Assembly (NCBI GenBank): GCA_022827405.1
Contig: JAJDTA010000217.1
Span: 1-36,221, forward strand
DNA length: 36,221 bases
Source: Acidimicrobiia bacterium
GTDB taxonomy: Bacteria; Actinomycetota; Acidimicrobiia; Acidimicrobiales; Bin134
Direction: 5' to 3'
Within the stretch, counting starts at the first letter, position 1. The number at the start of each line of letters is the position of its first letter. The translations under genes were made by a program, and so were the position numbers. Positions 1 to 36,221 of this stretch are shown here, one piece after another. The notes under the pieces were generated by a model. The model did not search any database, was not told the origin of the DNA, and saw nothing but the letters and a program-made list of their open reading frames with translations.

Positions 1-50
1 ACCGTTACCCTGTGGGTGGGTTTTACAATTGGTTTCGGGTTTTAAAATGG

Positions 51-71
51 CCCCCCCCCCCCCCCCCCCCC
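51..71. repeat. Poly-C homopolymer near the left end
   Basis: Twenty-one consecutive C residues lie just before the stop codon of the cytochrome c gene. The 50 bases to the left contain short T- and G-rich runs and no coding signal. A run this long at the extreme end of a contig is more likely an assembly or sequencing artefact than a biological feature, although homopolymer tracts do occur in genomes. Nothing else is visible in bases 1-72. Confidence 0.9.
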
Positions 72-72
72 G

Positions 73-450
73 TCAGAGAACCTCGTTGATGTAGCGGAGC
101 ACGGCGTCGATCTCGCCCGCCGACAACAGCCCTCCGAAGGCCGGCATGCGGTCTTTCCCGTCAGCCACCACCGCAGCGGCATCAGCGAGATCGGGATACG
201 CCTCCACCAGCCGGCCCTGATTCAAGCGGGGGCCATTGCCAGTCCCGCTGCCATCGCCGTCGTGACACGATGAGCACCGGTCGATGTACACCGACCGACC
301 GGCCACCATTACCGGATCCGGAGTTCCGTCAGGTCCGAGCCCCACCTCGGGAGAAGATGCCGACCCGCAACCCGCGGCGATGGCTAGCAGCAAAGCCAGT
401 GCCGCCAGCCAATGGGCAATAGCTTTCCCTCTGGCCACCAGTGGGAACAT
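73..450 (-). CDS. Lipoprotein c-type cytochrome (monoheme)
   Basis: This is a small electron-transfer protein, probably tethered to the outer face of the membrane. From the ATG at 450 (125 aa) it opens with a short basic segment and a hydrophobic helix ending in a lipobox-like AAGC (Cys28). A linker follows, then a class I cytochrome c fold with heme motif CSSCH at residues 59-63 and a likely axial Met in RMPAF (Met102). The C-terminal helix, ending in YINEVL, is typical of CxxCH domains. The frame stays open upstream, but that part would lie opposite a small plus-strand gene and spoil the signal peptide, so I chose 450. No clear Shine-Dalgarno sequence precedes it. It is the last gene of the minus-strand block; its redox partner is not in the window. 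Confidence 0.85.
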   Translation of the reverse strand: MFPLVARGKAIAHWLAALALLLAIAAGCGSASSPEVGLGPDGTPDPVMVAGRSVYIDRCSSCHDGDGSGTGNGPRLNQGRLVEAYPDLADAAAVVADGKDRMPAFGGLLSAGEIDAVLRYINEVL

Positions 451-569
451 ACTGGGATATCGGCTTTGACCCCACACGGAAGCATCGGCGCACCCGATTC
501 GACTACTGGTATGTGGTCGTCGGCCTGCTGGTCTGCGTGGGACTGATCCTGTGGGCACTGCTGGGCTAG
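441..569 (+). CDS. Small single-pass membrane protein (42 aa)
   Basis: This short plus-strand frame from GTG 441 to TAG 567-569 encodes a basic, aromatic front half (motifs DPTRKHRR and FDYWY) followed by one hydrophobic helix, VVVGLLVCVGLILWALLG, at the very C-terminus. Nearly all codons in the second half end in G or C, as expected for a real gene in this genome. It runs head to head with the cytochrome c gene, overlapping its start by about 10 bases, and converges on yraN with 7 bases between stops. GTG is the only usual start in frame and no Shine-Dalgarno sequence is seen, so the start is uncertain. It might be a conserved small membrane protein or a chance frame; function unknown. Confidence 0.5.
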   Translation: MGTYWDIGFDPTRKHRRTRFDYWYVVVGLLVCVGLILWALLG

Positions 570-576
570 TGGCCAC

Positions 577-921
577 CTAGAACGCGGCCTCAAGCACCCG
601 CAGATCTCGGCCCACGACCTCGGCAACATCAAATCGAAGCCGCACTGCTCCCGTGCGCTCCTGCTCAGACAGCCACTGAGCGGCCAACCGGCGTATTCGC
701 CGCTGCTTCTGCCAACCAACCGCTTCGGCTGGCGAACCGAAGGCGTTCGAAGACCGGGTCTTGACTTCGCACACGACAACCACAGGCCCACGCCGCACGA
801 TCACATCCAACTCGCCGCGGCTGCACCGCCAGTTGCGTTCAAGAATCTCGAACCCGTGGCGGAGATACCACCGCACCACACGGTCTTCTCCCCAACGGCC
901 CAGCGCCTGCTTGTATGCCAT
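577..921 (-). CDS. yraN: YraN/UPF0102 family nuclease-like protein
   Basis: A 114-residue protein of the YraN (UPF0102) family, which has a restriction-endonuclease-like fold and poorly understood function. The family signature is clear: the GRWGED opening, RNWRC, GELDVIV and CEVKTR, which supply the acidic and Lys residues of a PD-(D/E)XK-type site. The frame extends upstream, but homology begins at MAYKQALG (ATG 921), preceded by a G-rich GGTGGGGG that may serve as ribosome binding site. The gene lies 34 bases downstream of rplS on the same strand, a common neighbourhood for this family. Family assignment is firm; the cellular role is not. Confidence 0.9.
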   Translation of the reverse strand: MAYKQALGRWGEDRVVRWYLRHGFEILERNWRCSRGELDVIVRRGPVVVVCEVKTRSSNAFGSPAEAVGWQKQRRIRRLAAQWLSEQERTGAVRLRFDVAEVVGRDLRVLEAAF

Positions 922-955
922 GCCCCCACCGTACGCATGGGGAGTGACAGTTGGG

Positions 956-1300
956 CTAGAAGCGCTTTTCCTTGACCCGGGCGGCCCGGCCGATGCGGTC
1001 GCGCAGGTAATAGAGCTTGGCCCGGCGCACATCGCCGCGGGCACCGACATCGATCTTGGCGATAATGGGCGAATGGACTGGAAAAGTACGCTCCACTCCC
1101 ACTCCGAAGCTCACCTTACGCACGGTGAAGGATTCCCGGATCCCGCTGCCCTGGCGGCGGATGACCACTCCCTCAAAGATCTGAACTCGCTCGCGGTTGC
1201 CCTCAACAACCCGGACATGCACCTTGACGGTGTCGCCGGAACTGAAATCAGGAATGTCGGATCGTCTGGTTTGGCGATCAACGATGTCGGTGGGATTCAT
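956..1300 (-). CDS. rplS: 50S ribosomal protein L19
   Basis: Ribosomal protein L19 (114 aa), which sits at the interface of the large and small subunits. The whole protein fits the family: N-terminal MNPTDIVD, the [12 protein letters not shown] segment, the EGVVIRRQG loop, the [15 protein letters not shown] stretch and the basic C-terminus [16 protein letters not shown]. Length is normal. A GAGG lies just upstream of the ATG. It follows trmD with a 73-base gap on the same strand, completing the conserved rpsP-khpA-rimM-trmD-rplS order. Confidence 0.97.
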
Positions 1301-1373
1301 GGCACGCCTCGTGTGAGTACTTCAGCGCCCAACTCAGGCTTTGGGGCGCGACTAGTAATCATATCCTCATCGC

Positions 1374-2096
1374 TCAGGCGAGGCCGAACTCTTCCAAGAG
1401 CGCTTGCTCGTTTTCGGTCAAACCACCGCGGGCGTCGATGAGGTCCGGTCGCAGGGCTTTTGTTCGGGCCAGCGACTGGGCCTTTCGCCAGCGATCCACC
1501 CGACCGTGGTCTCCCGACCGCAACACTTCGGGCACGGTCCAGCCCCGGAACTCGGCGGGTCGGGTGTAGTGGGGGTATTCCAGCAGCCCATCGCTGAACG
1601 ACTCATCGGCGGCGGAAAGCTCATTGCCCAGCACGCCGGGAACCAGCCGTCCTACGGCCTCGATAACCGCCATCGCGCCCACCTCGCCGCCAGCCAGCAC
1701 GAAGTCCCCGAGCGACAGTTCTCCGTCAACCAGATGATTTCGAACTCGCTGATCCACTCCCTCATAGCGACCGCAAAGCAGTGAGAAACCGTCTTGGCTG
1801 GCCAATTCCTGGGCCACCGCTTGATCGAATCGACGACCAGCCGGCCCCAGCAGAAGCAGGGGTCGAGGCGGATCGGCCTGTTCGACCGAATTGAACAAAG
1901 GCTCCGGCATCATGACCATGCCCGCACCTCCGCCGAACGGGGCGTCGTCAACCGAACGGTGGGGGTCTCCCGCGCCCCGCCTGAGGTCGTGAACCCGCAC
2001 CTCGAGGCGGCCCTGCTCCACCGCCCTCCCGATTACCCCGAAATCCAAGAACACCTCAAACATCGAGGGAAAAATGGTGAAGATATCGACTCTCAT
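1374..2096 (-). CDS. trmD: tRNA (guanine-N1)-methyltransferase TrmD
   Basis: TrmD methylates G37 of tRNAs reading CUN, CCN and CGG codons using S-adenosylmethionine, which prevents +1 frameshifting. The 240-residue product begins MRVDIFTIFP and carries the SPOUT-family knot motifs: LLLGPAGRRFDQ, LLCGRYEGVDQRV and GDFVLAGGEVGAM. Its C-terminal domain contains EYPHYTRPAEFRG and is rich in basic residues. The ATG overlaps the rimM stop in an ATGA, so the two are probably translationally coupled. It is a normal family member. Confidence 0.97.
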   Translation of the reverse strand: MRVDIFTIFPSMFEVFLDFGVIGRAVEQGRLEVRVHDLRRGAGDPHRSVDDAPFGGGAGMVMMPEPLFNSVEQADPPRPLLLLGPAGRRFDQAVAQELASQDGFSLLCGRYEGVDQRVRNHLVDGELSLGDFVLAGGEVGAMAVIEAVGRLVPGVLGNELSAADESFSDGLLEYPHYTRPAEFRGWTVPEVLRSGDHGRVDRWRKAQSLARTKALRPDLIDARGGLTENEQALLEEFGLA

Positions 2097-2560
2097 GAGT
2101 CGTCGAACAGGCCCGCGGGGACATCCACAATCAATCGATCCCCCGTGTGCTCCAGCAAGAAGGTAAGGGGTACCAGGGCCCCGGATTCCAAGACCAGCAA
2201 GTCGCTGGCCGGATTGGCTTGTACGGCTTCAACCCGGCCCCGCTCTGTGCCGTCGTTTTCGCACACCATCATGCCGATCAGCTCATGGACCCACAGCTCA
2301 TCGGGGTCGACGATGGGCTCGGCTTTCAGCGCCTGGCCTCTCAGGGATTCAGCGGCCTGTCGATCCTGGACCTCGGCGAATTGCACAATCCAGCGATGCT
2401 GAAATGGTCGGGCTCCTGCCACGGTGAATTCTCCGGGATCAGCGCAGAGCACTGATCCCGCTTCCAGCCGCTCGGCACGGTTGGTCCACAGCGTGACCAC
2501 GACCTCGCCCCGGATCCCATGAGCCCGGTCGATGCGGCCAACCTCGAGCAGAGGAGGCAC
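2093..2560 (-). CDS. rimM: Ribosome maturation factor RimM
   Basis: RimM helps mature the 3' domain of 16S rRNA and binds S19. The 155-residue protein has the N-terminal RimM barrel (LEVGRIDRAHGIRGEVVV), then the linker and the PRC-barrel (DELWVHELIGMMVCENDG), ending LIVDVPAGLFDDS. The start is a GTG at 2560 with only a weak upstream ribosome site. Its TGA overlaps the trmD ATG by four bases. Length and domain order are standard. Confidence 0.95.
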   Translation of the reverse strand: MPPLLEVGRIDRAHGIRGEVVVTLWTNRAERLEAGSVLCADPGEFTVAGARPFQHRWIVQFAEVQDRQAAESLRGQALKAEPIVDPDELWVHELIGMMVCENDGTERGRVEAVQANPASDLLVLESGALVPLTFLLEHTGDRLIVDVPAGLFDDS

Positions 2561-2579
2561 GCTCGGCGCTTTCGGACGT

Positions 2580-2918
2580 TTAGTCGACGAACTCGACGTC
2601 GACGAAGCTTCCGTCTTTGCTGGCTGCTGCTCGCACGAGGGTGCGGATGGAGTTGGCCACTCGACCGCGGCGGCCGATGACCCGTCCCATGTCGCCTTCG
2701 GCCACGGTTACCTCCAGCGCCACCGTACCCTGCCGTTCGACCACCTCAACCTCAACCTCATCGGGATTCTCCACAACCGACTTCACCAGGTATTCCAGAA
2801 CATTGCGGGCGGTTGGCACTCCGATGGTGTTGATGTCGCCCTGCTCGTCGAATTCGTCGTCGTCGTAGCCGTCGTCGTCGAATTCCTCGTCCTCAACTCT
2901 CAAGTCGGTGTCGCTCAC
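2580..2918 (-). CDS. khpA: KH-domain RNA-binding protein KhpA with acidic N-terminal extension
   Basis: A single KH-domain protein of the KhpA/YlqC family, whose members bind RNA and affect cell division and growth in Gram-positive bacteria. The KH core runs from about residue 36 (ARNVLEYLVKSVVENPDEV) and has the RNA-binding GxxG loop IGRRG at 81-85. Family members are usually about 75-80 aa; this one is 112 because the first 33 residues form an acidic tail, with 16 of the first 28 being Asp or Glu. The ATG overlaps the rpsP stop (ATGA), which supports the long start over an internal one. Position between rpsP and rimM is classic. Confidence 0.92.
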   Translation of the reverse strand: MSDTDLRVEDEEFDDDGYDDDEFDEQGDINTIGVPTARNVLEYLVKSVVENPDEVEVEVVERQGTVALEVTVAEGDMGRVIGRRGRVANSIRTLVRAAASKDGSFVDVEFVD

Positions 2919-3478
2919 GATTCCCCGCCCTCGGCTTTCTCGGTGTCTTGCTCCGCAGTTTCGTTTGTCTCGGTCGCGTCGTCCGCAGCTTCGCCAGCAT
3001 CGGTGGCGGCGTTCGCAGATCCCTCGGACTCGGTTGCGGCGTCCGCAGCTTCGTCCGTCTCGGTCGCGTCCTCGGCAGCTTCGCCAGCTTCGGTTGCGGC
3101 GTCCGCAGCTTCCTCGTTCGCTTCCTCCGATTCCGGCTCGGCAGTGGCGCTACTCGGTTCGGCTGAAGCGGCCGTGGTCACTATCGCAGGGCGCTGATCA
3201 GCCACCTGGGCCGGCCCTTCAACACCGGTGAACTCCGCCCACGCCCCGGAGATAACCAAGAGTTTCTGTACCCGCTCGCTCGGCTGGGCGCCATGGCGCA
3301 GCCAGTGCAGCGCCCGCTCGTTGTCGATCTCCACCAGCGACGGCTCTTGGCGGGGGTTGTAGGTACCCACAATCTCGATGAACCGCCCATTGCGGGCCTT
3401 GCGGGAATCAGCGGCCACGACGCGATAGGTGGGCTGCTTCTTCTTGCCCATCCGCATCAGCCGGAGTCTTACTGCCAC
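2915..3478 (-). CDS. rpsP: 30S ribosomal protein S16 with long acidic C-terminal tail
   Basis: S16 is an assembly protein of the 30S body. Residues 1-85 are canonical: AVRLRLMRMGKKKQPTYRVV, then RFIEIVGTYNPRQEP and WLRHGAQPSERVQKLL. A roughly 80-residue tail follows, made of near-repeats of Ala, Glu, Asp and Thr (EAADAATE, EAAEDATE, EAADDATE). Actinobacterial S16 proteins often have C-terminal extensions, but this one is strongly acidic, which is odd for an rRNA-binding protein. The start is GTG 3478. The gap to ffh (3479-3617) holds small GC-rich palindromes but no terminator with a T run that I can defend. Confidence 0.95.
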   Translation of the reverse strand: MAVRLRLMRMGKKKQPTYRVVAADSRKARNGRFIEIVGTYNPRQEPSLVEIDNERALHWLRHGAQPSERVQKLLVISGAWAEFTGVEGPAQVADQRPAIVTTAASAEPSSATAEPESEEANEEAADAATEAGEAAEDATETDEAADAATESEGSANAATDAGEAADDATETNETAEQDTEKAEGGES

Positions 3479-3617
3479 GAGCCAGTCAGCCCTTCTGTCT
3501 TCTTGGATCCATTAGGCGTCCTGAGCCCAATTGGCCCCTCATCAGTGCCCGTGCAGGCACGAAACCGGCGCCGGCCGCCGGAATAGGGAAACTCTACCCG
3601 TCGAAAATCCCTGTGGG

Positions 3618-5051
3618 CTACCTCAGGGAGGAGAGATCGAATTCGCCGTCCTCCAAGCCCGGCAACGTCAACTTGGGCTTGCCCGACTTCTTCTGCTGGC
3701 TGCCCGGCGGGGTCACTCGACTCCCCTTGCGACCCTTCTTGGGCTTCTTTCGGCCCGAACCCGGCCCCTTGCCACCGCCCATCTTCTTCATCATCCGCTG
3801 GACCTCGCTGAACTGCCGCAGAAGCTGGGAGACTTCAGAAGGACGGGTTCCCGAGCCGGCGGCGATCCGCTGACGGCGAGAGCCGTCGATGACGCGGGGG
3901 GTAGCCCGCTCATGGGGGGTCATCGAACAGATGATGGCCTCTACCTGGGCGATTCGCTCGTCTTCTATCTCGGCTTTGCGCAACTCGGGGGGAGCCCCGG
4001 GGAGCATCCCCACCAGGTTTTGGAGCGAGCCCATCTTCTTGAGTTGGCGCATCTGCTCTAGGAAGTCCTCCAGCGTGAACTCGCCTTCCAGTAGCTTGGC
4101 CGCGGTCGCCTCCGCCTCGGCCTCCTCATACACCTGCTCGGCCTTCTCGATCAGCGTGAGCACATCGCCCATGCCGAGGATCCGGCTGGCCACCCGGTCG
4201 GGGTGGAACAACTCGAACTCGTCAATCTTCTCGCCGGTCGAGGAGAAGGCGATGGGCCGACCCACCACCTCTTTCACCGACAGCGCCGCGCCTCCCCGGG
4301 CGTCCCCGTCCACCTTGGTGAGGATCACGCCGTCGAGTTCGAGAACGGCATGGAACGTCTCGGCGGTGGTCACCGCGTCTTGGCCGGTCATGGCGTCGAC
4401 CACCAAGAAGGTGTAGTGGGGTTCGATGGCGTCGGATATCCGCCCGACCTGATCCATCATCTCGTCGTCGATGGCCAATCGCCCGGCGGTGTCGCAGATC
4501 ACCACATCCCGGTTGGAGGCCAAGGCCTCGGCCACTCCCCGTCGGGCCACTGCGACCGGATCGGAAGGCTCGCTGAACACCGGAACCCCGATGCCCTCAC
4601 CGAGGGTGCGGAGCTGCTCGACCGCCGCCGGCCGCTGCAAGTCGGCCCCCACCAGCATCGGGTTGCGGCCTTGTTGTTTGAACCAGGAGGCCAGCTTGGC
4701 CGCGTTGGTGGTCTTGCCCGAGCCCTGGAGCCCGGCCAACAGCACCACCGTGGGGGGCTTGGCTGGATGGGTGATCTCCAGGGACTCACCGCCCAGGGTG
4801 GCGATCAGCTCCTCATGGACGAACTTGATCACCTGCTGAACGGGGTTCAGCGCCTTGTGGACCTCGGCCCCCACGCACCGCTGGCGAACCCTCTCCTGGA
4901 AGCCGCGGACCACATGGAGGTTGACATCGGCCTCCAGTAGGGCGAGGCGAATCTCCCGCAGCACCTCGTCTACGTCGCTCTCCCGCAGCGTCCCCAAGCC
5001 CCGTAGGCGCTTGAATATGCCCTCGAACCGGTTGCTCAGCGTGTCGAACAT
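3618..5051 (-). CDS. ffh: Signal recognition particle GTPase Ffh (SRP54)
   Basis: Ffh is the protein core of the signal recognition particle; it binds signal peptides and docks with FtsY. The 477-residue product has the N-domain helices (1-90), a P-loop GLQGSGKTT at about 107-115, the DTAGRL G3 motif and the TKVDGDARGG G4 region. A Met-rich M domain follows with RVIDGSRRQRIAAGSGT for 4.5S RNA binding. The tail is very basic (GSGRKKPKKGRKGS). The gene sits 71 bases after ftsY on the same strand, so both halves of the targeting pathway are adjacent. No strong Shine-Dalgarno sequence precedes the ATG. Confidence 0.97.
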   Translation of the reverse strand: MFDTLSNRFEGIFKRLRGLGTLRESDVDEVLREIRLALLEADVNLHVVRGFQERVRQRCVGAEVHKALNPVQQVIKFVHEELIATLGGESLEITHPAKPPTVVLLAGLQGSGKTTNAAKLASWFKQQGRNPMLVGADLQRPAAVEQLRTLGEGIGVPVFSEPSDPVAVARRGVAEALASNRDVVICDTAGRLAIDDEMMDQVGRISDAIEPHYTFLVVDAMTGQDAVTTAETFHAVLELDGVILTKVDGDARGGAALSVKEVVGRPIAFSSTGEKIDEFELFHPDRVASRILGMGDVLTLIEKAEQVYEEAEAEATAAKLLEGEFTLEDFLEQMRQLKKMGSLQNLVGMLPGAPPELRKAEIEDERIAQVEAIICSMTPHERATPRVIDGSRRQRIAAGSGTRPSEVSQLLRQFSEVQRMMKKMGGGKGPGSGRKKPKKGRKGSRVTPPGSQQKKSGKPKLTLPGLEDGEFDLSSLR

Positions 5052-5122
5052 GGGCCGCCCAGACTACGCGCTAGCGGTATGGATTAGACATCCGACAGAC
5101 AGGGAACCGCCAGGAGAGCCCA

Positions 5123-6157
5123 TTAGGAGAGCAGAGCCTCAACAAATTCGACGGCGTCGAATTCGACCAAGTCTCCGACACCCTCCCCCAGGCCCACCAG
5201 CTTCACCGGGATGTCCAGCTCATTCTGCACGGCCATCACGATGCCGCCCTTGGCCGACCCGTCGAGCTTGGTAAGCACGACACCGGTCAGCTCTGCCGTC
5301 TCGGTGAACCGGCGGGCTTGGCTCAAGCCGTTCTGACCGGTGCTGGCGTCGATCACCAGCAGCACCTCGGTGACGCGGCCCGGCCCTTTGCTGGCCACCC
5401 GATAGATCTTGGCCAGCTCATCCATCAGGTTGGTGCGAGTGTGCAGGCGTCCGGCGGTATCGGCCATTACCAGCGGCACCCCCGCGGCTGAAGCGTGCTC
5501 GATGGCGTCGTAGACCACCGAGCTGGGATCGGCGCCCTCAGCCCCCCGCACCAGCTCGGCCCCCGACCGGTCGGCCCACTGGCCAAGCTGTTCGACGGCC
5601 GCCGCTCTAAAGGTATCGCCCGCGGCCAGCACAACCTTGCGGCCGCCCTGTGCCTCTCGGGCGGCCAGCTTGCCAATGGTGGTGGTCTTGCCCGCGCCGT
5701 TCACCCCCACGAAGAGCCACACCGCGGGGTCGCCGTCGGCCCGCAGCTCCAGATCCCTGCCGCCCAGGTTTTCAACCAACTGGCCTTTGAGCAGGGCCAC
5801 CAGCGCGTCGGCGTCGGTGACCTTTTCGTCCTTGGCCCGCTCCTTCAACCGGTCGAGCAGCGCGGTGGTGGCCCCCACTCCGGCGTCGGCCAGAATCAAC
5901 GCCTCCTCCAGATCCTCCCAGGTAGCCTCGTCCACCCCCCGGGAGGCCACCGACGACAAAAAGCCGGTAAACGCCCCTCGAGCCGAGGACAGTCGATTGC
6001 GAAAACTGGTCCGCCCGGTGACCGATTCGGGCTCGGTTTCCGACTCGGGCTCGGTTTCCGACTCAGGCTCGGGCTCGGGCTCGACAGCAGTCTCAAACTC
6101 GAGTTCCTCCTCGGCAATGGCCGGTTCGCTCCTCTTCGGCCTTCGGCGAAGCGCCAT
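5123..6157 (-). CDS. ftsY: Signal recognition particle receptor FtsY
   Basis: FtsY is the membrane-associated SRP receptor GTPase. The 344-residue protein starts with a basic patch (MALRRRPKR) and an acidic A-domain holding three near-copies of EPESET (about residues 29-45), encoded by imperfect 18-base repeats near 6026-6080. The NG domain follows: P-loop GVNGAGKTT at 151-159, DTFRAAA, DTAGRL and the TKLDGSAKGG region, ending GLGEGVGDLVEFD. Its ATG shares one base with the stop of the upstream protease (TAATG), implying coupled translation. There is no transmembrane helix, as in most FtsY. Confidence 0.97.
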   Translation of the reverse strand: MALRRRPKRSEPAIAEEELEFETAVEPEPEPESETEPESETEPESVTGRTSFRNRLSSARGAFTGFLSSVASRGVDEATWEDLEEALILADAGVGATTALLDRLKERAKDEKVTDADALVALLKGQLVENLGGRDLELRADGDPAVWLFVGVNGAGKTTTIGKLAAREAQGGRKVVLAAGDTFRAAAVEQLGQWADRSGAELVRGAEGADPSSVVYDAIEHASAAGVPLVMADTAGRLHTRTNLMDELAKIYRVASKGPGRVTEVLLVIDASTGQNGLSQARRFTETAELTGVVLTKLDGSAKGGIVMAVQNELDIPVKLVGLGEGVGDLVEFDAVEFVEALLS

Positions 6158-7575
6158 TATTCCTCGGGCTCTTCATCAGGCAGAGAGCCGATCACCACGG
6201 TGAGCGTGATGGACTCGCCGTCGCGCACCACTCCTAGCTCTACCTCGGTCCCCGGTGCCCGGAACTGAACCTTGGCGGCCAACTCGGTAAACGTCGACAC
6301 CGCCTCACCGTCGATGAGAACAATCAAGTCCCCGGCCATCAACCCGGCCCGGTCAGCGGGAGTGTCGTCGTGCACCTCAATGACGAGAGCGCCGGGCTGG
6401 CCCACCTCGGGATCGGTTCCCGAAACCCCGAGGAAACCCAACTCGGTGCTTTCCCCCGCCAAGATGCGCTGGGCGATGTTCAGGGCGACATCGGATGGTA
6501 TGGCGAAGCCCAAACCGATGTTGCCAATCGAGCCGTCGGTCTGAATGAGGGTGTTCATGCCTATGACCTGGCCAAAGCGGTTGGCCAAGGCGCCTCCTGA
6601 ATTGCCGGGATTGATGGGAGCGTCGGTTTGGATCATCTCCACGAAGGCGCTCTCCCCGGTTCCCTCTCTGACCGCCCGGCCCACGGCGCTGACGATCCCC
6701 GAGGTCACCGACTGCTGCAAACCGAACGGACTGCCCACCGCCACGGCCAGCTGTCCCACCTCAACGGTGGACCGGTCGGCGAACACCGCCGGGGTGAGCG
6801 CGATGTCGGCATCCACCTTCACCAGAGCCACATCGATGGCCGGTGCGGACCCCACCACAACTCCCTCCGCCCGGGTGCCGTCGGCAAACTGAACCCTCAC
6901 CTCCTCGGCTTCACCCACCACATGGGCGTTGGTGAGGATGTGGCCCGACACGTCGTAGATGATCCCCGAACCCTGACCGACGATCAGCGGCCGATCCTCA
7001 AAGCCCTCAGGCAATTCCACCGGGGGCTCCAGTTCATTTTCGGGAGGCAGCTCGCCCTCGGGGCCCAATTCGGGCAGATCTAAATCGGGAAACTCAGCTA
7101 TTTGTTCTTCAGTGGCGACCGCCTCGATGAGAACCACCGAGGGAATTACCGCTCGGGCCACCTCCACAACGGGGTCTACGGGGACGACCGACTCGGTGGA
7201 CTGCTCCGACGGCCCCTGATCCACAGGCGGCACCACCAGCGGCGCCTGAATAGCGGGCGGCTGGCCCTGAGGGGCGCTCACTACCTGCGGCCCGGAGATC
7301 ACCACCACCTCAGGGGGAGGGGTGTCCTGGTTGAAGAAGATGCTCCCCACGCCGATTCCGATGCCCACCAGGCCGAACACCGCCAGCAGCACCGACGCCA
7401 CCAGCATGGTTACCGCGGGATTGCGGGGTCGGTACGACGGATCGTCCGGCGGTACCGAGGCAACCACTTCCACGGCGCGGGGCACGGGCAAATTGCTGGA
7501 TTGGTCGGCTGGGCCTTCCAGTTCCCACCCCAAGGGATCCCACTCCGACCGGGGATCGTCGGGCTCGTTGCTCAT
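6157..7575 (-). CDS. Membrane-anchored HtrA-type (S1C) serine protease with PDZ domain
   Basis: A 472-residue DegP/HtrA-like protease. Residues 1-53 are a hydrophilic cytoplasmic tail; about 55-81 form one transmembrane helix; 82-195 are a Pro/Glu-rich extracytoplasmic linker. The trypsin-like domain holds a full triad: His218 (TNAHVVG), Asp248 (AIDVALVKV) and Ser326 (NPGNSGGAL). A single PDZ domain (about 383-465) follows with the GLMAGDLIVLIDG pattern. Such proteins degrade or refold damaged exported proteins outside the membrane. Its place between smc and ftsY, one base from ftsY, is unusual and suggests co-expression with the secretion machinery; that link is inference. Confidence 0.93.
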   Translation of the reverse strand: MSNEPDDPRSEWDPLGWELEGPADQSSNLPVPRAVEVVASVPPDDPSYRPRNPAVTMLVASVLLAVFGLVGIGIGVGSIFFNQDTPPPEVVVISGPQVVSAPQGQPPAIQAPLVVPPVDQGPSEQSTESVVPVDPVVEVARAVIPSVVLIEAVATEEQIAEFPDLDLPELGPEGELPPENELEPPVELPEGFEDRPLIVGQGSGIIYDVSGHILTNAHVVGEAEEVRVQFADGTRAEGVVVGSAPAIDVALVKVDADIALTPAVFADRSTVEVGQLAVAVGSPFGLQQSVTSGIVSAVGRAVREGTGESAFVEMIQTDAPINPGNSGGALANRFGQVIGMNTLIQTDGSIGNIGLGFAIPSDVALNIAQRILAGESTELGFLGVSGTDPEVGQPGALVIEVHDDTPADRAGLMAGDLIVLIDGEAVSTFTELAAKVQFRAPGTEVELGVVRDGESITLTVVIGSLPDEEPEE

Positions 7576-7591
7576 CGTGTGCGCTGAGTCC

Positions 7592-10500
7592 TCAGCTCTG
7601 TTGGAGAAGTACCTTCGATTCCGAGGCTACCACCACTTTTTCGGAAAGCACCTTGGAGCTTCCCCCCGGCTTCATCGACACGCCGTAGAGGCAGTCGGCG
7701 GCCTCCATGGTGCGCTTCTGGTGGCTCACAATCAGCAATTGGGCATCGGCCCTGAACTCGTCGATGAGCTGGAGAAAGCGATGCAGGTTGACGTCGTCGA
7801 GCGCGGCCTCCACCTCGTCCATGACATAGAACGGCGACGGACGGCTCCGGAACACCGCAAATAGAAAAGCGAGCGCGGTGAGCGAGCGCTCCCCGCCCGA
7901 CAACAGGCTCAGGCGCCGGATGTTCTTGCCCGATGGCCGGGCCTCGATCTCCACCCCGGTGTCCAGCAGGGCATCAGGCTGGGTGACCCGCAGCTTGCCT
8001 TCGCCGCCGGGAAACAGCGTCTGAAACAGTTCGGCGAAATTGCGCTCAACATCGGCAAAGGCAGACGAGAACACGCTCACGATTTCCTCGTCGATCTTGC
8101 GGATCACTTTGCGGAGCTCACGGCGGCTCTGGCGGATGTCGTCGATCTGACCCTGGGTGAAGTCGTGGCGCTCCAACAGCGCCTCGTACTCCTCCAGCGC
8201 CAACGGGTTCACCGGCCCCATGATGCGCAGCTCTTGCTCCAATGCCCTTATCCGGTCGACGGGCACCACGCCCGGCTCCAAGGGCGGGCAATCGGTGGCC
8301 ACCGCTTCACCGGGTTCGCAGTCCAACTCCCGACGGCACCGGTCAACCGAGGCTTCCAGCCTGACTCCCGCCTCGGCCAACTCGATCTCCACGCTGCGGT
8401 CCTTCTCCTGGCACTGCCCGAGCCGGGCCTCGGCCTGAGCCCGCTGGCCTCGCAGATCCTCCAGCTCCCGCACGGCTGCCGCGGCCGCTTTTGACTCCTC
8501 GGCCCGCCGACGGCGCAGATCTTCTAGCTGCCCCCCCACCGCTTCGAGCCCGTCGGCCACCCAGCCAGCCAACTCGCCGATGACCGCCAGCCGGGTATCG
8601 AGGGCCTCTCGACGAGAGGTGGCCTCAACGCGGGCGTCCGCCATCCGGCTCAGCCGGCGCTCGATGTCGCCACGCTGCGCGGTCAGCAAGCGGCGTCGCT
8701 CATCCAACCCCGCCGACTTCACTTGGAGTTCGGAGCGAAGGCTGTTCACCGCCTGCGACTGCCGGGACAGCTCGTCGCGGGCTCGATTCATGCTCTCGGC
8801 CCGCTCAGCCTGCTCCGCCTCCTGGGCTTCGAGCTGAGGCAGCTCTTGGCCCAGCTCGTCGGCCCGGCGGTGGTCCTCAGCGATCTTGTCCTCCAACTCG
8901 CCTCGACGAGGCCCAAGCGCGGCAATCTCCACCTCGGCGTCGCGCAGCTTCCGTTCGGCGGCATTGGCCCGATTCCTAACACTGGCCACTGCCCCAGACT
9001 GGGTCTGAACTCCTAGTCGGGCTTGGTCGGTGGCCTGCACGGCCAGCTCGAGCCGGCTATCAGCCGAACTCAGCTCCTGCTTCACGGCATCGACTTGGTG
9101 ATCTGCCCGAGCCGACTCCCGCTCAGCCTCCTCGAGCAATCCCTTTGTGGCCCCCGAATGGCGCACGCCTACCCGCCAGCCCGACGGGGAGAACCGGTCG
9201 CCCCGGCGAGTGACAACCACAGCGGACGGATCGGCAACCGCTGCCGCGACCGCCTCCTCAGCGGTGTCCACCACCCCGACCCCCCCAACCAAGACATCCA
9301 AAAGGCCATCCACACCCACCGTCGAAGACCGCACATGGGAGCGAAGGGGTGTGCCAATAACCGGAGCAGACGGTGAACTGCCCAACGCGCCCAGGGCCAA
9401 CACTGCACCGCCCACGTTGTCGGCCTCCAGCGTGGCGATGGCCCGCATAGCCACGTCGGTGTCGGTGGCCACCACCGCGGCCACCGCTTCGCCGGCCGCG
9501 GCCTCAAATGCCGCCTCCCATCCTCGGTCGATGTCCACAACCTCTAACAGGGTGCCGACGACGCCCTCGATGCCAGCCAGCCGTTGGGCGCCGGACAGGT
9601 CGCGGGCCTCGTCCAGGGCCAACGACAGCGCCTCTCGCCGAGCCCCCCACGCTTGCTGATCACCCACGGCATCAGCCAGAGCCGCCCTCGACCGTTCTCG
9701 GGCCTCCCGAGCCTCCTCGCATTCCTGCTCGGCAGCCGCGAGCTCCTGTTGTTTTATCTCCTGAGCCGCCTCGGCATCAGCGGCCTCGACCCATGATCGG
9801 TCCAACTTCCCAGCGAGTTCCTGGCGACGCGACTCCAATTCCTCCAGACTGCGCCCCAGCCGATCCGCCTCGGCCCGATCCCGCTGGATCGATGCCTCCA
9901 GCGCCCTCATCTCGCCTCTCAACCGGGGGGCGTCCGACGCGGCAGCCGGCAGATCTTGGCCCCCCCACTCATCGTCGAACGACTGCCGGAGCTTCTCCAG
10001 CTGCTGCTCGGCATCGGCAACCGCGGCGGTATCAGGGCCCAATGCCACCGCCTCGGAATCCACCTCGGTCAGCTCTTTGCCCAGTCGGTCCGACTCGGCT
10101 TCCAGCGTGGCCACAACGTCTTCGTCCACTCCGGCGCTGCGGTCGCGCTGCACCCGCAGAGTTCGCTCCGACAACAGCGCGCCCAGCCCCCGTAGGCGCT
10201 CGTTGAGCCCTTCGAACCGCATCAGCGCATTGCTGATGTCCTGCCCATCGGCGGCTGACAGCCGGGCTTCGGCCACGGCCACGTCTCGATCCAGGGCCTC
10301 AGCTTGCACCGTTAGCCGCTGTATCTCCTGGCGATTGGCCGCCTGGTCCTGGGTCAGCTGGCCAACCCGGTGGCGAAACTGCCTTATCTCCTGCCCGGCC
10401 AGGTACCGGCGAAGGGTGCTCAGCTCCGCCAGTAGACCGCCGTGGCGGCGGGCTGCCTCGGCTTGACGCTCCAGCGGCCGAAGCTGGCGGCGGATCTCCC

Positions 10501-11086
10501 GCACCACGTCGGACAGCCGGGTGAGGTTGGCCTCGGTCGCCGCCAACCGCCGCTCGGACTTTTCCTTGCGGCGGCGATACTTCAGCACACCGGCAGCCTC
10601 CTCGATTACCGCCCGGCGGTCTTCGGGCCGGGCGCTCAACACCCCCTCGATCTGGCGCTGGGACACGATCACATGCTGTTGGCGGCCAACACCGGTATCG
10701 CTGAGCAGCTCTTGGATGTCGAGGAGACGACAAGGCACACCGTTGATGGCGTAGGTGCTGTCCCCGCTGCGGAACAGCGTGCGAGTGATGGTTACCTCTT
10801 CGAACTCGATGGGCAGTAGGTGGGCGGTGTTGTCGATGCTCAGCGACACCTCCGCTCGACCCAAGCCCGGCCGGGCGGTGGTTCCCGCGAAGATGACATC
10901 GTCCATCTTGGCCGAGCGCACCGCAGTGGGGGCCTGAGCGCCCAATGCCCAGGCCACCGCATCCACCACGTTGGATTTGCCGCTCCCATTGGGACCCACA
11001 ATCACCGTCACACCCGGCTCGAAGACCAGCGTGGTGGAGTCGGCAAAGGATTTGAACCCTTTGAGGGTCAACGCCTTCAAAAACAC
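7592..11086 (-). CDS. smc: Chromosome segregation protein SMC
   Basis: SMC is the ATPase of the condensin complex that organises and segregates chromosomes. The 1164-residue product has an N-terminal head with Walker A GPNGSGKSN (31-39) and two long coiled-coil arms rich in Arg, Glu and Ala. The hinge begins near GIEGVVGTLLEVVDID and includes RGDRFSPSGWRVG. The C-terminal head carries the signature LSGGERSLTALAF and Walker B FYVMDEVEAALDD. Length is typical. It is followed after 16 bases by the HtrA-like gene and preceded by the mutM-like gene. Partners ScpA and ScpB are not in the window. Confidence 0.97.
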   Translation of the reverse strand: MFLKALTLKGFKSFADSTTLVFEPGVTVIVGPNGSGKSNVVDAVAWALGAQAPTAVRSAKMDDVIFAGTTARPGLGRAEVSLSIDNTAHLLPIEFEEVTITRTLFRSGDSTYAINGVPCRLLDIQELLSDTGVGRQQHVIVSQRQIEGVLSARPEDRRAVIEEAAGVLKYRRRKEKSERRLAATEANLTRLSDVVREIRRQLRPLERQAEAARRHGGLLAELSTLRRYLAGQEIRQFRHRVGQLTQDQAANRQEIQRLTVQAEALDRDVAVAEARLSAADGQDISNALMRFEGLNERLRGLGALLSERTLRVQRDRSAGVDEDVVATLEAESDRLGKELTEVDSEAVALGPDTAAVADAEQQLEKLRQSFDDEWGGQDLPAAASDAPRLRGEMRALEASIQRDRAEADRLGRSLEELESRRQELAGKLDRSWVEAADAEAAQEIKQQELAAAEQECEEAREARERSRAALADAVGDQQAWGARREALSLALDEARDLSGAQRLAGIEGVVGTLLEVVDIDRGWEAAFEAAAGEAVAAVVATDTDVAMRAIATLEADNVGGAVLALGALGSSPSAPVIGTPLRSHVRSSTVGVDGLLDVLVGGVGVVDTAEEAVAAAVADPSAVVVTRRGDRFSPSGWRVGVRHSGATKGLLEEAERESARADHQVDAVKQELSSADSRLELAVQATDQARLGVQTQSGAVASVRNRANAAERKLRDAEVEIAALGPRRGELEDKIAEDHRRADELGQELPQLEAQEAEQAERAESMNRARDELSRQSQAVNSLRSELQVKSAGLDERRRLLTAQRGDIERRLSRMADARVEATSRREALDTRLAVIGELAGWVADGLEAVGGQLEDLRRRRAEESKAAAAAVRELEDLRGQRAQAEARLGQCQEKDRSVEIELAEAGVRLEASVDRCRRELDCEPGEAVATDCPPLEPGVVPVDRIRALEQELRIMGPVNPLALEEYEALLERHDFTQGQIDDIRQSRRELRKVIRKIDEEIVSVFSSAFADVERNFAELFQTLFPGGEGKLRVTQPDALLDTGVEIEARPSGKNIRRLSLLSGGERSLTALAFLFAVFRSRPSPFYVMDEVEAALDDVNLHRFLQLIDEFRADAQLLIVSHQKRTMEAADCLYGVSMKPGGSSKVLSEKVVVASESKVLLQQS

Positions 11087-11131
11087 TCATTCGACCCTAC
11101 CCAGCGGCGGGCCGCGATTTGTGGAACTAGC

Positions 11132-11148
11132 CGACCGGAAGCCGGTCG
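11132..11148 (-). other. Perfect 7-bp hairpin between mutM-like gene and smc
   Basis: CGACCGG and CCGGTCG flank a 3-base loop, four bases after the mutM-like stop codon and about 46 bases before the smc start. There is no downstream T run, so it is not a textbook intrinsic terminator. It could be a processing site, a weak attenuator or chance in GC-rich DNA. Confidence 0.35.
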
Positions 11149-11152
11149 CCGG

Positions 11153-11998
11153 TCAGATCTGGCACTGCTCGCAGTAGTACGTCCAGCGGCGGCGGAAGCG
11201 GTATTTCTGAATGGGGCGGTGGCAGCGGGGACAGGGATGCCCGTTCCTTCCCGCCTGCTTGAACACGTTTAGGTACTCCTCGTACCCCCCGGGCTGGCCG
11301 TGGACATCAACGTAATATCCATCTTCCAGCGTGGCGCCTCGATGCTTGGCCGCGTCATGCAGGGTCTCCACCATCGCCCGGTGCAGCCGGCGGACTTCCT
11401 GGGGCCCCAACGAGTTGGTCAGGCGGTCGTAGCGCAACCCGGCCGTGAACAGAATCTCGTCGGAGTACATCTCACCCAATCCGACCACCACCCGGTCATC
11501 GGTCAACACCGCCTTCAGCTTGGCGTCTTGGGCCAAGAGAATCTGACCGAACATCCGCCACGGCACGGGCTGATCAAGAGGGTCGATACCCATTCCCTCT
11601 AGCTCGGGGACTTCCTCCACCAACCTCTCAGCGTTGGCCAGAAACAGTTGGGCATCACCGACCCCGTCGATCAACCGAAGCTGACCGCTCTTGGTGAATG
11701 TGATCGCAAGCACGGTGTTGGGCTCGTTCTGGTCTCGGTTGGCATGACGCCGCAACTGGCCGCCGGTTCCCAAATGGGCCACGATCACATCCTCGCTGTC
11801 CAAGCTCATGATCAAGTACAGGCCGCGACGACGCACACCGGTGATCTTCGCCTTCTCCAGGCGGCTGGCGAACTTCTTCGCCCCGCCTGATCGCTTCATC
11901 ACCCGGGTGTCCATGACTTCCACCGACTTGATGCGGAGGCTGGACAGCTCTCTGTCCAAGTCGCGGCGGATGGTCTCGATCTCCGGCAAGGCGATCAT
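11153..11998 (-). CDS. Fpg/MutM-fold protein lacking key catalytic residues
   Basis: The 281-residue product aligns along its length with formamidopyrimidine-DNA glycosylase (MutM/Fpg) and keeps the C-terminal zinc finger (Cys256, 259, 276, 279) with its DNA-contacting Arg (R271 region, RRWTYYC). The catalytic parts differ. Fpg starts MPELPE, with Pro2 as nucleophile and Glu3 as acid; here the start is MIALPE. The Lys57 position in RR-G/A-K-YL is Leu60, the Asn168 position in GxGNIY is Glu176 (GLGEMY), and the D-x-RRFG loop is absent. AGGAG stands seven bases before this ATG, so the start is well supported. It sits at the usual mutM place between rnc and smc. I infer a DNA-binding protein without normal Pro2 glycosylase chemistry; a divergent mechanism cannot be excluded. 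Confidence 0.85.
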   Translation of the reverse strand: MIALPEIETIRRDLDRELSSLRIKSVEVMDTRVMKRSGGAKKFASRLEKAKITGVRRRGLYLIMSLDSEDVIVAHLGTGGQLRRHANRDQNEPNTVLAITFTKSGQLRLIDGVGDAQLFLANAERLVEEVPELEGMGIDPLDQPVPWRMFGQILLAQDAKLKAVLTDDRVVVGLGEMYSDEILFTAGLRYDRLTNSLGPQEVRRLHRAMVETLHDAAKHRGATLEDGYYVDVHGQPGGYEEYLNVFKQAGRNGHPCPRCHRPIQKYRFRRRWTYYCEQCQI

Positions 11999-12020
11999 AG
12001 AATGGCTCCTGTCAGTGGGG

Positions 12021-12731
12021 TCATGGGGCAGTTCCCGTCGTCGCGACCGTCAGAGTCTGCCAAGCTGAGGCCGCCGCCGCCTGCTCAGCCTGCTTCTTCG
12101 ATCGGCCCTCGCCTCGACCGCTTTCTTTGCCGTCGACATGCACGACGGCCAAAAACCGCTTCTCGTGGTCGGGACCCTTCTCGGTGAGACGGTACTCGGG
12201 CGCGTGCTGCCGGTTTCGGGCGCAGTACTCCTGGAGCCGGGTCTTGAAGTCCCGTATGCCGGGACCCTGGGCCGCAACGGCAATCCGCTCGGACAGCCAC
12301 CCTCCGACCAAATCAACCAGCACCTCCCAGGGAGCATCCAGGTAGACGGCGCCGATCACCGCCTCCATGGCATCGGAAAGAATCGATAGCTTTTCCCGCC
12401 CGCCGGAACCATCCTCACCGCGTCCCAGCAGTAGGGCCTCCCCCAACCCGAGCTCAACGGCCAGATCGGCCAGCGTCTCGGCTCGTACAATCTCGGCACG
12501 CAGCGGGGCCAGCTTTCCTTCGGCCATCTCGGGGTAGGCGGCATATATGTGGTCGGTCACCACCAGAGCCAGCACGGCGTCACCCAAAAACTCCAGCCGC
12601 TCATTGGACGATGCTCCCTCATGGTCGGCGCACCATGAGCGATGGGTCATTGCCTCCACCAGCAGGCTGGGCTGAGCGAAGGCGTAGCCGAGGCGTTCGG
12701 CTAGAGCGGCGAGGTTGGGGTCGGCAGTCAG
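12021..12731 (-). CDS. rnc: Ribonuclease III, probable CTG start
   Basis: RNase III cuts double-stranded RNA in rRNA and mRNA processing. The catalytic domain shows the signature NERLEFLGDAVLALVV, and a C-terminal double-stranded-RNA-binding domain follows (DFKTRLQEYC, then GRSKKQAEQAAA). The first ordinary starts, GTG 12659 and ATG 12650, would cut off the conserved first helix. In-frame codons upstream encode AERLGYAFAQPSLLVEAMTHRS, as in full-length family members. The only plausible initiator there is CTG at 12729-12731, which overlaps the acpP stop as CTGA, in the same way as the ATGA and GTGA overlaps elsewhere in the cluster. This gives 236 aa, the normal size. No clear Shine-Dalgarno sequence is present. 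The family is certain and the start is inference. Confidence 0.88.
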   Translation of the reverse strand: MTADPNLAALAERLGYAFAQPSLLVEAMTHRSWCADHEGASSNERLEFLGDAVLALVVTDHIYAAYPEMAEGKLAPLRAEIVRAETLADLAVELGLGEALLLGRGEDGSGGREKLSILSDAMEAVIGAVYLDAPWEVLVDLVGGWLSERIAVAAQGPGIRDFKTRLQEYCARNRQHAPEYRLTEKGPDHEKRFLAVVHVDGKESGRGEGRSKKQAEQAAAASAWQTLTVATTGTAP

Positions 12732-13027
12732 GAGCTTCGGCTCAGCCGGCCGTGGACATAGTCGACGGCGTCGCGCACCGTCTTGAGATCTTCCAAGTCC
12801 TCGTCGTCGATGCTGAACCCCACCGTCCTCTCGCTCAACTCCTCTTCCAGGGTTTCCACCAGCTCGATAAGGGCAAGAGAATCGGCGTCGAGGTCATCGG
12901 CAAACGCCTGGCCCTCCGTAATGCGATCGGGGGAGATCTCCAAAATATCGGCCAAGCACTCCCGCACGAGCAACAAGACTCCCTCGCGGTCCAGTGGGCT
13001 CTGTTCGACATGGGTTTCGGATGGCAC
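12728..13027 (-). CDS. acpP: Acyl carrier protein
   Basis: Acyl carrier protein carries growing fatty acyl chains on a phosphopantetheine arm. The four-helix fold is recognisable, with the attachment site DADSLALIEL (Ser50 from this start). The following helix (ELVETLEEELSE) and the DLKTVRDAVDYV helix are typical. I prefer GTG 13027 (99 aa), which has GGAG five bases upstream; a TTG at 13051 would add eight residues but has no ribosome site. A TATACT at 13065-13070 (minus sense) could be a -10 box, without a good -35. The gene lies between plsX and rnc. Confidence 0.93.
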   Translation of the reverse strand: MPSETHVEQSPLDREGVLLLVRECLADILEISPDRITEGQAFADDLDADSLALIELVETLEEELSERTVGFSIDDEDLEDLKTVRDAVDYVHGRLSRSS

Positions 13028-13118
13028 GGCTTCTCCGGAGCTGTTCAGCAAACGGCGCCCGAAAAGTATACGCCAGCTTCCAGCCCATCCCGCCCACTGG
13101 ACGCCCAGATGATCGGGG

Positions 13119-14123
13119 CTAATGCGCCTTTTCGGTGCGCAGAATCCGGCGCAGTGAGCCCACGGTGTCGCGTTCGGCCAGCTCGTGGGCCACTTGTACC
13201 GCGTTGGCCAGCGCCTTTGGGGAGGAAGCCCCGTGGCTGATAATGCTGACGCCGTTCACGCCGAGGAGGATGGCGCCACCCACCGAGTCGGGGCTGAACT
13301 CGTCGTAGAGCGGGGCCAGCGCTGGGGCCAAGAGCCTGGCCCCCTCCCGAGCCTCTTCAGACGACTCGAACGCCCCCATCAGGGCACCGATAAGCTGCTT
13401 GGCCACCCCTTCGGCGGTCTTCAGGGCCACATTCCCGGTGAAGCCGTCGGTGACGATCACATCCACCAGGTCTTCCAGCAGGTCCCGCCCCTCCACATTG
13501 CCGGCGAACACCGCGCCGGTCCGTGTCTGCCAATCCCCATCCCCCAAAAGCTCGAAGGCCTGCTTCACCAGGGGCGAGCCCTTGCCGGCCTCTTCACCAT
13601 TCGACAACAATCCTACCCGGGGCTGCTGAACCCCCCACCGGTCACGGCAATACACCACCCCCATCTGGGCAAACTGCACCAGCCACTCGGCGGTGCACTC
13701 CGTGTTGGCCCCCGAATCCAACATCACGTTGGGCCAAGCCCGACCGGGCACAATGATCGGAGTGGCAATGGCCGGACGGGCCACTCCCCGAATTCGCCCC
13801 ATCCTCAACAGCGAGGCCGCCATGGCCGCACCGGTATTGCCGGCGCTGACCATGGCCGACGCCCGTCCGTCGCGCACCGCTTCGGCCGCCCTCACCACCG
13901 AGGAGTCCTTCATTTTCCGCACGCTGGCCGCCGCCTCAGCACCCATGGCGATCACCTGCGACGCGGGAACCACCTCGAAGTCGTGGGCATCGGTCAGCTG
14001 GTCGGGTTGGCCCACCAACAAGATGGGAATGCCCCGCTCGGCGGCGAGGCGGGCCCCGGCAAGCACCGACTGGGGGGCATCGTCACCCCCCATCGCGTCT
14101 ACTGCAACCGGAAGCGATGCCAA
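13119..14123 (-). CDS. plsX: Phosphate acyltransferase PlsX
   Basis: PlsX converts acyl-ACP to acyl-phosphate, the first step of the PlsX/PlsY route to phospholipids. The 334-residue protein opens with the diagnostic VAVDAMGGDDAP and shows the VSAGNTGA loop, the DSGANTE stretch, and the C-terminal GGAILLGVNG and ISHGASS motifs. Length is normal. It lies 33 bases downstream of rpmF and about 90 bases upstream of acpP, its substrate carrier, which fits the rpmF-plsX-acpP arrangement seen in many bacteria. Confidence 0.97.
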   Translation of the reverse strand: MASLPVAVDAMGGDDAPQSVLAGARLAAERGIPILLVGQPDQLTDAHDFEVVPASQVIAMGAEAAASVRKMKDSSVVRAAEAVRDGRASAMVSAGNTGAAMAASLLRMGRIRGVARPAIATPIIVPGRAWPNVMLDSGANTECTAEWLVQFAQMGVVYCRDRWGVQQPRVGLLSNGEEAGKGSPLVKQAFELLGDGDWQTRTGAVFAGNVEGRDLLEDLVDVIVTDGFTGNVALKTAEGVAKQLIGALMGAFESSEEAREGARLLAPALAPLYDEFSPDSVGGAILLGVNGVSIISHGASSPKALANAVQVAHELAERDTVGSLRRILRTEKAH

Positions 14124-14156
14124 AGGGCGCCCTTCGAAGGGTCCGGACGGGGCGGC

Positions 14157-14336
14157 TTATGCCACCTCAACGGCTTCACGCCCTGCGTACCAGCCGCATA
14201 CATGGCACACTCGGTGCGGCCGCTTGACCGCCCCGCACCGGGGGCAGGTGCTCAATGACGGCGCGGATACCCGCCAAGCCGACGCCCGGCGGCTACGGCC
14301 CTTGGCTTTGGATGTTTTCTTCTTGGGTACAGCCAT
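14157..14336 (-). CDS. rpmF: 50S ribosomal protein L32
   Basis: A 59-residue frame reads MAVPKKKTSKAKGRSRRAS and then contains two CxxC pairs (TCPRCG at 31-34 and VCHVCG at 44-47), which make the zinc ribbon of L32. The C-terminus ends AGREAVEVA. It lies between the DUF177 gene and plsX, where rpmF is found in very many bacteria. Sequence, size and position all agree. Confidence 0.96.
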   Translation of the reverse strand: MAVPKKKTSKAKGRSRRASAWRVSAPSLSTCPRCGAVKRPHRVCHVCGWYAGREAVEVA

Positions 14337-14406
14337 CGAACAGTCCTACTTGTGGAGGAAGAATGCCGCGCCACGAACGAAGCCGGCGCGGGCGCAGCCC
14401 GTAATT

Positions 14407-14904
14407 CTACTGGCCGGTTCGCAGCGCGTCTAACGCAGCCCAGCGGGGATCTTTCGGGCGGTCTTCTGGGGAGGGCTCGGGCTGATTCATCGGATAGTCG
14501 TCGGGGGCCGGACCGGCGCAATCCTCTGAGCACAGCGGAGCGATCGGCAGAGCGAGAACCAGGCAGTCGCGCACCATCGGGGTCAAGTCCACCTCGCCGT
14601 CTTGTATTGGGTAGGTCTCGTCATCGGCTGGGGCACTGCCGAACATCTCCCGCAGATCCTGCTGCACCGTCTGCTCAATGGGCTCCAAGCACCTCCGACA
14701 TGACCCGCGCCACCCAGCGGCCAGCGAGCCGGTTACCTCCAGTCCGCTGACCACCGATTCCAGATGGAGCTGGAGATCGACCGGCCCGTGAACCGCAGCA
14801 TCCGAGGTGGCCAACCCGTCGACTTCAACCTGCATCGAGAGCTCGCGATGAGCTCCGGGACGGCGCAACATTTCCGCCACCGGCACGAGCAGCTCGCTCG
14901 ACAT
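14407..14904 (-). CDS. DUF177 (YceD-like) protein
   Basis: A 165-residue member of the DUF177/YceD family, which is linked to 23S rRNA or large-subunit accumulation in plants and bacteria and nearly always precedes rpmF. Family marks are CRRCLEP in the middle and a second Cys pair (LCSEDCAGP), followed by the terminal DPRWAALDALR. The ATG has a strong AGGAGG four bases upstream. The 70-base gap to rpmF shows no clear terminator. Confidence 0.93.
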   Translation of the reverse strand: MSSELLVPVAEMLRRPGAHRELSMQVEVDGLATSDAAVHGPVDLQLHLESVVSGLEVTGSLAAGWRGSCRRCLEPIEQTVQQDLREMFGSAPADDETYPIQDGEVDLTPMVRDCLVLALPIAPLCSEDCAGPAPDDYPMNQPEPSPEDRPKDPRWAALDALRTGQ

Positions 14905-14922
14905 AGCGCCTCCTCCCGGGGC

Positions 14923-15513
14923 TCAGCCCACGGTGTCTTGATCGAAGAAGCCGTCGTCGGGCTCCGGTTCAGGATCGGGGCCATAGGCCCGAACGAGGTC
15001 GGCCAGCGGATCGCCTTGAAGCCGGGTCCGGGCCTCCTTCACCGTGTTCAGAATCCGCTCGAGGGCGTTCTCAAAGCTCCCCAACTTGGTGTCGCAGTAG
15101 TCCTCGGTCTCGAGACGCAGCCGGCGAGCGGTGGCTTCGGCTTCTTCCACCATGCGCCGGGCCCGCTGCTCGGCCGCCTTGACCACCTCCGTGCGCTGGA
15201 CCATGGCCTCGGCCTGTGATCGAGCAGCCACCAGTATCTCGTCCCCCTCCCGGTGGACCCTCTTCAAGAAGTCCTCTCGCTCCTTCAACAGCCAGCGGGC
15301 GGCCCGCATCTCCTCGGGCAGCCGGTCGAGGCAGTTCTGAAGCAGCTCCAGGACCTCGTCTTTGTTGATCATGGAGGATGCCGAGAGCGGCATGGGACGG
15401 GCCGCGTCCACCAGCTCTATGGCCCGCCGCAGAAGCAGGTCGAACTCGGGATCTACGAATGTCCCGGTGGCCGAGTAGTGGGTTGCCGTGGTGTTGGGAT
15501 CGGGGTCAGTCAT
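14923..15513 (-). CDS. SepIVA/DivIVA-like coiled-coil septation protein
   Basis: A 196-residue protein with a short disordered N-terminus, a helical start (AIELVDAARPMPLSASSMINKDEVLELL) and a long coiled coil rich in Arg, Glu and Ala. The segments TEVVKAAEQRARRMVEEAE and DYCDTKLGSFE closely resemble mycobacterial SepIVA (Rv2927c), which organises septation and lies beside a DUF177 gene near rnc, fpg and smc. The same neighbours occur here. The frame is open further upstream, but AGAGGT precedes the ATG at 15513, giving an eight-base overlap with coaD. Homology and context are strong; a division role in this organism is inferred. Confidence 0.82.
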   Translation of the reverse strand: MTDPDPNTTATHYSATGTFVDPEFDLLLRRAIELVDAARPMPLSASSMINKDEVLELLQNCLDRLPEEMRAARWLLKEREDFLKRVHREGDEILVAARSQAEAMVQRTEVVKAAEQRARRMVEEAEATARRLRLETEDYCDTKLGSFENALERILNTVKEARTRLQGDPLADLVRAYGPDPEPEPDDGFFDQDTVG

Positions 15514-15985
15514 CTCGATACCTCTCGATAAGTCGTTTGGCCACCGGTGGGGGAACCATGGAGTCAATCTCCTGCCCGAAGCGGGCCAACTCGCGGATCA
15601 GCTTGGAGGCCAAAAATGAGTGCTTGCTGGCCGAGGGGATGAACAAGGTGTGCACCCCGGAAATGGCCTGGTTCATCTGGGCCATCTGAAGCTCGTTCTC
15701 GAAGTCGGAAACCGCTCGGAGACCCTTCACGATGAAATCGACCCCCTCATCTTGGGCCAGGTCCACCACCAGTTTGGCGAACATGGTGGTCCGCACATTG
15801 GGCAGATGGGCAAAAGACTCCTCCAACATCGCCTTGCGCTCATCCAACTCGAACAAAGGGGCCTTCTGGGGATTGAGCACCGCCGCCACAATCACCTCTT
15901 CAAACAGACGCGCCGCGGTCTCCACGATCTCCACGTGTCCGTTGTGTATGGGGTCGAACGATCCGGGGAACAGGACTCGCGTCAC
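15506..15985 (-). CDS. coaD: Phosphopantetheine adenylyltransferase CoaD
   Basis: CoaD joins ATP and 4'-phosphopantetheine to make dephospho-CoA, the fourth step of CoA synthesis. The 159-residue product carries the nucleotidyltransferase motif DPIHNGH (His14 and His17), VKGLRAVSDFENE and the C-terminal substrate loop SKHSFLASKLIREL. The start is GTG 15985, preceded by AGGAGA. CoaD feeds the phosphopantetheine supply for the nearby ACP. It is a normal family member. Confidence 0.97.
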   Translation of the reverse strand: MTRVLFPGSFDPIHNGHVEIVETAARLFEEVIVAAVLNPQKAPLFELDERKAMLEESFAHLPNVRTTMFAKLVVDLAQDEGVDFIVKGLRAVSDFENELQMAQMNQAISGVHTLFIPSASKHSFLASKLIRELARFGQEIDSMVPPPVAKRLIERYRDD

Positions 15986-16012
15986 TGAAGATTCTCCTGA
16001 GGTCTGTGGTTG

Positions 16013-16537
16013 CTATCGCTGACAGGCAATCACCACAACGGTACCCGCGTAGCGCTGCTGTTTGATGACATCCCAATCGGGTCCGAATACCACCGCCTGA
16101 TCAGACTCGGCCATGACAGTGTCAGCGGGAACTTTGGACAGCAATTCGGGCCACGAGTCGAACCGATAGGGCGGATCGCACAAGGCCACGTCGTAGTCGC
16201 CATCCAGCCGGGGCAGCTCCGCCATGACGTCGCCGGCCACCACCCGGCAACGGTCGTTGAACCCGACCGCGTCGATGTTGGCCCGCAACGCGGTCAGCGC
16301 CGCCGGTGCCGACTCCACAAACGTGACCGAGGCCGCGCCCCGCGACAGGGCTTCCAACCCCAGTGCCCCTGAACCGGCGTACAGGTCCAGCATGTCGGCG
16401 CCCACCAGACAGCCTTGGCTGTGCAGCGAGTTGAACACCGCCTCCCGGACCCGGCTGGTGGATGGACGCACGTCCATGCCCTCAGGGGAGTTCAACCGCC
16501 GGCCCCGGGCCTCTCCGGCGATGATCCGCAGCGTCAC
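16013..16537 (-). CDS. rsmD: 16S rRNA (guanine966-N2)-methyltransferase RsmD
   Basis: RsmD methylates G966 of 16S rRNA. The 174-residue protein has the RIIAGEARGRRL start, the RPSTSRVREAVFN motif, the AdoMet loop DLYAGSGALGLEALSRGA and the catalytic DPPY. The start is a GTG at 16537 that overlaps the TGA of the acetyltransferase gene as GTGA, so it is likely coupled. rsmD next to coaD is a widespread arrangement. Confidence 0.96.
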   Translation of the reverse strand: MTLRIIAGEARGRRLNSPEGMDVRPSTSRVREAVFNSLHSQGCLVGADMLDLYAGSGALGLEALSRGAASVTFVESAPAALTALRANIDAVGFNDRCRVVAGDVMAELPRLDGDYDVALCDPPYRFDSWPELLSKVPADTVMAESDQAVVFGPDWDVIKQQRYAGTVVVIACQR

Positions 16538-17169
16538 TGCTGTTCAGGGGGGCGGGGTTCTCGAGCCATGGGGGTGATGAGCACCCCGTCGCCCAATGTG
16601 AACTCGCCGAGCGACTCGAATCCGTGACGGCGGTAGAAGCCCACGTTGGCCGGGTTGCTCGACTCCAGATAGGCCAGCTCGCCGATCCGGTCGCACCGCT
16701 CCAGCATCGGCGCCAGCACCTTGCCGCCCAGGCCCTTGCTCTGCTGGTCGGGCGACGTGCCCAACACGGCCAAGTACCAGTGGGGCTCGGACAGGCGGGC
16801 TTGCTGCATCTGTCCCAGAGCCTCCATGCGGGACGGGGCCAGATCGCCCAGCAATTCCGTCATCATGGCCACAAATGCCGCTTGCCAATCTGAGACCTGG
16901 TTGGCGCCGTCTTGTGAGCCAGTCGATGCGGGCTCTTCGTTGCGGGGTGGCTGCCAATAGGCCACACAGCCGTCGGCCCGAGTGCCGTGCAACTCCGATC
17001 CGGCGGCCATGTGGTCCAACATGAACTCCCACCAGTGCTGGAGGGAGGCCCTTCGGGTTGCATCGTCGGGGAACACCCATTCCATGAGCGGATCCTGCTC
17101 GAAGGCGGCAGCCCAGATGCTCGCGATCTGCTCTTTGCGCTCCAGGCCCATTCTTACGATCTCCAACAT
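16534..17169 (-). CDS. GNAT-family N-acetyltransferase
   Basis: A 211-residue GNAT protein, expected to move an acetyl group from acetyl-CoA to an amine. The acetyl-CoA loop is visible in motif A (VLGTSPDQQSKGLGGKVL, the Q/R-x-x-G-x-G pattern) and motif B lies in SSNPANVGFYRRHGF. The substrate cannot be read from the sequence. A strong GGAGG lies upstream of the ATG. It is translationally coupled to rsmD and 16 bases after recG. Confidence 0.88.
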   Translation of the reverse strand: MLEIVRMGLERKEQIASIWAAAFEQDPLMEWVFPDDATRRASLQHWWEFMLDHMAAGSELHGTRADGCVAYWQPPRNEEPASTGSQDGANQVSDWQAAFVAMMTELLGDLAPSRMEALGQMQQARLSEPHWYLAVLGTSPDQQSKGLGGKVLAPMLERCDRIGELAYLESSNPANVGFYRRHGFESLGEFTLGDGVLITPMAREPRPPEQQ

Positions 17170-17185
17170 GCCGCCTCCGGGAGTG

Positions 17186-19357
17186 TCAGCTCTTCATCAG
17201 GTAGTCGGCATCATCATCGCCCAGCAACAGCTCAACCTCAGCACGCAATTCGGAATGCCGTTGCAGGTCGGGGTCTTCATCCAGCATCTCACCCGCCGCC
17301 TGTCGGGCCCCCACCACCCATTCCTTGTCCTGGCGCAGAGAGGCAAGCTGCAAGTCGTTGCGACCTTTTTGGCGCTCGCCCAAGATGGTGCCCTCCCCCC
17401 GCAACTCCAGATCGGCCTCGGCCAACTCGAATCCGTCGGTGGTCTCCACCAGGGCCCGAAGCCGTTCGGCGGCAATCCCCACCGCATCAGCGGCCAGCAA
17501 ACAGCAGGTGGACTCTTGGTCGCCCCGGCCCACCCGTCCTCGGAGCTGGTGAAGCTGGGCGATCCCGAACCGATCAGCGTCCACGATCACCATGACGGTG
17601 GCATTGGGCACATCCACCCCCACCTCGATCACGGTGGTGGCCACCAGCACATCGATGGCCCCGCCCCGGAACAGGGCCATCACCGATTCCTTTTCTGCCG
17701 GCGTGAGCTGACCGTGAAGCAGCCCGATCCGCAACCCGGCCAGCTCCTCGGCTTGCAGGCGCTCGTACGTCTCAGTGACCGACCGGGCTTCGATGGTATC
17801 GGACTCCTCGATCAGCGGACACACCACATAGGCCTGGCGGCCACGGCCCACTTCGGCTCTGACCTGCTCCCAAACCTCGGCTTCTTCGGCCGCGGTTCGG
17901 GGCCACCGGGTGGCGATCGGCGTTCGCCCCGGGGGCATCTCATCCAGCGTCGACACATCCAGGTCGCCGTACACCGTCATGGCCGCGGTGCGGGGAATGG
18001 GGGTGGCCGTCATGACCAACACATCGGGGGAGGCGGCTTGAGACCCCTTGGCCCGCAGTGCGGCCCGCTGCTCGACGCCGAAGCGGTGCTGCTCGTCTAC
18101 CACCACCATCCCCAAAGAGGCGAAATCCACTCCTTCCTGTATGAGGGCATGGGTGCCGATCACGATGTCGGTCTCCCCCGAAGCCAGCGAGCCGTGGAGC
18201 CGAGTTCTTTCGGCGCCGGGGGTTTGATTGGTGAGCAGCGCCACCCGAAGGGGCCGTTCGGCCAACAGCGAATCGGACGCCGGCACGGCCAGGTCGTCGA
18301 GCAGGGAGCTAACTCCCAGGTAGTGCTGAGTGGCCAGCACCTCGGTGGGGGCCATCAGCGCGCCCTGGTGGCCCCCTTGCACCGCGGTGAGCATGGCCGC
18401 CACCGCGACCACGGTCTTGCCCGCCCCCACATCGCCCTGCAAGAGGCGGTGCATGGGCACCGGGCGGGCCATATCGGCGGTTACCTCGCCGATCACCCGG
18501 CGCTGGGCGCCGGTCAAAGGGAACCCCAGCGAGCTGGTGAACCGCTCGACTAGCTCGCCGCTGGTGTCGTGGCTGATTCCGACCGCAGCCCGCTCCACGG
18601 CCCGCTTGCGCATGATCAGCTTGAGCTGGAGCCGAAGCAGCTCATCGAACACCAGCCGATTCCGGGCGGTGTACTGGGCGTCCATGGACTCCGGGCGATG
18701 AATGCCGTCGATGGCCTCATGGCGGCCGATCAAGTTGTGATATTGCCGCAGCGACTCGGGGACCGGGTCGCTGATGCCCCGAGATTCTGACCGCCGCAGC
18801 GCCTCGTCCACCCACCGCCGTATCTCCCGAGTCTGGAGTCCGGCCTTGCCCGACTGGGGGTACACCGGCACGATGCGCCCGGTCTCGTCGCCCACCAGAT
18901 CCACGATGGGGTTGGTCATCTGATACTGGCCCCGATAGCGGTCCAGCTTGCCGAACACCACCACCTCTTGGCCCTGGGACAACTGGCGATCCCGCCACGG
19001 CTGATTGAAGAAGATCAGGCCCAAACGGCCGGTGTCATCGCTGACCGTCACTCTGACCATCGTTCGGCTGCCTCGAAGCTTCTTCGAGAACACGCTGTCC
19101 ACCTGGGCCATCACCATGGCTTCGACGCCGTCTTCCAGGTCGGAGATGGCGGCTCGGTTGGTTCGGTCGATGTAGCGGCGGGGGTAGTAGGTCAGCAGAT
19201 CCAGCACCGATTCCACATCAACCGAGGCCAGAGCCTTGGCCTTGGCGGTGCCCACCCCGCCCAGCACCTCCACGTCCATCTTGTGGAAGTCGGCCATGGT
19301 GAGCGCAGGCCGGCTGGCGACCTCCTGGTCAGCGCCGACCGAGGACGACAGGGTCAT
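17186..19357 (-). CDS. recG: ATP-dependent DNA helicase RecG
   Basis: RecG reverses and remodels stalled replication forks and branched DNA. The 723-residue product has the N-terminal wedge/OB region (YYPRRYIDRTN, then DDTGRLGLIFFNQPW), Walker A GDVGAGKT, a DEQH box (VVVDEQHRFGVEQR), motif III MTATPIPRT and the C-terminal helicase half (VATTVIEVGVDVP, then QLRGRVGRG). Length is slightly above E. coli RecG. Its ATG overlaps the stop of the upstream kinase-like gene by four bases. Confidence 0.97.
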   Translation of the reverse strand: MTLSSSVGADQEVASRPALTMADFHKMDVEVLGGVGTAKAKALASVDVESVLDLLTYYPRRYIDRTNRAAISDLEDGVEAMVMAQVDSVFSKKLRGSRTMVRVTVSDDTGRLGLIFFNQPWRDRQLSQGQEVVVFGKLDRYRGQYQMTNPIVDLVGDETGRIVPVYPQSGKAGLQTREIRRWVDEALRRSESRGISDPVPESLRQYHNLIGRHEAIDGIHRPESMDAQYTARNRLVFDELLRLQLKLIMRKRAVERAAVGISHDTSGELVERFTSSLGFPLTGAQRRVIGEVTADMARPVPMHRLLQGDVGAGKTVVAVAAMLTAVQGGHQGALMAPTEVLATQHYLGVSSLLDDLAVPASDSLLAERPLRVALLTNQTPGAERTRLHGSLASGETDIVIGTHALIQEGVDFASLGMVVVDEQHRFGVEQRAALRAKGSQAASPDVLVMTATPIPRTAAMTVYGDLDVSTLDEMPPGRTPIATRWPRTAAEEAEVWEQVRAEVGRGRQAYVVCPLIEESDTIEARSVTETYERLQAEELAGLRIGLLHGQLTPAEKESVMALFRGGAIDVLVATTVIEVGVDVPNATVMVIVDADRFGIAQLHQLRGRVGRGDQESTCCLLAADAVGIAAERLRALVETTDGFELAEADLELRGEGTILGERQKGRNDLQLASLRQDKEWVVGARQAAGEMLDEDPDLQRHSELRAEVELLLGDDDADYLMKS

Positions 19358-21012
19358 TCCACCCCGAAATAGAACGGATAAAGCGGTTGGCCCCCCTCGT
19401 GGACCTCCAGCTCAACTTCGGGATGATTGTCGCCCAGCCAGGCGGTCACCTCTTCAACATCGGCAGTGGTGGCATCGGCGCCCGCGATGACCGTCACCAG
19501 CTCGTGGCCGTCGTCGATGACCTCGGCCAACAGCTCGGTGGCCGCCCGAGCCGCACTGGGGGCCACCACCCGCAACCCGCCGCGATCCAGTCCCAGCCAC
19601 TGGCCAGCGGCGATGGGTCCTAACTCGCTCTCGGTGTCGCGCACGGCTTGGGTTACCTCACCGGTCACCACGTCTTCGGCGGCCTCAGCCATGGCCGACT
19701 GGTTCTCATCGGCACCGGCCGACGGGTCGTAGGCCATCAACGCAGCCAGCCCTTCGGCGATCCCCCGGGTAGGAACGACCCGCACCACCGCATCTGTGCA
19801 GTCGTCCACTCGCTCGGCCACCGGAACGATGTTCTTGTTGTTGGGCAAAAGCACGATCTCGTCGGCGTCAAGCTGCTCGACGGCCTGCACGAAGTGCTCG
19901 GTGGAGGGGTTCATGGTCTGGCCCCCGGCGATGATGGCCCGCACCCCCAACGACTCGAAGAGCCGGCGCACGCCCGCCCCCACCGACACGGCCACCACCC
20001 CGGTGTGAACCGGATCCCCCGGCACGGTGGTGACCGTTCCACCGATCTCGGCCTCAACCAGCGACTCGACATGCTCCACCTGCTCGAATAAGTCAGTCAC
20101 CCGAATGTCGAACGGCCGGCCGACGCCGATCCCCGCCTCGATGCTGCCGCCGATGTCGTTGCTGTGGATGTGGCAGTTCCACAGACTGTCGCCACCCACC
20201 ACCACGATGGAATCCCCCAGGGCCTCCCAAGCAGCCCGAAACTCCCCAATGCGGTCATCCTCGGCCTCCAAGAAGAACATCACCTCATAGCGGGTGCCAC
20301 CCGCGTCGTCATCGACACTGTGGAAGTCATCGGCCCCGGCCACCGACGCGCCCACCCCCGCAGTTGGGTCTACCGGGGGCGGATCGGGCAGCGGCCGGCC
20401 GTCCATCGCAGTGGCCAACGCATCCAAAAACAGAAGAAATCCCGCTCCCCCGGCGTCCACCACATTGGCCCGGGCCAGCTGGGGCAGCAACTCCGGCGTG
20501 CGATCCAGCGAGGCCCGCCCTGCCCGCTGGCATCCTTCCACCATTTGGATGAGGCCGCCGACTCCCTGGTCAACCGCGTCGGCGGCGGCGGTCGCCACAT
20601 CCCGCACCACGGTGAGAATGGTGCCCTCCACCGGGGTCGATACCGCCTCATCAGCCGCGGCCGAAGCCTTTTGCAGCGCACCGGCCAACACCGGAGGATC
20701 GACATGGCCAGCGGCGGCCACCGAATCGGCCAGCCCTCGCAAGATCTGCGACAGGATCACGCCGGAGTTGCCCCGAGCCCCCATCAGCGAACCGTGGCTG
20801 ATTGCGTGGCACACCTCGCTCATCTGATCCCCGGCGGCAGACACCTCGGTGACCACCGTTTCCAGGGTGAGCGCCATATTGGTACCGGTGTCGCCATCGG
20901 GTACCGGGTACACGTTTAACTGGTTGATGACGTCTCGATGCAAGGCAAGGGCATCGCGGAACCATTCCATCGTGGCCCGCAACCCCTCAGCCCCCAGTCG
21001 GTCTGCCGTCAT
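19354..21012 (-). CDS. DAK2-domain protein, FakA/YloV-like
   Basis: A 552-residue protein built like fatty acid kinase subunit FakA: an N-terminal DAK2 nucleotide-binding domain with NVYPVPDGDTGTNM (about 33-46) and GARGNSGVILSQI, then a C-terminal DAK1/DegV-related domain (PNNKNIVPVA). In Firmicutes FakA phosphorylates fatty acids presented by a FakB (DegV) protein. No FakB is encoded here, so the substrate is not shown. The frame extends upstream, but homology starts at the ATG at 21012. It heads the long minus-strand cluster just before recG, a common FakA-recG pairing. Confidence 0.85.
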   Translation of the reverse strand: MTADRLGAEGLRATMEWFRDALALHRDVINQLNVYPVPDGDTGTNMALTLETVVTEVSAAGDQMSEVCHAISHGSLMGARGNSGVILSQILRGLADSVAAAGHVDPPVLAGALQKASAAADEAVSTPVEGTILTVVRDVATAAADAVDQGVGGLIQMVEGCQRAGRASLDRTPELLPQLARANVVDAGGAGFLLFLDALATAMDGRPLPDPPPVDPTAGVGASVAGADDFHSVDDDAGGTRYEVMFFLEAEDDRIGEFRAAWEALGDSIVVVGGDSLWNCHIHSNDIGGSIEAGIGVGRPFDIRVTDLFEQVEHVESLVEAEIGGTVTTVPGDPVHTGVVAVSVGAGVRRLFESLGVRAIIAGGQTMNPSTEHFVQAVEQLDADEIVLLPNNKNIVPVAERVDDCTDAVVRVVPTRGIAEGLAALMAYDPSAGADENQSAMAEAAEDVVTGEVTQAVRDTESELGPIAAGQWLGLDRGGLRVVAPSAARAATELLAEVIDDGHELVTVIAGADATTADVEEVTAWLGDNHPEVELEVHEGGQPLYPFYFGVE

Positions 21013-21142
21013 CCCCGCGATGCTACCTAGTAGTCGCTGCCCCTCTGGCACACCATGCCTCGGTGAACACTGCCCGACTCGCGAACCGCTATGACCAGCC
21101 GTTACCCTGCACTCACCCCGATCACTGGCAGAAAGAGTCCCC
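21013..21142. promoter_or_regulatory. Divergent intergenic region, probable promoters
   Basis: A 130-base gap separates the minus-strand kinase-recG cluster from the plus-strand OB-fold/pckA pair, so promoters for both directions should lie here. I could not pick out convincing -35/-10 pairs or an operator by eye. Confidence 0.4.
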
Positions 21143-21391
21143 GTGCAGGGTGTGATCAAGGCTTATGACCCATCAACTGGTATTGGCGTAGTCGTGCGCG
21201 ACACCGACTTGGCCGAATTCGATCTGGCTCCTGACGCGCTGGAGGGGTCGGTGTTCCGGATGTTGCGCCAAGGCCAGCGGGTGCTGTTCGATTTGGAGGG
21301 GAGTGAGGCCACCCGTCTGCGGATAGGCTCGGAAGTGGACATGGGTACGCCGTCGTTCCTCACTCCGACTGGTGACCCGGAGCAAGCGTGA
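21143..21391 (+). CDS. Small cold-shock-like (OB-fold) protein
   Basis: An 82-residue protein whose first 55 residues resemble a cold-shock domain: the GVIKAYDPSTGIGVVV strand pair, an aspartate-rich turn and GQRVLFDLEG. The aromatic RNA-binding motif KGFGFI of true cold-shock proteins is replaced by GIGVVV, so ordinary single-stranded nucleic acid binding is doubtful. The start is GTG 21143, with AAAGAG upstream. Its TGA overlaps the pckA GTG as GTGA, so it is translationally coupled to the carboxykinase. Fold call is moderate; function unknown. Confidence 0.7.
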   Translation: MQGVIKAYDPSTGIGVVVRDTDLAEFDLAPDALEGSVFRMLRQGQRVLFDLEGSEATRLRIGSEVDMGTPSFLTPTGDPEQA

Positions 21392-23046
21392 CGACTCCGG
21401 TTGCCGACCAGCTCCGTGTCCGATTTGGCCTCGATTCGGTGGACGTTCGGGCCGGGTTGTCCCAAGAAGAGCTCTTTGACGCGGCCATCGCCAGCGACCG
21501 GGGCCGCACCCGCATCGACGGTAGCGAACACGACCAGAAGGCGTTCGCCACCGCCCTGGGCTCAGATGGCCCGCTGATCTTCTATTCCGATCCCACCTGC
21601 ACCGGCCGTCCCGTGCAGGACACGTTCGCGGTGGCCTGGCCCGAGGTGGTGGACGATGTCTGGTGGAAGGCGGACTTCAACCAGTTCGACGCCGAACGCT
21701 TCCCGGCCCTGCTCGAGCGGGTTCTCGCCCACCTCAACACCAAGCAGGCCACCCTGTACACCGCCGACGTGTTCTGCGGCTGGGACCCGGAGTTCGCCAT
21801 CCCCTACCGGCTGGTCAGCGAATACGCCACCCACGCTTTTTTTGCCAACATCATGTTTCCCAAGGGTGTGCGCGACGACGCCGATCGCGAATCGGTCGGT
21901 TGGACCATGATCAACGTGCCCAGCTTCCGGTGCGATCCCGACCGCGACGGCACGCGCACCGACCGGGCCGTGATCATGGACTTGCGCAACCGGCTGGGGC
22001 TGGTGCTGGGACGGGCCGACTACTGCGGCGTGGTCAAAAAGACCATGTTCACGGTGATGAACTTCGTGCTGCCCGACGCCAAGCAGCTCACCATGCACTG
22101 CTCGGCCAACGTGGGCCACGACGGCAACAGCGCCATCTTGTTCGGCCTCTCGGGAACCGGGAAGACCACCCTTTCGGCCGATCCCGATCGCAGCCTGATC
22201 GGCGACGACGAGCACGTGTGGACCGAGTCGGGAATCGCCAACTTTGAAGACGGCTGCTACGCCAAGCTCATCGACCTGAACAAGCAGGCCGAGCCGGTGA
22301 TCGCCGCCGCCTTGTCAATGGGGGGCACCCTGATCGAAAACGTGCCTCCCCTGCCCGGCAAGGAGCTGGCCGACACCGATCCCCAGGAGCTCGACCTCAC
22401 CGACGACTCCATCACCGAGAACACCCGGTTCGCCTACCCGCTCGACTGCAATCCCGATGTGGCCGCCGGGGCCAAAGGGCCCCATCCCCGCACCATCGTG
22501 CTGTTGACCGCCGATGCTTTCGGCGTGCTGCCCCCGGTTGCACTCCTCGACCGAGATGAGGTGATGTACCACTTCGTGATGGGGTTCACCTCCAAGCTGG
22601 CTGGCACCGAGGTGGGCGTGGTGGAGCCTCAGGCCACGTTCAGCGCCTGCTTCGGAGCACCGTTCATGTCGCACAAGCCGTCGGTGTACGCCGAGCTGTT
22701 GGCCCACCGCATGGATGCCCATTCGGCTCGGTGCATCCTGTTGAACACCGGCTGGTCGGGCGGGCCATTCGGCGTAGGAGACCGCATGTCCATCGCCCAC
22801 ACCCGAGCGCTGCTCGACGCCGCCCTCGACGGCGACCTCGACGCTACCGACACCGTCAAACTCCCCATTCTGGGGCTGAGAATCCCAGTGTCGTGCCCCG
22901 GAGTGCCCGACGAGGTGCTGAATCCCCGCAACACCTGGAGCGATCCCGACGCCTACGACGAGGCCGCCGTTCGCCTGCGCGACCTGTTCCGCCAGAACTA
23001 CGAGGAGCAGGACTACGCCTCCCTGGGCATAAAGGCGATGCTCTAG
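21388..23046 (+). CDS. pckA: Phosphoenolpyruvate carboxykinase (ATP type)
   Basis: PckA interconverts oxaloacetate and phosphoenolpyruvate with ATP/ADP, a main step of gluconeogenesis. The 552-residue protein has the P-loop GLSGTGKTT (253-261), the metal/kinase motif GDDEHVW (272-278), MNVP-like MINVPSF, the Lys pair in GVVKKTMFT (about 218) and PEPCK-fold C-terminal motifs (NTGWSGGPFG). The usual TGRSPKDKF segment reads TGRPVQDTF; the Arg is kept but the rest differs, so this may be a divergent subgroup. It starts at GTG 21388 within the stop of the upstream small gene. Its stop codon shares a CTAG with galE on the other strand. Confidence 0.93.
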   Translation: MTTPVADQLRVRFGLDSVDVRAGLSQEELFDAAIASDRGRTRIDGSEHDQKAFATALGSDGPLIFYSDPTCTGRPVQDTFAVAWPEVVDDVWWKADFNQFDAERFPALLERVLAHLNTKQATLYTADVFCGWDPEFAIPYRLVSEYATHAFFANIMFPKGVRDDADRESVGWTMINVPSFRCDPDRDGTRTDRAVIMDLRNRLGLVLGRADYCGVVKKTMFTVMNFVLPDAKQLTMHCSANVGHDGNSAILFGLSGTGKTTLSADPDRSLIGDDEHVWTESGIANFEDGCYAKLIDLNKQAEPVIAAALSMGGTLIENVPPLPGKELADTDPQELDLTDDSITENTRFAYPLDCNPDVAAGAKGPHPRTIVLLTADAFGVLPPVALLDRDEVMYHFVMGFTSKLAGTEVGVVEPQATFSACFGAPFMSHKPSVYAELLAHRMDAHSARCILLNTGWSGGPFGVGDRMSIAHTRALLDAALDGDLDATDTVKLPILGLRIPVSCPGVPDEVLNPRNTWSDPDAYDEAAVRLRDLFRQNYEEQDYASLGIKAML

Positions 23047-24074
23047 GGCACGCTCCTGCTGCGATATCCCTGTGGATGGGCCGACTGCCAGATCCAGCCG
23101 TCTCGACACATTTCAGCCAGGGTCCGAGTCGCCGACCAGCCCAGCTCAGAGCGTGCCTTGCTGGGATCAGCCCACAATTCCGAGACATCGCCGGCGCGTC
23201 GCTCAAACTCCTCGTACGGCAAGGGATGGCTTGTGGCCTCCTGCATGGCCGCGATCACTTCTCGCACCGAGGCGGCCCGACCGGTGCCCAGGTTGTAGGT
23301 ATGAACCTGCCCGGCTGATGACTCCAGACTCTCCAAGGCAGCCAAGTGGCCTTCGGCCAAGTCCATAACGTGGATGTAGTCGCGCAACGCGGTGCCGTCG
23401 GGAGTGGGATAGTCGGTGCCATACAACGGCAGCATGGGTCGGCGTCCCACCGCTACTTGGAGCAGATAGGGCATCAGATTCCCGGGCACCCCTTCGGGGT
23501 CTTCCCCAATCAACCCGCTGGGATGGGCCCCTACCGGGTTGAAGTAGCGGAGCAGGGCCGCCGACCACCGGGAGTCGGCCCGAATCACATCGGCGACCAT
23601 TTGCTCGATCATCAGCTTGGTGGAGCCGTAGGGGTTGGCCGGTCGGGTTGGCGCGGTCTCAGACACCGGCAACTCGTCGGGCTCGCCGTACACGGTGGCC
23701 GAGGAGGAGAATACGATCCGGCGCACTCCGGCGCGCTCCATCGCCTCCATCAGCACAGCGGTCGACTCCAGGTTATGCCTGTAGTAGCGAATCGGGTCGG
23801 CTACCGACTCGGGCACCGATTTGAGCCCCGCAAAGTGCAGCACCGCGTCGGGACGGACCTCGGCCATGGCCTTGTCCAACGCGGTCTCGTCCCGACAATC
23901 GGCCACATCGAGGCGAGGGCGGCGGCCGGCGATCTCCCCCACTGCCTCGATGGCGGCGGCCGAGGAATTGGCCAGGCTGTCCAGCACCGCCACCTGGTAG
24001 CCGGCCTCCAGCAGGGCGACACATGTGTGGCTACCGATGTAGCCCGCCCCCCCGGTCACCAGCACCGTCGCCAT
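23043..24074 (-). CDS. galE: UDP-glucose 4-epimerase
   Basis: GalE converts UDP-glucose and UDP-galactose, supplying galactose for surface polysaccharides. The 343-residue protein is an extended short-chain dehydrogenase: NAD-binding TGGAGYIGSH at 7-16, HFAGLKSV, the catalytic Ser in FSSSATVYG and the YxxxK pair (Tyr149, Lys153 in PYGSTK). The C-terminal half has VGRRPMLPLYGTDYPTPDGT and RDYIHVMDLA, typical of GalE. I start it at ATG 24074; a GTG nine bases upstream is possible and neither has a good ribosome site. It converges on pckA. Confidence 0.95.
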   Translation of the reverse strand: MATVLVTGGAGYIGSHTCVALLEAGYQVAVLDSLANSSAAAIEAVGEIAGRRPRLDVADCRDETALDKAMAEVRPDAVLHFAGLKSVPESVADPIRYYRHNLESTAVLMEAMERAGVRRIVFSSSATVYGEPDELPVSETAPTRPANPYGSTKLMIEQMVADVIRADSRWSAALLRYFNPVGAHPSGLIGEDPEGVPGNLMPYLLQVAVGRRPMLPLYGTDYPTPDGTALRDYIHVMDLAEGHLAALESLESSAGQVHTYNLGTGRAASVREVIAAMQEATSHPLPYEEFERRAGDVSELWADPSKARSELGWSATRTLAEMCRDGWIWQSAHPQGYRSRSVP

Positions 24075-24122
24075 GTTTGGCACGTTAGCGGTGTGTCGCC
24101 AGGGCAGCGGGACAGTTTGCGG

Positions 24123-25682
24123 CTATCCGGGACCTCTCAACACGCGGGTCTTGCCGTACATGGAGCCGAACAGCAGCCGGCCGTCGTCGTCCACGGTCAC
24201 CCCCGCACCGATGGTGTTGAACTTGGAGCCTCCCAACACGTAGCGGAACCGCGACTCCCCGGTGGCCCAATCGGCGGCCTCGATCGTCCAGCGTCCGTCG
24301 CGCACCCCACACGTGTACACCAGCCCGCTCTCCTCAGCCACGAAGGGAACCGAGTTGGGTGAGGAGATGTCGAGGTTGACCCACGCCTCCTTCAGCTCTC
24401 GGGCCACCGGATCCCACTCGTACTTGTGGAGGCCGTGGGGCTGGTACTCCGGCTTGTGGCCCAACATGAAGCACAGCATCCGGGCGGCCTGGGCGGGAAA
24501 GCCGTCGGGGATGGTGGCCGGCTCGTTGTTGACGGTCATGGCGCCGTATCCCGACACGGTGATCGATTGCTCGGTCTTGATCTCGGCCAGATCGGGGTTG
24601 CCCATGTTGGCCGGCCCGATGCCGGCGATGCGCCGATCGGGCGCATTGGGCAGTTGCTCCCAGTCTTCGGGAATCTCATCTCGCCACAACAGCGTGATGT
24701 TGACCACCTCGTCGCCGTCGCCGATCACTACGAACCTGTCCTCGTCGGGGCCAAAGCCCATCAGCGAGGGCGTGGTTCCCGACCCGCAGCCGCCCCCGTT
24801 GCGGTAGGGCACGGTCCAGCAACCGTGGGCGGGGTCGTCGATCAGCTCGGAGCCCGTCCAGCGCAGCTTGTGGTGGTGGTCGTTGGACGACACGTAAATG
24901 CCGTTGTCGCTGTCCACACAGATGCTGGTGCGGACCCAGCCGTATCCCGTGTTGCCCCGCTCGGCTGCTCGCTGGGCACAGTACTCCGCGGCGGTCTCGG
25001 CCCCGCCGGGGAGCTGGAGGGCGCGGTAAGCGCTGAAGTCGCGCTCGAGCACGACAACCCAGCCATGATCGGTGGACATCACCAGCTTCCCGTCGAAGGT
25101 CATGTTCATCCCTACAAAGAAGCCCTCGATGTGGTCGGGCTTGCTCCACCGGTCCCGCTCCACAATGGGCGACGCCGGATCGGATGGATCGGTCTCCACG
25201 TAGGCCACCGCGTGGTCCTTGCGGCCCAGGAACAGGGTGTGGTCGCAATCGAGCAGGGCATAGACGCCATCGAGGCCGGTCATGAACTTCATCGACAGCT
25301 CGATGGCGTGCTCGATGGCCTCCCAGCCGTCCTTCTCGTCAAAACCCCGGAGATATTTCTCAAGCTCGGCTACGGGGGTGCGCCCCTCCCCGCCCACGAT
25401 CTCATGGTCGGCCAGCACTTCCAGGGTCTCGTAGTCGAGCTTGGCGATGTTCTGCCGCCCGTTGCTCCACACCACCCGTCGGCCGTCGGGATACGGTCCC
25501 GACGTCAAATGGCCGAAATGACAGGGGCCCAACCACGCGTATTGCAGGTCTGCCGCCTCGTCGAGCACCTCGGTGGGGCCCTCTGGCCCTCGCCAGGGCA
25601 CGTTGTCCTGCTGGTCGCACCGTCCATGGGCGATGCCATAGGAGGAACGGGCCAGGTAGGGATTGGCAGGGGCGCGGTTCAT
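24123..25682 (-). CDS. Conserved hypothetical protein, beta-propeller-like (519 aa)
   Basis: I do not recognise this family. The 519-residue product has no signal peptide or membrane helix. It shows repeated blade-like strands such as DGRRVVWSNGRQNIAKLD, FDGKLVMSTDHGWVVVLE, DNGIYVSSNDHHHKLRW and DDGRLLFGSMYGKTRVL, each pairing a D-x-G turn with an aromatic strand, as in SMP-30 or PQQ-type propellers. Conserved-looking His/Asp clusters (SSNDHHHK, GPCHFGH) could bind metal or substrate. The C-terminus returns to the pattern of the first blades, suggesting a closed ring. It lies after galE's start by 48 bases on the same strand, so shared transcription is likely. Start ATG 25682 lacks a strong ribosome site. 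Confidence 0.7.
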   Translation of the reverse strand: MNRAPANPYLARSSYGIAHGRCDQQDNVPWRGPEGPTEVLDEAADLQYAWLGPCHFGHLTSGPYPDGRRVVWSNGRQNIAKLDYETLEVLADHEIVGGEGRTPVAELEKYLRGFDEKDGWEAIEHAIELSMKFMTGLDGVYALLDCDHTLFLGRKDHAVAYVETDPSDPASPIVERDRWSKPDHIEGFFVGMNMTFDGKLVMSTDHGWVVVLERDFSAYRALQLPGGAETAAEYCAQRAAERGNTGYGWVRTSICVDSDNGIYVSSNDHHHKLRWTGSELIDDPAHGCWTVPYRNGGGCGSGTTPSLMGFGPDEDRFVVIGDGDEVVNITLLWRDEIPEDWEQLPNAPDRRIAGIGPANMGNPDLAEIKTEQSITVSGYGAMTVNNEPATIPDGFPAQAARMLCFMLGHKPEYQPHGLHKYEWDPVARELKEAWVNLDISSPNSVPFVAEESGLVYTCGVRDGRWTIEAADWATGESRFRYVLGGSKFNTIGAGVTVDDDGRLLFGSMYGKTRVLRGPG

Positions 25683-25734
25683 AGGCCTACATCATTGCGC
25701 TGCCACCAGCCCGCCATCCCACCGGAGCCAATCT

Positions 25735-25758
25735 TTGGTTACGATGCGGGATAACCAA
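25735..25758. promoter_or_regulatory. Perfect 7-bp inverted repeat upstream of RAM-domain gene
   Basis: TTGGTTA and TAACCAA flank a 10-base spacer and end two bases before the GGAGGTG ribosome site of the next gene. The half-site spacing of about 17 bases centre to centre suits a dimeric regulator, and the RNA could also fold. It lies in the 92-base divergent gap between the propeller-like gene and the RAM gene, so it could affect both. Confidence 0.5.
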
Positions 25759-25774
25759 CCGGAGGTGTAGTCAC

Positions 25775-26011
25775 GTGGGTGTCAGCTCTTATGTTCTGAT
25801 CCAAACCGAAATGGACAAGGCCCGTCAGGTGGCCGAGGCCATCCGCGAGATCGACGGCGTTGTGATCTCTGAGATCATGACCGGCCCGTACGACGTGATC
25901 GCCAAGGCCGAAGCCGAGTCTATGGACCAGCTGGGCCGCTTGGTGGTGAGCCAGATCCAGATGGTGGATGGCATTACCCGAACCCTCACCTGTCCGGTCG
26001 TAAACCTCTGA
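25775..26011 (+). CDS. Stand-alone Lrp/AsnC ligand-binding (RAM) domain protein
   Basis: A 78-residue protein consisting only of the RAM domain found at the C-terminus of Lrp/AsnC regulators: SSYVLIQTEMDKARQVAEAIREIDGV, then MTGPYDVIAKAEAES and the final strand ITRTLTCPVV. There is no helix-turn-helix, so it cannot bind DNA in the Lrp way. Such single-domain proteins oligomerise and may sense amino acids or partner with full-length regulators. The GTG start is well set by GGAGGTG eight bases upstream. A perfect inverted repeat lies just before that site. Confidence 0.88.
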   Translation: MGVSSYVLIQTEMDKARQVAEAIREIDGVVISEIMTGPYDVIAKAEAESMDQLGRLVVSQIQMVDGITRTLTCPVVNL

Positions 26012-26030
26012 GGTAGCTCTTGGACCCCGG

Positions 26031-26417
26031 CTAGCTGAGGATCATGGCCCGTATGGCCAGGCCGGCCAGAAAGAAGCTGCCGCCGGCATAGAGAAGCTCG
26101 CGTCGGTGGGCGAGCTGCATCCGATAGGCGTAAATGATGGCCACTGCGGCGATGGCCGCGAAGCCGTATAGGCGATGGAGGTCGCCAGGGTCGAGCCCCG
26201 AACGGTTCTCCAGCACCACGCCCACGATCACCTGGGCGAAGATGGTGCATTGGGCGGCGGCGATGAACGCCCACAGCGGCCAGCCCCGCAACTGCGGTCG
26301 AAAGTGGGCGCCCAGAGCCCACCCCCCGGCGGCGGCATTGGCCAGCATGACCACCCAGGAGAACCAGTCGTGGAAGCCGGCCAGTGGCGTGGCGGCGAGA
26401 ACCGAGGCGGTGCTCAC
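26031..26417 (-). CDS. Small integral membrane protein (about four helices)
   Basis: A 128-residue hydrophobic protein with about four transmembrane segments: near WFSWVVMLANAAAGGWALG, LWAFIAAAQCTIFAQVIVGVVL, LYGFAAIAAVAIIYAY and LLYAGGSFFLAGLAIRAMI. Short basic loops lie between them. No family is recognised. The frame is open for 19 more codons, but GTG 26417 overlaps the LmbE-gene stop as GTGA, the usual coupling in this contig. It may work with the deacetylase or the racemase upstream; that is inference from spacing only. Confidence 0.75.
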   Translation of the reverse strand: MSTASVLAATPLAGFHDWFSWVVMLANAAAGGWALGAHFRPQLRGWPLWAFIAAAQCTIFAQVIVGVVLENRSGLDPGDLHRLYGFAAIAAVAIIYAYRMQLAHRRELLYAGGSFFLAGLAIRAMILS

Positions 26418-27214
26418 CTGAACAAATCGGTGGCGAAGTCGCCTGTCCGGGGCGGTCCGGGAGCCACGAACCACTCGGTGCCGAACGCGTCGGCGAACTG
26501 CTCTTCGGTCATGGTGCCGAAGAACGACTCGGCGGTGATCTGGCTGGTGTGGGCCAACATGGCGGCTCGCTTGCGCTCCAGATAGGCGCTCACGTCTACT
26601 GCGTGGGTGATGTCGGCTTCCTCGGTGCCGAAATCGTCGCCCTCGAACCGCTCAAGCTGCTCGGCGTCCATCTCCTCCATCGCTTCGGCAAACGACTCCA
26701 CCTCGGCCATCTGGCGCTTGATCTGAGTGCGGTTCATGGTGACGTAGAACACCTTTTCAATCCCGGCCTGGCGGGCGGCCTCCACCCCCACTCGGTGGAC
26801 CTGGATGTGGTCGGGGTGGCCGTAGCCGCCGTGATCGTCGTACACGGTGAGCACGTCGGCGGACTCCTCGGCCAAGATCCCGGCTACCCGCTCCACCGCC
26901 TCTTCGAAATCGGCCTGCCAGAAACTGGCCGGGTTGTCGTTGGCCTCGTCGCCGGCCATGCCCGAGTCTTCGTAGCCCAAGAACGCCACCCGATGGGCGC
27001 CGATGATCTTGGCGGCGTCATAGGTCTCTTCCGCTCGTCGCTCGCCCAGCGATTCGCCCGGACCCAGCGCATCGGGAGCCACCTCGCCCTGTTCTCCTTT
27101 GGTGGCCACCACCAGCACCACCCGGTGGCCCTCGTCGGCCGCCTTCATCATGGTGCCCGAAGTGGCGATGGCCTCATCGTCGGGATGGGCGTGGAAGTTC
27201 ACCATGGTGCCCAC
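26414..27214 (-). CDS. LmbE-family deacetylase (MshB/Mca-like)
   Basis: A 266-residue zinc hydrolase of the LmbE/PIG-L family, which includes MshB (mycothiol synthesis) and Mca (mycothiol S-conjugate amidase). Metal-binding motifs are clear: HAHPDDE at residues 8-14 and GGYGHPDH in the middle. The length and the segment TMNRTQIKRQM resemble Mca/MshB more than sugar-lipid deacetylases, but the substrate is not proven. GTG 27214 overlaps the racemase stop (TAGTG); ATG 27205 is an alternative start. It sits between the racemase and a membrane protein, all coupled. Confidence 0.87.
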   Translation of the reverse strand: MGTMVNFHAHPDDEAIATSGTMMKAADEGHRVVLVVATKGEQGEVAPDALGPGESLGERRAEETYDAAKIIGAHRVAFLGYEDSGMAGDEANDNPASFWQADFEEAVERVAGILAEESADVLTVYDDHGGYGHPDHIQVHRVGVEAARQAGIEKVFYVTMNRTQIKRQMAEVESFAEAMEEMDAEQLERFEGDDFGTEEADITHAVDVSAYLERKRAAMLAHTSQITAESFFGTMTEEQFADAFGTEWFVAPGPPRTGDFATDLFR

Positions 27215-28350
27215 TATTTGACGGCCCCCGATTCCTGTAGGGCCGCCACCCCAGCGGCGTCGAAGCCCCAGTCGGCCAGCGCCTCGGCAGTGTGCTCACC
27301 AGGATGGGGGGCAGGCCGGGCAACCTGGGGCGGTGTACGGCTGAACCGGGGCGCCGGGCCGGGCTGGGGAATTCCCCCTATTTCGACAAACGTGCCTCGG
27401 GCAACGTTGTGGGGATGCTCCGGCGCCTCGGCCAGGCTGAGCACCGGCGCAAAGCAGACGTCGGAGCCGTCGAGGATCTCGCACCACTCGTCTCGGGTCT
27501 TGGCCTTAACTGCCTGGGTCACCCTGACCCGCATCTCCGGCCATGTGGAGCGGTCGTTCTGGTCTATGCCATCGGCATCGATACCCAGATTGTCCACCAT
27601 CTCGGCGAAGAACTGCGGCTCCAGCGAGCCCAGCGAGATGTACTCGCCGTCGGCGCACTCGTAGACGTCGTAGAACCAGGCCCCGGTGTCCAGCAGGTTG
27701 GTGCCCCGCGACCCCCACGCTCCCAGACCGTGCATGCCGTAGATCATGGTTATGAGCAGGGCGGAGCCTTCCACCATGGAGGCGTCCACCACCTGGCCCT
27801 GGCCCGAGGTGCGGGCCTCCAGCATCCCGGCCAGCATCCCGAGGGCGAGTAGCATTCCTCCCCCGCCGAAGTCGCCGGCCAGGTTCACCGGCGGCACCGG
27901 CGCCTCCCCGGCCCGGCCGATGGCCCCCAGCACGCCCGACAAGGCGATGTAGTTGATGTCGTGGCCAGCCATCGAGGCGTACGGCCCGTCTTGGCCCCAT
28001 CCGGTCATGCGCCCGTACACCAGCCCCGGATTGCGGGCCAGGCATTCGTCGGGGCCGATGCCCAGGCGCTCGGCTACTCCGGGGCGGAATCCCTCGATCA
28101 GCCCGTCGGCGCCCTCCACCATCTTCAGCACCGTCGCCACTCCGTCGGGATGCTTGAGGTCGACGCCCACGCTGCGGCGACCTCGGTTGAGCGCGTCGAA
28201 ATGGGGGGTATCGGGAATCTCGTCGCGGACCCGGTCGGCTCGGTCGATCCGCACCACATCGGCCCCCAGATCGGCCAGCATCATGGCGGCGAACGGCCCG
28301 GGCCCGATTCCGGCTATCTCCACCACGCGAATGCCTTTGAGCGGTCCCAT
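27214..28350 (-). CDS. CoA-transferase family III protein, alpha-methylacyl-CoA racemase-like
   Basis: A 378-residue CaiB/BaiF-type enzyme. It matches alpha-methylacyl-CoA racemase: RVVEIAGIGPGPFAAMMLADLGA, the GYSQ-like GWGQDGPYASMAGHDINY, LAGDFGGGGM and LEPQFF. Residues equivalent to the catalytic His126, Asp156 and Glu241 of the M. tuberculosis racemase are present (His130, Asp160, Glu244). The enzyme would epimerise 2-methylacyl-CoA thioesters during breakdown of branched fatty acids or sterols. A strong AGGAGG precedes ATG 28350; a longer frame upstream is not needed. A different CoA-transferase reaction is possible. Confidence 0.9.
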   Translation of the reverse strand: MGPLKGIRVVEIAGIGPGPFAAMMLADLGADVVRIDRADRVRDEIPDTPHFDALNRGRRSVGVDLKHPDGVATVLKMVEGADGLIEGFRPGVAERLGIGPDECLARNPGLVYGRMTGWGQDGPYASMAGHDINYIALSGVLGAIGRAGEAPVPPVNLAGDFGGGGMLLALGMLAGMLEARTSGQGQVVDASMVEGSALLITMIYGMHGLGAWGSRGTNLLDTGAWFYDVYECADGEYISLGSLEPQFFAEMVDNLGIDADGIDQNDRSTWPEMRVRVTQAVKAKTRDEWCEILDGSDVCFAPVLSLAEAPEHPHNVARGTFVEIGGIPQPGPAPRFSRTPPQVARPAPHPGEHTAEALADWGFDAAGVAALQESGAVK

Positions 28351-28409
28351 GCTGCCTCCTGAGCTCTCCACCGCTCGGACAGTACCCGCGTTTTCCCCGA
28401 CTTCCCTGA

Positions 28410-28760
28410 TCAGGCCCAGCCCAACTCGTCGAGGCGGTCGTCTTCGATGCCGAAGTGGTGGGCCACCTCGTGGATGACGGTCACGCGCACCTCCTCCACC
28501 ACCTCGGCCTCGCTAGCGCACCCCTCGCAGATCGGCATCCGATAGATGTAGATGCGGTCGGGCAGCACCATCTCTCCCCCGCCGTAATCGACCCGATCGG
28601 TGAGCGGGATTCCGTCATAAAGCCCCCAGATGTCCGGATCCTCCCCCTCGTCCTCCACCAGCACCACCACGTTCTCCATCATCTCGGCCAGCTCATCGGG
28701 AATGGTGTCCAGCGCTCGGCCCACAAGCTCCTCAAACCGCTCCCACGACACCGCAACCAT
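28410..28760 (-). CDS. Zincin-like metallopeptidase family protein
   Basis: A 116-residue member of the small zincin-like family (PF06262 type). The zinc site HEVAHHFGI (His97, Glu98, His101) followed by a downstream Asp (DDRLDELG) is clear, as are the family's DNVVVLVEDE-like opening and GLYDGIPL. The targets of these proteins are unknown. I use ATG 28760, where GGAGG is nine bases upstream; an ATG at 28769 would lie almost against that site. The gene reads away from the AT-rich region on its right. Confidence 0.87.
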   Translation of the reverse strand: MVAVSWERFEELVGRALDTIPDELAEMMENVVVLVEDEGEDPDIWGLYDGIPLTDRVDYGGGEMVLPDRIYIYRMPICEGCASEAEVVEEVRVTVIHEVAHHFGIEDDRLDELGWA

Positions 28761-28800
28761 CTCCACCATCCTCCCACGATCCCCTCCTGCTCGCGTAGCA

Positions 28801-28846
28801 ACATAGAATATATTGAAATATATTATGGTTGTGTTGCATCAACCAT
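28801..28846 (+). promoter_or_regulatory. AT-rich promoter/operator region
   Basis: A sharp AT-rich patch stands out from the GC-rich surroundings. It holds two copies of AATATATT (28807-28814 and 28817-28824) exactly ten bases apart, about one helical turn. A 7-bp inverted repeat ATGGTTG/CAACCAT (28825-28831 and 28840-28846) follows. It ends 17 bases before the start of the next gene, so it probably contains that gene's promoter and an operator. Confidence 0.55.
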
Positions 28847-28863
28847 TGCGTTAAGGTGAGGTC

Positions 28864-29151
28864 ATGGAGCCGGCGACCGTGACGTTTGTGGACCTAGCAC
28901 CACTGCTGGGCGTCATGGTCGGGTCGATGCTGACGTTCTTCGTTGCCATCGTTGGCTTCATGCGATCCGATAGCAGCAAGAATCGGGATCTGATCGAGAA
29001 AAACCGGGACCTGATTGAGAAGAATCACCAGGAGGTGACCGCGAGCTTGGGGGAGGTGCGGGAGCGGCTGTCGCATATTGAGGGGTTCTTGACGCCGCGT
29101 ACCCCGCCGCCGCCTGACTACGACGGGGGCGTCGAGGCCGAAGCGGCTTGA
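28864..29151 (+). CDS. Small membrane-anchored coiled-coil protein
   Basis: A 95-residue protein with one N-terminal transmembrane helix (about 12-33, LLGVMVGSMLTFFVAIVGFM). A charged heptad-like segment with two copies of KNRDLIE, a second helix (GEVRERLSHIEGFL) and a Pro-rich acidic tail follow. The ribosome site GGTGAGG lies just before the ATG. Topology suggests a cytoplasmic coiled coil anchored at the membrane. It superficially resembles phage XhlA-type proteins but no phage genes are nearby. Function unknown. Confidence 0.72.
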   Translation: MEPATVTFVDLAPLLGVMVGSMLTFFVAIVGFMRSDSSKNRDLIEKNRDLIEKNHQEVTASLGEVRERLSHIEGFLTPRTPPPPDYDGGVEAEAA

Positions 29152-29173
29152 CCGAGGTGTTGAACGACCGCGT

Positions 29174-32100
29174 CTAGGCGCAGATGTCGCGGGCTAGGTC
29201 GGCGGGGTTGTCGCCGTAGTCGGCGCCGTTTAGGGCGCGGCAGGCTGAGGACAGTTCGCGGTGGAAGTCTGAAGCATGGGTGGCGGCGAGGATGTCGCCG
29301 GCTAGTTGGCGGGCGATGGCCTCGCGGCGGGTGTAGGGGAGGGCGCACACTTCAGCCACGCCGTCTTTGTCGTCGTCGTGGGGGTAGGTGGTGGGGCCGC
29401 CCAGCGACAGGTTGGCACAGAAGGTCGGTCCGGTGATGACGCCGGAGTAGAACGGGCCGCCGTCGTTGATCCGAATGGCCGGCAGCGCGGTCAGCGTTTC
29501 GCCGCCGCAGGCCGCTTCGCCGGCGGTGACGGCGCAGGCCTTGTTCACCAGCGCGGCGTACTCGTCGTGGAATTGGATAGCCAGGGCCTCCACGGCGTGT
29601 TGGCGGGCGATGGCCTCGCGGCGGGTGTAGGGCAGCGAGCACACCTCGGCTACGCCATCGCCGTCGCCGTCATGGGCGAACAGGCGGGCACCGCCCAACG
29701 ACAAGTTTGCGCAGAAGTCCGGCCCGGTGACCACGCCGGAGTAGAAGGCGCCAAAGACAGCCGGCACCGCCACCGGTATCACCGCGTTGGAGGTGCCAGC
29801 CGCACCTTCGCCGATGGCGTTTACCGCCCGCACCTGGAAGGTATACGACAAAGCACCGGTACCGCCGCCCAAACCGTCGAGGGTGACGCTCATGGCGTCG
29901 GGCGAGGTCTCGATCCAGTCGCCATAGTCGCCAATGCTGACTTTTGTGCGGTACTGCCAGGCGTCCACGCTCAAGCCGCCGTCGTCGCCGGCGGTCCAAG
30001 ACACCGTGATTGCACCATCGCCGCCCACTGCGGCCACCGCCGGCGCGCCCGGAGCGGAGCTGGCCTCAACCGATGCCGCAGCGGCGGCGCCCTGGCCCAC
30101 GTCGCTAAAGCCCCGCACCTCAAAGGTGTAAGGGGTGGCATTGTCGAGACCGTCCACCGTGGTGGTGGCGGTGTCGCCATCGCCCCCTGCGATGTCCATC
30201 CAATCGCCGTAGTCGCCGTCGGCGGTCTTCATGCGGTACTGCCAGACAGTCACGGGAACGGCGTAGTCGGCCTCGCCGGGCGCACCGGAGGCACCGGCAG
30301 TCCACGCCAGCTCCACCACGCCGTCTCCCCGGGTGGCGGTGAGCCTGGCGGGCGGCGGAGGTGCCTGGCCCGGGATGACCGGATTCGACTCGAACGGGTC
30401 GCCGGGGCCGAACTCGTTCACCGCCCGCACCTGAAAGGTGTAGACGGTGCCGTTTATGAGGCCGGCCACGATGTAAGCGGCAGTGGCCGGGCCGCTGCCC
30501 TCAATCGAACTCCACGCGCCGTAGTCGCTTTCGGCGGCCTCAATGCGGTACTGCCAGCCGGTGATGGGCGAGCCGCCGTCGCCCCCGGAGAACCACCTGA
30601 GCACCACCTGGGCGTTCTCGGGCTCGGCAATCACCGAGCCCCAAGGGGGCGGACCCACCGGAATGACCGATGCCAGCCGCACCGCTTCACTCGGGCCGAA
30701 GTCGTTGACCGCCCGCACTTCCACGTCATAGCTGATGCCGTTTATGAGGCCGGCCACCGTTGCAGTGGTGTTTTCCTCGGTGCCAAACCTCTCGATCGTC
30801 TCCCACGGGCTGTAGGGACCGCCAGCGGACTTGGTGCGTATCTGGTAGCTCGTTACCGGGCTTCCGCGGTCGCCGATCGGGGCGGTCACTGTCACGGTGA
30901 TTCGCCGGCTGCCCACCTCCGTGTGCACCCGCTCGGGGGCATCGGGAGCCGCGCCCACCGCCACCGGGCCAACCTGGGCCCTGGCCCCGTGGCCCTGGGC
31001 GTTCCAGGCTCTTACCAAAAAGGTGTACTCCGCGCCGTTCACCAGATCTTCGACGGTGTGGCTGGTGGTGGCTGGGCCGCTGTCGACAATGTCGGTCCAC
31101 CCGTCTCCGGTGTCGACGTCGCCACAGGGATTCACGCCGGTCTTCTCGCACACCTGCCATCGGGTGATGGGCGGGCCGTCGCCTCTCGACATCCACGTCA
31201 ACACCACATGCTGGTCGCCGCCGGCGGCCTCCAGGCTGGAGGGGGAAAAGGGAGCGGGGCCGGGAATCACCTCTTCGGACTCCAGGCTGGGGCCGGTGAA
31301 CGTGCCGTTGACTCCCCGGACCCTGAAGGTGTGCGGCTCGCCGTTGGCCAAGGAGTCGACAATGACGTCGTTGAACCACGGCCCGGCGTTGTTGAACGTC
31401 CACCCGCCGAAGTTTCCGTCGCCCACCTTGAAGGAGTACTCCCAACTGGTGGCGTCGGTGATGCCGCCGATGCTGCCCGCATTGGCCGAGCGGGCCAAAG
31501 ACAGGGCGACTCGGGTGTCGCCCGGTTCGGCGGCGAGGACGGGGTCGGAGTCCACAATGTCGGCGCCCGGTGTCGGCGGCCCGCCATGGGTATAGGCCCC
31601 TGACTCGGCGATGTCGCTGAAGCCGACGGCGTTCTCGGCTCGGACCCGAACCAAATACCGGGTGCCCGCCACCGCGTCGGCGATGGTGGCCGTGTTGGCG
31701 GCCTCGATCCGCCACGGGGTCCACGAGCCTCCTTCCAGCCGATACGACAACTGGTAGCGCAGCCGGGCGCTGGTGCCCGCAATGTTGGTGTTGGCCCCAC
31801 CGTCGGCCGATATGGGCCACCAAACTCTGAAACTGTCGTCGGCGGCGTCGCGGAAATGAACGGCGGCGGGTGTGGTGGGTACGATCCAGGGGATGGTGGT
31901 GGCGGCCACGCCGGAGACAAACCCAGCGCCGTGCTCATTGGTGGCCCGCACCACCACCTGATATGTCTCACCGGCCACCGGGACCAATTCTGGGCCGTTG
32001 GATCCGGTGGGGATGCGCAGGCGGCCTAGCACCGCCGGAGTCCGGGGCAGCGTGACGCTGCTGCGGTAGCGACACGACGCATCTGCTCGGATAGTGGCAT

Positions 32101-33673
32101 CGCAGATGGTCACCCAGCCCTGGTCGTTTCCGAAGCTGTTGACGCCCTGGGGGTCGGCGGTGGTGGTGAACTTGTACTCCCACTTGACAACCGGCGAGCC
32201 GCCGTCATGGCCCGGACTCCACTGCAGGTTGACCTGTCGGGTGCCTTGGGACGCGTTGTAGGTGTTAGTCAACGCGAACTCTCTCGGGGCGGCGGGAAAT
32301 GTGCCCGGATAGATGGCCTTGGTGGCCACAGACGGGAGTCCGCCCCCGACGGCGTTCACCGCCCGAACCCTGAACTGGTACGCCGTTCCCGCGATCAGAT
32401 CGCTCACGTCGTGAGAGGTGGTAGTCGCCCCAGAATCGGCAATGTCCTGCCATGGGCTGTAGCGGCCGTTGCCCGCCCTCTGCGAGTACTGGTAGCCGAT
32501 GATCGGCGAGCCGCGGTCGCGGGGGGTCCGCCACCTCAGCGTGACCGTGTCGGCGGCGCCGTCCTTGAATGAAGCGACCACGTTGGTCGGCCGGGCGGGA
32601 ACCTGTCCGGGATCGACGGCCTCGGTGGCCGCCGCCGCCCCCGGGCCGACGGCATTGACGGCGCGAACCTCGAATCGATACCTCACATTGCCGTTGTCCA
32701 GCCCGACCACGGCGTAGCTGGTGGTGCGGGCCGAGCTGTTGGGGATGGTGACCCACGCCACCGAATCGGCGATGGCGCCACTACCGGTTGCCTGGCGGAA
32801 CTGCCAGCTGGTGATGGGGGAGCCGCCGTCGCTGCTCGCCGTCCAGAACAACCTGGCCGACTGGTTGCCCGGCACCGCCCGCAGCGAGCGGGGGCGACCC
32901 GGGGTGGTGGCCACCGTCACCGGTGCCGTTTCGGCGGCTGCGCCGGCCCCGTTGGCGTTGACGGCCCGAAGCTGGAATTGGTAGCTCGTGCCGTTGGCCA
33001 GCCCGGTAACGATGTGGCCCGCGGTGTCAGTCCCCGAGCCAATGACGAAGGTCCAGGGGGCATAGTCACCGGCGCCGGTCTTCTGGCGGTACTCATATCG
33101 CAACATGGGCAAGAAACCGGAGGCCGCGGTGTCGGCGCCGGCCGCCGTCCACCTCAGCTCAACCTGCGAGTTGCCCACCTCCGCTTCCAGCTCAGCCGGC
33201 GCGGCGGGAATGGTGGAGGGCACCACCGGATTGGATTCCGCCGACTCAGCCCCGTAGCCGGCAGTGCTGAAGGCCCGCACCCGGAACCTATAGCCGCTTT
33301 GGCCGTCGCCATTGGGACCCCCGCCGATCAACCCGGTAACCACATGGCGATTGGTGGCCGGCCCACTGCCCGGAACGGTGAACCAAACGCCTGTCTGCGG
33401 GCTCGACTGGGTGTACTCCCAGCGGATCACCCTGGCGCCGTAGTGGGGGCCAGCGGTCCACGTCAGCGTCACCTGTTCGTTGCCCGCCGTCGCCACCACA
33501 TTGGTGGCCGCCCCCGGCACAGTCTGCGCACCCACGCCCGACCACGGGGCCAACAGCGCGACCACCAGCGCCAAGGCGCCCACCACCACCCGCCGCCGGG
33601 CGCAGACGCCACTGCCAGAGGAAAAAAGCGCTGGAGGAGTAGGGGGAGTTGGAGGGGTCCCTTTGCTGAGCAT
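29174..33673 (-). CDS. Giant secreted multi-FN3 protein with duplicated Cys/Asp motif
   Basis: A 1499-residue exported protein. An N-terminal basic region and hydrophobic segment (RRRVVVGALALVVALLAPW) ending in VGAQT make a signal peptide. About 12 fibronectin type III domains of roughly 100 residues fill residues 50-1300, each with an ITxWQYR strand, a YGxWxxI stretch, NGTxYxFxVRAVN and a closing VIPG. The last 190 residues hold two 49-residue copies of a motif starting FYSGV, separated by a Cys-containing spacer, with Asp-rich DGDGDG and DDDKDG loops that may bind calcium. No LPxTG anchor or C-terminal membrane helix is visible, so secretion or non-covalent attachment is likely. I use ATG 33673; TTG starts just upstream are possible. 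No good ribosome site is seen. A role in adhesion or matrix binding is inferred. Confidence 0.9.
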   Translation of the reverse strand: MLSKGTPPTPPTPPALFSSGSGVCARRRVVVGALALVVALLAPWSGVGAQTVPGAATNVVATAGNEQVTLTWTAGPHYGARVIRWEYTQSSPQTGVWFTVPGSGPATNRHVVTGLIGGGPNGDGQSGYRFRVRAFSTAGYGAESAESNPVVPSTIPAAPAELEAEVGNSQVELRWTAAGADTAASGFLPMLRYEYRQKTGAGDYAPWTFVIGSGTDTAGHIVTGLANGTSYQFQLRAVNANGAGAAAETAPVTVATTPGRPRSLRAVPGNQSARLFWTASSDGGSPITSWQFRQATGSGAIADSVAWVTIPNSSARTTSYAVVGLDNGNVRYRFEVRAVNAVGPGAAAATEAVDPGQVPARPTNVVASFKDGAADTVTLRWRTPRDRGSPIIGYQYSQRAGNGRYSPWQDIADSGATTTSHDVSDLIAGTAYQFRVRAVNAVGGGLPSVATKAIYPGTFPAAPREFALTNTYNASQGTRQVNLQWSPGHDGGSPVVKWEYKFTTTADPQGVNSFGNDQGWVTICDATIRADASCRYRSSVTLPRTPAVLGRLRIPTGSNGPELVPVAGETYQVVVRATNEHGAGFVSGVAATTIPWIVPTTPAAVHFRDAADDSFRVWWPISADGGANTNIAGTSARLRYQLSYRLEGGSWTPWRIEAANTATIADAVAGTRYLVRVRAENAVGFSDIAESGAYTHGGPPTPGADIVDSDPVLAAEPGDTRVALSLARSANAGSIGGITDATSWEYSFKVGDGNFGGWTFNNAGPWFNDVIVDSLANGEPHTFRVRGVNGTFTGPSLESEEVIPGPAPFSPSSLEAAGGDQHVVLTWMSRGDGPPITRWQVCEKTGVNPCGDVDTGDGWTDIVDSGPATTSHTVEDLVNGAEYTFLVRAWNAQGHGARAQVGPVAVGAAPDAPERVHTEVGSRRITVTVTAPIGDRGSPVTSYQIRTKSAGGPYSPWETIERFGTEENTTATVAGLINGISYDVEVRAVNDFGPSEAVRLASVIPVGPPPWGSVIAEPENAQVVLRWFSGGDGGSPITGWQYRIEAAESDYGAWSSIEGSGPATAAYIVAGLINGTVYTFQVRAVNEFGPGDPFESNPVIPGQAPPPPARLTATRGDGVVELAWTAGASGAPGEADYAVPVTVWQYRMKTADGDYGDWMDIAGGDGDTATTTVDGLDNATPYTFEVRGFSDVGQGAAAAASVEASSAPGAPAVAAVGGDGAITVSWTAGDDGGLSVDAWQYRTKVSIGDYGDWIETSPDAMSVTLDGLGGGTGALSYTFQVRAVNAIGEGAAGTSNAVIPVAVPAVFGAFYSGVVTGPDFCANLSLGGARLFAHDGDGDGVAEVCSLPYTRREAIARQHAVEALAIQFHDEYAALVNKACAVTAGEAACGGETLTALPAIRINDGGPFYSGVITGPTFCANLSLGGPTTYPHDDDKDGVAEVCALPYTRREAIARQLAGDILAATHASDFHRELSSACRALNGADYGDNPADLARDICA
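29306..29746 (-). repeat. Two 147-bp tandemly spaced coding repeats
   Basis: Within the FN3 gene, 29600-29746 and 29306-29452 encode two gap-free 49-residue units with 39 identical positions, 294 bases apart. Both have FYSGV, FCANLSLGG, an Asp-rich loop, DGVAEVC and LPYTRREAIARQ. The Asp loop and paired Cys recall Excalibur-type calcium-binding modules, but I cannot assign them to a known domain. Confidence 0.9.
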
Positions 33674-33773
33674 CAACGACAACTAGTCATAGAGGGCGAA
33701 TTGCTTCGTCACATTCTGCTTACAACAGCGTTCACAAGCAAAACTTCCGACCGCCATTGATTGTCTCAATGAG

Positions 33774-34973
33774 GGTCTGTCAGATTTCCTGTGGAACCGG
33801 CTGTGATGGTTTTTTCATTTGATGTGGTCGGCGATGCGGTCGCCGTAGTGGATGGTCAGTGTGTTCAATATGGCCTTTCAACCGTTGGTCTTGCCGGTGA
33901 GGTTGCTGCGGTTCTTTTGCTTGGTGGTGGCGACGAGGTAGAGGACTTTCATGGCGGCCTGCTCGTTGGGGAAGTGCCCTCGGTGTCGCACGGCTCGTCG
34001 GAACCGGACGTTGAGGCTCTCGACGGCGTTGGTGGTGTAGACGACCCGGCGCAGCTCGGCGGGGAACTTCAGGAACGGTGTGAACTCGTCCCAGGACTGT
34101 CGCCATGACCGGATCATCGCCGGGTAGATGCCTGCCCAGTTCTCGGCGAAGGCCTCGAATCGTGTTTCGGCGGCCTCTGTGGTGGGAGACGTGTAGATGT
34201 CGCGCATGGCCTTGGTGATCTGGCCCCAGTGCTTCTTGGAGGCGTATCTGAGGCTGTTGCGGACCATGTGCGCTACGCAGGTCTGCACCGTCGCGTCTGG
34301 CCAGGTAGTGCGGATTGACTCGGGCAGGCCCCTGAGCCCGTCGCGGCACACGATCAAAGCGTCGGCCAGGCCCCGGTTGCGGAGCTCGCCCGGCACCGTC
34401 GCCCACTGATTGGCGCCCACGCCGCCCGTTGGGCCCAGCCACAGGCCCAAAACGTCGCGTTCTTCTTGGAGATCGACGCCGATGGCGACGTAGACGGGCC
34501 GGCTGGCGACCTGGGCATCGCGGACCTTGATGGTGATCGCGTCGATCAACACCACCGCATACACGGCCTCAAGGGGCCGGTTCTGCCACACAGCCATGTC
34601 GGCGACGATCTCGCCGATCTCGGTTGTGACCCGCTTGGACGACGAGCCGTTGCGCGAGTTCCCCGACCCGCGGCCCCCCGGATCGTAGCGCTCATAGCCC
34701 AGATGCTCGGTCATCTCAACCTCGAGGCCAGTCTGGAGCACCTGGCGCACCGGCCCGGTCAACAAGCCGCCGTCACCAGTCAGCTCCACGCCCTCGGCGC
34801 GGGCACGCTCGACCAAAAGCCCAGCCCACTCATGAATTGCCGCCTCACCGGCGGCCTATTCCGCCGACACAGCCGGCATATCCTGATCAGTCACAGACAT
34901 GATCCTCCCCGGCCCGCAGCACCCGGCCGCGGACCCTCAGATCACGCCCGATACACAAAATTCCTGACAGACC
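33774..34973 (-). mobile_element. IS256-family element, degraded
   Basis: The element is bounded by inverted repeats: GGTCTGTCAG at 33774-33783 and its complement at 34964-34973, with imperfect matching continuing about ten bases inward. It contains one mutator-type transposase frame on the minus strand, now broken. Flanking bases (TCAATGAG left, AGGTTGAC right) are not a target duplication, so the element may have been rearranged or its right flank altered by the neighbouring insertion. Confidence 0.88.
33815..34900 (-). pseudogene. IS256-family transposase with two stops and an internal deletion
   Basis: From ATG 34900 (preceded by GGAGG) one frame runs 361 codons but is interrupted twice. 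TAG at 34856-34858 is codon 15. TGA at 33878-33880 stands where family members have Trp, and a clear C-terminus (KAILNTLTIHYGDRI) continues in frame to 33815. Near 34588 the protein jumps from VADMAV directly to WQNRPLEAVY, missing the usual PRDR-to-ITD section of about 65-70 residues. The DDE residues remain (LIDAI, CRDGLRG, TTNAVESLN). The longest intact piece is 33878-34816. The copy should be inactive. Confidence 0.9.
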
Positions 34974-35006
34974 AGGTTGACCGGACCCCGTTTTTTGGTC
35001 CATTTG

Positions 35007-35867
35007 CTATGAGGGTTTTTTCGGGTTGTCTTTTGCCCACCGTTCTGCGTATTCGGCTGGTGTGAGCATGCCGAGCGCGGAGTGGGGGCGGTAGGTGTTG
35101 TAGTCGGTTTGCCAGTCGGCGACAAGTACTTGGGCCTCGAGGAGGCTGTCGAACTGCTCGATTGACAGCAGCTCGTCTCGCATTCTGGCGCCGTAGGACT
35201 CGACCCAGGGGTTCTGCCAGGGCGACCCGGGGTCGATGTAGCAGGTCTTGGTGCTGGTGAATTCGCACCAGTCCCGCAGGGCGTTCGCGGTGAGCTCGGG
35301 GCCGTTGTCGCAGCGGACGAAGGAGGGGCATCGGCCCCTGGCCGAGGCGACCTTGTCCAAGCAGGCCACGGTGGCGTCGGCGTCGATGCTGTAGTCCACC
35401 AGATCGGCGAGCGACTCTCGGGTGAACTCGTCGAGCACGTGCAGGATCTTGATCTTGCGGCCCGAAGCGGTCACGTCGAACTGGAAGTCCAGCGCCCAGA
35501 CGTGGTCGGGGTGCTCGGCTTCGAGCAGGCCGGCGTCGGCGTCGGAGTCGCCGGCGCGCCGGCGCTTGCGCTGCTTGGGCGGGACCCTGAGGCCCTCCTC
35601 GCGCCACAGGCGCTGGACTTTTTTGCGGTTCACCCTCCAACCGTCGCGCACCAGCACCGCGTGGGCACGCCGGTACCCCCAACGGGAGTGCTCGCGGGCG
35701 AAGTCCCGCAGCTCGGCGCGCAGGTCCCGGTCCGGGTCCGCCGCAACCGGCTCATAGCGCTGCGTGGAGCGGTGCTGGCCGACGATCTCACACGCCCGCC
35801 GCTGCGACACCCCGAGCCGCTCACAGAGCAGCTCGACGGCTCTGCGCCGCTGCGGCGGGCTCACCAT
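35007..35867 (-). CDS. IS3-family transposase OrfB (DDE integrase domain)
   Basis: A 286-residue catalytic subunit with an N-terminal HTH_21-like part (SRWGYRRAHAVLVRDGWRVN) and an rve-type integrase core. The DDE triad is visible in WALDFQFD, RCDNGPE and NPWVESYGARMRDELL, and the C-terminus NTYRPHSALGMLTPAEYAE is typical. The frame is intact. Its ATG overlaps the end of OrfA by seven bases. An AAAA run just before (GCA AAA TGG) would allow a -1 frameshift to make an OrfAB fusion, the usual IS3 strategy. Confidence 0.94.
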   Translation of the reverse strand: MVSPPQRRRAVELLCERLGVSQRRACEIVGQHRSTQRYEPVAADPDRDLRAELRDFAREHSRWGYRRAHAVLVRDGWRVNRKKVQRLWREEGLRVPPKQRKRRRAGDSDADAGLLEAEHPDHVWALDFQFDVTASGRKIKILHVLDEFTRESLADLVDYSIDADATVACLDKVASARGRCPSFVRCDNGPELTANALRDWCEFTSTKTCYIDPGSPWQNPWVESYGARMRDELLSIEQFDSLLEAQVLVADWQTDYNTYRPHSALGMLTPAEYAERWAKDNPKKPS

Positions 35868-36142
35868 TTTGCCCGGCTGATCTCCCGCAGAGCGTCGATC
35901 TCCAGCTCCTTGTCGGCCACGATCCGCTTCAGCCGCGCGTTCTCGGCCTCCAGGTTCTTGAGCCGCTTCACGTCATCGGCCTTCAGGCCCCCGTACTGGT
36001 TGCGCCACCGATGAAACGTCTGCTCCGACACCTCCAAATGCCGCGCCACATCCGCCACCGACGCGCCCTCGGCCAAAAGCCGATCCGCCTCCCGGAGCTT
36101 GCGCACAATCTGCTCCGGCGTGTGCCGCCTCCGCTTGGCCAT
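35861..36142 (-). CDS. IS3-family transposase OrfA (helix-turn-helix)
   Basis: A 93-residue OrfA with the HTH_Tnp_1 domain (RRRHTPEQIVRKLREADRLL, then VADVARHLEVSEQTFHRW and RNQYGGLKADD). A leucine-zipper-like helix (LKNLEAENARLKRIVADKELEI) follows and would drive multimerisation. The ATG at 36142 is preceded by GGAGGAGG, which fixes the start; a longer open frame upstream has no such site. It recognises the element's terminal repeats and is completed by OrfB. Confidence 0.93.
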   Translation of the reverse strand: MAKRRRHTPEQIVRKLREADRLLAEGASVADVARHLEVSEQTFHRWRNQYGGLKADDVKRLKNLEAENARLKRIVADKELEIDALREISRAKW

Positions 36143-36221
36143 ACTCGTGATCCTCCTCCATCCAGCAATACTGGACAACGAACTCTCACAACAGGCGGAC
36201 CAAACTCAAGGGGTCACGCCA

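Follow-up and report, generated by a model that had tools for sequence, protein, structure and literature searches.

Textbooks define the repair enzyme Fpg/MutM by its N-terminal proline. What kind of protein, then, is encoded by a gene that occupies the mutM position between rnc and smc and specifies no such proline? We address this question for an Acidimicrobiia bacterium (GCA_022827405.1), using as our window the whole 36,221-nucleotide stretch of contig JAJDTA010000217.1. A preliminary description of this DNA had reported a full-length, unbroken frame opening M-I-A-L-P-E-I-E-T behind an AGGAG motif. The frame is present as described, on the minus strand from 11998 to 11153, with an ATG start and a product of 281 residues that we term pseudo-MutM (Table 1). 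No alternative start that would restore Pro2 is seen; the residues just upstream yield no MPE start.

Read toward smc, the Pfam assignments in the window give the order Cons_hypoth95 methyltransferase, CTP_transf_like protein, an ORF with no match, YceD, FA_synthesis, phosphopantetheine carrier, ribonuclease III, pseudo-MutM, and SMC. The ORF with no Pfam match (14923-15567, minus strand, 214 residues) lies between the YceD and CTP_transf_like genes, and its listed start overlaps the end of its neighbor. A scan of positions 10950-12800 for promoters and terminators found none, a negative of little weight against a chance expectation of 0.2 promoters and 1.4 terminators.

Table 1. Features of the pseudo-MutM gene and its immediate neighbors in the window
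Feature	Positions	Strand	Basis
Pseudo-MutM, catalytically degenerate Fpg/MutM ortholog (MutM-A of the rnc-smc locus), 281 aa	11153..11998	-	ORF, Pfam, AlphaFold2, TM-score
AGGAG ribosome-binding site, 7 nt 5' of the ATG	12006..12010	-	Sequence reading
Codons 2-3 (Ile2, Ala3); Pro2 nucleophile and Glu3 in Fpg enzymes	11990..11995	-	Sequence/alignment
Codon 60 (Leu), catalytic Lys57 site	11819..11821	-	Alignment
Codon 78 (Thr), wedge Met site	11765..11767	-	Alignment
Codons 112-116 (GVGDA) instead of the P-R-T-F-G intercalation loop	11651..11665	-	Alignment
Codon 176 (Glu), Asn168 site, H2TH loop	11471..11473	-	Alignment
Helix 199-218 with R203, R204, R207, K218	11345..11404	-	Predicted model and residue comparison
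C-terminal zinc finger, four Cys intact in the window copy	11156..11242	-	ORF and alignment
rnc (ribonuclease III), upstream neighbor, 22-nt gap	12021..12659	-	Pfam
smc, downstream neighbor, 66-nt gap	7592..11086	-	Pfam

An Fpg fold without the Fpg catalytic residues

By homology, both the domains and the fold of pseudo-MutM place it in the Fpg/Nei (H2TH) superfamily. The Pfam domains Fapy_DNA_glyco (2.4e-21, 77 bits against a cut-off of 25.5) and H2TH (3.6e-16, 59.4 bits against 34.7) are both recognized, and zf-FPG_IleRS falls just under its cut-off (19.7 against 21.3). The best PDB matches by sequence are MutM chains (2.3e-37). An AlphaFold2 model built on 91 aligned rows (pLDDT 93.7, pTM 0.90) matches MutM structures in Foldseek with a TM-score of 0.90 and an rmsd of 2.1 (3jr5). 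Of the features that mark a MutM/Fpg enzyme, pseudo-MutM has the four zinc cysteines and Arg258; Pro2/Glu3, Lys57/Asn168, and the wedge are absent, and the protein scores below both main NCBIfam Fpg equivalog cut-offs (203.3 against 212 bits and 189 against 203.3 bits).

Aligned to Bst MutM and to intact orthologs, pseudo-MutM lacks Pro2, Glu3, Lys57, Met73, the Arg/Phe wedge, and Asn168. The alignment confirms the earlier readings of Leu60 at the Lys57 site, Glu176 at the Asn168 site, and a missing intercalation loop (GVGDA for PRTFG), and it places Thr78 in the Met column and Val and Asp in the Arg/Phe wedge columns. Glu6 and the four-Cys zinc finger are intact, as had been stated, and His75 and the Arg258 equivalent, which the preliminary description did not mention, are also kept. 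A NEIL3-like protein would have a residue 2 exposed by removal of the methionine, Glu at position 3, and a retained lysine; pseudo-MutM has Ile2, Ala3, and Leu60 at these sites. The loss of these residues is observed directly, and from it we infer that pseudo-MutM would be unable to perform Fpg chemistry.

The gene is conserved in every member of its genus that was drawn. A full-length copy with 73-94% identity is present in all 17 of the other same-genus genomes drawn, and I/L2, A3, L60, and E176 occur in 18 of the 18 genus members read. Across these 18 genomes, the median dN/dS (Nei-Gojobori, 136 of 153 pairs usable) is 0.083 for pseudo-MutM; rnc gives 0.078, and smc, over its N-terminal 400 codons, 0.089. 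Pseudo-MutM is under ordinary purifying selection, comparable to that on rnc and smc. A sequence error or a pseudogene is ruled out by the low dN/dS and by the same changes in all 17 same-genus copies. Pseudo-MutM shows one mark of a pseudoenzyme, in that its catalytic residues are gone while purifying selection persists; the other mark, a noncatalytic function, is proposed below.

Two states of the rnc-smc copy and a second Fpg

The preliminary description had proposed aligning rnc-smc orthologs at the Pro2, Glu3, Lys57, and Asn168 sites. In the class, we collected 138 positional orthologs, 58 from two similarity searches (30 loci each, two shared) and 80 fetched by place, and counted a copy as dead if not all of K57, M73, R108, and F110 were present. 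The alignment resolves two states, 58 canonical and 80 degenerate, in a sample that leans toward relatives of the window protein; most of the loci were the leading entries in lists ordered by resemblance to it, and the dead share is no measure of prevalence. An outcome in which orthologs begin MPELPE and the window copy is an isolated error was therefore half right: 58 of the 138 positional orthologs are canonical, and the window copy is not isolated.

All of the 58 canonical copies contain P2, E3, K57, M73, R108, F110, N168, and R258, and 57 also have all four Cys. The 80 dead copies retain P2 in 16 cases, E3 in 57, K57 in one, R108 in four, N168 in 10, and M73 and F110 in none; R258 persists in 38 and a full Cys4 set in 43, the His75 position is lost in 62, and the whole P2/E3/K57/N168 set is found in none. 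Replacements at those four positions vary widely, with no common set seen. Among the columns that intact copies conserve and dead copies lose are those of the catalytic residues, the wedge, and Asn168, along with several whose weight is uncertain. Glu6 and the Tyr, Asp, and Glu of the YSDE motif are present in 80 of 80 dead class copies, and the supporting positions L4, E8, R57, K160, and D178 (Bst numbering), as named in PMC3188539, are still conserved. Full-length frames span about 270-308 residues across families. The rnc gene lies upstream on the same strand at 138 of 138 class loci, and smc is also seen downstream at 125, the other 13 showing rnc only.

Several individual copies depart from these patterns. 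One copy (L056, genome G151) is counted as dead yet keeps P2, E3, and K57, and K57 is likewise kept in copies that are dead by the same rule in G700, G612, G582, G270, and G471. The Cys4 set is incomplete in 37 of the 80 dead class copies (L054, L062, L069, L112, and others), typically with the first two Cys changed to Ser and the fourth changed or lost. Dead copies of f80 (L062, L067, L070, L080, L110, and L111) carry three extra N-terminal residues (e.g., MTVAYELPE), with the Pro site behind the extension, and the extension is longer in L069 and L078 (f7). The start was missed or misplaced by our script in rows L079, L081, L096, L319, L334, L338, and L347. With 80 of 138 class loci degenerate, in a sample biased to relatives of the window protein, mutM labels at the rnc-smc locus may mislead.

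The window genome contains four PF01149 members. The preliminary description had suggested checking the genomes for a further, canonical mutM, and in the window genome one of the four, which we call MutM-B (contig C162, L001:1498-2301), is indeed canonical. MutM-B belongs to the same family as pseudo-MutM, with 27-30% identity. Because it has all of the catalytic residues, MutM-B is likely the working Fpg of the window genome. A further Fpg/Nei relative on contig C141 of G000 (L003, L196) reads VSLPEIIEVEYYRR; a start at its L codon would give MPEIIEVE, resembling MPEILE relatives, and its zinc set is C-D-C-H in the alignment.

With presence defined by E<=1e-50 and all 138 class genomes searched, MutM-B is found in 70 of 80 dead genomes versus none of 58 intact ones. 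The strongest match among the intact class genomes (1.9e-42) is the rnc-smc copy of G019 itself. Of the class MutM-B copies read, 22 of 22 are canonical at all eight positions and have Cys4. The MutM-B gene of genus member G475 (C91:17697-18494) has one in-frame TAG, which is either a sequence error or a real lesion. Among the ten dead class genomes without MutM-B, other Fpg/Nei copies were read in seven. Four of these, all f14, carry another Fpg, canonical except at R258 and in one case also without Pro2; G151, G195 (f84), and G191 have Fpg/Nei relatives of another type that is found in intact G079 and G107 as well. G230, G259, and G298 have extra copies too.

Beyond the class, a profile of the dead copies run against 296 genomes of the phylum returned 30 loci, and the 22 non-class loci among them all keep K57 and N168. 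Reading 20 further places yielded 11 dead copies, in f88, f96, f100, f111, f118, f125, and f144. We then fetched 40 loci with their flanks, 32 from these seven families and 8 from f93, f120, f123, and f139. Every one of the 32 copies from the former is dead and has rnc upstream, in families chosen partly for known dead members; all 8 from the latter were counted as intact. MutM-B is present in 30 of these 32 dead genomes versus none of 21 intact ones outside the class, the 21 being those 8 plus 13 from f94, f97, f123, f128, and f136. Nine of the 21 "intact" copies, all among the further 13, are of the Met1 form described below, in which Pro2 is deleted, and one of the 21 genomes (G545) was read in part. 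Of the 30 outside-class MutM-B loci, 28 are canonical; L299 has one zinc Cys changed, and the start of L319 is unresolved.

For a held-out sample, we scored 397 genomes of the order for MutM-B and, from those with an unread rnc-smc copy, chose 10 among the 180 positives and 10 negatives. All 10 positives are dead and 8 of 10 negatives are intact, a weak result in that 9 of the 10 positives belong to families in which dead copies had already been read. The two negatives that break the rule (G256 and G471, dead without MutM-B) were picked partly for their known-dead families. Five held-out genomes come from new families, one positive (f55) and four negative (f42, f48, f56, and f65), and all five agree with the rule.

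Overall, MutM-B occurs in 110 of 124 dead genomes (70/80, 30/32, and 10/12) versus 0 of 87 intact ones (0/58, 0/21, and 0/8), across 211 genomes and 64 family codes; because the genomes are related to one another, we place no reliance on a Fisher test of this association. The intact count takes in L289 (G720), which has Leu for M73, no rnc seen, and P2, E3, K57, R108, F110, N168, and R258 present; under the strict rule it drops out, and the intact total is 86. Counted by family code, the dead state occurs with MutM-B in 22 and without it in 3 (f14, f41, and f84), and the intact state without it in 37 and with it in none. Two families are mixed, f21 with 5 dead and 4 intact and f47 with 1 dead and 3 intact, and in both the state follows MutM-B with no exception. 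The 14 dead genomes without MutM-B are four of f14, three of f84, G151, G191, G298, G612 (with a partial match), G544, G256, and G471.

The rnc-smc copy is seldom missing where MutM-B is present. A copy of the rnc-smc type is found at E<=1e-50 in 166 of the order's 180 MutM-B genomes, and a more sensitive search of the remaining 14 recovered 8 more, of which two are split over contig ends; all 8 are dead and adjoined by rnc and/or smc. The copy is thus found in 174 of 180, and the six genomes without it are G205, G324, G382, G480, G487, and G496, four of which are at most 80% complete. All 83 of the copies read among the 174 are dead (65 from the class set, 10 held-out, and 8 recovered). This retention, together with the dN/dS of 0.083, strongly supports the earlier description of the protein as maintained.

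How often has catalysis been lost? For the class tree, we masked the catalytic columns and used 127 of 139 rows (12 near-identical genus rows out) and then 87 rows (40 more out); parsimony gives three changes of state. A single dead clade within the class is not rejected (AU p 0.058, or 0.090 without L056). The phylum tree has 104 rows: 29 of 74 main-clade dead copies, 4 of 5 from f21, L056, 25 of 58 intact copies, 7 of the 22 non-class profile loci, 35 of the 40 flank-fetched rows, and 3 MutM-B. Here, parsimony gives five changes (5-6 across the bootstrap), and the strongly supported branches alone force two; the bootstrap had not settled, and its support values are rough. With the other phylum families added, a tree that places all dead copies in one clade is rejected (AU p = 0.013, with a log-likelihood difference of 77). 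These trees make several separate origins of the dead state probable. The branching of the MutM-B tree agrees broadly with taxonomy, with class and outside-class sequences largely apart and families mostly coherent, and for this reason an old second copy that was lost in some lineages is a better fit than a fresh gain of MutM-B each time, although not decisively.

A separate variant was seen outside the class, in f94, f128, and f136, where the rnc-locus MutM starts Met-Glu-Leu-Pro-Glu and Pro2 is deleted. This Met1 form accounts for 19 of the 22 non-class profile loci and 4 of the 20 further places (L208-L212, L215-L218, L220-L225, L227-L230, L231, and L246-L248). It keeps Lys57, Met73, Arg108, Asn168, Arg258, and Cys4, and L223 and L230 have Leu in place of the wedge Phe. 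In L209, L212, L228, and L229, the GTG is immediately preceded by a stop codon, so that translation cannot begin farther upstream. Of 13 Met1-form genomes searched, 11 had no other PF01149 match below 1e-20, and G595 and G564 had one. The Met1 amine would occupy the place of the Pro amine, making a primary-amine Fpg possible.

A candidate retained surface and its possible roles

A set of residues reaches at least 85% conservation in the rnc-smc copies compared, both dead (67) and intact (58), and falls short of it in 20 MutM-B copies. In window numbering, this non-exhaustive list contains K24, R84, F101, T102, R108, D139, W147, D167, R189, D191, R192, E201, R203, R207, K218, D231, V245, and R260 (His in the window copy). 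MutM-B copies lack the R189/R203/R207/K218 set, R204 is conserved in dead and intact rnc-smc copies, and R192 occurs in Bst MutM too. E6, Y178, D180, E181, R192, and G221 are among the residues invariant across 91 dead and intact copies. Judging from their spacing, R203, R207, and K218 would share one side of the predicted helix 199-218. We propose the basic stripe of R189, R192, R203, R204, R207, and K218 on the H2TH domain as a candidate working surface, although residues common to dead and intact copies and absent from MutM-B may instead reflect lineage signal or support of the fold.

We consider it probable that pseudo-MutM is a pseudoenzyme, that MutM-B took over catalysis, and that the rnc-smc copy was kept for a noncatalytic role older than the losses. 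It is the ortholog of the ordinary Fpg/MutM glycosylase that occupies the rnc-smc slot in many Actinomycetota. Once MutM-B had taken over the repair activity, the rnc-smc copy could have lost catalysis, surviving under purifying selection and rarely being deleted. Because the copy is selected and rarely deleted, a second function independent of catalysis is suggested. This function probably predates the losses, since several lineages would have lost catalysis yet kept the gene and since dead and intact copies share residues absent from MutM-B, and it may act in intact copies too. Its physical basis would most likely be partner or nucleic-acid binding through the preserved H2TH domain, especially the basic stripe, rather than lesion recognition. 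More tentatively, the rnc-smc MutM may be a two-job protein, with a role at the chromosome that is older and independent of catalysis, perhaps exercised with SMC or on nucleoid DNA, and an enzyme activity shed repeatedly and in parallel wherever MutM-B was kept. The link to smc and rnc that had been suggested earlier stands as a matter of position; its weight is limited in that intact copies hold the same position.

The preliminary description had also raised a DNA-binding damage sensor or nucleoid factor. In such a role, the protein would bind oxidized or abasic DNA uncut, as a sensor or shield, and pass it to MutM-B or other repair. The window copy does keep the H2TH domain, the zinc finger, the Arg258 equivalent, and His75, with a net charge of +4, and Mycobacterium smegmatis Nei2 K51A gives only partial rescue, its authors suggesting that DNA contact carries weight in vivo (PMC11323726). 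Against this, pseudo-MutM no longer has the wedge or the contacts made by Lys57 and Asn168. Among the 80 dead class copies, Met73 and Phe110 are gone from all 80, Arg108 from 76, K57 from 79, N168 from 70, the His75 position (kept in the window copy) from 62, R258 from 42, and the full Cys4 set from 37. Intact copies have a median net charge of +7, compared with +4 in f21 and +1 for the main clade of dead copies. These residue and charge losses argue against Fpg-style lesion probing and are compatible with other DNA or protein binding; we regard a lesion sensor as unlikely.

Equally on record was the idea of a new glycosylase mechanism. The protein might still be an enzyme with altered chemistry, either a monofunctional glycosylase without a Schiff base or a lyase using the Met1 alpha-amine. 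E6 is present in 80 of 80 dead copies, position 60 is occupied by Leu in 74% of the dead copies compared from the main clade and could be the sign of a new pocket, and Nei2 P2A keeps full glycosylase activity on 5-hydroxyuracil (PMC11323726). The window copy, however, has also lost Glu3, Lys57, Asn168, and the wedge, and the E3A and K51A forms of Nei2 are glycosylase-inactive in the same source. The dead copies share no visible new catalytic set, though position 3 is still Glu in 57 of 80. The new mechanism is unsupported by these replacements, and we judge an altered enzyme quite unlikely.

Drift, with the gene a decaying or neutral leftover kept by recent loss or operon structure alone, is very improbable. 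The catalytic columns do vary freely, and deletions could be penalized by the tight gaps, 22 nt on the rnc side and 66 nt on the smc side, but operon spacing is no explanation of constraint at the protein level, where the dN/dS matches that of rnc and smc, frames remain full length across families, and the six invariant residues listed above persist. Just as hard to credit is an RNA role or a noncatalytic partnership with RNase III. In its favor, rnc is the immediate upstream neighbor, in the same orientation, at all 138 class loci; against it, the Pfam scan finds no RNA-binding domain and canonical MutM sits in the same slot, so that position says little.

If pseudo-MutM is, as we favor, a pseudoenzyme kept for a noncatalytic role, a retained noncatalytic Fpg that mostly sits beside its replacement offers a natural experiment that separates the enzymatic role from another one. 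It would make the second role of the rnc-smc MutM testable by ordinary genetics.

Relation to known Fpg/Nei proteins

Pseudo-MutM is probably a recurrent pseudoenzyme form of the known Fpg family. In the open-access literature, we found no description of an Fpg pseudoenzyme at the rnc-smc locus, nor of a second role for the protein there. With canonical Fpg/MutM (Bst MutM, 3jr5/1r2y; E. coli Fpg, 1k82), pseudo-MutM has in common the whole fold (TM 0.90, predicted model), the LPE helix, the H2TH domain, and the zinc finger, and with its intact orthologs also the rnc-smc position. It differs in that Pro2, Glu3, Lys57, Met73, Arg108, Phe110, and Asn168 are all replaced.

The closest actinobacterial case found in the open-access literature is M. 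tuberculosis Fpg2 (Rv0944), an Fpg homolog that is truncated and without its N-terminal part, according to PMC2734929. Fpg2, however, is a truncation with a complete M. smegmatis ortholog and, by its locus tag, lies away from rnc, whereas pseudo-MutM is full length and conserved. Mammalian NEIL3 has an N-terminal Val in place of Pro and a suggested noncatalytic scaffold role (as given in PMC11323726). Unlike pseudo-MutM, NEIL3 is still catalytic and keeps the neighboring Glu. The zincless-finger glycosylases NEIL1 and Arabidopsis MMH are enzymes. Their finger recalls the 37 of 80 dead class copies without a full Cys4 set (PMC9266487), whereas the window copy keeps Cys4.

A further parallel is Nei2 of M. 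smegmatis, a member of the Fpg/Nei superfamily whose in vivo role survives the loss of Pro2. According to PMC11323726, nei2 P2A and P2C both rescue the psoralen sensitivity of the deletion like wild type, K51A rescues partly, and E3A gives no rescue. Both P2 mutants lack AP lyase activity in vitro; P2C also lacks glycosylase activity, which P2A keeps. By analogy, these mutants may serve as a precedent for a catalysis-independent function in the superfamily. The two proteins differ in that Nei2 is a working AP lyase and glycosylase in which E3A fails, whereas pseudo-MutM appears to have lost catalysis in the course of evolution.
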